From Thermoplasmata archaeon (GTDB taxonomy: Archaea > Thermoplasmatota > Thermoplasmata > Thermoplasmatales > Thermoplasmataceae), in assembly GCA_021797735.1 (NCBI GenBank), contig JAJZZE010000039.1, positions 1 to 59,293 of the forward strand: a stretch of 59,293 bases of DNA. The letters are read 5' to 3'. A program made the position numbers and the translations under genes. Below the pieces are notes generated by a model. That model was not told the origin of the DNA, did no database searches, and was given only the letters and a program-made list of their open reading frames with translations. Of the stretch, positions 1 to 59,293 are shown piece by piece (the stretch's first letter is position 1; each line of letters begins with the position of its first letter).

Positions 1-122
1 GGTGAATTTATATTAATGTTTATTGTATTCCGCTGTACACCCTCATTAACTGATATCCATGCCATAGAAATCATAATAAATATAACTACTACACTTAATA
101 ATATTTTGATTTTTTTACGCAT
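1..122 (-). CDS. Partial gene: N-terminus of a secreted or membrane protein
   Basis: The ATG at 122 (minus strand) opens a frame that is still open at the window edge, giving 40 codons. It starts MRKKIKILL and continues with a hydrophobic stretch (about residues 7-22) before polar residues, so it looks like a Sec signal peptide or a membrane anchor. The rest of the gene lies outside the window and the function cannot be named. It would be transcribed away from rad50, from a promoter somewhere in 123-250. Confidence 0.5.
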   Translation of the reverse strand, partial: MRKKIKILLSVVVIFIMISMAWISVNEGVQRNTINININS

Positions 123-501
123 ATAAAATGTTAATATGTGAATATATATAAATGTTTGCACAACATGTTCCTATAATAATATAAATAAATAATTTGGTAA
201 TAAATTACTTGATATCTAAATACAGCATATTAGCTGCATGGATAATAGATAAACGTATTATATTAGGTTGTGTAAAAGGCATTGCATAATTTAGCGGAGA
301 GATAAGAGTATTACTAAACCTTTCTACTCACACACATTTATAAAATTACACTTACCCATAACGGTCATATTACTTATTGAATGCTACACTCTAATGTTTT
401 CATATACGCTAATAAAATTATATTTTCAAAAATATCCCGTATTCAAATAATATTTATTTATAGTTGAATATAATAAATAATCCTGGATTTTAAAAAATGA
501 T
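123..501. other. Intergenic region, no gene seen
   Basis: This 379-base gap lies between the start of the partial secreted-protein gene and the stop of rad50. It is very AT-rich with stops in all frames. It should hold the promoter of the left-edge gene and the 3' end of the repair operon transcript. I see no RNA gene, repeat or convincing small ORF. Confidence 0.5.
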
Positions 502-3189
502 TTAATTTGTAATTACTTTAGATGTACCTTTTTCCTTGATTACCTCATATGATATATCAGCCACGGATGTTAATTCGCTATGGTGTGTGATAATTATAAT
601 CTGCGGTATTAAATTCTCACCTTTCAATGAATACTGGATGATATCCTTTAAATTGTTCCTGCGATCCTCATCCAGAAAATTGGTTGGTTCATCCATAATT
701 ATGGTGCTTATCCTGTTAAGTACATATTCCGCAACAGATAAACGCAGTGCAATTGCCAGTGCAGTTTTTTCACCACCACTCAGTGAATCTATGGATTGCT
801 CCATTGAATTCTGTGAAATTTTTATGTCAAAATTTTCATCAATAGAGATATCATCGAAATCCAGGTTAAATGATAATAGATATTTTCTTGTTAAATTTGT
901 GATGGACGCTGAGGAATCTTTTCTGATCATCGACTGTATGCCGTTATAATCTAATGATTCCCGTACTTTATTTAACTTTTTAATGGCATCATTGATTTTA
1001 TTATATGTATTAACATCATCCTTTAATTTACTGATTTCCTCATTGTTATGTTCTATTCTTTCACCATTGTTTTTTATAATGGTTTCCAGTTTTATGGCCT
1101 TACCTTTTGTATCATCATATGATTCCTTTAAATTATTATAACTGTTATCAAGATCATTATACTGGTCAAGATCATTTTTCAACCTGTTTATTTCGTCATT
1201 TAATGTAATTATATGATTATTGACCTCTTCTACTGCTGATTTTAAATTATCATAGCTACTTCTATAGGCTATTAATTTATCTTTTTCACTTCTTAATGCA
1301 TCCATCCTCATGGATAAATTATTAATTTTTTTAAATTCGTTTTCATCCGGAATAAAATTTATTGATAATTCAATGTTTTTCAATGTACTGCTGTTATTAT
1401 TCAGCCGCTTTTCCCTATCATCAAGTTTATTACTGATTTCATCTATATTCATTGCAGAAATTAAATTACTGTATTTATTATATCTATCATAATTTTCCTG
1501 CAATCTGTTCAGGGTTTTCTCATATTCCTCATTCTGTTTATTTAAACCTATATAATTATCGTATTTTTCCTTTAGATTGTTTAAATCCGGTTTCATTTTA
1601 TCATTATTTTCATTCAGGTTCTTTAATTCATTATTAAATGAAATAATTTTATCAATTGCATCGGAATTAAATATGCTATATTTCTCCTTTAATTCCCGTA
1701 TTACCCCATCATAATGTTCCTTATCCTTTTTTAAAGATGCTATATCATCTATTATCCCATTTATTTTATTTTTATATTCATTTATTATGTTTTTTAAGTG
1801 CTCATCCGATAATTGTGACCCACAGAGTGGACATGTACTGTTCCCCTCAAGTGTTTGAATATTGCTGTTATATTCCTTTAAGTATGGATTTGATGATGAA
1901 ACCCTTGATTTAATCTCACTGATTTTATTGTTGTATTCTATAATCTGATTGTTTATTTCCTCCCTTTTATTTTTTATATTCTGTATATCGTTTATATCTT
2001 TTATACTGTATTTTTCCATATTTTTGTTTATTAATAGGGTTATTTCATCGATTCTCCGATCATTATTTTTAATAATTGATGTATACTCATTATATTTGCT
2101 GTAATATTCTATTAAATTCTTAATATTATCCCTGTTTTTATTATATGTTTCTTTTATATTTATATAACTATTATAATCATTTTCTAACTTATTGATATTG
2201 TTTTTGTAATCAGTATAGGTGTTTATATTCTTTTTTAAATCATGTAATGTTTCCGTGATTGTAATATTTTGATTTTTAATATCAAAGTAATCCCTGATTT
2301 TATCCCTATTTTTATAATAATTATTGGATTCAATAGCGTTCAACTGATTCTCAATATCCTTTAATTTGCTGATTTCAAATGAAATACGTTTCATTTCATC
2401 TTCCTTTTTAGCCTTATCATTACTGTACTGCTTTAATGTACTGTAATTACTGTCAATTTTGTTTTTAATGTTATCCCTGATTTTAATTACCTTTTCCATT
2501 TCATTAATTTTATTCCTGTAATCATTTTCTATTGCAGATACTTTATTATATTCCTCCCTTAAATTTTGATTTTGCTCATCCAGTAATTTATTATCATCGT
2601 TAAAATTATTCACCTTATCACTGGAACCCTGCAGCAACATCAATTCATTTCTAAACCTGTTGATAATCTCCTTTAATTTCTCCGCATTTTTTGACAGTGA
2701 GGTTATTCCAATAATATCCGAGAAGATGGTTTTGCGTTCTTTCGGTGTACCGGATATCAGTGAGTCCATTTCACCCTGCTCGACAAAAACCGAATTTTTG
2801 AATATCTCCTTTGAAACACTTAGAATTTTAATTATGGCAGAGGTAACGCCCTCATATGTTTCAGCTATAATTTTTGAATCTTCCTTCAGATATGCAGTTC
2901 TGTCGAAGTTTTTTGCAGATTTTATGGCGAAGTGCCTGTAAAGCTCATACTGATGATTATTGTTAGTGAATGCCAGATTAATATCAAAGGATTTTTTACC
3001 ATTTTTAATTAATTCATTGATCTTTTCATTGTTCCTTGAATCCGAAAACAGGGCAAATTTAATTGCATCCAGTATACCTGTTTTTCCCGCACCATTTTTT
3101 CCTGTGATAATATTTACCCCCGTTTCGAAATTCATAACGGTTTTTTCATGCGAAATAAAATTTGTTATTTCAATAGACTGTATTATCAT
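502..3189 (-). CDS. rad50: DNA double-strand break repair ATPase Rad50
   Basis: Rad50 is the SMC-like ATPase that works with Mre11 to hold and process DNA ends. The 895-residue protein shows the full layout: Walker A GKNGAGKT at residues 30-37, long Asn/Lys/Glu-rich coiled coils on both sides, a zinc hook CPLC at about 453-456, the ABC signature LSGGEK near 800, and Walker B/D-loop MDEPTNFLDE near 830. Length is normal for archaeal Rad50. Its ATG overlaps the mre11 stop by four bases, so the two are translationally coupled. It is the last gene of a nurA-herA-mre11-rad50 operon, the usual archaeal end-resection set. Identification is secure. Confidence 0.97.
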   Translation of the reverse strand: MIIQSIEITNFISHEKTVMNFETGVNIITGKNGAGKTGILDAIKFALFSDSRNNEKINELIKNGKKSFDINLAFTNNNHQYELYRHFAIKSAKNFDRTAYLKEDSKIIAETYEGVTSAIIKILSVSKEIFKNSVFVEQGEMDSLISGTPKERKTIFSDIIGITSLSKNAEKLKEIINRFRNELMLLQGSSDKVNNFNDDNKLLDEQNQNLREEYNKVSAIENDYRNKINEMEKVIKIRDNIKNKIDSNYSTLKQYSNDKAKKEDEMKRISFEISKLKDIENQLNAIESNNYYKNRDKIRDYFDIKNQNITITETLHDLKKNINTYTDYKNNINKLENDYNSYINIKETYNKNRDNIKNLIEYYSKYNEYTSIIKNNDRRIDEITLLINKNMEKYSIKDINDIQNIKNKREEINNQIIEYNNKISEIKSRVSSSNPYLKEYNSNIQTLEGNSTCPLCGSQLSDEHLKNIINEYKNKINGIIDDIASLKKDKEHYDGVIRELKEKYSIFNSDAIDKIISFNNELKNLNENNDKMKPDLNNLKEKYDNYIGLNKQNEEYEKTLNRLQENYDRYNKYSNLISAMNIDEISNKLDDREKRLNNNSSTLKNIELSINFIPDENEFKKINNLSMRMDALRSEKDKLIAYRSSYDNLKSAVEEVNNHIITLNDEINRLKNDLDQYNDLDNSYNNLKESYDDTKGKAIKLETIIKNNGERIEHNNEEISKLKDDVNTYNKINDAIKKLNKVRESLDYNGIQSMIRKDSSASITNLTRKYLLSFNLDFDDISIDENFDIKISQNSMEQSIDSLSGGEKTALAIALRLSVAEYVLNRISTIIMDEPTNFLDEDRRNNLKDIIQYSLKGENLIPQIIIITHHSELTSVADISYEVIKEKGTSKVITN

Positions 3190-4301
3190 TTTATCATTAT
3201 ACCTCTAATTAACTCATACGAACTATCAATATCCTCATTTTTAATGGTATCATATATCGTATTTGCCAGATTTGCCATATCATTATCATTGAAATATGCG
3301 TTGAAATAATCCAGCAGCCTGGACATATTCGGTTTTTCTATTACCGTTTTGATTTCTTTTTCAAATACCGGACCACGTATGATTATATTATCCAATTTTT
3401 TTAGGTTATTTTTAACATCGTCCTTATCGGCATCGCCGTGTACTGTTACTGACAGTAATGGTGATTTGTCATTATCCATTTTTTTACTGATAATTTCATT
3501 AATATCACCTAAATAATTATTATAATCCGAATTGATTATATTCTGATACCTCGTGGATTTTAATTTAATTCTTTCGGCATTGAGTTTTCCATTGCTGATT
3601 TCAACAAGATTTACCGATTTTTTGTTTCTTAAATAATTTTTTATTTCGTTTGTGCTGTTCAGATCCGTTGATCCAGCATATGAGAACACAGGTTGCCTGT
3701 CATCAATTAAATGCGAATCATGTATATGCCCAAATGCCAGATAGCTATAATTAACCGGCAGATCCTTTGAGTCCACCTCACATGCTTCCGGAATCAGATA
3801 TGGCGATACACCCTGATGTGACATTAAAATTGAATTTTTATAATTCTTTGCCTCGATATCACCCTTTCTGTACTCGTTAACAATATTATTTTTCCTGAGC
3901 CCCTTCATATTGGATAAACCGGATAATAACAAATCCTCATTGCCATAATTTAATGTTATGCTCTGGATCTCATTAATGCCCAGCAATTTTACACCGAGAA
4001 AATCAAAGATCCTTGAAGCAATTTCATCACTTCTTTTTGGCCTGTCGTGGTCTCCCATAATCAGATACATTGTTTTATTTTTACTGTATAATTTAATCAT
4101 TGCCTTTTTAAATTCGTTCAGGGCTTTGTTGGATGGAGACCATGTATCGAATAAATCACCGGTATGAACGAAAAAATCAACATTTGCATCCAGGCCTATG
4201 TCAATTGCCTCATTGAAGGATTCATAGAAATCATTTTCACGCAGTTCCATCATATATTCACGGTAACCCAGGTGTGTATCAGATAAATGTAAAAATCTCA
4301 T
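3186..4301 (-). CDS. mre11: DNA repair exonuclease Mre11
   Basis: Mre11 is the Mn-dependent nuclease partner of Rad50. This 371-residue protein has the calcineurin-like phosphoesterase motifs in order: DTH at residues 8-10, GDLFD at 48-52, GDHD at 83-86, SHQG near 168 and GHIHDSH near 199. In the Pyrococcus enzyme position 84 is Asn (GNHD/GNHE); here it is Asp, while the flanking Gly and His remain. The C-terminal part (about 290-371) is the capping and Rad50-binding region. The start ATG shares one base with the herA stop (TAATG), and its own stop overlaps the rad50 start. Family assignment is certain; whether Asp84 affects metal use is open. Confidence 0.96.
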   Translation of the reverse strand: MRFLHLSDTHLGYREYMMELRENDFYESFNEAIDIGLDANVDFFVHTGDLFDTWSPSNKALNEFKKAMIKLYSKNKTMYLIMGDHDRPKRSDEIASRIFDFLGVKLLGINEIQSITLNYGNEDLLLSGLSNMKGLRKNNIVNEYRKGDIEAKNYKNSILMSHQGVSPYLIPEACEVDSKDLPVNYSYLAFGHIHDSHLIDDRQPVFSYAGSTDLNSTNEIKNYLRNKKSVNLVEISNGKLNAERIKLKSTRYQNIINSDYNNYLGDINEIISKKMDNDKSPLLSVTVHGDADKDDVKNNLKKLDNIIIRGPVFEKEIKTVIEKPNMSRLLDYFNAYFNDNDMANLANTIYDTIKNEDIDSSYELIRGIMIK

Positions 4302-5881
4302 TATAATTCACCAAGCAAATTTTTATTTTTCTTCCTGATTTCCTCCGGATCATTTGCCTTTTTTAACTCCTCCCTGGCCTCCTTCAATAATGAAATTAAA
4401 TCTATATCTGAACCACCTGCCATGGTTTCACGTTCACGTATTTTAACAATAACGGGCATTTTAACTATTTCACCGACAAGTATGGATTCACCAATATCCA
4501 GTGATGGTAGATCGTTCATTAAATAATTTGTAATGTTTTCACTGCTCTCCAGGATGGCATTCTGGTCTGCAGGATTTGTTACACGCAAAATTATCTGTGA
4601 ATTGCACTGACTCAAGACATCCGAATCAATTTTACCGGGCCTCTGGGTTATTACAACCAGAAATATACCGAATTTCCTCCCCTCACCTGCTATTTTTTTA
4701 ATCATTTTAGATATATTGCTATTCTTTTTCGGGGGCGCAAAATTATGGGCTTCTTCTATGAATACAAAAACCGGATATTTATATTCCGATGATAGCTTCA
4801 CATCGTATACTGAACTTAACACCTTAAAGGAAAAATAATTTGCTAAAAACTGATCCATACCGGATAAATCCATTACTGACATCTTCCCCGGACCGAGATA
4901 ATCATTTATGCCTGTTGTATAATCCTGAAATATGTCCTTAATTTTTGTAAGAAATGTTAACCTTCCCTTAATTTTTTTATAATCCTCTGGTGGAAGCTTT
5001 CCGGCAGTTTCTATGAAATCATTCAGATCTTTTCTGCCCCTCATCTTTTTATAGATATCATCAACAATGGCGGTTAAATTTGTATACGTTTCCTTGATAT
5101 CCATGATATCCTTAATATCATCCATGGTCAGGTCTCCAAACCTTATTGTAAAGTTATTGACAATTCCAATGTCGCCCTTAGTATACCTTCCGGTACTTAA
5201 TGGTGTCCTAAACACACTGATATTATCTGAATACATTTTCCCATCAAGTTTTTTCTTCATGAATACATAATCAGCATGCGGGTCAAGCACTATTATTGAT
5301 GCTCCTTTTTTTAATAATTCCTCCATGATCACCCCCGCCGTATGGCTTTTTCCTGCGCCGGTCTGTGCCAGTATTGCAAGATGCCTTCTCAAGCCGTTGA
5401 TATTGATTGAAACATTAACATTATTATCCGGTAGAGATCCAATATTCAGGGCTTCCTCATCATTATATGAGAAGAGCTTTTTTAATATCGCATCATCAGC
5501 CTTATATACTGGTATTCCGGGTCTGATAATCTCTCTGGACTGCATAAGGTAATTATCCTGTAGTTTTCCTAAAATTGTGGAAAGACATACATTGATTGAA
5601 TCACTGATATTGTTTGATGTATATTTTTTTATACTCTGGAAATCCATAGTATCATTCATTAATTCACTTTTTGATAATATTTCCTCAATTCTACCTATTA
5701 CAATATTGTCGTTTATTTTGAGGTATACATATTCCCATTTTTTTATATCTGTATTATCATCAATCACAAATTCAAATTTATTCGAAGAATTTTCACCTAT
5801 TGTAAATCCTACATTATACTCTGAGTCTGACACGTCTTTCACCCCTTGTTTCATAAAATGGTATACCGGTTGCCCTTTCAA
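4301..5881 (-). CDS. herA: DNA end-resection translocase HerA
   Basis: HerA is a hexameric FtsK/VirB4-type DNA pump that acts with the NurA nuclease to make 3' single-stranded tails. Seen here: an N-terminal HAS beta-barrel (about residues 20-70), Walker A QTGAGKSH near 175-182, Walker B FVFIEEAHNF near 371-380, and a C-terminal acidic/lysine tail. The longest frame (526 residues) overlaps nurA by 68 bases. A better start may be the GTG at 5833: it follows a strong GGGGTGA ribosome site by five bases, cuts the overlap to 20 bases, and gives a 510-residue protein that still contains the HAS domain. Function is secure; the start is not. Confidence 0.95.
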   Translation of the reverse strand: MKGQPVYHFMKQGVKDVSDSEYNVGFTIGENSSNKFEFVIDDNTDIKKWEYVYLKINDNIVIGRIEEILSKSELMNDTMDFQSIKKYTSNNISDSINVCLSTILGKLQDNYLMQSREIIRPGIPVYKADDAILKKLFSYNDEEALNIGSLPDNNVNVSININGLRRHLAILAQTGAGKSHTAGVIMEELLKKGASIIVLDPHADYVFMKKKLDGKMYSDNISVFRTPLSTGRYTKGDIGIVNNFTIRFGDLTMDDIKDIMDIKETYTNLTAIVDDIYKKMRGRKDLNDFIETAGKLPPEDYKKIKGRLTFLTKIKDIFQDYTTGINDYLGPGKMSVMDLSGMDQFLANYFSFKVLSSVYDVKLSSEYKYPVFVFIEEAHNFAPPKKNSNISKMIKKIAGEGRKFGIFLVVITQRPGKIDSDVLSQCNSQIILRVTNPADQNAILESSENITNYLMNDLPSLDIGESILVGEIVKMPVIVKIRERETMAGGSDIDLISLLKEAREELKKANDPEEIRKKNKNLLGEL

Positions 5882-6866
5882 ATGCCTTCATATATACATT
5901 CTCCATCTCCTTTGACCTGAATTTAACCTGCTTATCGACATTGACCAGCCATAAATTGTATACCCTGTAGCTATTATAACCATAGAATATTAAATTTATT
6001 ATACTTTTGTCTATGTCATATTGCATGCTATCCCTCTTGTTTAGGTCTTCCATCAGAAATTCTCTGGATAAAACATCTATTTTCATAGGTAAATCATTTA
6101 AATCTGGCAGTACATCAAATGTAACGTAATTAACATCTGTACCGTATACATTTTTTTTATACATCAATGGCTGTGTATATCCTCTATGTTCTGCAAACGA
6201 CTTTATTAAATAATGGTCATTGCTATAATATTTTTTTTCATGTTCAATTACGTCCGAATTTAATATTTCTATATCTGCCAGTGATAACAGGTATTTTCTA
6301 AATGAGTCTGAATAATCGCTTTTTGCAATAAATATTAATTTCACATTCTTTTCATATGCCTTTTTTATCATTGTTTTTAAATTTTTAAAGTATTCATCCA
6401 TAAAGGTTTCATAATTTTCTATATTTACTGGCTTATTCTCATGGAATAGCCTCCCTTTCAATGAACCGTCAACAAATATATACTCCGGGCTATAATTATC
6501 CAGCAGGTTTATTATTGACCTGTGCTCGGAGTTTTCCATTAATAATATAGTAAAGTTTCTTAAATCGTTCGGATTCACCGGAAGTATATCTGCTTTAAAA
6601 TCCCTTACAATTTCGTTGTTGTATACCGTATAACCCCTTATTATAATTATATTTTTGCCATTATATAATGTTCTTGTGAACTCTGAACTATCCGTTGCTG
6701 CAACATCTATTTTATTTATTTCATACGGGTTAAATGGAAAATAATTTTTATTGAATAAATCTTTATAAAAATTGTAAGTCTTTGATTGGCTGTCCATTTT
6801 CATATCTTTTTTTATCCTATCGCGATTTTTGTTTAAATAATCCATAAAATCATAAAATGTATCCAT
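5814..6866 (-). CDS. nurA: 5'-3' nuclease NurA
   Basis: NurA is the nuclease of the HerA-NurA resection machine. The 350-residue protein has the NurA signature features: the Asp-containing strand VAATDSSEF near residue 50 and VDGSLKGRL near residue 132, with further acidic positions spaced along an RNase H-like fold. It is the first gene of the nurA-herA-mre11-rad50 operon, and its stop lies inside the start region of herA. The 110-base gap to the divergent site-2 protease gene at 6977 should hold the operon promoter. Identification rests on both motifs and operon position. Confidence 0.93.
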   Translation of the reverse strand: MDTFYDFMDYLNKNRDRIKKDMKMDSQSKTYNFYKDLFNKNYFPFNPYEINKIDVAATDSSEFTRTLYNGKNIIIIRGYTVYNNEIVRDFKADILPVNPNDLRNFTILLMENSEHRSIINLLDNYSPEYIFVDGSLKGRLFHENKPVNIENYETFMDEYFKNLKTMIKKAYEKNVKLIFIAKSDYSDSFRKYLLSLADIEILNSDVIEHEKKYYSNDHYLIKSFAEHRGYTQPLMYKKNVYGTDVNYVTFDVLPDLNDLPMKIDVLSREFLMEDLNKRDSMQYDIDKSIINLIFYGYNSYRVYNLWLVNVDKQVKFRSKEMENVYMKAFERATGIPFYETRGERRVRLRV

Positions 6867-6976
6867 TCATTAACATTAGCATTATAATAAAAATAAATTT
6901 TTCTATTATTAATCATAAAGGTTAAAAACCATATTATATTATTGATAAATAATTAATATCAATTATTGGTGCACTT

Positions 6977-8056
6977 ATGTTTCCTTCAGTAAAGGTAGAG
7001 AATGAAAAGCTTGAATATATTGTTGATACGGTTAAATCAAAGATCAATTACTATGAGGTACATGCAAATCCAATGAGCGTCAGGTTTACTTTTTTTGGGA
7101 GCGATAACCCTGATATAGATCAACAGTTCGATGAATTAAGAAAAATTCTGGTTCCAGAAGGGTATATACCATTTCTTGTCATGGACGTTGAAAATTATGT
7201 TGAGGTTACAATAAGGGCGGAACAGAAATATAAAACAAATACGGTTAATTTAATTATGTTAATATTAACACTGGCATCAACAATATATGTGGGTTCAATA
7301 TATGCAAAGAGTTTTGTTGCCCCTGGCAGATTCTCGGAATTATATAGCCTGTTATATGGGTTTATATTCTTTTCACTGCCGTTGATGTTTATACTGGGAA
7401 TACATGAAACAGCACATTATCTGGTAGCAAAGAAATATAATGTCAATGCATCCCTGCCATTTTTTATACCACTTCCATATTTAATCGGAACGTTCGGTGC
7501 ATTCGTTTCATTACGTGACCCAATACCAAGCAGGAAAGCTATGACAGAAATCGGTGCTGCCGGTCCAATAGCAGGATTTTTAGTGGCATTGCCATTATTA
7601 TTTCTGGCACAGTATTTTGAAACAATATTCAAACCGGTTGGCAGTTATATCCCCTTTGAATTGAACTACCCTATGATTTATAGATTATTCGGTATATTTG
7701 AACCCACAAAGGTGCCCATATTTCCCATGGTATTCGCTGTCTGGGTTGGCATGTTTGCAACGGCTATGAATTTAATACCTGCAGGGCAGTTAGATGGCGG
7801 GCATATTGCACGTGGTGTGCTCGGATCAAAATCCTACCTGCTGGGTTACATATTCCTCGGCTTTTTATTTTATTTAACGATAGCTTATAATTACCTTGGC
7901 TGGCTATTTTTAGCACTGTTCGTCATATTTATGGGAATGGTACATCCTCCGGCATTAAACGACTACCAGAAAATTTCTAAATTTGATATCGGCATCGGGA
8001 TATTTTCTATAATCATGTTTATATTAACGTTTACGCCATTGCCGATCAAACCATAA
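6977..8056 (+). CDS. Site-2 protease family intramembrane zinc metalloprotease
   Basis: This is a membrane-embedded M50 peptidase of the S2P family, which cleaves transmembrane segments of other proteins. The 359-residue sequence has a soluble N-terminal part (about 1-85), then membrane spans, the zinc motif HETAH at about residues 143-147, and the third-ligand motif NLIPAGQLDGGH at about 263-274. Several hydrophobic spans follow to the C-terminus. It is divergent from nurA. The substrate is unknown; no anti-sigma-like or membrane-regulator partner is next to it. It is followed after 33 bases by tRNA-Val, so it is probably a single-gene unit. Confidence 0.9.
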   Translation: MFPSVKVENEKLEYIVDTVKSKINYYEVHANPMSVRFTFFGSDNPDIDQQFDELRKILVPEGYIPFLVMDVENYVEVTIRAEQKYKTNTVNLIMLILTLASTIYVGSIYAKSFVAPGRFSELYSLLYGFIFFSLPLMFILGIHETAHYLVAKKYNVNASLPFFIPLPYLIGTFGAFVSLRDPIPSRKAMTEIGAAGPIAGFLVALPLLFLAQYFETIFKPVGSYIPFELNYPMIYRLFGIFEPTKVPIFPMVFAVWVGMFATAMNLIPAGQLDGGHIARGVLGSKSYLLGYIFLGFLFYLTIAYNYLGWLFLALFVIFMGMVHPPALNDYQKISKFDIGIGIFSIIMFILTFTPLPIKP

Positions 8057-8089
8057 AAAGTTAATAATAAATTAATAATATGGTGATAA

Positions 8090-8162
8090 GGGCTTGTGGT
8101 CCAGTGGTTATGACGCTTCCCTCACACGGAAGAAATCGCCGGTCCGAATCCGGCCAGGCCCA
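8090..8162 (+). tRNA. tRNA-Val (CAC anticodon)
   Basis: A 73-base cloverleaf can be drawn. The acceptor GGGCTTG pairs with CAGGCCC (one G-U pair) and A is the discriminator base. The anticodon stem CTTCC/GGAAG encloses loop CTCACAC, giving CAC, which reads GTG (Val). The T arm is GCCGG-TCCGAAT-CCGGC. No intron is present and CCA is not encoded. Confidence 0.95.
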
Positions 8163-8274
8163 TTTAGATTTGTAAGCAAAACCTTCGTTAAGAAATAGGC
8201 AGGGAGTCTATTAATTAAATTGATACAAAAAATGTTGATATCTTTCCTACGAAACGCCTAAACATCGATTGGCT

Positions 8275-8553
8275 CTAGAACTTATTGAAACCTGCGAAAT
8301 AAGAGTCAATTTCGGGTCTTAATTCTATTCCCACCCTTTCAAAACAATTTAACAGTTCTTGATATGCACCTGTACCCCCAATGAAATTCCAAAATTCTTC
8401 CGCCACTTTCAATTCATTTCTCATGTCTAACATGCCCCTCATAGTCCATCTATTGTATGGAGCGGGTTCGTATGGATTATATGGAATGGCTACCAGTGTG
8501 TTGACATTTAATTTTGGATTAGCTGCAAGTCTATGGCGGAAATAAGTGGTTAG
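8275..8553 (-). pseudogene. C-terminal fragment of a type II restriction endonuclease (TdeIII/MjaII-like)
   Basis: Between a stop at 8554-8556 and the TAG at 8275-8277 the minus strand encodes 92 residues with no start codon at the expected place. The fragment contains YFRHRLAANPKLNVN, AIPYNPYEPAPYNRWT and EEFWNFIGG and ends in a proper stop, so it looks like the true C-terminus of a protein. The PYNPY and EFWxFxGG pattern recalls the TdeIII/MjaII family of type II restriction enzymes; this is from memory and not searched. The rest of the domain appears on the opposite strand at 8616-8813, beyond a 15-base inverted repeat, so an inversion broke the gene. No methyltransferase gene is nearby. 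Confidence 0.6.
8531..8545 (+). repeat. Left arm of a 15-base inverted repeat
   Basis: CTATGGCGGAAATAA here is repeated exactly in reverse complement at 8799-8813. The repeat lies inside the restriction enzyme remnant and encodes its YFRHR residues on the minus strand. It marks the left breakpoint of a 253-base inverted segment. Confidence 0.8.
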
Positions 8554-8615
8554 TCATTTACTTTTATATGATTCATTATATTTTTTATGTTTTCATCCCG
8601 GGATAACTATTATTT

Positions 8616-8813
8616 ATGTTACCGGCAAGTATTATACCATTCTCCTGTCAACAGGCTTATAATAACCATTTTTGCCCCGCATATTTACATTTTTTACAAT
8701 CAGTGTCACGTATCCTATATGTATGGGATATGCATAAATCCCCCTCAGGTAGTATATCACAGGGTCAAAAAGAAAAATTATACGAAATTCCTGGCGGTTT
8801 ATTTCCGCCATAG
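8616..8813 (+). pseudogene. Inverted middle fragment of the same restriction endonuclease gene
   Basis: On the plus strand a frame through 8727-8790 reads DMHKSPSGSISQGQKEKLYE. A one-frame shift then gives AVYFRHR, where the inverted repeat 8799-8813 is met. Flipping the segment between the two repeat arms would join this to RLAANPKLN of the minus-strand fragment. KSP followed by a Lys-rich helix fits the lysine end of a PD-(D/E)xK nuclease motif. A frameshift near 8791 shows that the copy is also decayed. The N-terminal part of the enzyme was not found; the MutS-like gene starts at 8919. Confidence 0.45.
8799..8813 (-). repeat. Right arm of the 15-base inverted repeat
   Basis: TTATTTCCGCCATAG is the exact reverse complement of 8531-8545. 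Bases outside the 15 do not match on either side, so this is a short homology of the kind that can mediate inversion. Confidence 0.8.
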
Positions 8814-8918
8814 GAGCTCCAAATAAACTTATATATAACATAGTAATGTTATCAATGCAGGATGGAGTTCCTGAAATGCTTATAGCTGATAACTCCTGTA
8901 AAAAATGGGGGCTATGCA
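8814..8918. other. Gap before the MutS-like pair, unassigned decayed coding signal
   Basis: The plus strand can be read from about 8794 as a stop-free frame (IGAPNKLIYN, then QDGVPEMLIADNS) until a TGA at 8937-8939, inside the next gene. I do not recognise it. It must also contain the promoter of the gene at 8919. Runs such as TTATATATAA at 8830-8839 could serve as a TATA element. Confidence 0.25.
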
Positions 8919-10424
8919 ATGGCATTTGAAAGTATATTATTCAAAAATGGCAATTATAAACTGGTAACTGAACAACCAGAGTTTTTTGTGGATATTCATC
9001 TAGATAAAATTGTAGATAATATAGTAACAATCAATGATGATACTGTATTAAAGCACATATTTTATACACACCTGAACGATCCAGATGAAATAAAATACCG
9101 GCAGGAGGTATTTATTGACTTGGAAAATACCAATATATTTTCAATAATCAAAAATTATTATGAAAAAATTAAAAGGATGAACGGGTATTTATCCGGTATA
9201 GAAAATTTATATGAATACCAGAGGGAAAGATGGCTGCTTGATTCCATTGAAATATACTGTGAAGCCATAAATACATTATATGAGGATTTATCAAACTCCA
9301 ATGTAAAATCCATGGGTTTTAACAGTTTGAGGGAATACCTGGGCAGTTATATTAAATCAGGTTATTTTATTTCACTGGTAAATGATACCGGTAAACTTAA
9401 ATTAGAACTATCAAAAATAAGATATTTAATGCATATAAAGGGAACAAAGGTTGTGGTAAGTAGGTATGGATCTGATAATGATTACAGTGATGATATTGAA
9501 AATGCCTTTGAAAAATTCAGAGAAGATAGTGGAGAGAAGAAAAATGTTAATTATTCACACAGTATGGGGCATGTTGAGGCTACATTGCTATATCTCGTGG
9601 CCAGGTTATATCCAGATGAATTTACAGAACTTCTTAAATATTATGATAAACACAAAGATTTTATTGATACAGAAATCTCGGTATTTAACAGGGAGATAAA
9701 ATTTTACCTGAAATATATTAACTATATATCAAAGATAAAAAGTTATGGCCTGAGCTTCTCCATACCTGAAATTACAGAAGATAAGAATAATATATACAGT
9801 TATGGCGGCTTTAATCTTGCACTTGCGGAGAAAATTAAGGATAAAACTGTATGCAACGATTTTAATATAAATAATGATGAGAGAATAATTGTTATAACCG
9901 GACCTAATAATGGTGGGAAAACCACATTTGCAAGGGCCTTTGCACAGATCCATTATTTAGCCAGTCTCGGATTGCCAGTTCCCGGGAAAAAATCAAGGCT
10001 GTTTTTATTTGATAAAATATTCACACATTTTGAAAAATCCGAGGACGTTAATAATTTAAGGGGAAAACTTGAGGACGATTTAATTAGAATAAAATATATC
10101 GTTGAGAATAGCACGGATAAAAGTATAATTATAATTAATGAAATGCTGAGCTCAACAACATTAAATGATGCAATATATATCGGTAAACAGATAGTGGATA
10201 ACATACGTAAAATCAACTGCATATGTGTATATGTTACCTTTGTCGATGAGCTGACATCCACCGGGAATACCGTAAGTATGGTAAGCCAGGTGCTGAAAGA
10301 CAATCCCGAAATAAGGACGCACAAAATAATCAGGAGACCTGCAAATGGCCTTGCATATGCCATGGCACTTGCAGAAAAATATGGGATAACGTATAATATG
10401 ATTATCAGGAGGGTTAAATCATGA
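8919..10424 (+). CDS. MutS-like ATPase, first of a tandem pair
   Basis: This 501-residue protein has the MutS core and ATPase domains but no N-terminal mismatch-recognition domain. The N-terminal half (about 1-300) is helical, as in the MutS lever/core. The ATPase half has Walker A ITGPNNGGKTTFA near 325-336 and a Walker B region IIIINEMLSST near 406-416. The usual MutS DE pair is NE here. It overlaps the next gene, a paralog, by four bases (ATGA), so the two products are made together and may form a heterodimer. The role is probably in DNA transactions other than classic mismatch repair, since no mutL is nearby. The start ATG follows GGGGG at 8907-8911. Confidence 0.85.
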   Translation: MAFESILFKNGNYKLVTEQPEFFVDIHLDKIVDNIVTINDDTVLKHIFYTHLNDPDEIKYRQEVFIDLENTNIFSIIKNYYEKIKRMNGYLSGIENLYEYQRERWLLDSIEIYCEAINTLYEDLSNSNVKSMGFNSLREYLGSYIKSGYFISLVNDTGKLKLELSKIRYLMHIKGTKVVVSRYGSDNDYSDDIENAFEKFREDSGEKKNVNYSHSMGHVEATLLYLVARLYPDEFTELLKYYDKHKDFIDTEISVFNREIKFYLKYINYISKIKSYGLSFSIPEITEDKNNIYSYGGFNLALAEKIKDKTVCNDFNINNDERIIVITGPNNGGKTTFARAFAQIHYLASLGLPVPGKKSRLFLFDKIFTHFEKSEDVNNLRGKLEDDLIRIKYIVENSTDKSIIIINEMLSSTTLNDAIYIGKQIVDNIRKINCICVYVTFVDELTSTGNTVSMVSQVLKDNPEIRTHKIIRRPANGLAYAMALAEKYGITYNMIIRRVKS

Positions 10425-11902
10425 AAATATTTTTAATGTACAGGGATAAAAATTTCAATAATAAAATTGACCTGCCGTGGAATGGTAATGAATTGATAGA
10501 TGACTTTGGATTAAATAACATATTCACTGCAATGGCATCCGGTGATAAATTTTTATTTGACATTGCAAAGAAAACCATTTTAAATTATGAAAATGATATG
10601 GAAACACTATTATACCGGCAGAATGTGTTAAGGGACTGCATGGATAATGAGTCCACTGTAAGATCTCTCTACAGCATTGTAGTAAATTCCATAAACCTTG
10701 CAAGGAAAAGATATTTCTGGTATAATGATGCCAGCAAGGAATTGATTATAGACGAGTCCATTGATGTATTGGATATATTCATAGATACCATGGATAAATT
10801 AAGGGGTATTACAGAACAGGCCGGCAATTTTCATTCCACAGGATTTCAATCCCTGTTTTCCATGATTAAAAATGAATTTAATGATGATTATCTCAATATG
10901 GTAAAAATTCATCTGAATAATTTATCATTCAAAAATGGTGTATATGTGAGTACAGCCCTGGGTACAGGAAATGAGGGCATAGATTATATGCTGCATAAGA
11001 ATAACAGAAAACACGGCTTACATGACATCCTCAATAAACATTATGTTTTTACACTGCCGGATAGGGATATCAGCGGTGCACAGGAATTAAATGATATAAA
11101 GAAACGTGGCATACTCAGGATATCGGAGGTTATGAAAGAGGCAACAAACAATGTAATAAACTTTTTTGAGTCCTTAAAAAATGAACTGGCATTTTATATA
11201 GGTTGCCTGAACATTTATGATAAGATCAGGGAGAAGAATTATAATGCATGTTTCCCGGTGATATCTGAAAACACATTATTATTTTCGGGTTTATACGATA
11301 TGTCATTATCTCTAATATTAAATGATAAAATTGTAACAAACGACCTTAATAAAAATGGAAAACTCTATATTATAACGGGTACAAACAGGGGAGGGAAATC
11401 GACGTTCCTGAGAAGTACTGGTGAGGCGTTGCTTATGATGCAGTCAGGCATGTTTGTTCCTGCCAGTAGTTTTACTTCCGGCATGCACACAGAAATATTT
11501 ACACATTTCAAGAGAGAGGAAGACAATAATATGAATATAGGTAAATTCGATGAGGAATTAAAAAGGATGAATGACATAATAGAGCATATAAGCAGCAATT
11601 CTATTATATTTTTCAATGAATCGTTCTCTGCAACAAATGCCAGGGAAGGTTCAGGAATAGCCGGAGATATAATCAATGCCCTGCTTGAAAAAAATATAAA
11701 GATCTTTATTGTAACCCATATGTATGAACTGGCGGCCATGTTTTTAGATAATGAAAATTCGGTGTTTTTAACGGCAGAGAGGGAGGAAAATGGTGATCAC
11801 ACATTCAGAATTATACCGGGTTTTCCATTAAAAACCAGCTACGGTGAGGATTTATATAAAAAAATTTTTGGTGAAAGTATTGAGGGCTATAACCGTGAAT
11901 AG
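10421..11902 (+). CDS. MutS-like ATPase, second of a tandem pair
   Basis: This 493-residue paralog of the preceding protein has Walker A ITGTNRGGKSTFLRS near 314-328 and Walker B IIFFNESFSATNA near 395-407, again with NE where MutS has DE. The region after it, FIVTHMYELA, matches the MutS switch histidine (TH). It lacks the DNA-clamp and mismatch-binding domains of full-length MutS, which is about 800 residues. The four-base overlap with the upstream gene and matching lengths suggest an old duplication and an obligate pair. It is followed by a convergent regulator gene after 15 bases. Confidence 0.85.
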   Translation: MKIFLMYRDKNFNNKIDLPWNGNELIDDFGLNNIFTAMASGDKFLFDIAKKTILNYENDMETLLYRQNVLRDCMDNESTVRSLYSIVVNSINLARKRYFWYNDASKELIIDESIDVLDIFIDTMDKLRGITEQAGNFHSTGFQSLFSMIKNEFNDDYLNMVKIHLNNLSFKNGVYVSTALGTGNEGIDYMLHKNNRKHGLHDILNKHYVFTLPDRDISGAQELNDIKKRGILRISEVMKEATNNVINFFESLKNELAFYIGCLNIYDKIREKNYNACFPVISENTLLFSGLYDMSLSLILNDKIVTNDLNKNGKLYIITGTNRGGKSTFLRSTGEALLMMQSGMFVPASSFTSGMHTEIFTHFKREEDNNMNIGKFDEELKRMNDIIEHISSNSIIFFNESFSATNAREGSGIAGDIINALLEKNIKIFIVTHMYELAAMFLDNENSVFLTAEREENGDHTFRIIPGFPLKTSYGEDLYKKIFGESIEGYNRE

Positions 11903-11917
11903 CACTGCAGTAAAAAA

Positions 11918-12517
11918 TTAAACAAGATATTTTACATTCGGAAATATTAAAAATAGGAAAATATTTGATTCGTTTTTATACTCCTTTTTATGTTCTTTAT
12001 TCTCTTTATCATATTTTTTGATGAATTCTTCATAAATCTTTATTAATTCTGCTGAAAATTTATCCGATACAGCCCCGTAGGATGTTACCATTTTATTCAT
12101 CGACTCAACGGTTTTTAATTTATTTATATTTTTATCATTAAGGCCATCAATTTCCTCTGCAATTATGTTTAAATTCATAGATTGCGCCAGAAAGAATGAT
12201 TTTAACAGGTTTCTAAAATCTTCATTGCTTAATTTTGTTATTTCCTTTTCCAGTGTTAAATTGTCTATGTCAAAAAAATCGTTATTTAATCTATAATATT
12301 TCTCCACATAATTCTTTTTTACCATTATTTCCGGTTCCAGAACAATATTATTTTTTAATAATTCTGATATATTCTGGTATATATTTGACCTGGTTGTTTT
12401 TATATATTTTGACATCTGTGTTACTGTCATTTTATCGTGATTTGTCAGTAAGGTAATAATTTTAAGTTTTGTGAAATTCCGGAAAGCGCTCATAAATATA
12501 TCATACTTATTTTCCAT
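11918..12517 (-). CDS. Winged-helix transcriptional regulator
   Basis: The 199-residue product has an N-terminal winged helix (about residues 10-75) with the recognition part KTTRSNIYQNISELLKNNI, followed by a hydrophilic helical C-terminal domain and a Lys/Glu-rich tail. It resembles ArsR/TrmB-type archaeal regulators but I cannot name the ligand. A longer frame begins at 12574 with a further 19 residues, but it would overlap the divergent MFS gene start (12568). The ATG at 12517 keeps the DNA-binding domain whole and leaves a 50-base divergent promoter, so I prefer it. It probably controls the adjacent transporter or itself. Confidence 0.7.
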   Translation of the reverse strand: MENKYDIFMSAFRNFTKLKIITLLTNHDKMTVTQMSKYIKTTRSNIYQNISELLKNNIVLEPEIMVKKNYVEKYYRLNNDFFDIDNLTLEKEITKLSNEDFRNLLKSFFLAQSMNLNIIAEEIDGLNDKNINKLKTVESMNKMVTSYGAVSDKFSAELIKIYEEFIKKYDKENKEHKKEYKNESNIFLFLIFPNVKYLV

Positions 12518-12567
12518 GCCAATAAATTTATATATAAGATATAAATGTACGTATAAGTGATATTTAT
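12518..12567. promoter_or_regulatory. Divergent promoter between regulator and MFS gene
   Basis: Fifty bases separate the two start codons. They hold AATTTATATATAAGATATAA (12522-12541), which can serve as TATA elements in both directions, and little room for leaders, so one or both mRNAs should be leaderless. The winged-helix protein probably binds here. Confidence 0.5.
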
Positions 12568-13779
12568 ATGTCAAAAAATGATTTATATGAAACCCAATGG
12601 AACAATTATTTCAGGTATTTAATCTCAAGAAATATATCAAGATATAGTTCTATGGCCTTTTATGTATATTTTATGTGGGAAATTATATATAATTACCATT
12701 CAATTTTACTGGTAAGCCTCGTGCCGGCATTTTCTTTAATCGGATATTTAATAATTGTACTGCCTGAAGGGCATATAATTGATAAATATAACAGATTCAA
12801 ATTATTTATAATAATAAATATATTAATGATAATTGCATATTCTATATTATTCACCAGCAGTTCCCTTTTAATAATATATACTGTAGATTTTTTTGCAGCA
12901 CTTATTTCATGGGTCGTCTATGATAATTTCCATGCAATAACAAAGGAGATAATAAACAGTAGTGATATGGATAGGGCCATATCGATGGGTCAGGGTGCTT
13001 CAGGCATATCAGAATTAGCAGGTATACTGTCAGGTGGTGTTTTTATATATATAAATTATAACTATTTTGTTTTATTTTTAATTATAACATCTTTCACCGG
13101 TCTATTATTATCATTGAAATACAATGTAAAGGGCATGTATCAGAAAAATGAAAGGGCTTCATTTAAACATGTTTTTAAAATGATGAAAATCATATATCCA
13201 TTTCTTATTTTTGCAATGGTATTAAATGGTGTTTTTGTTGCACTTGATGTATTTGCTTCTGGATTGATATATATAATAATGAAAGCAGCACCAATATATT
13301 ATACACTGTTTATTGCGGGATTTCCTGCAGGCATGATTTTAGGTGGCATACTGGCAGTAAATAAAAATGTTAAAAAAACAAATGATAGCCTTAAAATTAT
13401 GGGAATATATATTTTTATAACAGGGTTGATGTTCATATTTATAGCAATAAACAGAATACCGATAATGGATTTTGTCTTTACGTTTTTTATGGGGTTAATT
13501 ATAGCATTTATTAACATAAAAATAACATCCATGGTTTTGAATGCTGTACCGAATAGCATAACTGGTAGATTCAATTCTGTAGGGGCGTTATTCAGCGCGG
13601 GTTCAACACCCCTAATGGCTGTTATTTTTGGATTTTTATCGGGGTTCATTTATTTTCCCTATATAATTGCAACGGTTGGGATTATAACAATAATACTGTC
13701 GCTGGAAATAAATAGGGTAATAAATAGTTTTAAAACAAATATGGAAAAACTAAACGAATTATATCCTGAATTGCTGTAA
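12568..13779 (+). CDS. MFS transporter
   Basis: This 403-residue protein has about 12 hydrophobic spans and the N-terminal major facilitator motif region between spans 2 and 3 (LPEGHIIDKYNRFK, about residues 66-79), a variant of the GxxxDRxGRR loop. There is a short central loop near residue 190 (KYNVKGMYQKNERASFK). The substrate cannot be read from the sequence; drug or metabolite efflux is possible because the gene is divergent from a winged-helix regulator. It starts very close to the TATA-like sequence and is likely leaderless. Confidence 0.8.
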   Translation: MSKNDLYETQWNNYFRYLISRNISRYSSMAFYVYFMWEIIYNYHSILLVSLVPAFSLIGYLIIVLPEGHIIDKYNRFKLFIIINILMIIAYSILFTSSSLLIIYTVDFFAALISWVVYDNFHAITKEIINSSDMDRAISMGQGASGISELAGILSGGVFIYINYNYFVLFLIITSFTGLLLSLKYNVKGMYQKNERASFKHVFKMMKIIYPFLIFAMVLNGVFVALDVFASGLIYIIMKAAPIYYTLFIAGFPAGMILGGILAVNKNVKKTNDSLKIMGIYIFITGLMFIFIAINRIPIMDFVFTFFMGLIIAFINIKITSMVLNAVPNSITGRFNSVGALFSAGSTPLMAVIFGFLSGFIYFPYIIATVGIITIILSLEINRVINSFKTNMEKLNELYPELL

Positions 13780-13799
13780 TGTTATAAAATGTGTAATTA

Positions 13800-13864
13800 T
13801 ATTTACATATTTTCAATAATTTTATGTAAGTATAGTTACATAAGATGCATTTTTTAATAAAAAT
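13800..13864 (+). repeat. Left copy of a 65-base direct repeat flanking an ATPase gene
   Basis: This sequence matches 15169-15232 with only a few differences. The core TTTATGTAAGTATAGTTACA (13821-13840) is identical in both copies and is part of a dyad TATGTAA-GTATAG-TTACATA. The copy ends in TTTTTTAATAAAAAT. The two copies bracket the ATPase gene at 13868-15130 almost exactly. Confidence 0.85.
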
Positions 13865-13867
13865 AAA

Positions 13868-15130
13868 TTATATGGATAATAGCCATTTCCATACAGGTAT
13901 TGCAATTATTTTGAAATTGTCCCTTTCTATAATTTTATCCAGATTCATTGTTATTAAGATTAAATCATTGCAGTTCAGTTCTTTCCCGGCATTTAATAGC
14001 GAGTTGATTTCCCTTCTATTTACGCTTTCGTAGTCTGAAACATACGTAACGTTTATTAATTGTTTCACAGTATTATTTTCATATAATAAAAAATCGACCT
14101 CATAATTATTATTTTTATAATAAAATATTTCCATATTATTAAAATTATTACTTTTTCTTCTTAATAATTCTATAAAAACAATATTTTCTATTCTATTTCC
14201 CAAAGATTTTGTCGGTAAAAATCCGTTTAAATCTGATATTGATGTGTCTATTAAATATATTTTAAATGATGTTTTATACTGTTCCTTTACCTTGAAGGAA
14301 AATTTGTGTATTGTAAATATAAGGTAGGAATTTTCAAGGTAATTAACGTACTTAATCACTGTGTGAATATCTATATCAAAATAGTTCCCTAGTTTAGAAT
14401 ATGAAAATTCATTTGAATAATTCGAAATTATATACCTTGATAAATTTTTGAAATCATTTATTTTCCTTATTTTATACCTGTTTATTATATCTTTCTGGAT
14501 TATATCGTTATAAATTGATATGACCATTTTTTTATCGATTATTATACACTCTGGAAAACCACCTGTACTGGTATAATCGTTGAAATACTTTAAGATTAAT
14601 CCCCTATCAAAAGTTGAATAATCGTTTTTAATTTCAAACGAGTTATATTCAAGGAATTCCGAAAAAGAGAAGGGAAATAGAATAAAATCTATATGCCTGC
14701 CGGTTAAATGTGTTGACAGTTCTCCTGATAACAGGTTTGAATTGCTGCCCGTTAATATTATTTTTTTGGTATTACGTAATCTCCTTATAAATAATTCCCA
14801 GCCTTTTATACTTTCAATTTCATCAAATAAAAAAACATCAACGTTACCATAAACAGAGTATATAATTTCCAGTAATGTATTCAGATTATCTGATGTTATA
14901 TTAATAAGCCTTTCGTCATCAAAATTAACATATGCTGCCTTAATATTATTTACCAGACAAAGTGCAAGCGTTGATTTGCCACATCTTCTTATTCCCATAA
15001 CCGTTAATATATTTGGATTCCTGATATATATTGATAAATCGGGAATTTGCCTTTTTATTACACCCCTTAACATTTCCTTTGATTCCTCTTTCTGATTTAT
15101 TATAATTTCCCTTATTATCTGTTCATCCAT
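13868..15130 (-). CDS. AAA-type ATPase with C-terminal DUF4143 domain
   Basis: This 420-residue protein belongs to the large archaeal/bacterial family of AAA_14 plus DUF4143 ATPases. Walker A GIRRCGKST is at residues 46-54, Walker B VFLFDEIE near 101-108, and a sensor-like ILTGSNSNLLS near 130. The C-terminal part has the usual DUF4143 features, ending in a nuclease-like segment with YEVDFLLYE near residue 350. The biological role of the family is poorly known. It sits alone between two 65-base direct repeats, which suggests that the gene and its flanks move or duplicate as a cassette. The start ATG is 38 bases from the right-hand repeat copy. Confidence 0.88.
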   Translation of the reverse strand: MDEQIIREIIINQKEESKEMLRGVIKRQIPDLSIYIRNPNILTVMGIRRCGKSTLALCLVNNIKAAYVNFDDERLINITSDNLNTLLEIIYSVYGNVDVFLFDEIESIKGWELFIRRLRNTKKIILTGSNSNLLSGELSTHLTGRHIDFILFPFSFSEFLEYNSFEIKNDYSTFDRGLILKYFNDYTSTGGFPECIIIDKKMVISIYNDIIQKDIINRYKIRKINDFKNLSRYIISNYSNEFSYSKLGNYFDIDIHTVIKYVNYLENSYLIFTIHKFSFKVKEQYKTSFKIYLIDTSISDLNGFLPTKSLGNRIENIVFIELLRRKSNNFNNMEIFYYKNNNYEVDFLLYENNTVKQLINVTYVSDYESVNRREINSLLNAGKELNCNDLILITMNLDKIIERDNFKIIAIPVWKWLLSI

Positions 15131-15168
15131 AATCTATAATAATATACTGTTATAAATATATGTATGTA

Positions 15169-15232
15169 TATTTACATACTTTTAATGATTTTATGTAAGT
15201 ATAGTTACATAAATATATTTTTTAATAAAAAT
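15169..15232 (+). repeat. Right copy of the 65-base direct repeat
   Basis: This is the second copy of the repeat at 13800-13864, in the same orientation and 64 bases long. Differences fall mainly in the spacer after TTACATAA (ATATAT versus GATGCAT) and near the start. It lies upstream of the ATPase start codon, so it may also carry the promoter of that gene. Confidence 0.85.
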
Positions 15233-15237
15233 GCTGT

Positions 15238-15253
15238 AAATTACCGGTAATTT
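15238..15253. promoter_or_regulatory. Perfect 16-base palindrome upstream of etfB
   Basis: AAATTACCGGTAATTT is a perfect dyad located 91 bases before the etfB start. Its symmetry and position suit an operator for a dimeric regulator, but it is upstream of the likely TATA region (about 15310-15325), so activation or regulation of another transcript is also possible. Confidence 0.35.
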
Positions 15254-15343
15254 ATCATTACATATTACGGTTAATGGCAATAGGAGGGTGCATTAGTAAT
15301 TTTCCGATAAAAAAATTAAATATTATTTCAGCCATTACCATTT

Positions 15344-16075
15344 ATGGACATAATAGTTCTTATTAAACAGACAGTGGACATGGACCAGATAAAATTAAAT
15401 GACAGTAATGAGGCAATAACAGAGAATTTACCATTAAAAACGGATATTTTGAGCAAAAATGCCATAGAGGCGGCAGTTCAGTTAAAAGAGAAGTATGGTG
15501 GAAATGTAACCGGGATAATATTTGGAACCGAAAAGGCAACATCCTCAATGAAAGAGGCATATGCAATGGGTGTTGATGATGGCTATATTATAAAAGGATA
15601 TGAAAAATCAGATCCACTTATAACATCAAAGGTTCTGTCAGATAAAATTAAAACAATTAAAAATGATTTAATTATTCTGGGTAACCAGTCATCCGATTCA
15701 TATTCCGGATTATTACAGGGATTGTTAGCATCTAAATTAAATGTGAGTTTATTGAGCAATGCAATAAAAATAGAAATTAATAACGGCAATGTGGATGTTA
15801 CCACAGAATCTGAAAATGAGGATATTATAATGGAATCACCACTACCGGCAATTATATCGGTTGCACAGGAGATTAATGAGCCGAGATTGCCAAACGTGAT
15901 GAAAATAATGGCTGCAGGCAGGAAGAATATAAATATTGAGGATACAGATATAAAATATGGGGATGACGATAAAATATTATCGAATAAGGCTCCTGAAAAT
16001 AAAAGAAAGAAAATTGTATATGAGGATAGTAAGGGCATAGATGAAATAGCAAAAATATTAAGGGTGGTAAAATGA
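15344..16075 (+). CDS. etfB: Electron transfer flavoprotein, beta subunit
   Basis: EtfB binds AMP and, with EtfA, carries electrons from acyl-CoA and other dehydrogenases to the membrane quinone pool. The 243-residue sequence opens MDIIVLIKQTVDMDQ and has the conserved early segment with KNAIEAAVQLKEKYGGNVT, then VDDGYII, LGNQSSDSYSGLLQGLLA and SPLPAIISVAQEINEPRLPN, all typical of EtfB. It overlaps etfA by four bases (ATGA). Length is slightly short (usual about 250-260). There is no adjacent fixC/fixX, so the quinone oxidoreductase partner must lie elsewhere. Confidence 0.93.
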   Translation: MDIIVLIKQTVDMDQIKLNDSNEAITENLPLKTDILSKNAIEAAVQLKEKYGGNVTGIIFGTEKATSSMKEAYAMGVDDGYIIKGYEKSDPLITSKVLSDKIKTIKNDLIILGNQSSDSYSGLLQGLLASKLNVSLLSNAIKIEINNGNVDVTTESENEDIIMESPLPAIISVAQEINEPRLPNVMKIMAAGRKNINIEDTDIKYGDDDKILSNKAPENKRKKIVYEDSKGIDEIAKILRVVK

Positions 16076-16947
16076 GATGCCTGGTATTTTCAGATAATGG
16101 AGATAATGCAGGAGAAATAATATCATATTTTTATAAAAAGATGGATATTGATGTAATATGTAATGACAGTGTTATAGATTATGGTGCGGACAACGTTTAT
16201 AAATACAGCAATGGTTTTTCAGATAATCTATCGGAATATTTGCTTGAAATGCATAATAAAAATAAATATGATTATATCATTCTTTCCTCAACAAATCTTG
16301 GAAGGCAGATAGCAGGGATAATATCAGATAAGCTGAACGAAAAATGCATGCCTGAAATATTTTCATTTGAAAAGAACGGTAAGATCGTAACAAAGAGATT
16401 TTTTTATGGCGGCAAAACTGTGCTTGAGGAGGAAACAGGTTTTAAAATATTTACCATTTCACCCGGTATATTTGAAGCAAAAAAAATCGACAAAAAGTCA
16501 AACTTAACAGAGGCAAAATTAAATAGTAGTAAATACAAAATTTTAAATGAAAAACAAAAAAATGCAAGCGGAAATGATATAACCAGGGCAAAAATAATAG
16601 TTTCAATAGGCCGTGGACTCGGAAGTAAGGAAAATATAGAAAAAATTATGCCACTGGTTGATGCACTGCATGGTGAAATAGCCGGATCAAGGCCTGTATG
16701 CCTTGACTATAAATGGTTGCCTGAGGATAAACAGGTAGGTTTATCAGGTAAAAAGGTAAAGCCTGATCTATACATAGCTGTGGGCATATCAGGACAAATA
16801 CAGCATTTAGCTGGAATAAGAAATGCAAAAACCATAATAGCGATAAATAAGGATAAAAACGCACCAATATTTGAGGAGTGTGATTACGGCATTGTCGGAG
16901 ATTTATTTTCAGTAGTTCCCGAACTGGTTGAAAAATTAAAAAAATAA
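16072..16947 (+). CDS. etfA: Electron transfer flavoprotein, alpha subunit
   Basis: EtfA holds the FAD of the ETF heterodimer. The 291-residue protein has a weakly conserved N-terminal Rossmann-like domain (about 1-165) and the conserved C-terminal FAD domain: SIGRGLGSKENI near 181-192, GSRPVCLDYKWLP near 204-216, KPDLYIAVGISGQIQHLAG near 230-248, and NKDKNAPIFEECDYGIVGD near 262-280. It is somewhat shorter than most EtfA (about 310-330), the loss being in the N-terminal domain. It is coupled to etfB by overlap. Function is clear; the dehydrogenase partners are not visible in the window. Confidence 0.94.
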   Translation: MRCLVFSDNGDNAGEIISYFYKKMDIDVICNDSVIDYGADNVYKYSNGFSDNLSEYLLEMHNKNKYDYIILSSTNLGRQIAGIISDKLNEKCMPEIFSFEKNGKIVTKRFFYGGKTVLEEETGFKIFTISPGIFEAKKIDKKSNLTEAKLNSSKYKILNEKQKNASGNDITRAKIIVSIGRGLGSKENIEKIMPLVDALHGEIAGSRPVCLDYKWLPEDKQVGLSGKKVKPDLYIAVGISGQIQHLAGIRNAKTIIAINKDKNAPIFEECDYGIVGDLFSVVPELVEKLKK

Positions 16948-17019
16948 TTAGACAATTGACGTATTTTTTTATATTTAGCCGTGTAAAAATTTAAATATAG
17001 ATTAGTTTTATATTTATAT

Positions 17020-18945
17020 ATGGTAGAAATAGGAACATTACCGATGGATGAAAAATACAAAGTCCATATGAGTAAATATTTTGAGGAGTATAATAGGTCC
17101 TTAACTGATATGGATGGATTCTGGAACGAGAAGGCTAAAATAATAGACTGGTTTAAACCCTTTGAGAAGGTTCTTGATGATTCCAAAAAACCTTTTTATA
17201 AATGGTTTGTAAACGGAAAAACAAATATGTCTTATAACTGCCTGGACAGATATATAAAAACTGAGAAAAGGAATAAGGTGGCTTTTATATGGGTCTCCGA
17301 GAAAGGCGATGAGAAAATGGTAACATATTATGGCCTGTATAAAAGGGTCAATGCATTTGCTAAGGGATTGTTAAATTTAGGAATAAGAAGGGGAGATAAG
17401 GTAACAATATATATGCCCATGATACTGGAATCCCCAATAGCAATGTTAGCATGTGCAAGAATAGGTGCTGTATTCAATGTGGTATTCTCGGGTTTCGGTG
17501 AGGAAGCGCTGGCACAGAGAATTAATGATTCGAATTCAAAAACTGTAATAACTGCCGATGGAGGTTACAGGAAGGGAAAGGTAATAGAATTAAAGAATAT
17601 AGTGGATAAGGCCATAGATTTAAGCAATGGTGTTGACAACGTAATCGTGGTAAAGAATGCAAACAATAAAATCAATATGGAACAGGATCGTGATTATTAC
17701 TATAGCGACATAATAGAAGATGGTTATGTTAAGCCTGAAGAAATGGATTCAAATGATCCGTTATTTATATTATATACATCCGGCACAACGGGGAAACCAA
17801 AAGGTATTTTACATGGCAATGGTGGTTATCCCGTATGGATTGCCAACACATTAAAATGGGCTTTTGATCCAAAGGATGAGGACAGGTGGTGGTGTGCTGC
17901 CGATATTGGGTGGATAACAGGCCATAGCTATATAGTATTTGCACCGTTATTACTGGGATTAACATCAGTAATGTATGAGGGTGCAATAGATCATCCGAAA
18001 CCAGATAGGATGTGGGATATAATAGAAAAATACGGCGTTAATATACTATACACATCACCTACAGCAATAAGGTTATTGATGAAATACGGCGAGAAATATC
18101 CAAAAGGCCATGACATATCATCATTAAAAACCCTGGGTACTGTTGGTGAACCTATAAATCCTGCAGCATGGCACTGGTATTATGAGACAATAGGGAAGAA
18201 TAAATGCCCCATAATAGATACATACTGGCAGACCGAAACTGGTGGATTTACAGTATCGCCATCATTAAATCTGGGCATACCGGATTTAAAACCAGGTTCC
18301 GCCACATTCCCGTTACCCGGAATAGAACCGGCAGTCTTTGATGAAAATGGAAATAATGTAAAACCAGGTGAAAAGGGATACATAGTTATCAAGAGGCCGT
18401 GGCCGGGATTAATGCTGACCGTCAATGGCGATGATAAGAGATATATAGAAACATACTTTTCAAAGTTTAAAAATAAGTATTTCATGGGAGACTATGCAAT
18501 AAAGGATAAGGATGGCTACTACTGGTTACTTGGCAGAGCCGATGAGGTTTTAAAGGTATCCGGGCACAGAATAGGGACAATAGAGGTAGAGGATGGCCTG
18601 GTATCAATGAAGGAAATAGCAGAAGCTGCAGTATTCGGCAAACCTGACACGATAAAGGGTGATACCATAATAGCCTTTGCAACATTAAAGGATGGTTATG
18701 ATAAATCACCTGAACTGATAGAGGACATTAAAAAAAGAATAAAGAATAATCTTGGACCGATAATGGTTCCTGAGGAAATACACATAGTAAGTGCGGTACC
18801 GAAAACCAGATCCGGAAAAATAATGCGGAGGGTAATAAAGGCTGTGTATCTGAATCAGTTGCCGGGAGATGTGAGCACACTGGAAAATGAGGCATCGGTT
18901 GATGAGATAAAGAAAGCTGTTGAAATAATAAGGAAGGGTGATTAA
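17020..18945 (+). CDS. acs: Acetyl-CoA synthetase, AMP-forming
   Basis: The enzyme converts acetate, ATP and CoA to acetyl-CoA, AMP and PPi. The 641-residue protein has the acyl-adenylate motif YTSGTTGKPKG near 252-262, the DTYWQTETGG motif near 405-414 that shapes the acetate pocket (Trp present), the hinge GRADEVLKVSGHR near 506-518, and the C-terminal lysine motif TRSGKIMRR near 596-604, the adenylation lysine and known site of acetylation. A second ATG eight codons downstream (17044) is a possible start. The next gene, an acetate-type transporter, overlaps or abuts it, so uptake and activation of acetate look coupled. Confidence 0.95.
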   Translation: MVEIGTLPMDEKYKVHMSKYFEEYNRSLTDMDGFWNEKAKIIDWFKPFEKVLDDSKKPFYKWFVNGKTNMSYNCLDRYIKTEKRNKVAFIWVSEKGDEKMVTYYGLYKRVNAFAKGLLNLGIRRGDKVTIYMPMILESPIAMLACARIGAVFNVVFSGFGEEALAQRINDSNSKTVITADGGYRKGKVIELKNIVDKAIDLSNGVDNVIVVKNANNKINMEQDRDYYYSDIIEDGYVKPEEMDSNDPLFILYTSGTTGKPKGILHGNGGYPVWIANTLKWAFDPKDEDRWWCAADIGWITGHSYIVFAPLLLGLTSVMYEGAIDHPKPDRMWDIIEKYGVNILYTSPTAIRLLMKYGEKYPKGHDISSLKTLGTVGEPINPAAWHWYYETIGKNKCPIIDTYWQTETGGFTVSPSLNLGIPDLKPGSATFPLPGIEPAVFDENGNNVKPGEKGYIVIKRPWPGLMLTVNGDDKRYIETYFSKFKNKYFMGDYAIKDKDGYYWLLGRADEVLKVSGHRIGTIEVEDGLVSMKEIAEAAVFGKPDTIKGDTIIAFATLKDGYDKSPELIEDIKKRIKNNLGPIMVPEEIHIVSAVPKTRSGKIMRRVIKAVYLNQLPGDVSTLENEASVDEIKKAVEIIRKGD

Positions 18946-18946
18946 T

Positions 18947-19600
18947 ATGGAAAACAGAAAGGAAATGAAAAACGAGGAAAATGTATTAACAAATATGAGA
19001 AACGAGGACCAGGCAAATGTAAATCAGGTAAATAAATCATTCCTTGCCGATCCGGCACCACTTGGACTTGCGGCCTTTGGATTTACAACATTTTTATTAA
19101 GTTTTGTCAATGCAGGACTGTTATCGTCTGCAGCTGTTTCTGTTGTAATGCCACTGGCATTTGCATACGGAGGGTTTGCACAGTTGCTAACGGGTGCTTT
19201 TGAGATGAGGAGGGGGAATACCTTTGGCTTTACTGCGTTTACGAGTTACGGTTCCTTCTGGTTTTTCTACGGGTTCCTGGTATTATTTGCATCAATGAAG
19301 ATAATTACCATACCATCTACAGCTTTAGGTGTGGCATTAATCCTCTGGGGATTATTTACACTGTACATGTGGGTAAATGCAATGAGGCTTAATACAGCAC
19401 TAAACCTTGTATTTTTATTCCTGTGGCTGGCATTCCTTACACTGGGATTTGGAGCATACTACGCATCAACAGACCTGACAAGAATAGGTGGCGTCTTTGG
19501 ATTCCTGGCAGCATTCTTTGCGGTTTACACAAGCTTTGCAATAATAAGCAATTCCATTAAAAAGGATTCCATGCCTTTAGGACCGGCAATGTTTAAATAA
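18947..19600 (+). CDS. Acetate/succinate transporter family protein (GPR1/FUN34/SatP)
   Basis: This 217-residue protein has six hydrophobic spans and the family signature LADPAPLGLAAFGFTTF near its N-terminus (NPAPLGL motif in relatives), followed by SFVNAGLLS and GGFAQLLTGAFEMRRGNTFGF. The family carries acetate, succinate or ammonium. A GTG at 18938 gives a frame three residues longer, but the ATG at 18947 stands six bases after AGGGTGA, so I chose it. It follows acs by one base, which strongly suggests an acetate-assimilation operon. Confidence 0.9.
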   Translation: MENRKEMKNEENVLTNMRNEDQANVNQVNKSFLADPAPLGLAAFGFTTFLLSFVNAGLLSSAAVSVVMPLAFAYGGFAQLLTGAFEMRRGNTFGFTAFTSYGSFWFFYGFLVLFASMKIITIPSTALGVALILWGLFTLYMWVNAMRLNTALNLVFLFLWLAFLTLGFGAYYASTDLTRIGGVFGFLAAFFAVYTSFAIISNSIKKDSMPLGPAMFK

Positions 19601-19936
19601 TTATTTATGATTATTTTTTAAATTTTTATTTACATATTTTAAAATAAGAGGTATTTTTAATAGTGTTCCGGGACTGTCTACTATCAGATGTTCTAATGGT
19701 TTTTTATACGGGTCATATCTATCAATATGAATTTCATACCTATCGATAAATTCAACAACGTGTACACCCAGATTTGAATAATAAATACTGCACCTATAAT
19801 CCCTTAACTGGCCTCTGATATGGCCTATGGACCTTTTAAACAGTTTTGAATTTTCAGGATTTTCTATGTTTTTTGGTATGTCAAATCTATCATAAACCAG
19901 TGCCAGTGCACATAAATTATTCCATAAATCAAACAT
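19601..19936 (-). CDS. Conserved-looking hypothetical protein, 111 residues
   Basis: I do not recognise this protein. It is soluble, with Trp, Cys and Arg residues spread through a mixed alpha/beta-looking sequence: FDLWNNLCALALVYDRFD at the N-terminus, RSIGHIRGQLRDYRCSIYYS in the middle and a Lys/Asn-rich C-terminus. The frame is intact, codon use matches its neighbours, and it is convergent with the transporter gene, ending directly against its stop. The 87-base gap to the divergent amino acid permease holds its promoter. Confidence 0.6.
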   Translation of the reverse strand: MFDLWNNLCALALVYDRFDIPKNIENPENSKLFKRSIGHIRGQLRDYRCSIYYSNLGVHVVEFIDRYEIHIDRYDPYKKPLEHLIVDSPGTLLKIPLILKYVNKNLKNNHK

Positions 19937-20023
19937 TACATATTAATAAATAAAATATATTTAACCTTATGTAGAAGCATTGGATAAAAATATTTATATA
20001 CATTAGTATAATACTAAATTCTT

Positions 20024-21607
20024 ATGTATGATGATAAAGAAAACCGTGACAAAAGGCTAAAAAAAGGCCAGGTTGGCGTAATGGGTGCAATTGCAGAGGA
20101 GATATCCGCAATGGCACCGGGATGTGATGCAATAGCCTTTGTTGTTTCATCTGCAGTATTTGCATTCTTTTTAACTCCACTGGCATTTTTAATAGCAACA
20201 CTGACAATGTTCCTGGAGGTGAATACATTATATCATCTGTCCAGAAGGCATGCAAGTGCCGGTGGGTATTATGGGTATATAGCCAATGCTTTCGGACCTG
20301 TTCCTGCAATATCATCGGGTCTGATGTATGTTATGTATCAGATAGTAAGCACTGCCGCTATACCTGTATTTGTTGCAGGAGTTGTTCTTCCTGGCGTGTT
20401 AAAATATTTCCTTGCAATAGGATTGCCCGGATGGATCTGGATACCTTTTATACTTGTATTTATAATTGGCCCTATAGTTGTTGCAATGGTGGGTATAAAA
20501 CCACAGATGAGATATATAAGGGTTGCAGCATTTTTTGAGGTTGCATTCCTTGCAGTACTGTCCGCAATTATAATATTAAAGGCTCCTGATAACACAGTAA
20601 ACGTGTTTGACCCATTTGTATGGCCACAGTACAGCTCATTATTTGCATCTGAGGGTGGAACGGTAACAGGTGTCGGCCTTGGCATGATATTCGGATTAAC
20701 ATCATTTATAGGTTATGGTGGTTCTGCACCACTTGGCGAAGAAGCAACAAACAGCCGGGTAATAACAAAATCACTTATGTTTGGATTACTGATAACCGGA
20801 CTTGTCTTAACAGAGGTCGCATATGCACAGATCGTTGGATGGGGAATACCATTAATGGATACATTTTCATCCTCCGGCATACCTGGAATTATAGTCGCAA
20901 CAACATATACCGGAGCTGTTGGTGGCGTTATGTTATCCCTTGTTGCATTTAACTCAGCATTTTCTGACTCTGTTGCAATGCAATCCAATGCTGGTAGGGT
21001 ATACTTTTCAATGGCGAGAGATAAGGTTTTGCCTGTGGGTTTTGCATATCTACATAAAAAATATGTAACACCGGTTAAGGCTCTGGCCTTTATAGCAGTT
21101 ATGGCATCCATCATTTCAATAGGTTCAGCATTTGCCATATCATATTATGGATTTGGATTAACCCCCTATGATTTATTGACTACAAGTGTTAATAGTTCCA
21201 TTATAATAAGGGCATTGACTGATACGTTTGAGTTTTTAACAACTATGGCACTTGCAGGGTTAATAATTACACATATATTATTAAATACAAGTGTTATGAC
21301 AATGTTCAGAAGACTGAAGGAAAAACATACGGGATATAGAAAAATAACCCACCCCATAGAACATTATGTACTGCCCTCAATAGCAACAGTAATCTTTATA
21401 TTTGTACTGTATGGATCAGTTGTACCCCCTGTATATCCCATAACCGAGGCAGTAATAATAATAGCAATTTACGTTACATTTTCCATAATATATGGATTGC
21501 GTTTAGAGAGAATACATCCTGAAATCACGGAAAATGCCGGAAAAAAAGTAAATATGGTTGAGGAGGAAAGATTAAAGGGATTTATAACAAATTCAAAAAG
21601 AAAATAA
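20024..21607 (+). CDS. APC-family amino acid permease
   Basis: This 527-residue integral membrane protein has about 12-14 spans and typical amino acid-polyamine-organocation features: GAIAEEISAMAPGC near residue 25, a Gly-rich first helix region, and GYGGSAPLGEEATNSRVITKSL near 230-250, which is the conserved E-A loop of the family. The N-terminus is short and charged. The C-terminus (from about 500) is hydrophilic. The substrate cannot be deduced. It lies next to the acs/acetate-transporter unit but has its own TATA-like region (about 19990-20010) and is probably transcribed separately. Confidence 0.88.
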   Translation: MYDDKENRDKRLKKGQVGVMGAIAEEISAMAPGCDAIAFVVSSAVFAFFLTPLAFLIATLTMFLEVNTLYHLSRRHASAGGYYGYIANAFGPVPAISSGLMYVMYQIVSTAAIPVFVAGVVLPGVLKYFLAIGLPGWIWIPFILVFIIGPIVVAMVGIKPQMRYIRVAAFFEVAFLAVLSAIIILKAPDNTVNVFDPFVWPQYSSLFASEGGTVTGVGLGMIFGLTSFIGYGGSAPLGEEATNSRVITKSLMFGLLITGLVLTEVAYAQIVGWGIPLMDTFSSSGIPGIIVATTYTGAVGGVMLSLVAFNSAFSDSVAMQSNAGRVYFSMARDKVLPVGFAYLHKKYVTPVKALAFIAVMASIISIGSAFAISYYGFGLTPYDLLTTSVNSSIIIRALTDTFEFLTTMALAGLIITHILLNTSVMTMFRRLKEKHTGYRKITHPIEHYVLPSIATVIFIFVLYGSVVPPVYPITEAVIIIAIYVTFSIIYGLRLERIHPEITENAGKKVNMVEEERLKGFITNSKRK

Positions 21608-21610
21608 AAA

Positions 21611-21976
21611 TTAGAAGGTTACTACTGAATAACCATCATCTATTTTTTTGGCTGTTTCTACCCCACCCATTACAGGTCTCAGGCCCTCAATTAGCTGTTC
21701 CTCCTTCAAACCCATTCCGCCAACGGAAACTTTACAGTAGCTTACATCTATATCAACATCTTTCATTTTGTTTACTGAATCTATTACAGGTTTTACACCG
21801 TTAGAATCCTTCAGTAAATTTTCAACCCCGCGGCCGAGAAACATAAAAGAAACTTTTGCACCAGCATTTTTTACAGAATAATATGCAAAGTTAGAAGCTA
21901 CGTTTAACATATTTATATCATCTTTTCCCTTAGTTAATACAACAAACATTTTTGCCATAGTACCGTAATCAAACAT
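21611..21976 (-). CDS. DsrE/DsrF-like small protein
   Basis: This 121-residue protein fits the DsrE-like fold. It has a beta-strand MFVVLTKGKDD, a segment with MLNVASNFAYYSVKNAGA, then VSFMFLGRGVENLL, and a single Cys at about residue 81 in VSYCKVSVGGMGL followed by a Gly-rich turn, as in DsrE-type sulfur carriers. A second ATG (21958, giving MAKMFVVL) is closer to where family members begin. The role may be sulfur transfer or a peroxiredoxin-like activity; no sulfur-oxidation cluster is adjacent. It is convergent with the permease gene, three bases apart. Confidence 0.75.
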   Translation of the reverse strand: MFDYGTMAKMFVVLTKGKDDINMLNVASNFAYYSVKNAGAKVSFMFLGRGVENLLKDSNGVKPVIDSVNKMKDVDIDVSYCKVSVGGMGLKEEQLIEGLRPVMGGVETAKKIDDGYSVVTF

Positions 21977-22366
21977 TTATTAATAAATTTTTTTTAAATT
22001 TTGTCGAAAAAAGATATTTTCATATAAATATATAATTTAACCCAGTGGGCTTGAATTGCACCCTAAAGAGTTTTCCTAAAAACCTCTCTTTTGTTCTTTT
22101 TGGTCAGATATCCCTTTTATGTTTCTGTACACATGTCTGATCCGTGAATATATGAATTCTCGCCTCTACAGTATGAACCTTGATTCGTGCCATGGCAATC
22201 AAATTCCCTGATCACATCAGAAAATGGAGTTATTAGGAAACGCCTAAATATGGATGAAACCGGTAGAAAGCATTTATATGGTTAGTAATAGGTTCATAAA
22301 TAGATCTCCCATTGGTGTATGACCATTGTCTTTGAAGCGTGAAGGTTTTTTGTGGGATAGCCTGGT
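21977..22366. other. Gap with a possible decayed transposase fragment
   Basis: The 390 bases between the DsrE-like gene and the DUF92 gene have no intact ORF. On the minus strand around 22080-22200 adjacent frames read KVHTVEARIH and GENSYIHGSDMC, which together recall the HTVE...NSYIR region near the end of IS1-like transposases. Stops interrupt all frames. The 12-base string GAAACGCCTAAA at 22237-22248 also occurs at 8251-8262. I treat this as mobile-element debris with low certainty. Confidence 0.3.
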
Positions 22367-23062
22367 TTATATATATATTAATATACTTAAAAACACAGCA
22401 AAGAGCGTTGAAAATGTATTTACCTGACCCTTGGATAGTTTATTCCTGTTTTCAAACACTGCTCCCAGAATGCTATCGACCTGGCATCCAGCAAAACCCA
22501 AAAGTGTTATAACAAATATCGGTGAAAATACAATAGTATGGAATTCCAGTATCGAATATGATAAACCTATTATCAATGCACCCACTGCTGCGGATATTTC
22601 TCCCAGTAGGGATATGCCACCATTAATCCCTGGTGTTATTTTCTTAAAGTTTGTTATCAGATAAACATTTTTATCAAAAACCCCTATTTCTGATGCAAAT
22701 GTATCTGCATTTACAGATGCAAATGATGTTGCAAATATTTCAAAAAATGGTAAATTGTGGAATTTTGTTATGTTGGCAAAAGCTATGAATATTCCTATTA
22801 GGGCTGCATATATAACATTTGATACGTGCCTTTCACCATTTTTTCCCTCCTGTAGATGATTTTTTATTTTTTCTTTTATCTTATATTTTGTGGCGATGTA
22901 TGCTGTTATAGCAAATATTAGCATTAAAATTAACCATAACAATGAGCCAAAAATTACAACTATTATACCTATTAAAAGTGCGGCTATACTACCTTTTAAA
23001 TCAAATATGTTAAATTTTAATGACAGTATAAATAATAGAGCAAGGATGGTTACAGTGGTCAA
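22367..23062 (-). CDS. DUF92 family membrane protein
   Basis: This 231-residue integral membrane protein has about six to seven spans. The conserved middle contains FATSFASVNADTFASEIGVF and LITNFKKITPGINGGISLLGE, which is the DUF92 (TMEM19-like) signature with conserved Asp, Glu and the PGxxGGxS motif. Some members of the family act as prenyl-phosphate kinases (plant VTE6), so a role in phosphorylating an isoprenoid alcohol is possible here. It is a single gene, divergent from the HAD phosphatase gene with a 195-base gap. Confidence 0.88.
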   Translation of the reverse strand: MTTVTILALLFILSLKFNIFDLKGSIAALLIGIIVVIFGSLLWLILMLIFAITAYIATKYKIKEKIKNHLQEGKNGERHVSNVIYAALIGIFIAFANITKFHNLPFFEIFATSFASVNADTFASEIGVFDKNVYLITNFKKITPGINGGISLLGEISAAVGALIIGLSYSILEFHTIVFSPIFVITLLGFAGCQVDSILGAVFENRNKLSKGQVNTFSTLFAVFLSILIYI

Positions 23063-23257
23063 AATATATTCAACGCTAATATATACCGCCCCCTGTTATA
23101 TAAGGAAAATTTTTAATCTTTAAAGTGGGTTTGAAATAATGTATCATTAGCATTGCATTGTTATTTATTATAAATTTTTTTACATATAATCTATACTATA
23201 TAGTTTATTAAAAAATATATAGAAAGTCTTTAATATATAGATATTATATAATGGATA

Positions 23258-23941
23258 ATGATGGAAATAAAAAAGTATGGAAATAATAGTAATGCAAAAA
23301 ATTACTTAAAGGGTATAAAACTGGTAGTATTCGACATGGACGGGGTATTATTAAAGAGCAGAAATTCATGGGATGTTATAATAAATAAGGCAATAAAAAA
23401 TAATTATTATGATGATTATAATAGAATGGAATATACATTTAATTACATATATGAAAATAACATACCGGAAAATTATTATGATTATCTAAATGAATGCAAT
23501 ATAAAAAAATATATGAATATTAAGGATTTGTCTGAAAATGTTAATAATACAATAGATTATTTAAAAGACAGGAATATAAAAACTGCAATAGTTTCAGCAG
23601 GTTCACATTGCTTCGCTGAATATTTATCTGATCTGTTTAATATGGATTATTTTATCGGCAATAAAATTGATGTAAACAAAAAGGTCTTTATAAAAAATGT
23701 TGACCCCTCGTACAAGGACGAAAATATCAGGTTTATACAGAAAAAGTTTAATGTTAAAGTTGAAAATACAGTATCAGTGGGCGATTCATTTTATGATCTA
23801 TCGATGAAAAAAGCCTCAAAATATTTTATTGCGTTTAACCCCTCAGGTGATGAAATGCTAAAACATTCAGATTTTGTGGTTAAATCAAATAATTTATATG
23901 ATGTAATAAAAACATTAACACTGGAAACTATAAAGGTTTAA
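23258..23941 (+). CDS. HAD-superfamily phosphatase
   Basis: This 227-residue haloacid dehalogenase-fold hydrolase has motif I VFDMDGVLL with nucleophile Asp26 and acid/base Asp28, motif II IVSAGS near 110-115, a lysine in the IDVNKKVFIK region, and motif III/IV VSVGDSFYDLSM near 172-183. The helical cap between motifs I and II suits small phosphorylated substrates; phosphoserine phosphatase-like family members are the nearest I recall. It begins a run of three same-strand genes (HAD, MBL, NAD-kinase-like), the first gap being 22 bases. The substrate is unknown. Confidence 0.82.
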   Translation: MMEIKKYGNNSNAKNYLKGIKLVVFDMDGVLLKSRNSWDVIINKAIKNNYYDDYNRMEYTFNYIYENNIPENYYDYLNECNIKKYMNIKDLSENVNNTIDYLKDRNIKTAIVSAGSHCFAEYLSDLFNMDYFIGNKIDVNKKVFIKNVDPSYKDENIRFIQKKFNVKVENTVSVGDSFYDLSMKKASKYFIAFNPSGDEMLKHSDFVVKSNNLYDVIKTLTLETIKV

Positions 23942-23963
23942 TATTAAATGAAAATAAAGAAAT

Positions 23964-24671
23964 ATGGAAATAAGGGTTATCGGTACATGGAACTCTAAAT
24001 TATCAAAAAATAGAAGGAATACCTCATATATAATAAATAATAATATCCTGATGGATTGCGGACCGCATACAGCAGAATCATTTATTAACAATGGCATAAA
24101 ATTTTCAGATATTGATATAATATTAATAAGCCATATGCACCTTGACCATTATGGTGGCTTGCCGGAATTTATATGGCAGAGAGCATTTGAATCAACAGAT
24201 AAAAAGATTATGATAATAGGTCCTGATGATATAGAAAAAAGGACACATAATATTTTAAATGAATATTATACGCCGGATTATTTTAAAAAGAATATTGAAT
24301 TCAATGGAAATTTTGAAAACATAATAATAGGCAATGGAAAACATTCAATTAAGGACTATACCTATAGATTAGAGATAGGTAATAAAACACTATTTTACAC
24401 AGGTGATACATCATATTCTGAGGAGATTATAAAAAACGGTTATAATTCAGATATTTTTATACATGAGGCCACGTACCCAAGCAATATGGAGGACATAGCA
24501 GCAAAATACGGGCATTCTACGGTAAATGGCGCATATAAATCATTTAAATCAAGCAGATCAAAAATATTTATTCCAACACATATGTCAGAATTATCATTGC
24601 ATGAGATTGCTGAAATAGATGACGGAGATATACTGCTCCCGGAAGAAAATAAAAAATATGTGATACCGTGA
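23964..24671 (+). CDS. Metallo-beta-lactamase fold hydrolase, RNase Z-like
   Basis: This 235-residue protein has the MBL zinc motif HMHLDH at residues 57-62 (His57, His59, Asp61, His62), a later FYTGDTSYSEE with the bridging Asp, IFIHEATYP, GHST and a final PTHMS, the arrangement of RNase Z/ElaC-like enzymes. It lacks an obvious exosite arm for tRNA, so tRNA 3' processing is possible but not assured. The stop overlaps the GTG start of the next gene by four bases (GTGA), so the two are co-translated. Confidence 0.8.
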   Translation: MEIRVIGTWNSKLSKNRRNTSYIINNNILMDCGPHTAESFINNGIKFSDIDIILISHMHLDHYGGLPEFIWQRAFESTDKKIMIIGPDDIEKRTHNILNEYYTPDYFKKNIEFNGNFENIIIGNGKHSIKDYTYRLEIGNKTLFYTGDTSYSEEIIKNGYNSDIFIHEATYPSNMEDIAAKYGHSTVNGAYKSFKSSRSKIFIPTHMSELSLHEIAEIDDGDILLPEENKKYVIP

Positions 24672-25723
24672 ATGTGGCGTTTTTTGTTAACCCCCTAGCT
24701 GGATATGGTGGTGAGAGCAACAATAAGGGATCTGATAATTTAAGGCTGGATAACATTAACAATTCTGTATCACTAAAAATAGCGGAATATTTTCTGAAAA
24801 ATATAAACAGAAATAATATTAAATTTATAGTTCCCGGGGGCTATATGGGCTCGTGTTTAATGGATAAATTAAAAATAGAATATACTGTATCATATAAATC
24901 AAATTTTCCAAGTACAAAATATGATACGGTAAATTTTCTGGACTCATTAAATAATATAGATTTATTATGTTTTGTCGGTGGGGATGGAACTGCCAGGGAC
25001 ATTATATCCTCAAAAAAAGGTTTTGTTACACTGGCAATACCGGCTGGTGTAAAGATGTATAGCTCTATTTTCCCGATAAACGTTGACCATGCAATAAAAC
25101 TATTTAACAGATTAATAAATAATAACATGGAAACAGAGTATAATGATGTATATGACATAGATGAGAGTAAATTTAGGTCTGGAATATTAGATGTAAAATT
25201 TTATGGAAAAATGAGAATTCCAGTATCCGGTGATATTGTAAATGTTTCAAAGGCAGAATACGGTAACCAATCAGTATATGATATTTCTGAGTACATAATA
25301 GATAATATGGATAGTGAAACATATTATTTGATTGGCCCCGGAACGACATGTAAAAACATAGAGGAAAACCTTGGACTTAAAACAAATATACTGGGTTTCG
25401 ATTTAATAAAGGATAAAAAATTACTGTTATCAGATATGAATGAGAGTGATATATATAATAATATAATAAATAAAAAGGTGAAATTGATAATAACAATTAT
25501 AGGTGGACAGGGCTTTATTCTTGGAAGGGGAAATAAACAGCTGTCATCCAGAATAGTAGAAAATATAGGCTTTGAGAATATAATATTAATAGCAACACAC
25601 GAAAAATTAATGGAACTAAAAAATTTATATGTTGATATAAAACATGATGATTTAAAAATACCTGAATATATAAGGATACTGACAGGTTATAATATATATA
25701 AAATAATGAAATTAATATATTAA
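24668..25723 (+). CDS. ATP-NAD kinase-like protein (COG3199 type)
   Basis: This 351-residue protein has the NAD-kinase/diacylglycerol-kinase nucleotide motif CFVGGDGTARDI at about 102-113 and a following AIPAGVKMYSS, in which the usual Asn of the NAD kinase 'GT.N' segment is replaced. An early FFVNPLAGYGGE gives the family's first strand. The C-terminal half has GPGTTC, IIGGQGFILGRGNKQ and a helical end, as in the COG3199 / AcoX-like kinases rather than canonical NadK. The start is a GTG overlapping the MBL gene stop. It may phosphorylate NAD or another small metabolite; canonical NadK is not in the window. Confidence 0.78.
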   Translation: MNVAFFVNPLAGYGGESNNKGSDNLRLDNINNSVSLKIAEYFLKNINRNNIKFIVPGGYMGSCLMDKLKIEYTVSYKSNFPSTKYDTVNFLDSLNNIDLLCFVGGDGTARDIISSKKGFVTLAIPAGVKMYSSIFPINVDHAIKLFNRLINNNMETEYNDVYDIDESKFRSGILDVKFYGKMRIPVSGDIVNVSKAEYGNQSVYDISEYIIDNMDSETYYLIGPGTTCKNIEENLGLKTNILGFDLIKDKKLLLSDMNESDIYNNIINKKVKLIITIIGGQGFILGRGNKQLSSRIVENIGFENIILIATHEKLMELKNLYVDIKHDDLKIPEYIRILTGYNIYKIMKLIY

Positions 25724-25771
25724 TCATTCATATTTAAAATATATTTATATTTAATATATTAATATAGACGG

Positions 25772-27499
25772 GTGAAAAAAAATAATACACTGGCAGGTCT
25801 TGCCAGATATGTAAAGAAATCACCAAAATGGTATTACTTTATCCTACCGGCAATAATTATACTTCTTATAGATTATTTTATAATAAAAAACATTACAATA
25901 ATATCAATTATCATTTTTTCATATTTGGTATTGACACTGGTAGATTTTACTGCTATAAAGTCCACCAACAAAGGTTTTAACCGTAACAGAATAATATATA
26001 TGGGCTTTGCATCATTTGTTCTATCGAATTTATTTTTCTGGATTGCCAATTCTATCAATGTTTTTATAAGTACTGATGTATATTATATACTCGCACTATC
26101 AATAGGATTCCCATCATTTTTGAGATTTTTAATACTTTATGTGTACTATCCAGACCGTACTTTTGAAGCTTTTTTTATATCTATGGATTATACATATTCA
26201 TTTATAATAATATCAGTTTTACTTTATAGCTTCCTGTTAAAAAATATATTATATATTATTATTCCATTAATTATATCAACATTGATCTATGTTTTGTTTT
26301 CATATTTATTTATAAGGATTACAACAATAAGTTTCTCAAAAAAATATCATTCAAAACCATCCGAATTAATTAATTTCTTCTTAAACAGGACAAACGGTGG
26401 TGATGTTGGGGAAAAATTTTTCAAAAAGGTTTATAATAAAAAAACAAGGGTACCTGTAAAGACCATAAATATAATGGATAATGATAAAAATAAGGTAACG
26501 TTAATATTCCCATATGTGCATCCCGGGCCATTCGGAGAACTCTGCACAAGCGATTTACCGGTTAAACTGAAAAATGAACTGAATGATGATAATATAATGG
26601 TATTCCATACTGCAACAACTAATAGCAATAATTGCAGTGGTAGGGATGATATTAAGAATATAGCCGTGGCAGTTAAAAATTCAGTTGGCAATATGAAATA
26701 TGATGAGTATATTTCGGATTTTGTAAAGTTTAATGTGGATGGTTATGATGTAACATTACAGAAATTTGGTAATTTCGGATTTTCTGCCATAATACCTGGT
26801 AATAGGAGATTTGATGATATTTCATTAAAGGCTGGTTTAAAATTAATAAAAGGTTTAAAAAATTCGGGTGCTGAGGATTTTGCCCTGATAGATGCACAGA
26901 ATAAATTCACAAAAAATGCAGATGAACTGGATGACTGCTCTATTTTTATAGCCCCTTTGATAAAAAAATTTAATGAAACTAAATCAAAGTATCCCGCAAT
27001 GATCGGATATTCAAAAAGGGTTGCAAACATAAATGGGCTGGCATCAATGGGAATACAGTCAATAGTAACGAAAATAGATAATAAATATAATGCAATAGTT
27101 TTAACAGATTCCAATAATATAACTGAGGAAATAATTAAGGATTCCAGATATAAATTAAAAAATCGGGTTGCAAGCCTGGATATATACACAACGGATAATC
27201 ATGCTGTGAATGCAAGTAATTTAGATATTAATCCTCTTGGTAAAAACTGTGATATAAATGAGGTTTCGAATTTAATAAAGGAAACGGTTTTATCAGCTAT
27301 AAACGATGTAAGCATGGTAAGGGTTGGAATGGATACACAGTACGTAAATGTAACAATGGGAGAAGATAATTCATTCCATGATCTGATATCCACAGTACTG
27401 CTCTCCATAAAAAAGGCAAAATATTCCATAGCCTTTGTTCTATTTTTATCAATACTTACTTCCATTTTTTTATTTAAAGAATTAATTATATTTTTATAA
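25772..27499 (+). CDS. DUF2070 family membrane protein
   Basis: This 575-residue archaeal protein has six to seven N-terminal spans (about 20-195), a large soluble domain, and one C-terminal span. The soluble part has IFPYVHPGPFGEL at about 247-259, FHTATTNSNNCSGRDD and a later MVRVGMDTQYVNVTMGEDN, the typical DUF2070 landmarks. The function of the family is unknown; a His-Pro-Gly-Pro centre and conserved acidic residues suggest an enzyme. The start is a GTG preceded by GACGG. It is convergent with chorismate synthase, overlapping its 3' end by 14 bases. Confidence 0.85.
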   Translation: MKKNNTLAGLARYVKKSPKWYYFILPAIIILLIDYFIIKNITIISIIIFSYLVLTLVDFTAIKSTNKGFNRNRIIYMGFASFVLSNLFFWIANSINVFISTDVYYILALSIGFPSFLRFLILYVYYPDRTFEAFFISMDYTYSFIIISVLLYSFLLKNILYIIIPLIISTLIYVLFSYLFIRITTISFSKKYHSKPSELINFFLNRTNGGDVGEKFFKKVYNKKTRVPVKTINIMDNDKNKVTLIFPYVHPGPFGELCTSDLPVKLKNELNDDNIMVFHTATTNSNNCSGRDDIKNIAVAVKNSVGNMKYDEYISDFVKFNVDGYDVTLQKFGNFGFSAIIPGNRRFDDISLKAGLKLIKGLKNSGAEDFALIDAQNKFTKNADELDDCSIFIAPLIKKFNETKSKYPAMIGYSKRVANINGLASMGIQSIVTKIDNKYNAIVLTDSNNITEEIIKDSRYKLKNRVASLDIYTTDNHAVNASNLDINPLGKNCDINEVSNLIKETVLSAINDVSMVRVGMDTQYVNVTMGEDNSFHDLISTVLLSIKKAKYSIAFVLFLSILTSIFLFKELIIFL

Positions 27500-28562
27500 T
27501 TTTCTGTGACATTATCAGGTCAAGTACTGTAAATGCCGTAAATGTCTGTACAACCGGTACCGCCCTGAAACTTATAAATGGGTCATGCCTTCCCTTTACC
27601 TCCAGTGTTGTTTCCTTCATCGTTTCAAGATTTACTGTTTTCTGCTCCTTATGTATTGAAGATGTTGGCTTCATCACCACAGTGAATTCTACGGGCATGC
27701 CATCTGATATACCACCTAAGATGCCACCACAGTGGTTAGTTTTTGTTTTTATATGATTATTATCCATATAAAATTCATCATTTGCCTGTGACCCCGTCAT
27801 TTCTGATAAACTAAAACCAGATCCGAATTCTATGCCCTTTAATCCGGGTATAGAGAACATTGCTTTTGATATCTCACTTTCTATTGAATCGAAAAATGGT
27901 TCACCAATTCCAGGAGGCAGATTATATACTGTAGTTTTTATTTTTGCTCCCAGACTATCCCCATTCTTTATTAATTCAGTTAGTTTACTGTATAGTTTAT
28001 TATCCATTTCATCATCGGGCATCCTTGTTTTAAAAGTATATATATAATCCTCATCCTCTATGTTTTTATCGTCTATTTTTATATCCCCTGCAGATTTTAT
28101 ATATGATATTATTTTTATATTAAATCCTTTTAATATATCCATTGCTATTGACCCTGCAACAACTAATGGGAGTGTCATCCTGCCCGAGAAGAATCCACCA
28201 CCCTCATAGTTTCTGTATTCACCATATTTATAAAACATTGTTAAATCGGCATGTCCCGGCCTTGGATTGAACTTTAAACTGTCATAATGCTTATCTATAT
28301 AATCTTCGTTTTTAAATAAAAATGTTAACGGTGAGCCATCCGTATAATTATTCTTTATTCCGGATATTATTTCTAAACTGTCACCCTCCTTTCTCTGTGT
28401 GGTTATCACACTCTGTGCTGGTTTTCTCCTTGATAACCATTTACTGATATAATCCGTATTTATTTCGGTACCTGCCGGTATACCATCAATGGTGCCACCA
28501 ATATATCTACCATGCGATGACCCGAAAATGGTTAATTTTAATGAGTTCCCTACTGTGAACAT
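27486..28562 (-). CDS. aroC: Chorismate synthase
   Basis: This enzyme converts 5-enolpyruvylshikimate-3-phosphate to chorismate, the last common step to aromatic amino acids. The 358-residue protein has the N-terminal signature GSSHGRYIGGTIDGIPAG (His in SHG), SRRKPAQSVITTQRKEGD, then RPGHADLTMFYKYGEYRNYEGGGFFSGR, and the C-terminal RHDPFISFRAVPV, all conserved FMN/substrate-binding parts. A TTG two codons upstream (28568) extends the frame, but ATG 28562 is the natural start. It stands about 26 kb away from the aroB-E-K-A operon in this window. Confidence 0.96.
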   Translation of the reverse strand: MFTVGNSLKLTIFGSSHGRYIGGTIDGIPAGTEINTDYISKWLSRRKPAQSVITTQRKEGDSLEIISGIKNNYTDGSPLTFLFKNEDYIDKHYDSLKFNPRPGHADLTMFYKYGEYRNYEGGGFFSGRMTLPLVVAGSIAMDILKGFNIKIISYIKSAGDIKIDDKNIEDEDYIYTFKTRMPDDEMDNKLYSKLTELIKNGDSLGAKIKTTVYNLPPGIGEPFFDSIESEISKAMFSIPGLKGIEFGSGFSLSEMTGSQANDEFYMDNNHIKTKTNHCGGILGGISDGMPVEFTVVMKPTSSIHKEQKTVNLETMKETTLEVKGRHDPFISFRAVPVVQTFTAFTVLDLIMSQKIIKI

Positions 28563-28622
28563 AAACAATGATTATAATGTGCATTATTAACGTTTTTATA
28601 TCAAAATGTAATATATATTTAA

Positions 28623-28695
28623 AGCTCCGTGGTGTAGTGGCCAAGCATAACTGGCTCTGGACCAGTCGACGGCAGTTCGAATCTGCCCGGAGCTA
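28623..28695 (+). tRNA. tRNA-Gln (CTG anticodon)
   Basis: A 73-base cloverleaf: acceptor AGCTCCG pairs with CGGAGCT, discriminator A. The anticodon stem ACTGG/CCAGT holds loop CTCTGGA with anticodon CTG, which reads CAG (Gln). The T arm is GGCAG-TTCGAAT-CTGCC. No intron and no encoded CCA. Confidence 0.95.
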
Positions 28696-28750
28696 TAATG
28701 TAGCTTAAATACATTAAATATATTAATAATATAAGTTTTAATACCAGCTT

Positions 28751-29215
28751 ATGGAGGATATAAATAATCAATACTGCGATTTAATCGATAAAGATTTACC
28801 GCTAAACCATAAATTTTTCAGATATGATTCTGAAATAAAAATTACAGAATCGTTTATAGGCCTGGCAATTTCTGAGGGAAAAAATGTAGAAAAATTAAGG
28901 GATGTTATCGATATACTGGACACACTAAACCAGAATTTATATGACAGTGATGTGAAATTACCCGATATGGCAAGAAAGGAATTAAGAAGGGAAGATTCCA
29001 CATGGGTTGATATAGATCAGAAAATGAATGATGGAAATAAATATACAGCATACCTTATAATAGCATCCTCACATTTGAGAAATGCAATTTCCTATCTATA
29101 TGAACTGAAAAGTGATGGTGATTTTTCATCGCATATTACAGATTATCAGATAGAATATATGCTAAAGCTTGTAAACAGGATAAATAATGAGGCTATAGGT
29201 GACGTTTTATTATAA
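28751..29215 (+). CDS. Hypothetical acidic helical protein, 154 residues
   Basis: I do not recognise this family. The protein is soluble, acidic and predicted mostly helical by eye, with segments such as EKLRDVIDILDTLNQNLYDSD, SSHLRNAISYLYELKSDGD and YQIEYMLKLVNRINNEA that look like amphipathic helices of a bundle. There is a RREDSTWVDID motif near residue 80. It lies 55 bases after tRNA-Gln and has its own AT-rich promoter region. The frame is intact and base use is like that of the neighbours, so it is probably real. Confidence 0.6.
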   Translation: MEDINNQYCDLIDKDLPLNHKFFRYDSEIKITESFIGLAISEGKNVEKLRDVIDILDTLNQNLYDSDVKLPDMARKELRREDSTWVDIDQKMNDGNKYTAYLIIASSHLRNAISYLYELKSDGDFSSHITDYQIEYMLKLVNRINNEAIGDVLL

Positions 29216-29321
29216 TCTGGGATGTGGACTTTCTGCTTAGATTACCGTAAACGCCTGTAGTTATTTATTATCATGTAATATAAAATATATAAACAGTTAA
29301 TATGGTTAACAGTAAGTAAAT

Positions 29322-30164
29322 TTATATTTTTGATAAATCTGTAGATTTTATGTAATCCCGATAGTTCATCGGTTCCTTTACAAATCTGTACAGGGATGTG
29401 TTCTCTTTATAATAATCAAGCTGGAGCATGTAAAACTGTTCCTTTGTTAACAGTCCCCTTCTCTGTAATGAACCTATAAATGGCTTGAATATCATCGATG
29501 AGACTTCCTTTACCGGCTTTAGACCAAGTTTCTCCCTTATTGCATTAAACATACCCCCAAAGGTGATCCTGTCCCTTGTACATATATCTATTACCCCATG
29601 ACTATCCATAGAATTTTTTATAACAGTTATCACGTCATTTATATATACCGGTGCCATGTTTCCGCTCTTCGGTAAAAATGGAACCTTCTGTTTTGCCAGA
29701 TCTACAAGCATTTTAGTGAATTTATCACCCTCACCATACATTGTTGATGCCCTTACAGATAAACCATTTTTTAATAAATCAACATTATCTTCTGCCAGTC
29801 TCTTATATCTAAAATAATCAGTTTTACCCTTATCGGCATTTATTGCAGAGAAATATATTAATTTCTGGGATTTGCCATGTTTTTTAATTGCCTTTACTAT
29901 ATTCTTTACACCATTTAATGAAATGTCCTCATGCCTTTCCTCATCTTCCTTTAAAACATCAACTGCATGAATTATTGTATCATAATTCTCTATAGCCTTT
30001 TCAACATCCTCATAATTCCTTACATCGCCCTTAATATATGTTATACCCTTACTATCAAGTACCTCTGAATTATTTCTCGAAAAATATGCCTTTTCTTCAG
30101 CCTCCATCTGATTTAAAATGTTACTTCCAACAAAACCTGATCCTCCTATAACAATTAATTTCAT
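29322..30164 (-). CDS. NAD(P)-binding atypical SDR/epimerase family protein
   Basis: This 280-residue protein begins with the Rossmann motif VIGGSGFVGSNIL (residues 4-16), followed by FSRNNSEVLDSKGITYIKGDVRNYEDV and IIHAVDV, typical of atypical short-chain dehydrogenases related to NmrA and to the complex I 39-kDa subunit (NDUFA9). The catalytic YxxxK is replaced by YFRYKRLAEDNV, in which a Tyr and Lys are present with YxxxK spacing. The substrate is unknown; related archaeal proteins are annotated as NADH-ubiquinone oxidoreductase-like. It is a single gene divergent from the ThyX-like gene. Confidence 0.82.
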   Translation of the reverse strand: MKLIVIGGSGFVGSNILNQMEAEEKAYFSRNNSEVLDSKGITYIKGDVRNYEDVEKAIENYDTIIHAVDVLKEDEERHEDISLNGVKNIVKAIKKHGKSQKLIYFSAINADKGKTDYFRYKRLAEDNVDLLKNGLSVRASTMYGEGDKFTKMLVDLAKQKVPFLPKSGNMAPVYINDVITVIKNSMDSHGVIDICTRDRITFGGMFNAIREKLGLKPVKEVSSMIFKPFIGSLQRRGLLTKEQFYMLQLDYYKENTSLYRFVKEPMNYRDYIKSTDLSKI

Positions 30165-30238
30165 ATAGGGATATATTATATAAATATAAAATATTTTATT
30201 TATAGTTAATTTTTTATCTCTTTAATTATTATACAGAT

Positions 30239-31789
30239 ATGGATGATTTTTCAAATTATGACAGAGACGTTTTTTTAATCAAAACAAAGATGATAGACCG
30301 TGGTGCAATGATGTCCAGATACAGCAGAACAGCAAATCTTGATCTAAGAGATTTATACAGTAAGGAATTTAAAAATAATTCCGAAAGGGCTGAGGACTTC
30401 TATAAGAGAGTTTTCCTGGACTACGGTGATGAATCAGTTGCGGAATTAACAACTGCACAGTTAGGCATACAGAATGTATCAAATATATTATCAAAGCTAA
30501 TTGAGGAACCAAGAATAGGACTGTCATATCTTGAAAAATCCTCAAGATATGTTAGATATGATAAAAAGGGTAAGGATGGCTATTTATTTTTAAAATCATA
30601 TGATGCGGGCATAGAAAAAAATGGTGAAGAGTATGATAATTACTGTAATGAATTATTCAAATTTTATTCAAAAAGTTATGATGAATTGATGGATTATTTT
30701 AAAGAGAAATATCCCATAGACGATTTTTTCTTTGAGATAGACGGTGAGAGTTATAAATATTCTGATATAAAGGATATTGATGATAAAAGTGTGGAAAAAT
30801 CCTATAAAACATCATTAAGGTCATCTGTTCTGGATGAGATAAGATCCATATTGCCCGCATCAACCCTAACAAATATAGGTATTTCCGGTAATGGAAGATC
30901 CTTTATATCCCTGATAGAAAGGTTAACCGGGTATGGCACACAGGAAAGTATAAAATTTGCAGATTTGATTTATAATGAATTAAAAAATGAAATGCCGGAG
31001 TTAATAGATGAGGCTGTTTCAGATCATGGTAAAGCACAGATAGAATATAAAATTAAAAAGGATTTTATTGCAAATTCATATAAAACGAATTATAAAAATA
31101 TAGATGATGTAAAACTATTAAATTATATGGATGAGAAAAAGGCCCTGGATTTATCAGTAAAGATGTTTTTATATCCCTACTACAACGATTATGATGATGT
31201 TAAGATAGATAAAGAAGAGGAAATGAATATTTTAGATAAATTAATAGAAATAAGAAAAAACAGGAGAAATAAAATAGGAAGGGCATTTGAAAGTATAAAT
31301 TATGTGTTTGAGGTAAATACAAATTACGGTGCATTCAGGGAAATGCAGAGACACAGATTTTTATCAATTATAAGGAAACCACTTGGAGTTTATTACGGAT
31401 ATGACATACCGGAAGAACTTGCCAGGATCGATAATTTAAGGGATGAATACATTAAATTAATGGAAGAAGCAAAAATGGTATATATGAACATTAAGGATAG
31501 ATATAATTATAAAATGGCACAGTACTGTGTTCCATATGGGTATAGATATCCCGTAATATTCAATGCAAATTTAAACGAACTTACATATTTTATAGAGCTG
31601 AGGTCCGGGCAATCGGTACATCCCGACCTGAGAAGAGTTGCAATAAAAATGTATAATGAAATAAAAAACGTTCATCCTGACCTGTCAAAATTGATTAAAT
31701 TTGTTGATACAGAGGATTATAAATTGGGCAGATTACCATCAGAGCTAAGGAAAGAAAAAAAGATGAATAGCCTGAAGAGAGGAAAATAG
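30239..31789 (+). CDS. Two-domain ThyX-like protein
   Basis: This 516-residue protein is built of two halves that each resemble flavin-dependent thymidylate synthase. The signature RHRxxSxNExSxR is split: the N-terminal half keeps the end (SYLEKSSRYV near 93-102: S, E, S, R, Y) and loses the RHR, whereas the C-terminal half keeps RHRFLS (near 370-375) but replaces NE with IR. Canonical ThyX has about 220-250 residues with one full motif. It may make dTMP as a pseudo-dimer or have lost that activity. No other thymidylate synthase is in the window. It is divergent from the SDR gene. Confidence 0.75.
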   Translation: MDDFSNYDRDVFLIKTKMIDRGAMMSRYSRTANLDLRDLYSKEFKNNSERAEDFYKRVFLDYGDESVAELTTAQLGIQNVSNILSKLIEEPRIGLSYLEKSSRYVRYDKKGKDGYLFLKSYDAGIEKNGEEYDNYCNELFKFYSKSYDELMDYFKEKYPIDDFFFEIDGESYKYSDIKDIDDKSVEKSYKTSLRSSVLDEIRSILPASTLTNIGISGNGRSFISLIERLTGYGTQESIKFADLIYNELKNEMPELIDEAVSDHGKAQIEYKIKKDFIANSYKTNYKNIDDVKLLNYMDEKKALDLSVKMFLYPYYNDYDDVKIDKEEEMNILDKLIEIRKNRRNKIGRAFESINYVFEVNTNYGAFREMQRHRFLSIIRKPLGVYYGYDIPEELARIDNLRDEYIKLMEEAKMVYMNIKDRYNYKMAQYCVPYGYRYPVIFNANLNELTYFIELRSGQSVHPDLRRVAIKMYNEIKNVHPDLSKLIKFVDTEDYKLGRLPSELRKEKKMNSLKRGK

Positions 31790-31841
31790 ATTTATTAATT
31801 ATATTGATTAACTTTAATTTAAATATATAAATTATAGAAAC

Positions 31842-31849
31842 TTTTATAT
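31842..31849 (+). promoter_or_regulatory. TATA element of the thermosome gene
   Basis: TTTTATAT lies about 30-35 bases before the ATG codons at 31878 and 31881. With transcription beginning about 25 bases further on, the mRNA would have almost no leader, in line with the absence of a Shine-Dalgarno sequence before the start. Confidence 0.45.
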
Positions 31850-31877
31850 TGAAGAACATATTTATGAATTGATTGTT

Positions 31878-33503
31878 ATGATGTCAGGTCAAACACCAAT
31901 ATTAATATTAAAGGAAGGTACAGAGAGACAGCAGGGGAAAAACGCCCAGAAGAATAACATCGAAGCGGCAAAAGCAATAGCAGATGCTGTTAGAACAACA
32001 CTGGGCCCAAAGGGTATGGATAAAATGCTTGTTGACTCCATAGGAGATATAATTATTTCGAATGATGGTGCCACAATTCTAAAGGAAATGGATGTTGATC
32101 ATCCAACAGCCAAAATGATAGTTGAAGCATCAAAATCCCAGGATACCGCAGTTGGAGATGGAACAACAACAGTTGTAGTTCTGGCTGGTGAGTTGTTAAA
32201 ACAGGCAGAGGCTTTACTTGATCAGGGTGTCCACTCAACAATAATAGCAGATGGTTACCATTTAGCTGCAGAGGAATCAAAAAGGATACTTACAGATGTT
32301 GCATTAAAGGCAACGGATAATGAAATGTTAAAGAAAGTGGCTGTAACCGCATTATCGGGTAAAAACACTGGAGTTTCAGCAGAATTCCTTGCAGATCTGG
32401 TTGTAAATGCAATAAATGCAGTTTCTGAAAATGTTAATGGAAAAACAGTAATAGATACAGTAAATGTAAAGGTAGATAAGAAAAGCGGCGGCAGTGCTGC
32501 AGATACAACATTTATCAAGGGCATAATAGTTGATAAGGAAAAGGTGCATTCAAAAATGCCATCTGTTGTAAAAAATGCAAAAATAGCATTGATAAATTCT
32601 GCACTTGAAATAAAGAAAACGGAAATAGATGCCAAGGTCCAGATAACAGACCCGTCAAAAATACAGGATTTCCTTGACCAGGAAACAGATACATTAAGGG
32701 AAATGGCTGATAAAATAAAGAACTCCGGGGCAACCGTTGTATTATGCCAGAAAGGAATAGATGACACAGTTCAATACTATTTAGCAAAATATGGAATATA
32801 TGCAGTAAGAAGAGTAAAACAGAGCGATATGGAAAAATTAGCAAAGGCAACAGGGGCAAAAATGATTACAGATTTAGATGACATAACAGAGGAAACCATG
32901 GGAAAGGCTGAAACCGTTGAGGAGAGAAAGATAGGCGACGATAGAATGACCTTTGTAACCGGCTGTGAGAACCCAAAGGCAGTAAACATATTGATCAGGG
33001 GCGGAACAGAACACGTAGTTGATGAAATAGACAGGGCATTAAACGATGCCATAAGGGTAGTTGCAATAACAAAGGAAGATGGAAAATACTTACCCGGCGG
33101 AGGATCAACTGAAGCTGAACTGGCAATGAAATTAAGAAACTACTCAAACAGCATAGGTGGGAGAGAGCAATTATCAATAGAAGCATTTGCAAAGGCTCTT
33201 GAAATAATACCTAGAACACTGGCAGAAAATGCTGGGATGGATCCAATAAATACATTGATAACATTAAAATCAAAACATGAAAAGGGAGAAAAAAACTTCG
33301 GCGTTGATATGGAAGGCAATCAGATAAGCGATATGATAAAACTCGGTGTATTTGATACATACAGGGTAAAAACACATGCAATAGAAAGCGCCGTTGAGGT
33401 TGCAACCATGATATTAAGAATAGATGATGTAATAGCCAGCAGAAAATCTGCTCCTCCAGCAGGCGGTGCTGGTGGAATGCCAGGAGGCATGGGTGGATAT
33501 TAA
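31878..33503 (+). CDS. Thermosome subunit (group II chaperonin)
   Basis: This is a subunit of the archaeal ATP-driven protein-folding ring. The roughly 540-residue protein has the CCT/thermosome signatures: [16 protein letters not shown] near residues 38-53, [20 protein letters not shown] near 60-79, the ATPase motif VGDGTTTVV near 91-99, a later [14 protein letters not shown] near 405-418, and a Gly/Met-rich C-terminal tail. The frame can be extended to a TTG at 31869, but the ATGs at 31878 or 31881 (giving [10 protein letters not shown]) agree with relatives. Whether it is the alpha or beta subunit was not decided. It is followed by a T-rich stretch at 33510-33525. Confidence 0.97.
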
Positions 33504-33505
33504 AA

Positions 33506-33531
33506 AAAGTAATTTTTTTTATTTTTAAAAA
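33506..33531 (+). terminator. T-rich transcription stop after the thermosome gene
   Basis: The stop codon is followed at once by AAAAAAGTAATTTTTTTTATTTTT. Runs of T on the coding strand are the usual archaeal termination signal. The next gene (trxB) begins 66 bases after the thermosome stop with its own AT-rich promoter region. Confidence 0.5.
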
Positions 33532-33569
33532 GTATATATATTATTTACGCATATTTTGACTGGTGATTA

Positions 33570-34538
33570 ATGATGATGAATTTTAATGTTAGATCAAATG
33601 AGAGGAATTATGAAACGTATTATGATGTTATAATAATTGGGGCAGGTGCTGCCGGCTATTCTGCAGGCATTTATATAAAAAGGTCTGGATTAAGTGTTGC
33701 AATACTTGAAAGGGAAGCGGTTCCAGGAGGCAATACTGCAGTGTCTCCACTGGTTGAGAATTATCTTGGCTATAAGGCAATTAATGGAACAGATCTTGCA
33801 GAGAATTTCAGAAAACATTATTCTGAATATGGTAAAATTATAACAGAGATAGATGTACGTGATATAAAAAAGGATGGCGATAAATTTCTTATCGAAACGA
33901 ACAGAGAAGAGTTTACCGCTAAGGCTGTTATAATAGCAACGGGCACAACACATAGAAAAATGAACGTAAAGGGCGAGGATACATATTTTGGTAAAGGTAT
34001 ATCATACTGTTCAACATGCGATGGCTATTTATTCAAGGATAAATCTGTGGCAGTAATGGGTGGTGGAGATTCCGGAGCTATCTCTGCTTTATATTTAAAG
34101 GGGATAGCAAAAAACGTTTCAATAGTATCACATTCAAAGATAAAAAAATGTGAGGAAGCGTATATAAAAGAGATAGATGAAAAGAAAATACCATTTTTAT
34201 TAAATTCTGAGACAGAAGAATTTGTAGGTGATGGCAAAAAATTAACCGGCATAAAATACATGAATACCGAGACCAATAGTGAAGAAACAATAAGTGTTGA
34301 TGGTGCCTTTGTTTACATAGGTGTTATACCACAAACATCATTTTTGAAAAACATCGGTGTTAACCTTGACAAACAGGGATTCATTATAGCTGATGAAAAG
34401 GGAAGAACATCGGTACCTGGAATATATGCAGCTGGGGATGTCATCATGGGAAGTGAAGAACAGATAGCAACGGCAGTTGGAGATGGATCAAGAGCTGCAA
34501 TAACATTATATATGGATAAAATGAATAAAAAGTTTTAA
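33570..34538 (+). CDS. trxB: Thioredoxin reductase-like flavoprotein
   Basis: This 322-residue flavoprotein has the FAD motif VIIIGAGAAGYSAGIY near residues 20-35, the redox motif CSTCDG at about 147-152, a second dinucleotide motif VMGGGDSGAISALY near 163-176, and the C-terminal GIYAAGDV. The HRRxxxR sequence that holds the 2'-phosphate of NADPH in usual TrxB is missing; the corresponding place reads VSHSKIKKCEEAY. Thermoplasma TrxR is likewise reported not to use NADPH, so the electron donor here may be unusual. Three ATGs in a row (33570-33578) stand at the start after GGTGATT. Confidence 0.92.
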   Translation: MMMNFNVRSNERNYETYYDVIIIGAGAAGYSAGIYIKRSGLSVAILEREAVPGGNTAVSPLVENYLGYKAINGTDLAENFRKHYSEYGKIITEIDVRDIKKDGDKFLIETNREEFTAKAVIIATGTTHRKMNVKGEDTYFGKGISYCSTCDGYLFKDKSVAVMGGGDSGAISALYLKGIAKNVSIVSHSKIKKCEEAYIKEIDEKKIPFLLNSETEEFVGDGKKLTGIKYMNTETNSEETISVDGAFVYIGVIPQTSFLKNIGVNLDKQGFIIADEKGRTSVPGIYAAGDVIMGSEEQIATAVGDGSRAAITLYMDKMNKKF

Positions 34539-34562
34539 ATTTATTTTTATACTTACTTATTT

Positions 34563-35468
34563 ATGAAAAGAGATATTTTATCGGTTTATGATATGAAAGA
34601 TGACCTGGAAGACATTATAGACCTGTCAGTAAAATTAAAAAAAGACAGAAGCATTAAATTTTCGGAAAAAAAGATTCTTGGAATGATCTTTGAAAAACCC
34701 AGTACAAGAACAAGGATATCACTGGAGGTTGCAATGAAACAGTTAAATGGGCACGCCATATACTTGAGCCCGAAAGATATGCATTTAGGTGATGGTGAAA
34801 CAATTTCCGATACTGCAAAGGTAATGTCAAGATTACTGGATATAATTTCCTATAGAGCATATAGTCATGATAATGTTGTTGAACTGGCAAAAAATTCTTC
34901 CATACCTGTTTTAAATGCACTGGATAATAAGGAGCACCCGATGCAGATCGTTGCAGATTTTATGACGATATACGAGAGGAAGCACAGATTAAATGGCTTA
35001 AAATTAGCATATATAGGTGATGGCAATAACGTGACCAATTCTTTACTGCTAGGTGCATCCATCCTTGGAATGGATATGTCTATCGCATGCCCTGAAAATC
35101 ATGAACCTGACAGGGATATTATATATAAAGCCAGGGATTTATCATTAAAAACAGGGAATAAGATAGAAATAGTCAGAGACCCGAGAACAGCAATAGATTC
35201 TGCGGATGTTGTTTATACCGATGTATGGGTATCCATGGGAGAAGAAAGCGAAAAAGCAGAAAGGGAGCAATTATTTAAGGAGTATCAGATAAATTCTGAA
35301 TTAACAGATTATGCAGATAAAGATTACATATTTTTGCATTGCTTACCTGCACACAGGGGCCTTGAGGTAACCGACGAAATAATAGATGGAATACACAGTG
35401 CAGTTTTTGATGAGGCGGAAAACAGAATATACAGTGAGAAGGGCGTTATTTATAAGGTTTTATCATAA
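34563..35468 (+). CDS. argF: Ornithine carbamoyltransferase
   Basis: The enzyme makes citrulline from ornithine and carbamoyl phosphate in arginine biosynthesis. The 301-residue protein has the carbamoyl-phosphate site STRTR at about 46-50, the HPMQIVADFMT motif near 125-135 (HPxQ), a DVWVSMGEESEK segment near 220-231 (ornithine SMG loop), and the C-terminal HCLPAHRG near 258-265, which distinguishes it from aspartate carbamoyltransferase. Length is normal. It follows trxB by 24 bases in the same direction and could be cotranscribed. No other arginine genes are adjacent. Confidence 0.96.
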   Translation: MKRDILSVYDMKDDLEDIIDLSVKLKKDRSIKFSEKKILGMIFEKPSTRTRISLEVAMKQLNGHAIYLSPKDMHLGDGETISDTAKVMSRLLDIISYRAYSHDNVVELAKNSSIPVLNALDNKEHPMQIVADFMTIYERKHRLNGLKLAYIGDGNNVTNSLLLGASILGMDMSIACPENHEPDRDIIYKARDLSLKTGNKIEIVRDPRTAIDSADVVYTDVWVSMGEESEKAEREQLFKEYQINSELTDYADKDYIFLHCLPAHRGLEVTDEIIDGIHSAVFDEAENRIYSEKGVIYKVLS

Positions 35469-35500
35469 ATTAATATTAATTTAAACTCCATTCATATGCA

Positions 35501-35535
<35 letters not shown>

Positions 35536-35556
35536 CAGTGTATTTAATATATTGAG

Positions 35557-35880
35557 GTGATAAAGATATATACTGAAAAGAGTAATTTTAACCTAAAAAA
35601 ATTCCTAAATGGAATTTTAGCATTATATACATTTATTATGGCGATGTCAATAATAGCTATAATAGAGGGACAGGCTATAGCCGCATATTATGGTGTAAGT
35701 GGAAACGGGGTTGGAGCTGGTGCTTTTAGTGGAATAGCAACATTATCTGGCATATTTGGTGGCGCAGCTGTAGGTGGTGCTATCGGCGAGGCTGGTATTG
35801 GTGCGGGATTTTTTGCTATAGCAGCGGCTATACCCATATGGGGATGGATAGCTATCGGCGTTGCTGTGGGAGCTGCGTAA
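35557..35880 (+). CDS. Small Gly/Ala-rich hydrophobic peptide, bacteriocin-like
   Basis: The 107-residue product has a basic N-terminus (KSNFNLKKFLNG), a membrane/signal segment (about 19-41) with a possible signal peptidase site after EGQAIA, then a Gly/Ala-rich hydrophobic part starting AYYGVSGNGVGAGAF with repeated GxxxG-like spacing and ending IPIWGWIAIGVAVGAA. Such composition resembles class II or circular bacteriocins, holins and sulfolobicin-like toxins; YYGxxGNGV also recalls the pediocin box YGNGV, though no Cys is present. The start is a GTG inside GAGGTGA. It is followed after 9 bases by an M48-like protease gene, which supports a processed secreted peptide. No homolog is known to me. 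Confidence 0.6.
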   Translation: MIKIYTEKSNFNLKKFLNGILALYTFIMAMSIIAIIEGQAIAAYYGVSGNGVGAGAFSGIATLSGIFGGAAVGGAIGEAGIGAGFFAIAAAIPIWGWIAIGVAVGAA

Positions 35881-35889
35881 TTAATTTGA

Positions 35890-37137
35890 ATGACCATGAA
35901 CAAAGCGGCGAATACAATACCTAAATTTAAGAACATATATACATTTGGTTCTTTTATTATTGTGTTATTATCCGGTGCATCTATATATTCATCACTTCTA
36001 TTAATAAAATATCATTATTTATATATTTTTGAGTGCATTATATTATTTTTTGGTGTAATAATTACAGGCATTATATTATTGCAGATATACACAGACTGGA
36101 TACTGAAACGTTGTGAGCGTAAGAATATTGATAATAATATTGTTTACATAATGGGTGGTACAACGGTAATTAATAAAAAAAATTATAATTTTTACAATGC
36201 AGCCGTAACTGTTTCATTATTGCCAAGAATAATTATTACGGATAGTTTATTTAATATATTAAATGATGATGAATTAAAAGCTGTAATAGACCACGAAGCA
36301 GGGCATATAAAATTCAATCATATAATTATCATTATTTTCTATGCAATCAGCTATGGAATGTTAATTGCGTTATTTGATTTTGCATTAATGTATAGATATA
36401 TTTTTTTATATATACCTGAACATTTAATATTTTTTGGAATTTTATTTGTAGATATTATATCTATTTTTCTGAGCGTTATAGCAATAAAAACATTATTCAC
36501 AAAACTGGAGCTTGAAGCCGATAGTGTAGTTTCATCAAAAAATAGTTTTAATTCAGCATTAAACAAAATAAAAAATGCATATATAGATGATGTAATAAAA
36601 CGTGGAAATAAAATTAAAGAACACAAAATATTAAAGTTTGTTTTTTCTCTATTTGACCCGCATATGTTGTTTGAAAAAAGAATACAGAAAAGTGATTATA
36701 ATATAAATTCAATGAAAAATGTGTTCATTTCATTTTTTCCATTTGCACTTTTTATATCTCTTGATATAACAATATATATTTTTATGAAATCGGTGGTGTA
36801 TAACTATTTTTATTCCTTGCTTTTGAGTATGTATTTTATCAGTTTTTTAATTGGCCTAACGTTAATAATACCATTAATATATTATATATTCAATAGTGCT
36901 GGATTTGCATGGAATTTAACAAGAATATCACTAATGGCATATATAACAATATCATCCATAGAAATAATATATAACGGTTTAATCAATGATTTAATTACAA
37001 ACGTTATTGCAACAGTTACATCAATTTATTTAATATCCATTAATGGCGGTAGATTCAAAGCCATATTAATATGGGTATTATTTTTTGTAATAAGTTTGTT
37101 TGTAGGTGGAACATGGATTTTAATAAAAAGGCTTTAA
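35890..37137 (+). CDS. M48-like membrane zinc metalloprotease
   Basis: This 415-residue protein has two N-terminal spans (about 15-65), a cytoplasmic catalytic part with SLLPRIIITDSLFNILNDDELKAVIDHEAGH (HEAGH zinc motif at about 136-140) and LELEADSVVSSK near 210-221, whose Glu is the third zinc ligand (ExxAD), and then about six more spans. This is the layout of HtpX/M48 peptidases with an expanded membrane half. It lies between a small hydrophobic peptide gene and a small membrane protein gene, so processing or immunity toward the peptide is a reasonable guess. The start ATG is nine bases after the peptide gene stop. Confidence 0.75.
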   Translation: MTMNKAANTIPKFKNIYTFGSFIIVLLSGASIYSSLLLIKYHYLYIFECIILFFGVIITGIILLQIYTDWILKRCERKNIDNNIVYIMGGTTVINKKNYNFYNAAVTVSLLPRIIITDSLFNILNDDELKAVIDHEAGHIKFNHIIIIIFYAISYGMLIALFDFALMYRYIFLYIPEHLIFFGILFVDIISIFLSVIAIKTLFTKLELEADSVVSSKNSFNSALNKIKNAYIDDVIKRGNKIKEHKILKFVFSLFDPHMLFEKRIQKSDYNINSMKNVFISFFPFALFISLDITIYIFMKSVVYNYFYSLLLSMYFISFLIGLTLIIPLIYYIFNSAGFAWNLTRISLMAYITISSIEIIYNGLINDLITNVIATVTSIYLISINGGRFKAILIWVLFFVISLFVGGTWILIKRL

Positions 37138-37538
37138 TTATAATAATAATAGGTTTACTTTTCAGTATGGTACCCAGCTTATATTTTCCGGTACATGCAC
37201 ATTCACATAAATTACCGTTTTACTATATTTTAATAATTTTTTTTATTAACTCTTTTATATTTTCTATAAGCATTATTTTATTTAGCAATGAAATGAAATA
37301 TCTTATACTGTTATGGATATTTATTAATGTGGTTTTTGAATCATTTATAGCATTTTCTACTATAGAGATAATAAATTATAAAATAGGTATTACAACTATA
37401 TCTTTAATATTGACTGAAATGTCAATTTTAATATTATTCTGTAAAAATGGTTTTAAATCCATAAATTATATAATAGGCGAGACATTTTATTTTATTCTTG
37501 CGGTGTTAGAGGTTTTTATATATAACCTTGTAATTTAA
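37113..37538 (+). CDS. Small four-span membrane protein, possible immunity protein
   Basis: The 141-residue protein starts MDFNKKALIIIIIGLLF and has four to five hydrophobic spans with short charged loops (HAHSHKLPFY after span 1). I chose the ATG at 37113 because GTAGGTGG precedes it by four bases and it overlaps the protease gene stop by 25 bases; a longer frame from 37071 begins inside the protease coding sequence. Being third in the bacteriocin-like unit it could be an immunity or export helper protein, but that is inference from position only. It resembles no family I can name. Confidence 0.65.
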   Translation: MDFNKKALIIIIIGLLFSMVPSLYFPVHAHSHKLPFYYILIIFFINSFIFSISIILFSNEMKYLILLWIFINVVFESFIAFSTIEIINYKIGITTISLILTEMSILILFCKNGFKSINYIIGETFYFILAVLEVFIYNLVI

Positions 37539-37612
37539 ATTTTATTAAAATGCGGGAATATATATAAGACCCAAAAAATGATATTTTATTCCACAGCCTA
37601 ATTTTCTGTTTA

Positions 37613-37738
37613 ATGCCTGCAATAATTATACTCCTATTCTCATTAGACTATTATGTATTATTAATTGCCCCCGACTGTAATATATATTCTCAAAAATGGC
37701 TCAGGAAACGATTTAAAGGGTGGATGTGCCATAAATAA
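37613..37738 (+). CDS. Possible 41-residue peptide with basic C-terminus
   Basis: In the 230-base gap after the bacteriocin-like unit an ATG at 37613 opens 41 codons. The first half is hydrophobic (MPAIIILLFSLDYYVLL) and the second basic with two Cys (KWLRKRFKGWMCHK), the make-up of a membrane-active peptide. There is no clear ribosome site, and it ends only 30 bases before the methyltransferase start, so it may equally be chance. Confidence 0.2.
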   Translation: MPAIIILLFSLDYYVLLIAPDCNIYSQKWLRKRFKGWMCHK

Positions 37739-37768
37739 CATTTAAATAATAACTGGCGTTAATAATTT

Positions 37769-38419
37769 ATGGATAAATTATGGAATAAAATAGATAATTA
37801 CATAGAAGATTCTCTGGTTAAACCAGATGATGTATTCAGAACAGTTTTGAAAAATAGTCATAATGCAGGTCTTCCGGAAATAAATATATCTCCAGCCCAG
37901 GGTAAAATGCTCTATATCATTTTAAAGGCCATTTCAGCAAAGAATGTACTTGAGATAGGTACATTGGGCGGTTATAGTTCAATATGGATGGCAAAGGCTT
38001 TACCTGGCAATGGAGAATTAATCTCACTTGAAATAGACCCGTTTCATGCTGAAGTTGCATCTAAAAATATAAAACTGGCAAATCTCTCAGAAATAATTAA
38101 AATAAGAACTGGAGATGCAATTTCGGGTTTAAAAAAATTGGGTGAAGAGAAACATAAACCATTTGACCTTATATTTATAGACGCTGACAAGCAGAACAAT
38201 GCTATTTACTTCAATATGGCCATGAAGTTATCGCACACGGGGACAGTAATAGTTATAGATAATGTTGTCATGGGAAATTCTATTCTTGATTCATCAGATT
38301 CACTTGGCATAAGAAAATTATTCAATGCCATTGCAAATACAGATACAGTTGAGTCTACAGCCATTCAAACTGTTGGAATAAAGGGGCATGATGGCTTTGC
38401 AATAATAATTGTGAAATAA
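37769..38419 (+). CDS. SAM-dependent O-methyltransferase (catechol/caffeoyl-CoA type)
   Basis: This 216-residue class I methyltransferase has the SAM motif I VLEIGTLGGYSSIWMAKAL near 57-75, LISLEIDPFHAEVA with the ribose-binding acid near 89, LIFIDADKQNN near 135-145 with the metal-binding Asp, and VIVIDNVV near 160-167. These match the Mg-dependent COMT/CCoAOMT family (PF01596). Archaeal members methylate various hydroxylated small molecules; the substrate here is unknown. It has its own promoter region after the gap at 37539-37768 and is convergent with tRNA-Pro. Confidence 0.88.
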   Translation: MDKLWNKIDNYIEDSLVKPDDVFRTVLKNSHNAGLPEINISPAQGKMLYIILKAISAKNVLEIGTLGGYSSIWMAKALPGNGELISLEIDPFHAEVASKNIKLANLSEIIKIRTGDAISGLKKLGEEKHKPFDLIFIDADKQNNAIYFNMAMKLSHTGTVIVIDNVVMGNSILDSSDSLGIRKLFNAIANTDTVESTAIQTVGIKGHDGFAIIIVK

Positions 38420-38430
38420 TAATATAAAAA

Positions 38431-38503
38431 TGGGGCCGTCCGAATTTGAATCGGAGTCACCAACACCCCAAGCTGGTAGGATACCAAGCTACCCCACGGC
38501 CCC
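38431..38503 (-). tRNA. tRNA-Pro (GGG anticodon)
   Basis: On the minus strand a 73-base cloverleaf begins GGGGCCGTGGGG and ends in CGGCCCCA. The anticodon stem CCAGC/GTTGG (one G-U pair) holds loop TTGGGGT with anticodon GGG, which reads CCC (Pro). The T arm is CTCCG-ATTCAAA-TTCGGA-like with one offset. No intron or encoded CCA. Confidence 0.93.
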
Positions 38504-38592
38504 GTTATATGCAATCGCAGAATAGCATATAAAAATTTTTAATATTATAATGTTTATATAAAATAACTGTTTATATTCGTTAAAATTATACT

Positions 38593-39435
38593 ATGCTGAT
38601 GAAAAGTAATTTCTTAATATCCGGGATATTATACTGGGCATTATTTACTATATTATTTTCAGGTGCAATATTTTCTAGAAGCTCAGTTATGTTTTCTGAA
38701 TCATTTCATCAACTATTCGATTCTATTTCATTGACCTTCGGCTATTATGTTAGTTTAATGATAACAAAAAAACCCGATAAAAAATTCAGTTATGGTTATC
38801 ATAGACTGGAAGGCATAAGTTCAATCCTCAATTTTTTTATTATTATAACGGGAATCATTCTATCAGTTTTCATAACAGTATACAGTTTGTACTATTTAAT
38901 ACCGGTAAATGGATTTTATGGTTTCATTATTTCAGTAGTATCATTGCCATTTTTAACCGTACCATTATATTTACTGAATAAACTAAAAAATAGTGGAATA
39001 AATGAAAAAGCAAATTTTAAGCATAATATTTCAGATACATTTACATTATTTATTGTTGTAATAACAATGTTGATAATAATGTTAATAAAAAATAATCTTA
39101 TATCAATAATAATAGATACAGTATCATCGTTCGTGATTATAATTATATTTATTATAACAGCCTATTCAATACTGAAGGATAGTGCCTCATATTTACTTGA
39201 TAGATCACCAGATAATATCAGTGAAATAGAAAATGGTTTGATGGTAAAATATCCTGGAGCACATCATTTGCATGTGTGGAAAGTATGTTCACATCTAACT
39301 GTAGCAACCTTGCATGTCACTGAAAATGGAGATAAAACATTAAACGAATTGACCAGTGAGGAAAAAAGCCTGAATGATATATTGAATAAATACGGCATAA
39401 ACCACTCTACAATACAGTTTGAAATTAAAAAATAA
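38593..39435 (+). CDS. Cation diffusion facilitator (CDF) metal transporter
   Basis: This 280-residue protein exports divalent metals such as Zn, Fe or Mn. It shows the CDF plan: six spans, the TM2 metal motif in SFHQLFDSISLTFGYYV (HxxxD at about 38-42), the FSYGYHRLEG loop (about 63-72), a second site in KHNISDTFTLF near TM5 (HxxxD, about 142-146), and a C-terminal cytoplasmic domain from about 205 with HHLHVWKVCSHLTVATLHV. Two ATG starts (38593 and 38599) are possible. Metal specificity cannot be set from sequence alone. Confidence 0.92.
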   Translation: MLMKSNFLISGILYWALFTILFSGAIFSRSSVMFSESFHQLFDSISLTFGYYVSLMITKKPDKKFSYGYHRLEGISSILNFFIIITGIILSVFITVYSLYYLIPVNGFYGFIISVVSLPFLTVPLYLLNKLKNSGINEKANFKHNISDTFTLFIVVITMLIIMLIKNNLISIIIDTVSSFVIIIIFIITAYSILKDSASYLLDRSPDNISEIENGLMVKYPGAHHLHVWKVCSHLTVATLHVTENGDKTLNELTSEEKSLNDILNKYGINHSTIQFEIKK

Positions 39436-39447
39436 TTTATAAAAATT

Positions 39448-39669
39448 TTACGAGTATGATATAACTTCATCTATTAAATCTGCGTTTGACAGTATCATTC
39501 TTCTGCAACAGTACCTGTCTACATGTAAATCATCCAGAATTTTGGATTTTTCCTCTCCTGTAGGCTCATGGCCTGTTTCATTTCTAATTTTCTTTGATTC
39601 CTCTCCAAATTTAACATAGTCCGAAGCTATAACCTTTCCACAGCTGAAACATCTTACCGGAATTATCAT
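39448..39669 (-). CDS. rpoN: DNA-directed RNA polymerase subunit N
   Basis: RpoN (RPB10 homolog) is a small zinc subunit of archaeal RNA polymerase. The 73-residue protein begins [14 protein letters not shown] with CxxC, and ends with the second zinc pair in RYCCRRM. The ATG at 39669 follows AGGTGATATT; a longer frame from 39708 runs into rps9 and is not the real start. It is the last gene of rpl18e-rpl13-rps9-rpoN, the standard archaeal order. Confidence 0.97.
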
Positions 39670-39673
39670 AATA

Positions 39674-40078
39674 TCACCTGTATGATTTCTGCCTCTTCGC
39701 CCTTGCACCAGAGCCCATAGGCTTCTTTGGCATTTTCCTTCTTATATCATTTACCAGTATTGTTCTATCGTATACCCTTATATTATTTTCTAATTCATGG
39801 TCATCGCTGAAATATTTTATTATGCCCTTGGCCATTGCAGTTCTTGCTGCATCAGTCTGTCCAGTATTGCCACCACCGTTTACCTTTATATCGATATCAA
39901 CCTCATTTGACCTTTCTCCAAGTATTTTTAATGGCTCCATCAATTTATTCCTCAGTAATTCTATTGGATATAACTCTACCGGTACACCGTTTATAAGAAC
40001 CTTACCTTTTCCCTTTTTTGTCACCGCCCTTGCTGTTGCGGTTTTTCTCTTTCCTGTTGTTAAAATTTCATTACTCAT
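39674..40078 (-). CDS. rps9: 30S ribosomal protein S9
   Basis: S9 contacts tRNA in the P site with its basic C-terminal tail. The 134-residue protein has the family features: [13 protein letters not shown] at the start, [21 protein letters not shown] near 67-87, and the tail [22 protein letters not shown]. Its ATG overlaps the rpl13 stop by four bases, and rpoN follows after four bases. Confidence 0.98.
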
Positions 40079-40488
40079 TGAGCCTCACCTAATATTTTTG
40101 AAATTTCGCCTAGTGTAATAAAACCTGTAGAATTCTGATTCAATGCCTTATCAACCTTGACGAATTTTACATCCTTTAATGATCCAGGTACCTCATTGAA
40201 AACCTTGCATCTTTTAAATGCCTCCAGTCCGTGTGTCTTCTTTTTTGGTAGCATATCACCCACTGACCTTCTCATTATCTGATCCGGTGTTTTGGGGTAA
40301 TATGGACCTTTTCTTACACTTCCTATATTCCTTCTATGGACAAACTTTTCAAGAATGAATTTTTTAGTTCCAGTTATCACTATTTTTGAGGCATTTACAA
40401 TTACAACTTCCTCACCATTTAATAATTGTTTTGCGACGTATGAGGATAATCTTCCATAAATATGATTTTCACCATCAATATATATCAT
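40075..40488 (-). CDS. rpl13: 50S ribosomal protein L13
   Basis: This 137-residue protein has the archaeal L13 features: GRLSSYVAKQLLNGEEVVIVNA (about 12-33), RRNIGSVRKGPYYPKTPDQIMRRSVGDMLPKKK near 53-85 and a short C-terminal domain. It starts four bases after the rpl18e stop and its stop overlaps rps9. There is nothing unusual about it. Confidence 0.98.
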   Translation of the reverse strand: MIYIDGENHIYGRLSSYVAKQLLNGEEVVIVNASKIVITGTKKFILEKFVHRRNIGSVRKGPYYPKTPDQIMRRSVGDMLPKKKTHGLEAFKRCKVFNEVPGSLKDVKFVKVDKALNQNSTGFITLGEISKILGEAQ

Positions 40489-40492
40489 TTCA

Positions 40493-40861
40493 TCACCTTA
40501 TTATTTTTATATCCGTTCCTTTGGGGTTTTCCCTTGCAAGTTCTGTTATTTCAATGAACTCACTGCCGGACTCCTGAAGTTTCATTTTAGCCTTTTCCGA
40601 TACCTTAAATGCAGATATTTTTAATTTCTTATGCAGTATACCTGATGACAACAAATTACCGGGTATAACAATTGTATCACCGTCCTTTGTAACCCTGTCA
40701 AGCTTTCCCAGATTAACATCCGCATAATGATTTCTTGAAGAATTTAAACGAGAGGCTATATCACGCCAGAATATACTCTGACTCTCCCGCGATCTTTCAA
40801 GTAAATCATTTATTACACCTATTAGATAGACACTTGTCTTTCTCTCTACTTTGATCGACAT
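40493..40861 (-). CDS. rpl18e: 50S ribosomal protein L18e
   Basis: L18e is found in archaea and eukaryotes only (homologous to bacterial L15). The 122-residue protein has IFWRDIASRLNSSRN near 30-44, VNLGKLDRVTKDGDTIVIPGNLLSSG near 49-74 and KISAFKVSEKAKMKL. It is the first gene of the rpl18e-rpl13-rps9-rpoN operon. The promoter should lie in the 49 bases before 40861, since the MFS gene ends its transcript nearby (it starts at 42254 and stops at 40911). Confidence 0.97.
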   Translation of the reverse strand: MSIKVERKTSVYLIGVINDLLERSRESQSIFWRDIASRLNSSRNHYADVNLGKLDRVTKDGDTIVIPGNLLSSGILHKKLKISAFKVSEKAKMKLQESGSEFIEITELARENPKGTDIKIIR

Positions 40862-40910
40862 ATAACATGATTAAGAATGCATTAATAAATTTATTGAATA
40901 CTTTTTAAAT

Positions 40911-42254
40911 TTAATTAAGACTTTTTCCCATTGGCTCGGGTGCAAATTTATATGTTACTGAAAATCCTATTACTTCAAAGACAACAAGGAATAATAATAC
41001 ATATGTAAATGGCAGTGTAAATAATATTATTGGAAATACTATTGTGCCTGTTATTGCCCCAATCCTGGAAACGGATGCTGCAAATCCCATTGCCGTGCCC
41101 CTTATTCTTGTGGGAAATATTTCTGCAGGATAATCATATGTAAGATTTGTCGGGCCTAAATTGTGGAATAAATGCATCATTACGAAGGAGAAGAACGTTA
41201 ATAATAAAGCAACGGCGATAAAATCAGAAACAATGGCAAATATAAACAGTGATATGGCTGCACCTGCAAATCCTATTATTTCGAGCTCACGCCTTCCGGT
41301 TTTTTCCACAAAGTATATACATATTAAAAATCCTATAAAAACAGGTAATTCCTCAAGCAATGTTGCCAGAACCACCATGATTATATTTGAATTGCTGAAG
41401 GCAAATGCTGAGGGTGTGTATTCCCAGACACCGTAACTGGAAACATCGTATGAAAACCATGCTATTGAAACGAAAATTGTATAATATAAATATTTTTTTG
41501 AAAATAAATCCCCTATTTTTGAATTGCCATTTTCCACCGATGGTAATCTATCAATTTTCATCCCTATTGAATCACTTACCTCGTTTGAAGATTTCAGTGC
41601 CCTATCATACTCTCCCTTACCGGCTAACCAGAATGGACTTTCAGGTAAATTTCTTCTGGACAGAATAACAAAAAATGGTATTATTGCCCCTGTTAGATAC
41701 AGTACCCTCCAGTTTACTGCCACGGGCACATATAATATTACAGGTATTGCAATCAGTAATAATGCAACACCACCCAGTGTCCATGAAAATATATTAAATA
41801 CCAAAAATTTACCCCTTTTATCCTTTGGTGAGAATTCAGCCTGTATCGAAGAACTTATGGGATAATCTGCACCTATACCTATGCCTGCGAGTATTTCAAA
41901 TGTTATAAATTCTATTATTGTTGTGGATATACCACTCAATATTAAAAATATCATTGCTATTATTAAATCATATTCATAAATCTTTTTCCTTCCATATTTG
42001 TCCGATATATTGCCTAAAATTATACTTCCAAAGAACATCCCTATAAATAATGAGGACCCCATAAATGCTATATAATAAATATAGAATGGGGTTCCGGCAT
42101 ATAGATGAAAATAATCTTTCATGTACAGTATGGCTATTGAATATATTGTTAATACATAGCCATCCATAAAAATGCCCATCGATGATAATAATGTTATTTT
42201 TAATAGAAACGGGCTTACAGGTATTTCATCTATTTTTTTATGCGCTGATAACAT
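40911..42254 (-). CDS. MFS transporter, sugar-porter-like
   Basis: This 447-residue protein has 12 spans and the sugar-porter/metabolite MFS motifs: GNISDKYGRKKIYE between spans 2 and 3 (DxxGRRK), GIGIGADYPISSSIQAEFSPKDKRGK (span 4 and PESPRG-like loop), RRNLPESPFWLAGKG before the central loop (PESPRWL motif), and EIFPTRIRGTAMGFAASVSRIGA (PTxxRxxG). The substrate may be a sugar or an organic acid; closely similar archaeal proteins are annotated simply as MFS/general substrate transporter. It is a single gene upstream of the ribosomal operon promoter. Confidence 0.88.
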   Translation of the reverse strand: MLSAHKKIDEIPVSPFLLKITLLSSMGIFMDGYVLTIYSIAILYMKDYFHLYAGTPFYIYYIAFMGSSLFIGMFFGSIILGNISDKYGRKKIYEYDLIIAMIFLILSGISTTIIEFITFEILAGIGIGADYPISSSIQAEFSPKDKRGKFLVFNIFSWTLGGVALLLIAIPVILYVPVAVNWRVLYLTGAIIPFFVILSRRNLPESPFWLAGKGEYDRALKSSNEVSDSIGMKIDRLPSVENGNSKIGDLFSKKYLYYTIFVSIAWFSYDVSSYGVWEYTPSAFAFSNSNIIMVVLATLLEELPVFIGFLICIYFVEKTGRRELEIIGFAGAAISLFIFAIVSDFIAVALLLTFFSFVMMHLFHNLGPTNLTYDYPAEIFPTRIRGTAMGFAASVSRIGAITGTIVFPIILFTLPFTYVLLFLVVFEVIGFSVTYKFAPEPMGKSLN

Positions 42255-42295
42255 ATTTTTTATGTATTATGAATGAATTTATAAACATTGTTGGC

Positions 42296-43009
42296 TTAAT
42301 CCTTTAACCTGTTTATTATCTGTCTAAGTATACCCATAATTTTAAAATATTCTGATTCCGTTATCTTTGATCTCCCTATTATTCTATTAATCATTGTCAT
42401 CAATACATAACGTTTTCCAGGAGTGTAATCAATCATTGATAATAATTCATCTATTCTATTGTATAGAATATCTATTTTATCCCTGTTTATTAAATCCTTG
42501 CTTATTATAATATTTCCAGAATAATTGGCTTTGACCATTTCATATAGTATTATGGCAACCGCATGTGATAAATTATATACAGGATATTCTGGATTTCCTA
42601 TTATTTTAATAAAAAAATTGCATTTGCTTAATTCTTCATTGTTTAATCCATTATCTTCCCTTCCAAAAACTAGGGAAACCTTTTTGCCGGTTAAGCCATA
42701 ATTGCCCCAGAATTCCTCAGGGGATACCGGAACTCTACTAAATTTCTCTCCAGCCTTGGATATATCAGATGTTCCGGCTATTATCTCGGAATCTTTTACT
42801 GCATCATAAAAATTATCAAGGGTCCTTGCATTTTCTAATATATATTTCCCATGCATCGACCTGTATATTGCCTCTGTTTCTATTTTTGTTTTTACTATCC
42901 TTAAATCGGTTAATCCACTATTGGCCATTGATCTGGCTATAGCACCTATATTTCCCTGATATTTTGGCTCAACAAGAACTATAGATATTAAATTTTTTAG
43001 CTCAATCAT
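42296..43009 (-). CDS. trmJ: TrmJ-like tRNA 2'-O-methyltransferase (SPOUT)
   Basis: The 237-residue SPOUT enzyme likely methylates the ribose at tRNA position 32. Motif 1 VLVEPKYQGNIGAIARSMAN (about 12-31; Asn and Arg), motif 2 VSLVFGREDNGLNNEEL (about 110-126) and motif 3 YPVYNLSHAVAIILYEM (about 142-158) form the SAM-binding trefoil knot. The archaeal family (TrmJ) methylates Cm32 and related sites. Its start overlaps the preceding FKBP gene stop by 8 bases. The C-terminal helical domain (about 175-237) is the dimer/tRNA-binding part. Confidence 0.9.
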   Translation of the reverse strand: MIELKNLISIVLVEPKYQGNIGAIARSMANSGLTDLRIVKTKIETEAIYRSMHGKYILENARTLDNFYDAVKDSEIIAGTSDISKAGEKFSRVPVSPEEFWGNYGLTGKKVSLVFGREDNGLNNEELSKCNFFIKIIGNPEYPVYNLSHAVAIILYEMVKANYSGNIIISKDLINRDKIDILYNRIDELLSMIDYTPGKRYVLMTMINRIIGRSKITESEYFKIMGILRQIINRLKD

Positions 43010-43784
43010 TGTTATTTTCTTTTGATTCCGCGTTTTCTTCTTTTGGTTCGTCTTTGTGTTCTTCTTTGCCTTCGTTTTCTTCTTTGGGTTTTCCCTGTGT
43101 TTCTTCCTTCTTTTCTTCCTTCCTGTATAACTCTTTTATTATTATATCATTATCGGGCAGATATTTTCTTATATCATTTACTATTTTATACTTTGAATCT
43201 ACCCAGTTAATGTCAAATTTTGCCTCTTCCGGTATCTGCATATTTATTGTATTGTTATCTACAGTAACTTCAAAATTATCAGATATAGAGTAATTCATAT
43301 CAATTATTGCCTTAACCTTGCCATCAACATCGTTTATAGTCTTCTTTATTTCATATTTGTAATAAAGATCTTTTCCAGCAAGTTCGTGATTGTAATCTAT
43401 TAGTACCCTTCCAGGTGTAACTGATATTATTCTACCTACCTTATTGTTTATGTTTACTTCCTTGCCCATTTCAGGATTTATTTTATTTCTCTGAAATTCC
43501 CTCATGGGAACTACTTTTATATTTTTATTGTCCCTCAATCCATATGCATCTTTCGCCGGGACTAAAACCTCATATTCCTTGCCTGTTTCAGCATTTTTAA
43601 AAGATTCATTAATTTCCTTGAAAAGTCCTTCGCTACCTACTATAATAACTGCATCCTTATACTTTTTCTTTTCATCAAATATATTATCTGCTTTCGCTAC
43701 ATCTTCCTTAGTTGTTGAGATCAGTTTCTTGTCCTGACCTGCTCTCAGCTCAAAGCTTAGCTCTATGAAATCACTATCGTTCAT
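43002..43784 (-). CDS. FKBP-type peptidyl-prolyl isomerase, SlyD-like
   Basis: This 260-residue folding helper has an FKBP domain with an inserted flap (IF) domain: ELSFELRAGQDKKLISTT at the start, KEYEVLVPAKDAYGLRD (FKBP core), VVPMREF and GRVLIDYNHELAGKDLYYKYEI, the SlyD-type LDxNHPLAGxxLxFxV motif. After about residue 165 a second small domain follows and the last about 45 residues are Glu/Lys-rich. A TTG one codon upstream (43787) extends the frame; ATG 43784 follows GGTGAT by five bases and is preferred. It is co-translated with trmJ. Confidence 0.93.
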   Translation of the reverse strand: MNDSDFIELSFELRAGQDKKLISTTKEDVAKADNIFDEKKKYKDAVIIVGSEGLFKEINESFKNAETGKEYEVLVPAKDAYGLRDNKNIKVVPMREFQRNKINPEMGKEVNINNKVGRIISVTPGRVLIDYNHELAGKDLYYKYEIKKTINDVDGKVKAIIDMNYSISDNFEVTVDNNTINMQIPEEAKFDINWVDSKYKIVNDIRKYLPDNDIIIKELYRKEEKKEETQGKPKEENEGKEEHKDEPKEENAESKENNND

Positions 43785-43970
43785 CAATAATCACCGTAAT
43801 TTACCGTTTGAGATTATTTATTTATATATATATTTATTGAAAAACTTGGGTTATAAAATTTATGTTGATACCTGATGATACGGGCTATTTTTCTGATGGC
43901 CAGTGATTGGTGTAACCGTTTGACAAAAAAATTAAGTGCTGGAATGCCATTCTAAAATAGTGGTAAGTGC

Positions 43971-44750
43971 ATGGAATTGATTGCCAGAAAAAATTTTCTG
44001 AAAAGTTATAATTATTCAATAAAAGCTTTTCCCGGAGATACCTGTAAAATTATGAAAAAGAATGACCAGTTTGAAGGGTGGGTATGGTGTGAACTGAATG
44101 GAGTGCAGGCATGGGTCCACGGTTCATTTCTCCAGATTAGTGGAAATGAAGGTAAATTTCTGGAAAAATACGATTCAATGGAACTAAATGTAAATGAAGG
44201 CGACAGGTTGGAAACCCTCAGAAATCTTAATGGGTGGATGTATGTTAAAGCCGATTCCGGAGAATATGGATGGCTGCCTTCAAGTGTGTTTTATGTAAAT
44301 GACAGAGTAGAGGGTGACTATTTAAAACCGGATCTGACCGGAGATATCAGCCATGTAGAATTAAATGTGGGGAAACTGGAAAAATCTGTAGAATTCTGGG
44401 GGTTTCTGTTAACAAAACTCGGTTATAGGGAATATCAGAAGTGGGAGAATGGTATAAGTTTTGTAAAAGGAAATGGTTATATTGTATTTGTTCAGGTGGA
44501 AGATAAGTATTCAAAAAATCATTTCAACAGAAAGAATATCGGAATAAATCACATATCACTCCACTGTTCTTCAAGTACGTTAATAGATAAGATAAGAAAT
44601 GAGGCAATAAACATGGGATATACCATACTGTACGATGATAGATACCCAAAAGCCGGAGACAGAGATGAATATTCACTGTTCCTTGAAGACCCAGACAGAA
44701 TTAAGGTTGAAATAGTTTGCAGGGAAGCTATGGCAAAAACAGGCAACTAA
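43971..44750 (+). CDS. SH3-like/glyoxalase (VOC) fusion protein
   Basis: This 259-residue protein joins two SH3-like repeats to a VOC-fold domain. Repeat 1 (about 1-57) has FPGDTCKIMKKNDQFEGWVWCELNGVQAWVHGSFL; repeat 2 (about 58-112) has NEGDRLETLRNLNGWMYVKADSGEYGWLPSSVF, each with the GW..V pattern. The C-terminal part (about 122-253) reads HVELNVGKLEKSVEFWGFLLTKLGY at the start and LEDPDRIKVEIVC at the end, as in glyoxalase/bleomycin-resistance proteins, with His and Glu metal-binding candidates. No signal peptide is seen. The combination is uncommon in my knowledge; the substrate is unknown. Confidence 0.75.
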   Translation: MELIARKNFLKSYNYSIKAFPGDTCKIMKKNDQFEGWVWCELNGVQAWVHGSFLQISGNEGKFLEKYDSMELNVNEGDRLETLRNLNGWMYVKADSGEYGWLPSSVFYVNDRVEGDYLKPDLTGDISHVELNVGKLEKSVEFWGFLLTKLGYREYQKWENGISFVKGNGYIVFVQVEDKYSKNHFNRKNIGINHISLHCSSSTLIDKIRNEAINMGYTILYDDRYPKAGDRDEYSLFLEDPDRIKVEIVCREAMAKTGN

Positions 44751-44973
44751 TTTCAGTGAATATCATTTAACATATCCATATTGCAGTTTCTCTATTGAAG
44801 TGATGGCGCCTGAATGATCAGAATAACTGCCTGGAGATTCCATACAGTGGAGTTGGGTGTTTCATAGGTATGAAAATAAATAAAACACATAATGTGGGAA
44901 AATTCTGAGGCTGGTAAAATATTTCATCCACTCAGAATGAAAAGATATTTATAACATATAAAAATAAATAGAT

Positions 44974-46455
44974 ATGAAAAATTATATAAATGGGGAGTGG
45001 AAGGATTCTTCAAATAAGGAGGTTTTAAACAAATATAACCCAAGCACGGGCGAGCTGATAGATACTTTTCCTGCAGCAACAAAAACAGATGTTGATGATG
45101 CAATGGATTCTTCTGAGGATGCTTTTGATTCATGGAGTTCACTTGGTACACAGGCGAGGGCTAAAATATTATATAGTGCATATCATCTAATAGAGGAAAA
45201 AAGGGGTGAACTGGAGAATTTATTGACTATTGAGGCTGGAAAAATAAAAAGAGAGGCAAAGGATGAGGTTGATGGTGTTTTAGACCAGTTGCAATATTAT
45301 GCAGAATTCGAGAGAAAATTAACCGGAGATATAGTTGAGGGCTCAAATTCAAAAAGGAAAATATTTCAGTATAAGGTTCCATACGGTACTGTAGTTGCAA
45401 TAACACCGTGGAATTTTCCTGCAGCGATGGTAATAAGAAAACTGGCTCCGGCACTGTTAACAGGAAATACCGTCATATTAAAACCAAGTTCAGATACCCC
45501 TTTAATGGCGCAGTGGATCGTAAACAAATTTATAGAAGCAGGAATACCTAAGGGTGTTTTAAATCTTATTACCGGCAGAGGATCGGAAATAGGTGATTAT
45601 ATTGTTAACCATAAAAAGGTTTCACTGGTAACAATGACAGGGTCAACACCTACAGGCCAGAGGATAATGCAGAATGCATCAAACAATATGGCAAAACTTA
45701 TTCTTGAACTGGGCGGAAAAGCCCCGTTTATGGTATGGAAAGATGCAGATATAGAGAGAACATTAAAATCTCTTGTATGGGCAAAATATCTTAATGTTGG
45801 CCAATCCTGCATAGCCGCAGAGAGACTGTATATACATGAGGACATATACGATGATTTTATGAAAAAATTTGTTAATGTAACAAAAAGATTAACGGTTGGA
45901 AATCCCGAAACGTCCGATATAGGGCCATTAATAAATGGTGGTGCACTGGGCAGCATGGAAGATGTTGTAAAAAATGCAAGGGAAAGTGGATATAAAATAG
46001 TTACGGGCGGGAATAGGCCTTCCTTAGAGGGAAACTATAAAAATGGATATTTCTTTGAACCGACGATAATAGAGGATGTAAACCAGGATTCCCCATTATT
46101 CCAGACAGAAATATTCGGCCCGATAATAGGAACGGAAAAGGTGTCGGATATAGATGAATTATATAAAAAAGCAAATGATTCAAGATATGGTTTAGCATCA
46201 TATTTATTTACAGAGGATCCTGAATTAATGTTCGATGCAGCTGAAAAAATAAAGTTCGGTGAACTGTACATAAATATGCCCGGACCGGAAGCCTCACAGG
46301 GATATCATACTGGTTTCAGGCTTACTGGCCAGGGAGGGGAAGGAAGTATTTATGGAATAAATGAATATTTAAAGGTTAAAAATGTTTACGTTGATTATTC
46401 AAAAAAGCCTCTGAATATAAACACAATAAATAACGATGTTTTTAATAATTTATAA
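44974..46455 (+). CDS. gadh: D-glyceraldehyde dehydrogenase (NADP+), ALDH superfamily
   Basis: The enzyme oxidises D-glyceraldehyde to glycerate in the non-phosphorylating Entner-Doudoroff pathway of Thermoplasmatales. The 493-residue protein has catalytic Glu at about 245 (LELGGKAPFMVWKDAD) and Cys at about 279 (NVGQSCIAAERLY), with TGSTPTGQRIM for cofactor binding. Its C-terminus (YINMPGPEASQGYHTGFR, then EYLKVKNVYVDYS) and whole layout match the Thermoplasma acidophilum glyceraldehyde dehydrogenase I remember, more than general succinate-semialdehyde dehydrogenases. The identification is by recall, not by search. Single gene with a TATA-like region near 44945. Confidence 0.87.
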   Translation: MKNYINGEWKDSSNKEVLNKYNPSTGELIDTFPAATKTDVDDAMDSSEDAFDSWSSLGTQARAKILYSAYHLIEEKRGELENLLTIEAGKIKREAKDEVDGVLDQLQYYAEFERKLTGDIVEGSNSKRKIFQYKVPYGTVVAITPWNFPAAMVIRKLAPALLTGNTVILKPSSDTPLMAQWIVNKFIEAGIPKGVLNLITGRGSEIGDYIVNHKKVSLVTMTGSTPTGQRIMQNASNNMAKLILELGGKAPFMVWKDADIERTLKSLVWAKYLNVGQSCIAAERLYIHEDIYDDFMKKFVNVTKRLTVGNPETSDIGPLINGGALGSMEDVVKNARESGYKIVTGGNRPSLEGNYKNGYFFEPTIIEDVNQDSPLFQTEIFGPIIGTEKVSDIDELYKKANDSRYGLASYLFTEDPELMFDAAEKIKFGELYINMPGPEASQGYHTGFRLTGQGGEGSIYGINEYLKVKNVYVDYSKKPLNINTINNDVFNNL

Positions 46456-46460
46456 ATAAA

Positions 46461-47150
46461 TTAATTTTTTATTATTTCACCGTGGAACGGGATTATCATT
46501 TTACTTTTTATGTTTATTAATTTGTTGAATGACTTTACCGCCTCGGCATAGTCATCGCAGAAAAACATAAACGGTGGCCTTATTCCATTAGTATTGTTTA
46601 TAGCATCACCTGCAATTAATATATTATCATATAGAATTGAAATGTGGCCTTTAGTGTGCCCCGGAGAGTTTATTACCCGGATATTATCAAATTTTTCCTC
46701 TGTTTTTAAATATATATCCGCATTTATTTTTCCCCTTCTAATATTATCTATTCTAACTGTAGTTTTATAAAAATCCTCTTTATTTACATTTATAGTTGAT
46801 TTTACATCATCATAATTTATGTTAAATAAACCCTCGTTTAACAGCTTTTCCTTCTCGTTTTCGCTTGCTATTACCTTTGCCTTTGATATTTCCTTTATGG
46901 CATTAACGTTGCCGGTATGATCCGGATGATAGTGCGTTATAAATATATATGATACATCATTTATACTGTATTTTATTTTATTTAAAAAATTTGAGATAAT
47001 TTCAATATTGCCCGGGAGCCCTGTATCAATCATAACCAGACCGTTTTTATATCCGTTTTCTATAAATGTAATATTATGGTTCAGGACCGTACCGAAGAAC
47101 TCGGGTTCCAGCATTTCCAGAACATGAACATTACTGTATACTGTTACCAT
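46461..47150 (-). CDS. Metallo-beta-lactamase fold hydrolase (glyoxalase II-like)
   Basis: This 229-residue protein has the MBL motif THYHPDHTGN near residues 65-74, then NSPGHTKGH near 164-172, a bridging ILIAGDAINNT, and a final PFHGE, the set of zinc ligands of glyoxalase II-like and other B3/quorum-quenching type hydrolases. A longer frame begins at a TTG (47168); ATG 47150 is the better start. It overlaps the end of the upstream U32-like gene by 20 bases, so the two are probably coupled. The substrate is unknown. Confidence 0.82.
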   Translation of the reverse strand: MVTVYSNVHVLEMLEPEFFGTVLNHNITFIENGYKNGLVMIDTGLPGNIEIISNFLNKIKYSINDVSYIFITHYHPDHTGNVNAIKEISKAKVIASENEKEKLLNEGLFNINYDDVKSTINVNKEDFYKTTVRIDNIRRGKINADIYLKTEEKFDNIRVINSPGHTKGHISILYDNILIAGDAINNTNGIRPPFMFFCDDYAEAVKSFNKLINIKSKMIIPFHGEIIKN

Positions 47151-48270
47151 CTTTAAACGCCTGTACAAGATTCACCGGTATATCCATGCTTTTATTTTCA
47201 CGGTTAATAATATTTTTACTGTTTATTGACATGGTTTGTGCCGCTATTTTATCGCAGTAACCGCAGGATTCACAGCTCATTGAGTTACAATCATTATGTT
47301 TAAAGAAATTTAACCATTTTTCCGGAAATTTTGTGTTATCTATGTATACCTCTCTTAATTCCCTATAATTCTCTGGGCCACTTATTTTTTCCATTGCTTT
47401 AGGTACTGCATTACCCTGCGGATAACTTAAAATATCCAGTAAATTCCCATTATAACTTCTATCAGAATATGCCTTTATAGACCTTAATATCCAGTTTGTA
47501 TTTTTGGTCCTGGAAGCAAGTTTAAAACGGTCTATGCCTATATCTTCATAGAGTTTTGTATCTTCTGGCCTGATCCATCTCATCTTTATAATATTTTTTG
47601 GATCATTATACACATCTGTTGCACAGAATAATAACGGGTATTCAAACCAGAATTTTTTATCATCAGTCTTCGATGAGAGGGACGATACAACATCATGTGT
47701 TCTCCTGTAAGGGCATCCAAATAAACATGAATTATCCGTTATTACTTCCATATCCATATCATTGTCCCTCACATAGTTATTTGCTTTCTCCAGGAATTTA
47801 AAATCCCTTGATGTGTCCTCATTCAGTATAATAGTATTTACTCCCAGGTTCCTGTATTCCTCTATTTCCCTCATTGTTGATATTCTTGCAAATGAAGAGG
47901 CGGATATTTCAAGATCCGGGTATTCATTTCTTATTTTGCCTATCAAAAATGGCAGTGCAACTATAAAACCATCAACACCATATGATACAAGTTTTTCTAT
48001 TTCATTTTCTATATTTCTATTGAATTCTGGGGAGTACTCATTCCCATTCAGTACAGCACTGTTCATCACATATAAAAATTTCATATTGTTTCTGTGTATC
48101 AGATCTATGTGATCTTTAAAATGGTTTTCGTCTATATCCGGTAATATAAACGATGCCCTGCCATGGCCTGTTATTGTTTTTTTAAAACTTCCAAATAAAT
48201 ATTTTACAGGATATTTGTTAATCCCCCTTATAAGATTATCGTCAAAATTCGTTCCAATTACCAGTCTCAT
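47131..48270 (-). CDS. Peptidase U32-family protein with Fe-S cysteines
   Basis: This 379-residue protein belongs to the U32 collagenase-like group, which includes UbiU/UbiV and RlhA that act as Fe-S-dependent hydroxylases of RNA or ubiquinone precursors. It has a TIM-barrel-like order of strands with ISASSFARISTMREIEEYRNLGVNTIILNEDTSRD, the Cys motif DNSCLFGCPYRRTHD near 200 (two Cys), and a C-terminal Cys cluster SCESCGYCDK near 342-351, together enough for a 4Fe-4S centre. Its role in archaea is unknown. It shares an overlap with the MBL gene and is divergent from the peptide/radical SAM unit. Confidence 0.8.
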   Translation of the reverse strand: MRLVIGTNFDDNLIRGINKYPVKYLFGSFKKTITGHGRASFILPDIDENHFKDHIDLIHRNNMKFLYVMNSAVLNGNEYSPEFNRNIENEIEKLVSYGVDGFIVALPFLIGKIRNEYPDLEISASSFARISTMREIEEYRNLGVNTIILNEDTSRDFKFLEKANNYVRDNDMDMEVITDNSCLFGCPYRRTHDVVSSLSSKTDDKKFWFEYPLLFCATDVYNDPKNIIKMRWIRPEDTKLYEDIGIDRFKLASRTKNTNWILRSIKAYSDRSYNGNLLDILSYPQGNAVPKAMEKISGPENYRELREVYIDNTKFPEKWLNFFKHNDCNSMSCESCGYCDKIAAQTMSINSKNIINRENKSMDIPVNLVQAFKDGNSIQ

Positions 48271-48377
48271 AAGTTAATGAGTGACCTGAATTATTTTATT
48301 ATTTTCTTTTTTATGTATATATTCGGCAAATTAAAAATGTGTAAATAAAATTTCAATATGGCCGATTGTGATATGAT

Positions 48378-48458
48378 ATGGAGACAACTGAAGTAAAACT
48401 ACTGAAACTGGATAGAAAGCTATGTAGGTGTGGTTATTCACCGAGCTGGGGTAATTAA
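48378..48458 (+). CDS. Candidate 26-residue peptide precursor for the adjacent radical SAM enzyme
   Basis: An ATG at 48378, five bases after GTGAT, opens a 26-codon frame whose TAA shares its last base with the ATG of the radical SAM gene (TAATG), so the two are translationally coupled. The product has a short charged N-terminal part (METTEVKLLKLDRK) resembling a leader and a C-terminal core LCRCGYSPSWGN with two Cys and two aromatic residues. A small peptide directly before a SPASM radical SAM gene is the pattern of sactipeptide, ranthipeptide, streptide, mycofactocin and cyclophane systems. It is too short for standard gene callers. I know of no described homolog. Confidence 0.6.
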   Translation: METTEVKLLKLDRKLCRCGYSPSWGN

Positions 48459-49684
48459 TGCCCCAGAAATTTTTTTCAAATTATAATGTATTTATTAAGG
48501 ATAGGGACGATTATATATTATTTAATACACTGACAGGATATGCATTGAGATTATCATATGATGAAAAATCTATGATAGAGGATGGAAACATACCGGAAGA
48601 TATTGAGGATGCATTCAGTGAGGGCTTTATAACGGGCGATGTAAATAAAATTTTTAATGATTTAACCATGGAAAAAAATATTTTTGAACCAACACTATTA
48701 TTAACATATAACTGTAATTTTGATTGCTCATACTGTTTTCAGAAGGATTATAGAAAAAGAATTTATGTAAATGATGATGTTATTGACGGCTTTATCAATT
48801 ATATAAATAAGAATAACAATGGAATGAAAACAAGGGTGACGTTTTTTGGTGGTGAACCGTTATTAAACATAAAAGATATAAAAAGAATATCTGAAAGATT
48901 AAAGAATATAGAATATGAATTCAGTATTGTTACAAATGGGTCCCTACTGACCGAGAATGTAGCAGATGAACTGTATAATTATGGCTTAAGGTATGTTCAG
49001 ATCACACTGGATGGACCTGAGGAAGTACATAATAAAAGAAGGTATTTTGATAACGGAAGGGGTTCATTTAACATTATAATGAAAAATTTAAAATATGCAC
49101 AGAATAAGTTTAATGTTGTATTGAGAATTAATATAGATTATTCAAATGAAAACGAAATAGATGAACTGCTAGAAAATTTAAAATTAAATGGAATAAATAA
49201 TGTAAGAATAGATCCACACATGGTACATGAAAACCTTTTTAGAAATGAAGCATGGGATGAAAATATACCGAGGAAAAATGAATACATAGAAATAAAAAGG
49301 ATATGGAATAAAATTAAAGAGCATGGATTTAAAATACCGGGTGATGCTTTCAGGCTGGGAATATGCGTTGCACATATAGATAGGGATATCATAGCTGACC
49401 CATATGGAAATATATATCCATGCTGGGCATTTACGGGTGATGAAAAATATATAAAGGGCAAGTTGAATAAAAACGGTGATATAACCCTAATAAATAAGGA
49501 TCTAACAGCGGATAAAGCAGCAATGGCATGGAAAAATGATGAGTGCATAAACTGCCCGTATCTGCCAATGTGCTTTGGTGGGTGTAGATTTTTCTCAGTT
49601 TTAAATGGAAATTCATTTTCGGGTAAGGAATGCAGGAAAGACTCCTTCAGGGAAACACTGGAATTTATAAAGGAATTCATTTAA
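48458..49684 (+). CDS. Radical SAM/SPASM peptide-modifying enzyme candidate
   Basis: This 408-residue enzyme has the radical SAM cluster motif CxxxCxxC (Cys86, Cys90, Cys93 in YNCNFDCSYCFQ), GGEPLLN near 131-137 for SAM binding, and a C-terminal SPASM domain with extra Cys residues around YPCWAF, CINCPYLPMCFGGC and the final KECRKD for auxiliary 4Fe-4S clusters. The N-terminal segment (1-75: YNVFIKDRDDYILFNTLTG) is the usual cap of SPASM peptide maturases. Enzymes of this type form thioether, C-C or cyclophane links in ribosomal peptides or mature sulfatases; no sulfatase is near. The TAATG overlap with the peptide gene at 48378 names the likely substrate. Confidence 0.85.
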   Translation: MPQKFFSNYNVFIKDRDDYILFNTLTGYALRLSYDEKSMIEDGNIPEDIEDAFSEGFITGDVNKIFNDLTMEKNIFEPTLLLTYNCNFDCSYCFQKDYRKRIYVNDDVIDGFINYINKNNNGMKTRVTFFGGEPLLNIKDIKRISERLKNIEYEFSIVTNGSLLTENVADELYNYGLRYVQITLDGPEEVHNKRRYFDNGRGSFNIIMKNLKYAQNKFNVVLRINIDYSNENEIDELLENLKLNGINNVRIDPHMVHENLFRNEAWDENIPRKNEYIEIKRIWNKIKEHGFKIPGDAFRLGICVAHIDRDIIADPYGNIYPCWAFTGDEKYIKGKLNKNGDITLINKDLTADKAAMAWKNDECINCPYLPMCFGGCRFFSVLNGNSFSGKECRKDSFRETLEFIKEFI

Positions 49685-49686
49685 AT

Positions 49687-51357
49687 TTATAAAAATGTAA
49701 TAATCCCTGTATCAGAATCTATACTTATTTTATCACCTGTTTTTATATTCTCCAGTATTTCTGTATTATAAACAATAGTCTTATTTTTATCAATAAAATT
49801 ATCTATAATTCTATTTGTTACACTGGATTTGATTATAATAGCATCGTACCCCGAATAATCAAAATTTTTATCGTATTTATCAGTAATTATTATGTTTCCA
49901 TTGCCCGGCACATTAATATCAACATTTCCGCCGACGCTTTTACCTATTGAATAGCCTCTGCCAGCGAATTTTCCTATAGTTATAACCCTTATATCATTTG
50001 TACCACCGGCATATAGGGATGGGAAGCCTGAAACAAGTATTGTTTTCTGTCCTGATTTGAGGAAATTTAATGAGGACAGTTCATTGATTAAATCGTATAT
50101 ATTGTTCAGAAATTTTTCTGGAATATTTACCGGTATTACTCCCTTTAAAAGATTAATAGACTTTGATAACCAGTCAGATGCCACAATTGCATATATATCA
50201 GCATTTGGCCTTATTGCAGATATGATTCTTGCAGTATAACCGGATTTTGTAAATGCTACTATTGAATCAACATTGATACTTTCTGCCATTATTCTTACAC
50301 CCCGTGCAACAGAAAATGCAATTTTATCCATTATAAAATTTTCAGGTTCAGAAAATTTAACATTCTGTGTTTCCACAAAATTTGATATATCATTTAAATA
50401 GGAAACTGCACTTACAGGATATTTGCCTACTGCGGTTTCCTCAGATAACATCAGGGCATCTGTGTCATCTATTATTGCATTCGTTACATCGGCTACCTCT
50501 GCTCTTGTGGGGGAATCCGAATTCACCATGGATTCCAGCATCTGCGTTGCAACTATGGTTGGAACTGCATATTTATGTGCTATCATTATTATTTTTTTCT
50601 GTGCCATTACGACTTCCTTTAATGGTAATTCAACACCAAGGTCTCCTCTTGCCACCATTATATAATCTGAGGCCTGAACTATTGATTCTATATTGTCATA
50701 ACCGCTTTTTGTTTCTATTTTGCTTATTATTTCACCATTTCCCTTTTTATCATATATATAATCCTGTAATTCATTTACATTTTCAGCCTTTTGAACAAAG
50801 GATAATGCGTAAAAATTGACGTGGTTTTTTAATCCCTCATCCAGAAATAATTTATCACGGTCTGTCAGTGTACCAAGTTCTATATATTTGCCCGGTATAT
50901 TTACCCTTGAAGTATTATGAATTTCTCCACTGTCCAGGGCTGTTGTTTCAATAGTATTGCCTATCTTATCTACCTTAAATTTTATTTTGCCATCGTTTAT
51001 TGCTATAATGGTTTTATCATCTATGTACTCCCTGATTTTATGATTTATAAGGATGTCGGATTTTAAATTGCTGTCATCAGATATTGTGTACTTATTTCCG
51101 GATATAACATTAAGAATATTATTATTGAAAATTCCTGTTCTTAACTCCGGACCCTTCAGGTCTACCATTATACCTATATTTGTTTTGCAATCCCTGTTTA
51201 TTTTATCAAGCATGTTTGATACCCTGGTTATATATCCGGGCTCTATATGTGCGGTATTTATTCTTATCGCGGATAAGCCCAGATGTGCCATTTTATTTAA
51301 TATTGTTTCATCAAAGCTTGCTGGACCTATTGTTGCAATTATTTTGGTTTTAGACAT
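49687..51357 (-). CDS. pyk: Pyruvate kinase with extra C-terminal domain
   Basis: The enzyme makes pyruvate and ATP from phosphoenolpyruvate. The protein has 556 residues: the barrel with KTKIIATIGPAS (1-12), MVDLKGPELRTG near 65-76, the metal/substrate motif IETKSGYDNI (Lys/Glu) near 219-228, VARGDLGVELP near 239-249 and NSDSPTRAEVADV near 278-290, then the C-terminal lid domain. The last about 90 residues (from about 465) add a beta-rich segment (GGNVDINVPGNG... KTIVYNTEILENIKTGDKISIDSD) like the PEP-utiliser-type extra domain of Bacillus and Geobacillus pyruvate kinase. It ends three bases after the convergent radical SAM gene. Confidence 0.95.
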   Translation of the reverse strand: MSKTKIIATIGPASFDETILNKMAHLGLSAIRINTAHIEPGYITRVSNMLDKINRDCKTNIGIMVDLKGPELRTGIFNNNILNVISGNKYTISDDSNLKSDILINHKIREYIDDKTIIAINDGKIKFKVDKIGNTIETTALDSGEIHNTSRVNIPGKYIELGTLTDRDKLFLDEGLKNHVNFYALSFVQKAENVNELQDYIYDKKGNGEIISKIETKSGYDNIESIVQASDYIMVARGDLGVELPLKEVVMAQKKIIMIAHKYAVPTIVATQMLESMVNSDSPTRAEVADVTNAIIDDTDALMLSEETAVGKYPVSAVSYLNDISNFVETQNVKFSEPENFIMDKIAFSVARGVRIMAESINVDSIVAFTKSGYTARIISAIRPNADIYAIVASDWLSKSINLLKGVIPVNIPEKFLNNIYDLINELSSLNFLKSGQKTILVSGFPSLYAGGTNDIRVITIGKFAGRGYSIGKSVGGNVDINVPGNGNIIITDKYDKNFDYSGYDAIIIKSSVTNRIIDNFIDKNKTIVYNTEILENIKTGDKISIDSDTGIITFL

Positions 51358-51390
51358 AACTCCAAATATTATTATAAATATTAAATTTTT

Positions 51391-53019
51391 TTAAATAGAA
51401 TTTAATAATTTTATTCCAATTAAATTCGAGGCATCCTCCAGAATTTTTTTATAGAGTTTTAACAGTGTTATTCTCTTTTTCATTTCCGGATCACCTATAA
51501 TAGTGCAGTTTAAATAGAACTCATTGAAACTTTTTACAAGATTTAAAAGATAATTTGCTATTATATCTGGCCTCAAATAGTCTACAGAGTTTTTAAGATA
51601 ATACGGATAAGTATACATTGCTTTTATCAATTTTTTTTCGTGCTCATTATAATCGTTAGATATTTCATCATAATCTCCGGATTTGCTCAGTATACTGCAT
51701 GACCTTGCATATGAGTACATTATATATGGTGCGGAATCACCTTCGAAATTCAGCGCTTCGGACCATTTAAATGTTAATGGTTTGTTTGCATTTACCTTCA
51801 CAATATTATATCTTATTGATGATGATGCTATTCCATTGCTTATCTCCTCTATTTTTTTCCCGTCATATTCAGGTCTTTTTTCCTTTATTATTTTTATTGA
51901 TTCTTCAACTGTTTTATCGTACAGATCGTCTAATGTTACTATTCTACCTTTCCTTGTTGACATTTTACCTGATTCAAGGGATACAAAACCATAAAACAGG
52001 TAACTTACCCTTGCGTTAAAATCCAGGTAATTGCTTAAAATATAATCCAGATTCTTTGCATGGTCCTTATGATCCTCACCCAAAACATCTATTAACCAAT
52101 CAAAGTTTTCAGCCTTGAATAAATGGTAGGCTATATCCCTTGCGGGGTATAATGAAGTGCCATTATCCCTTGTTAAAAATATTTTTTTATCACCGATTTC
52201 TATATATTTCGCTGTGCCCTCTGACTGTAAATAATCTGATAATTCATTTAAAACGTTATAGACATCACCATACAGGATAAAGTTTGATTCCCATACATAT
52301 GTTGATATCACTATATCTAATTTCTTCAATGATTTTTTTATTGATTCCAGAACTACGGAAGCGGTGTTCTGTATGTTATTTATTAATTCCTTATCTCCTC
52401 TCTCATACTTTTCTGCAAGTGCCTCAATTTCCTTATTTATACCGGAATTTTTTTCTCTTTCATTATATATTTTTTGATAGCCATCCAGAAGGTTTTCCAC
52501 CGTTAATTCCTCATCCTTATGGTACATTATATGGCCAAGATATAGTGCAATTACCTGTTTTCCTGAATCATTCACAAAATATTGCGTACACGATCTATAA
52601 CCATATCTATTAATAATCCTGAATACAGAATCCCCTATTATCGAATTCCTGATCCTTCCAACGTGTATTGGCCCTGTAGGGTTTGAACTTGTATGTTCTA
52701 TTAATACCCTGGACGTATCCTGGAATGTATTTGGGTATTTGCCAAATGTATGTATTGAATCATTTACTGTTTTAATCATTGATGATGGCTTTATAAAGAA
52801 ATTTACATAATTACCATTAAGTTCTATTTTATCAATAAACTTATCATTTAATTTATCTTTTATATTTTTATAGATAATATCGGGTTTATCCTTTAATTTA
52901 AAAATTTTTAATGTGAAATCACCATAATTGTTGTTTATTTCTATGTCATTTTCATTTATTTTATATATTTTATTTATTTTTTCATACAGAATTTTTTTAT
53001 AATCATCGAAAAGCAACAT
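51391..53019 (-). CDS. argS: Arginyl-tRNA synthetase
   Basis: This class I enzyme charges tRNA-Arg. The 542-residue protein has the HIGH-type motif EHTSSNPTGPIHVGRIRN near 109-126, DSGKQVIALYLG, WLIDVLGEDHKDH near 311-323, the KMSKS-type GKMSTRKGRI near 354-363, and the C-terminal DALR anticodon-binding domain (PDIIANYLLNLVKSFNEFY near 484-502). Length is normal. It is separated from pyk by 33 bases on the same strand, so cotranscription is possible. Confidence 0.96.
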   Translation of the reverse strand: MLLFDDYKKILYEKINKIYKINENDIEINNNYGDFTLKIFKLKDKPDIIYKNIKDKLNDKFIDKIELNGNYVNFFIKPSSMIKTVNDSIHTFGKYPNTFQDTSRVLIEHTSSNPTGPIHVGRIRNSIIGDSVFRIINRYGYRSCTQYFVNDSGKQVIALYLGHIMYHKDEELTVENLLDGYQKIYNEREKNSGINKEIEALAEKYERGDKELINNIQNTASVVLESIKKSLKKLDIVISTYVWESNFILYGDVYNVLNELSDYLQSEGTAKYIEIGDKKIFLTRDNGTSLYPARDIAYHLFKAENFDWLIDVLGEDHKDHAKNLDYILSNYLDFNARVSYLFYGFVSLESGKMSTRKGRIVTLDDLYDKTVEESIKIIKEKRPEYDGKKIEEISNGIASSSIRYNIVKVNANKPLTFKWSEALNFEGDSAPYIMYSYARSCSILSKSGDYDEISNDYNEHEKKLIKAMYTYPYYLKNSVDYLRPDIIANYLLNLVKSFNEFYLNCTIIGDPEMKKRITLLKLYKKILEDASNLIGIKLLNSI

Positions 53020-53414
53020 AATAGGTGATATGTTAAATGTAATTATATTTTTTTATTTAAATGCTGATTGAGGGTTCTCAGAATATGGAGAAACAAAATA
53101 TCTCCATAGTTTATGGAAAAAGAAGGATACCTATAAAAACAGGGATAATGGAAATCGAGTGACATAGATCGGGTTCCACCGAAACATCTGATCGAGTCGA
53201 TACATACTATGATTATAATTACCTTTATGAACACCCAGAGTTAATACCATATGGTTAATCTAATATAGACAAGCCGTGTAGGAGATAGGAAATTCCCAGC
53301 TCACAATGTTAAATATGTACAACTGATAAGTACCTCTGTTACATATAAAAGGTTCTAAGTTTAGTTTCGGGTTTACTTATAAATGATATGCTATTAATAT
53401 ATTTAGTGATATAA
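53020..53414. other. Gap with decayed coding signal
   Basis: This 395-base gap holds no intact gene. From ATG 53061 the plus strand runs for 33 codons (with ISIVYGKRRIPIKTGIME), meets TGA at 53160-53162, then continues in the same frame for 31 codons (TYYDYNYLYEHPELIPYG) to TAA at 53256-53258. The last 150 bases must carry the promoter of the secreted protein gene. I cannot name the fragment; KRRIPIKTGI faintly recalls an altered P-loop of an archaeal ATPase. Confidence 0.3.
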
Positions 53415-54116
53415 ATGGTAAACAGGAAAATATTGGTATTGATGATTGTACCGATATTAATAGCCCTAAGCGGCTCTTTTGCTTTCTCTGCTTTTTCAGG
53501 GACAACTCCCACCGATATAAATACATCTGCAGGAACGTTTTGTTTCTCACAAAACCTGAGCTATGTTGCAACGAATGCAAATAATACACCCGTTATGGTG
53601 TGTGGTGGAGGGCACCAGTATACAATTACAACTATTGGAACTGAGAACATTTGGAACGGCATCCGTGCAACCTGTTACATAGGTCCTTATGGCCTTGGAA
53701 CAGAAACTTCCTCTTCCGGTTTATTAGTACAAACGGTAAATGTAGGCAATATGGCACCTGGAGATATTGTAGTTATAAAACTTACCGTTACTAACACGGG
53801 AACGGTTGGAGAGACTGTTACACCCACAATATCATCAACATCGACATTGCCTGTGTACAACTGTTCCTTTGATCCACTGATTTACCCGGCTCCTGCTTCA
53901 GCACCCCCATATCCCTGGGGTGCTATGCTGGACAATACACTTGTATTCAATGCATTTAACCCAACCACCGGTGCTCCCTGTGGACCGGTAACAGTGGCAC
54001 CAGGTGGATCAGTATCATGGGATGTTGCCATTGGCCTTGGTATAAATGCAGGGAACAGTTTCCAGGATGTTGCCCTACCTTTAACAATAACAACTACAGT
54101 CATATCTGTTCCATAA
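53415..54116 (+). CDS. Secreted TasA/SipW-substrate-like surface protein
   Basis: This 233-residue protein starts with a signal peptide (VNRKILVLMIVPILIALSGS) followed by FAFSAFSGTTPTDINT, and has no other membrane span. The rest is Gly/Thr/Ser/Pro-rich and beta-like, with VVIKLTVTNTGTVGETVTPTIS, a DUF11-like or CARDB-like beta repeat, and five Cys residues. The AFS-F-S start after the signal resembles TasA/camelysin proteins, and archaeal bundling pili are built from TasA-like subunits. The gene is visibly richer in G+C than its neighbours, which suggests high expression or transfer. No peptidase or partner gene is next to it. Confidence 0.6.
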   Translation: MVNRKILVLMIVPILIALSGSFAFSAFSGTTPTDINTSAGTFCFSQNLSYVATNANNTPVMVCGGGHQYTITTIGTENIWNGIRATCYIGPYGLGTETSSSGLLVQTVNVGNMAPGDIVVIKLTVTNTGTVGETVTPTISSTSTLPVYNCSFDPLIYPAPASAPPYPWGAMLDNTLVFNAFNPTTGAPCGPVTVAPGGSVSWDVAIGLGINAGNSFQDVALPLTITTTVISVP

Positions 54117-54239
54117 AGTAACTATAAACAAATTTTTTATTTTTAATTTTTAACTCCAATTAATTATATTATTCCTTCTCTGGAGCGCCATTGATTTACG
54201 CCTGTGAAGATCGTAGCTCTACCGGCAATGGCAGCTCCA
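54117..54239. other. Downstream spacer with an imperfect hairpin
   Basis: After the surface-protein gene a T-rich stretch (54128-54150) suits transcription stop. Then GGAGCGCCATTG (54182-54193) and CAATGGCAGCTCC (54226-54238) form a 12-base inverted repeat with one extra base and a 32-base loop, ending right at the boundary of the IS21-like element. Confidence 0.5.
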
Positions 54240-54598
54240 TGTCAACGCCAAATGAATTTTACCCAGAAACGCCAGAATAAAAAACCTCAAAAACGCTAAT
54301 TGGAATTCCCATATTTATTACCGAAGATGATGAAAACTAAATGTTTAGAGACGATAGCTAATATACAATGGGAAACGTGGCTGAGAACGGCGTGAAAATA
54401 TCGGACATAGCAAAGGAGTTGACGTGAACAGAAAGACTGTGAAAAAGTATGTGAATTCCGGGGTTGTACCCAAATATAAAGAGAGAGAATACTGGGAATA
54501 CTAAAACAAATGAGGTAAAATAAAAATGAATCAAATTGGACATATGGGTGGGAAAAATTACATTGGCGTTTTTGGGGAATTTTAGATTGGCGTTGACA
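54240..54598 (+). mobile_element. IS21-family remnant (359 bases) with intact ends
   Basis: Both ends carry TGTCAACGCCAA in inverted orientation (54240-54251 and 54587-54598), and the element is flanked by the direct repeat TCCA (54236-54239 and 54599-54602), a target duplication of the size expected for IS21. Inside the ends AACGCCA-type repeats stand exactly 24 bases apart: 54244, 54268, 54292 (AACGCTA) at left and two (54564, 54588) inverted at right, like the multiple transposase-binding repeats of IS21. Between them 54369-54505 encodes the start of IstA in two frames (VKISDIAKELT then VNRKTVKKYVNSG), broken by a one-base loss. The rest of istA and all of istB is deleted. Confidence 0.75.
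54369..54505 (+). pseudogene. istA N-terminal fragment, frameshifted
   Basis: From ATG 54369 the frame reads MGNVAENGVKISDIAKELT and stops at TGA. Shifting one base gives VNRKTVKKYVNSGVVPKYKE, to a TAA at about 54503. Together this is the helix-turn-helix start of IS21 transposase IstA (ISDIAKEL-x-xNRKTVKKY). It lies inside the 359-base element and cannot make a functional protein. Confidence 0.65.
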
Positions 54599-54602
54599 TC
54601 CA

Positions 54603-54710
54603 GTCATTGAAACAGGAAACCCACAGCTTGGTTGTGGAAAGATGTCACATGATGTTTAGATATTGAATATAAAAATGAAATAAAAATATATTATAACAGC
54701 ATTATGTTTT
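54603..54710. promoter_or_regulatory. Promoter region of the aro operon
   Basis: The 108 bases between the IS21-derived element and aroB include a CCACAGCTTGGTTGTGG hairpin (54619-54636) and the AT-rich stretch AATAAAAATATATTATAACA (54679-54698), which can serve as the TATA region for the four-gene shikimate operon. The aroB ATG at 54711 has no Shine-Dalgarno sequence, so a short leader is likely. Confidence 0.45.
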
Positions 54711-55772
54711 ATGGATAAAATAGAGAAAACTGTAAACAATAACGAAATAAAAATATATATAAATAGTAATCTTGAAAATACAATCAATTATGAACTTGGT
54801 AAATATAATGACAATGTTTCCTTTATTATAAAAAACCTGAAAAAAAATTATAAAGAAAAACTACAGAGAATAAATTCAAATAAAATTTATATGAACGATG
54901 GAGAAAAAATAAAGAGCAATTTATATTTTAATAATATTATAAAAAAATTATTATCTATGGGAATAGAAAGGGACGGGGTAATATCATATTTTGGCGGTGG
55001 TACGCTTGGAGATTTAATAGGTTATGTATCATCTGTTTATAAAAGGGGGATCGACCTAATTGCTGTACCCACAACGTTGCTGTCACAGGTTGATAGTTCT
55101 ATTGGTGGTAAAAATGCCATAAATTTTATGGATGTAAAAAATGTTGTTGGATCATTTCATAACCCGAAAATCATATTCGATGATATAGATTTCCTGTTAA
55201 ATTCAGATATAAATCTATTAAAAGATGGTATGGCAGAGGTGATAAAAATGGCACTGATATGTGATGGACAATTTTTTGAATACCTTGATAATAATGATTT
55301 GAATACTATGTATAATCCAGAGGCTTTAAAAAATATTATATATAAAAGTGTTAATTTGAAACTTGATATTGTTTCTAAGGATTTCTATGATCTAAAGAAA
55401 CTCAGGTATTTATTAAATTTTGGTCATTCCATAGGCCATGCAATAGAATCGTATACGGATAATAAAATTCCACATGGTGTGGCAGTTGCAAATGGCATGA
55501 TAGTAGAAAGCTATATAGCATATAAATCAGGTTATTCAAAAAAGCTATATGATATTATAAAAAACACAGTAACAAAATATAAAATAGATCTAATAAATTT
55601 TAACACAGTAGAGGTAGAAAAATTGATATCGTATATGAAAAATGATAAAAAAATGGAAAAAAATGTTTTAAATATGGTAATGTTAAATGATATAGGCAAA
55701 TCAGATATAATGAAAATAGATTTAAATTCAATAAGAAGATATTTGAAATTATATATGGATGAGAGAAAATGA
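54711..55772 (+). CDS. aroB: 3-dehydroquinate synthase
   Basis: The enzyme cyclises DAHP to 3-dehydroquinate. The 353-residue protein has the NAD motif YFGGGTLGDLIGYVSSVYKRGI near 98-119, VPTTLLSQVDSSIGGKNAINF near 123-143, DGMAEVIKMALI near 178-189, and NFGHSIGHAIES near 239-250 and HGVAVANGM near 260-268 with the zinc-binding His residues. The N-terminal part is short and highly Asn/Lys-rich. It is first in an aroB-aroE-aroK-aroA operon and overlaps aroE by four bases. Thermoplasmatales making DAHP use this bacterial-type route; aroD is not in the window. Confidence 0.95.
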   Translation: MDKIEKTVNNNEIKIYINSNLENTINYELGKYNDNVSFIIKNLKKNYKEKLQRINSNKIYMNDGEKIKSNLYFNNIIKKLLSMGIERDGVISYFGGGTLGDLIGYVSSVYKRGIDLIAVPTTLLSQVDSSIGGKNAINFMDVKNVVGSFHNPKIIFDDIDFLLNSDINLLKDGMAEVIKMALICDGQFFEYLDNNDLNTMYNPEALKNIIYKSVNLKLDIVSKDFYDLKKLRYLLNFGHSIGHAIESYTDNKIPHGVAVANGMIVESYIAYKSGYSKKLYDIIKNTVTKYKIDLINFNTVEVEKLISYMKNDKKMEKNVLNMVMLNDIGKSDIMKIDLNSIRRYLKLYMDERK

Positions 55773-56551
55773 TGGCAAGTGGAGTAATAGGCAAACCTGT
55801 TTCGCACTCAATAGGACAGTATATATACAATATACTATTTGATAGATATAGTATTGATTCTATATATTTATCAGTGGATCTGGATGAGAATAACATAAAA
55901 AGATTCATAAATTATTCAAAAAAGGCTTTTACTGGATTTAATATCACAGCACCGTACAAGGAAACTGTAATGAGTTATCTGGACGATGTCGATTTAACTG
56001 CAAAAAACATAGGTTCGGTAAATCTTGTTAAAAATATATCCGGGAGATTATATGGTTATAATTCTGATTATAATGGATTTTTATTTCTATTAAAAAACAA
56101 TAATGTAAATTTAAATGGAAAAAATGTTTTAGTTCTTGGCACAGGGGGTATAGCAAAAACTATAATTCATGCAATAGAGAATAATTATAATTCTAACATT
56201 GCCATTGTTACAAGAGATATCAGCAGTAAAAAATTTGATTTAAAAACTATTGGATATGATGATATAGACGATTATGATGTTATAATTAACTGCACACCGG
56301 TGGGTATGGGAAATAATGAAAATATGCCGGTAAATGAAAATAAAATAAAGGAGGGCATTACTGGCATAGATGTTATATACAATCCGCAGGAGACAAAATT
56401 TTTAAAAACAGTAAAGGGTAGAAATGGCATTGCAGTAAATGGGTCTGATCTTTTTATAGGGCAGGGCATTGAAACACTGAAAAAATTATATAACATTAAT
56501 ATTGATTATAGTAAATTTAAAAATCTATTTTATGAAAAAATAAATAAATGA
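55769..56551 (+). CDS. aroE: Shikimate dehydrogenase
   Basis: The enzyme reduces 3-dehydroshikimate to shikimate with NADPH. The 260-residue protein has the substrate signature GVIGKPVSHSIGQYI near 5-19, FNITAPYKETVMSYLDD near 56-72 (the catalytic Lys in PYKE), the cofactor motif VLGTGGIAKTIIHA near 118-131, and NCTPVGMG near 173-180 with a later GQGIETLKKLY. It starts within the aroB stop (ATGATGG) and is followed 17 bases later by aroK. Confidence 0.95.
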   Translation: MMASGVIGKPVSHSIGQYIYNILFDRYSIDSIYLSVDLDENNIKRFINYSKKAFTGFNITAPYKETVMSYLDDVDLTAKNIGSVNLVKNISGRLYGYNSDYNGFLFLLKNNNVNLNGKNVLVLGTGGIAKTIIHAIENNYNSNIAIVTRDISSKKFDLKTIGYDDIDDYDVIINCTPVGMGNNENMPVNENKIKEGITGIDVIYNPQETKFLKTVKGRNGIAVNGSDLFIGQGIETLKKLYNINIDYSKFKNLFYEKINK

Positions 56552-56568
56552 ATTGCATTTAACTACTT

Positions 56569-57405
56569 ATGATAATTAAGGTTAATGGTGGCCTATCGAT
56601 TTTAACTGCTTTTATAAACGGCCATGGATCTGCAGTATCAATAAATCTGCCTATGTATACGGAAATAAATGAATCGGATATAGATTACTTTGAAAATAAA
56701 GAGATAAATGATACTGTTAATTTTATAAGAAAAAAATACAATATTAATAAAAACTATAATATAAAAATAAAAAGTGAAATACCTATGGCAATGGGATTAA
56801 AAAGCAGCAGTGCAATGACATTATCACTGATATATGGTATAATAAAAATTAATGGTATAAACATACATGAAAGGGATTTATTGAGAATTACTGCAAAAGC
56901 GTCAATATATAATAAAACATCCATTACGGGGGCCATGGATGATATTGCATCATGTTACTATGGTGGACTGTGCATAACGGATAACAATAAAAATAAGTTA
57001 CTGGCAAGGAATAAAATAAAAGATAATTATCTATTAATTGCATATAATGATAATATACGGAAAACCTATGATTATAAAAATTATGATTTTACGGTCTACA
57101 GAAAATTCTATAAAAATATAGAAAAATTACTGAACGAAAATTTTGTCTATGAGGCTATGGTTTTGAATGGTTATTTATTTAGCATGATATTCGGTTATAA
57201 TAGCGATGTAATAAACTACTTTTTAAAGAATAGGGCAGCATATGCGGGCCAGAGTGGAAAAGGGCCTGCGTTTTTCTCCATATACAATTCATGGAAGGAT
57301 ATGGATTATGCCTACAATAATTTTAAATTTGATAATTATAAACTGATAAAAAGTAGATTTAATAATGAAGGAATAAATATAATGGACAATGGAAATCAAG
57401 ACTAA
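56569..57405 (+). CDS. aroK: Shikimate kinase, archaeal GHMP type
   Basis: This is the archaeal shikimate kinase that is unrelated to bacterial AroK and belongs to the GHMP kinase family. The 278-residue protein has the ATP motif PMAMGLKSSSAMTLSL near 66-81, FINGHGSAVSINLPM near the start, GAMDDIASCYYGG near 119-131, and GQSGKGPAFFSIY near 226-238. It shares operon position with aroE before and aroA after (overlap of 17 bases), which confirms the function. The long Asn/Lys-rich sequence agrees with the low G+C of the window. Confidence 0.94.
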   Translation: MIIKVNGGLSILTAFINGHGSAVSINLPMYTEINESDIDYFENKEINDTVNFIRKKYNINKNYNIKIKSEIPMAMGLKSSSAMTLSLIYGIIKINGINIHERDLLRITAKASIYNKTSITGAMDDIASCYYGGLCITDNNKNKLLARNKIKDNYLLIAYNDNIRKTYDYKNYDFTVYRKFYKNIEKLLNENFVYEAMVLNGYLFSMIFGYNSDVINYFLKNRAAYAGQSGKGPAFFSIYNSWKDMDYAYNNFKFDNYKLIKSRFNNEGINIMDNGNQD

Positions 57406-58651
57406 ACTAAATGAGGCTTCTGGAAGTATAAATGCGCCGTCATCGAAAAGTTATACACAGAGATATGTTTTATATTCTGCGTTTTCAAATAAAAAGATAA
57501 AATTAAACAATATATCTTTCTGCAATGATGAATTAATTGCGATTGATATTGCTAAAAACTGTAATGCAGATATAAAATATGATAAAAAAAACATTATAAT
57601 AGAACCAGACTTTAAATGCCCAGATATGCTATACTTTGAAGAATCCGGTACATCCTATAGGCTGGGCATAGGATTAATTTCGGGTAGAAAATGTTATACT
57701 GTAACATCGGGTGAAAGGGGTCTTGCATCAAGGCCTGTTAAATCCCTTGTTGATAGTTTATCATCATTAAACATAAAATTTGATTTGATGAGTGGTAATT
57801 TTTATAAAATTGATGCACGGAATGCCTTAAACAAATACAGTTATATTGATGGTAGCAGGAGCTCACAGTTTATAAGCTCAATGCTTTTTTATTATTCATT
57901 TTATAATAATTCAAAATTCCATGCCGATAATATTGTTTCCAGTAATTACATAGATATTACTGTAAAATGCCTGAATGATTTTGGTATTTGTGTTAATAGT
58001 AATGATGGCGAGTTTATAATAAATACAGGTGATTACAGCGAAAAAACTATCGATATAGAGGGTGATTATTCATCTATTTCATATTTTATCGTTTTATCAT
58101 TGTTTAAGGGAAAAACAAGGATATATAATTTATATAATAAATCGTTGCAGCCGGATAAAAAAATAATAAATTTAATAAATAATGCATGCAATGCAATAAA
58201 GATTTATGATAATTATATAGAAATAGAAAGGGTAGAAAATATAAATGAAATAGATATTGATGTGTCAGAAGTACCGGACCTTGCACCAATAATATCCGTA
58301 ATAGGAATATTTTCTGAAAAAGGCGTTAAAATAAAAAATTATAAAAGGTTGAAATTCAAGGAATCGGATCGATTAAATGGGATAATAGGTATGGTAACAA
58401 AATTTGGTGCCAGTGTAATAAAAAATGAGGAATACATATTTATAAACAGGAAGGAAATAAAAAAGCCGGATATTATAGATTATGATGACCATAGAATGAT
58501 AATGAGCTCAATAATAGCAGGATTAATTTCTAACTCCAGTACAGTTTACAGAAACGTTGAAAAAATAAACAAAAGCTATTCCAGTTTTCTGAATGACCTA
58601 AAAAAAGTTGGATGTGAAATAGAATTTACATATAATTATAATAAAAATTGA
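57389..58651 (+). CDS. aroA: 3-phosphoshikimate 1-carboxyvinyltransferase (EPSP synthase)
   Basis: The enzyme transfers an enolpyruvyl group to shikimate 3-phosphate. The 420-residue protein has the N-terminal substrate motif SGSINAPSSKSYTQR near 10-24 (Ser, Lys, Arg for S3P), EESGTSYRLGIGL near 86-98, YIDGSRSSQFISSML near 151-165, and SEVPDLAPIISVIGIFSEKG near 289-308, followed by LKFKESDRL near 316-324. Its ATG overlaps the aroK stop region by 17 bases. It closes the operon; aroC stands separately at 27.5-28.6 kb. The C-terminus is Asn/Lys-rich. Confidence 0.96.
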   Translation: MEIKTKLNEASGSINAPSSKSYTQRYVLYSAFSNKKIKLNNISFCNDELIAIDIAKNCNADIKYDKKNIIIEPDFKCPDMLYFEESGTSYRLGIGLISGRKCYTVTSGERGLASRPVKSLVDSLSSLNIKFDLMSGNFYKIDARNALNKYSYIDGSRSSQFISSMLFYYSFYNNSKFHADNIVSSNYIDITVKCLNDFGICVNSNDGEFIINTGDYSEKTIDIEGDYSSISYFIVLSLFKGKTRIYNLYNKSLQPDKKIINLINNACNAIKIYDNYIEIERVENINEIDIDVSEVPDLAPIISVIGIFSEKGVKIKNYKRLKFKESDRLNGIIGMVTKFGASVIKNEEYIFINRKEIKKPDIIDYDDHRMIMSSIIAGLISNSSTVYRNVEKINKSYSSFLNDLKKVGCEIEFTYNYNKN

Positions 58652-58966
58652 ATGAATATACACATTAATCATAAACCTCTTTAAATAAAGGTTTTATAAA
58701 AAGATAAGATTAAAAATATATAAACTGTAAATATTTAATATTATTTTATAAAATTATAAAAATTGAAAATGCTTATATATTGCTACGTAATTAAGAAGAG
58801 TCAACAAATGCCAATCTAAAGCTAATAGATGGATATATACATATAATGTATGAATGAAATCTATAATCCAGGATTGGTGATAGATGAAGTTCTCATCAGT
58901 AGATGGGTTCCGATATGTAAGGCAAAGCCGCTAATTTCTTAATTAAATAAGTTTGGAGGTGGGATT
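58652..58966 (+). promoter_or_regulatory. 16S rRNA promoter and leader
   Basis: This 315-base region lies between aroA and the 16S gene. GCTTATATATTG at 58769-58780 is a good archaeal TATA box, which would start transcription near 58800. The roughly 165-base leader to the mature 16S end has GAAGTTCTCATCAGTAGATGG and AGGTGGGATTA just before 16S; one arm of the 16S processing stem should lie here but the other is outside the window. I see no tRNA and no gene. Confidence 0.6.
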
Positions 58967-59293
58967 AACTCCGGTTGATCCTGCCGGCGGCCACTGCTAT
59001 CAAGTTCTGACTAAGCCATGCGAGTCAAGGTATCGTAAGATGCCGGCATACTGCTCAGTAACACGTGGATAATCTAACCTTGAGAGAGGGATAACTTCGG
59101 GAAACTGAGGGTAATACCTTATAATTGCTTAAAACTGGAATGTTTAAGCAATAAAAGCTCCGGCGCTCAAGGATGAATCTGCGACCTATCAGGTAGTAGG
59201 TGGTGTAACGGACCACCTAGCCTCAGACGGGTACGGGCCCTGGGAGGGGTAGCCCGGAGATGGACTCTGAGACATAAGTCCAGGCCCTACGGG
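58967..59293 (+). rRNA. rrs: 16S ribosomal RNA, 5' part (runs off the window)
   Basis: The sequence CTCCGGTTGATCCTGCCGG at 58969-58987 is the archaeal 16S 5' end. It continues with GCCATGCGAGTCAAGG, ACTGCTCAGTAACACGTGG and GGTAGTAGGTGGTGTAACGG, then CCTAGCCTCAGACGGGTACGGGCC and CCAGGCCCTACGGG at the edge, all typical. About the first 327 bases of some 1470 are present. The exact first base is uncertain by a few positions. Confidence 0.97.

Follow-up and report, generated by a model that had tools for sequence, protein, structure and literature searches.

The systems that come closest to the locus described here pair a short precursor peptide with a radical SAM/SPASM maturase. The CefB (NF038107) and geopeptide (TIGR04280) maturases act on short precursors with a Cys-every-fifth pattern, and CteB, a thioether-forming radical SAM/SPASM enzyme with an RRE, is a maturase of SCIFF ranthipeptides, whose precursor holds six Cys. 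PQQ and mycofactocin are made from a small invariant precursor by a radical SAM/SPASM maturase with an RRE, in the case of PQQ alongside an MBL-fold protein. RRE-Finder counts ranthipeptides as one of the RRE-dependent classes whose RREs are fused (PMC7470986). A separate body of work concerns U32 proteins: TrhP and RlhA require prephenate for hydroxylation, TrhP needing E162, C170 and C177 (PMC6599085), and UbiU-UbiV, which bind 4Fe-4S clusters, hydroxylate without O2 in ubiquinone synthesis (PMC6747719). The substrates of these proteins are RNA or quinone precursors, and we found no report of a U32 hydroxylase that acts on a peptide.

The window analysed here, the whole stretch of 59,293 nucleotides of contig JAJZZE010000039.1 from a Thermoplasmata archaeon, holds four neighbouring genes that encode a 26-residue peptide, a radical SAM/SPASM enzyme, a U32 protein and an MBL-fold hydrolase (Table 1). 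We consider it likely that these four genes, U32 and MBL included, form a RiPP precursor-maturase cassette outside the curated families, because an invariant core stands beside the enzyme in all four carriers, the genes are linked as a block, peptide maturases and CteB are the enzyme's nearest matches, its SPASM domain is complete and the U32 residues are conserved. No curated model covering the precursor or the enzyme was found. Open-licence papers yielded neither a cassette of this kind nor any pairing of U32 proteins with RiPP maturation, which is weak evidence of absence.

Table 1. Features of the four-gene locus, with positions in the window.
Feature	Position	Strand	Basis
Four-gene cassette, present or absent as one block	46456..49686	.	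Flanking genes adjacent in 7 block-less genomes of the genus; second, unrelated empty site in Acidiplasma
MBL-fold metallo-hydrolase, complete dinuclear metal site, exact start codon uncertain	46461..47168	-	Pfam Lactamase_B 91 bits; same distribution as enzyme
U32-family Fe-S protein, candidate O2-independent hydroxylase	47131..48270	-	Pfam Peptidase_U32 44.3 bits (cut-off 22.4); same distribution as enzyme within family
Divergent intergenic region, 107 nt	48271..48377	.	Sequence; GTGAT at 48368-48372, 5 nt 5' of peptide start codon
Putative precursor peptide, 26 residues, METTEVKLLKLDRKL-CRCGYSPSWGN	48378..48458, stop included	+	Conserved in four genomes; core pattern in carriers only
Hairpin CTGGGG-loop-CCCCAG then T7, across peptide stop and enzyme start	48446..48476	+	Terminator-like scan match
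Radical SAM/SPASM peptide maturase (predicted), 408 aa, RRE-like N-terminal domain (about residues 10-71)	48458..49684	+	Pfam Radical_SAM 83.5 bits; NCBIfam peptide maturases best, below cut-offs; fold closest to CteB

The peptide frame, which translates as METTEVKLLKLDRKLCRCGYSPSWGN followed by a stop, has 26 codons, and its TAA (48456-48458) shares one base with the enzyme's ATG at 48458. An earlier note on this DNA had proposed a 26-codon frame coupled to a radical SAM/SPASM gene, and its coordinates, the one-base overlap and all of the radical SAM and SPASM cysteines are confirmed. In the window, in the carrier genome G004 and in Acidiplasma an in-frame stop lies a few codons 5' of the peptide, so its start is well bounded. 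The GTGAT ahead of the start codon could serve as its ribosome-binding (Shine-Dalgarno) site, and the divergent intergenic region would be a shared promoter region. A peptide occupies the same place in 4/4 enzyme-carrying genomes, with the sequences MEVTEVKLLKLDRKLCRCGYSPSWGN, MKTTTEVKIVKLDRKLCRCGYSPSWGN and METIERKVLKVERKACRCGYSPSWGN directly 5' of the enzyme in the other three (two sister genomes and Acidiplasma aeolicum). The core CRCGYSPSWGN is identical in all four, including the two Cys, the Tyr and the Trp whose conservation the earlier note had proposed to check. Between the window and Acidiplasma, all seven differences in core codons 16-26 are synonymous (Fisher p = 2.3e-7) and the first 15 residues are variable (pN 0.23); a variable leader with a fixed core is the pattern expected of a precursor. 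When the core was back-translated into a degenerate DNA pattern, it matched the four enzyme carriers and no other of the order's 117 genomes, while the reversed control gave no match; viral contigs gave no match to the core pattern either. The peptide is thus a real gene under protein-level purifying selection, as it is present in all four carriers, its core changes are synonymous only and its core pattern is limited to carriers. These results support the RiPP-type reading put forward in the earlier note, and none of the outcomes that it had named as refuting arose: related enzyme genes keep the upstream peptide, its codons are under strong purifying selection, and the best scores of the enzyme are with peptide maturases. 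The note knew of no such peptide in Thermoplasmatales; it is not unique to the window's genome, being found in Acidiplasma aeolicum as well.

The junction hairpin forms in 4/4 carrier genomes, with the stop and start codons in or beside its loop, and it could couple translation or yield extra peptide message. Its nucleotide conservation is not significant beyond codon constraint, given that the enzyme's shared degenerate codons are identical in 58% anyway, and may be explained by coding constraint alone. A hairpin followed by T7 across the peptide stop and enzyme start in four genomes would also suit a regulatory leader, in which case the hairpin would let translation of the peptide control the radical SAM gene and the peptide would not be a substrate. 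We find this very improbable. Residues C16-P22 are kept while six of the seven codons change synonymously (codons 16-22, window against Acidiplasma: six synonymous, no nonsynonymous), the peptide is without a run of a sensed amino acid, and the enzyme's relatives are peptide maturases.

That enzyme carries the radical SAM motif CxxxCxxC at C86/C90/C93 and a complete SPASM pattern of seven Cys, C303-x13-G-x4-C322 ... C363-x2-C366-x5-C372-x3-C376-x15-C392, and the cysteines of both are invariant even in relatives of 25-30% identity. Its homologues are 95% and 84% identical in two genomes of the same genus and 66% identical in Acidiplasma aeolicum VT. Among NCBIfam models it ranks first with CefB (236 bits, cut-off 600) and the geopeptide maturase (233, cut-off 400), followed by TIGR04463, Clo7bot and PapB, and it stays below the cut-offs of the ranthipeptide families, which further include PapB (150/340) and SCIFF (87.5/425). 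For the Acidiplasma copy the geopeptide model comes first at 252/400 bits, ahead of CefB at 220/600. Sulfatase maturases, a grouping with which would have refuted the earlier note's idea, score far lower than these peptide maturases (anaerobic sulfatase maturase model, 78.8 bits against a cut-off of 349). The enzyme therefore lies outside every curated family, and its bond type is not readable from family membership. A defence-system reading was also tried and rejected, as the only matches were weak ones to viperin through the common radical SAM fold, 69 bits at best. Plasmids, among the matches listed, held only remote maturases of less than 30% identity.

The likeness to CefB and geopeptide maturases extends over the full length, N-terminal domain included (profile positions 3-418 of 444 and 17-419 of 428), as well as to the radical SAM and SPASM cysteines and the short precursor. 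It ends at the core, which has only CxC and no Cys-every-fifth pattern, and at the U32 and MBL partners. The closest solved structure is that of CteB (PDB 5wgg; profile E 6e-21, fold E 5e-14), from which the enzyme differs in being only 18% identical, just as the two Cys of the peptide differ from the six of SCIFF. In the structural model (mean pLDDT 70) residues 10-71 form three strands and then three helices (bbb-aaa), with modest confidence in that part, and the CefB and TIGR04463 profiles match the N-terminal part as well. We take this region, with modest confidence, to have the layout of an RRE. One carrier, G004, has an in-frame TGA at codon 283 of the enzyme, where the other three genomes have TGG (Trp283; L034/L005), with its peptide, U32 and MBL genes intact. 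This copy may have been inactivated recently, or the TGA may be an assembly error.

As to the chemistry, we propose that the 26-residue peptide would act as precursor, with its charged N-terminal part bound by the predicted RRE-like domain, and that the enzyme would install one or two crosslinks in the CRCGYSPSWGN core. The likeliest crosslink would be a ranthipeptide-like thioether in which Cys16, Cys18 or both are joined to a residue further along the chain, and for thioether chemistry as such we regard the case as evenly balanced. W-x-N is a known cyclophane-type motif, named as such by the earlier note too. The core holds W-x-N, and Y20 and W24 are both invariant, so the enzyme might instead make a C-C or ether crosslink between side chains (Tyr to Trp, or a three-residue cyclophane formed at Y20-S21-P22 or at W24-G25-N26) and leave the Cys for another use such as metal binding. 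This we think unlikely, given that the two Cys of the core are invariant too and that the cyclophane maturase models score far below CefB and geopeptide, at 69 bits for YhhB (cut-off 445) and 60 for GrrM (cut-off 310), which places the enzyme in neither family.

Whether the two neighbours on the other strand belong with the peptide had been left open by the earlier note, and the distribution of the genes now settles that they do. U32 and MBL are divergent from the peptide and overlap each other. Among 61 relatives, the three genomes that have the enzyme are also the ones that have U32 (at E up to 1e-10) and the ones that have MBL (at E up to 1e-30); the enzyme itself is found in 4/77 genomes of the family. 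One genome from the phylum sample (G270) has a locus identical to that of Acidiplasma aeolicum, with enzyme and U32 both present. In the window the block is bounded by an aldehyde dehydrogenase gene ending at 46455 and a pyruvate kinase gene ending at 49687. Seven other genomes of the genus are without the block, and there these two genes are adjacent; at one such empty site (L062) they end 2 bases apart. In Acidiplasma aeolicum, whose genus belongs to the same family as the window's, U32 and MBL again lie beside peptide and enzyme, and the other flanking genes differ from those of the window: the block is flanked by one phosphodiesterase-like and one ArsR-like gene, and two further Acidiplasma genomes of the same GTDB genus have these two genes adjacent and no block. 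With empty sites at two unrelated places, the four genes come and go as a unit; U32 and MBL belong with peptide and enzyme and are gained or lost with them as one block. The cassette proteins are 60-67% identical between the genera and pyruvate kinase is 65% identical, so transfer and loss with relocation both fit. These counts refer to four carriers only, three of them closely related, and to genome collections that are samples of species.

Bacteriocin-type clusters often have a patchy spread, as here with 4/77 genomes of the family, and are often gained or lost whole, and it could be asked whether the modified peptide is secreted, as an antimicrobial or as a signal. We judge this quite improbable, as the block has no transporter, immunity or signal-like gene and the core is invariant between genera, unlike most antimicrobials. 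An invariant core, a single copy and a block free of transporter or immunity genes suggest instead a product that is intracellular, cofactor-like or metal-binding, rather than an antibiotic.

Within the U32 protein, E175, C182, C186, C216, C328, C333, C336 and C339 are invariant in 11 relatives, and the best fold match of its model (pLDDT 81) is the U32 protein Mk0906. It resembles TrhP, RlhA and UbiU/UbiV in having a U32 domain, a conserved Glu and Cys, and relatives with a chorismate mutase alongside, and differs from them in its Cys spacing, C182-x3-C186-x29-C216 with a C-terminal Cx4Cx2Cx2C. Those relatives, of 35-39% identity, come from 18 genomes that belong to another family of the class, and for that family the same phylum sample gave no match to the radical SAM enzyme at the threshold applied. 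They would thus act on another substrate, and the U32 of the cassette might likewise serve a step that does not involve the peptide. Several of them are adjoined by a divergent chorismate mutase (CM_2) gene, confirmed by Pfam in L050, L052 and L055 (family f7), and L056 of the same family shows a similar arrangement by eye. The product of chorismate mutase is prephenate. The U32-CM_2 neighbours of f7 offer a starting point for the study of prephenate-linked U32 chemistry beyond RiPPs in archaea. Plasmids gave no match to U32.

By analogy with the known U32 hydroxylases, U32 would then, after the crosslinking step, probably hydroxylate the aromatic ring of Tyr20 or of Trp24 in a reaction that uses prephenate and no O2. 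That it acts on the peptide at all is plausible, and in our view a shade below an even call. The MBL-fold protein, in which H79, H81, D83, H84, H171, D188 and H229 of the metal site are invariant in four genomes, is a candidate leader or product hydrolase that would remove the leader or trim the product. No PqqB model was among its best NCBIfam matches. Set against PQQ and mycofactocin, the cassette is without a Glu-x3-Tyr or C-terminal Val-Tyr motif and without PqqB or MftD-F, and has U32 instead. The cassette does not fit PQQ biosynthesis as such: the core has no Glu. A PQQ-type beta-propeller partner was rejected, since proteins of this kind (PQQ_2) are uncorrelated with the cassette in co-occurrence.

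Methanobactin is made from a precursor of about 30 residues with an 11-residue, Cys-containing core. A CxC in a short invariant core, acidophilic hosts, and in Acidiplasma a position next to genes for an ArsR-type regulator and an arsenite-permease-like protein might suggest that the product is a methanobactin-like peptide-derived metal ligand with which the hosts handle copper or iron in water that is acidic and rich in metals. The probability of this is low in our estimation: the ArsR neighbour is there without the block too and so merely marks the insertion site, the block has no transporter, and MbnB/MbnC, the methanobactin enzymes, are absent from it. Of the RiPP cassette that we favour, the gene pair, the selection on the peptide, the linkage of the four genes and the conserved catalytic residues are observed; which bonds are made, in what order the enzymes act, which residue is hydroxylated and what the product does are inferred. 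In its most specific form, a new acidophilic-archaeal RiPP class in which a radical SAM crosslink and a prephenate-dependent, O2-independent U32 ring hydroxylation on one invariant peptide lead to a peptide-derived cofactor, the proposal is tentative and rather more doubtful than probable. If it were true, the U32 protein of the cassette would be the first known hydroxylase of its family with a peptide as substrate. The cassette is compact enough to serve as an archaeal model of the reactions that a U32 hydroxylase can carry out on peptides. Clean gain and loss at two sites and a core fixed at 11 residues open the question to direct testing, with three enzymes and a single substrate of 26 residues to handle.

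Some further observations concern other parts of the window and more distant enzymes. At 53415-54116 the window encodes a small secreted-looking protein with a hydrophobic N-terminal segment, in a stretch with a GC of 0.38-0.42 against about 0.30 around it. Upstream of L006, a more distant full-length homologue of the enzyme, there is no obvious peptide. A remote homologue in G145, of the same phylum, has a different candidate precursor, MAIEVIKITNTAFSTSKKPWPGAETEPVPHPCCYCYMVDLV (L043:1110-1232), upstream of its maturase (L043:1486-2814), which is TIGR04463/Clo7bot-like at 346 and 341 bits, below the cut-offs. Two more radical SAM genes in the window's genome encode proteins 25-27% identical to the enzyme; they lie at G000:C10:9256-10152 and G000:C56:13636-14550, the latter of which contains a TAG.
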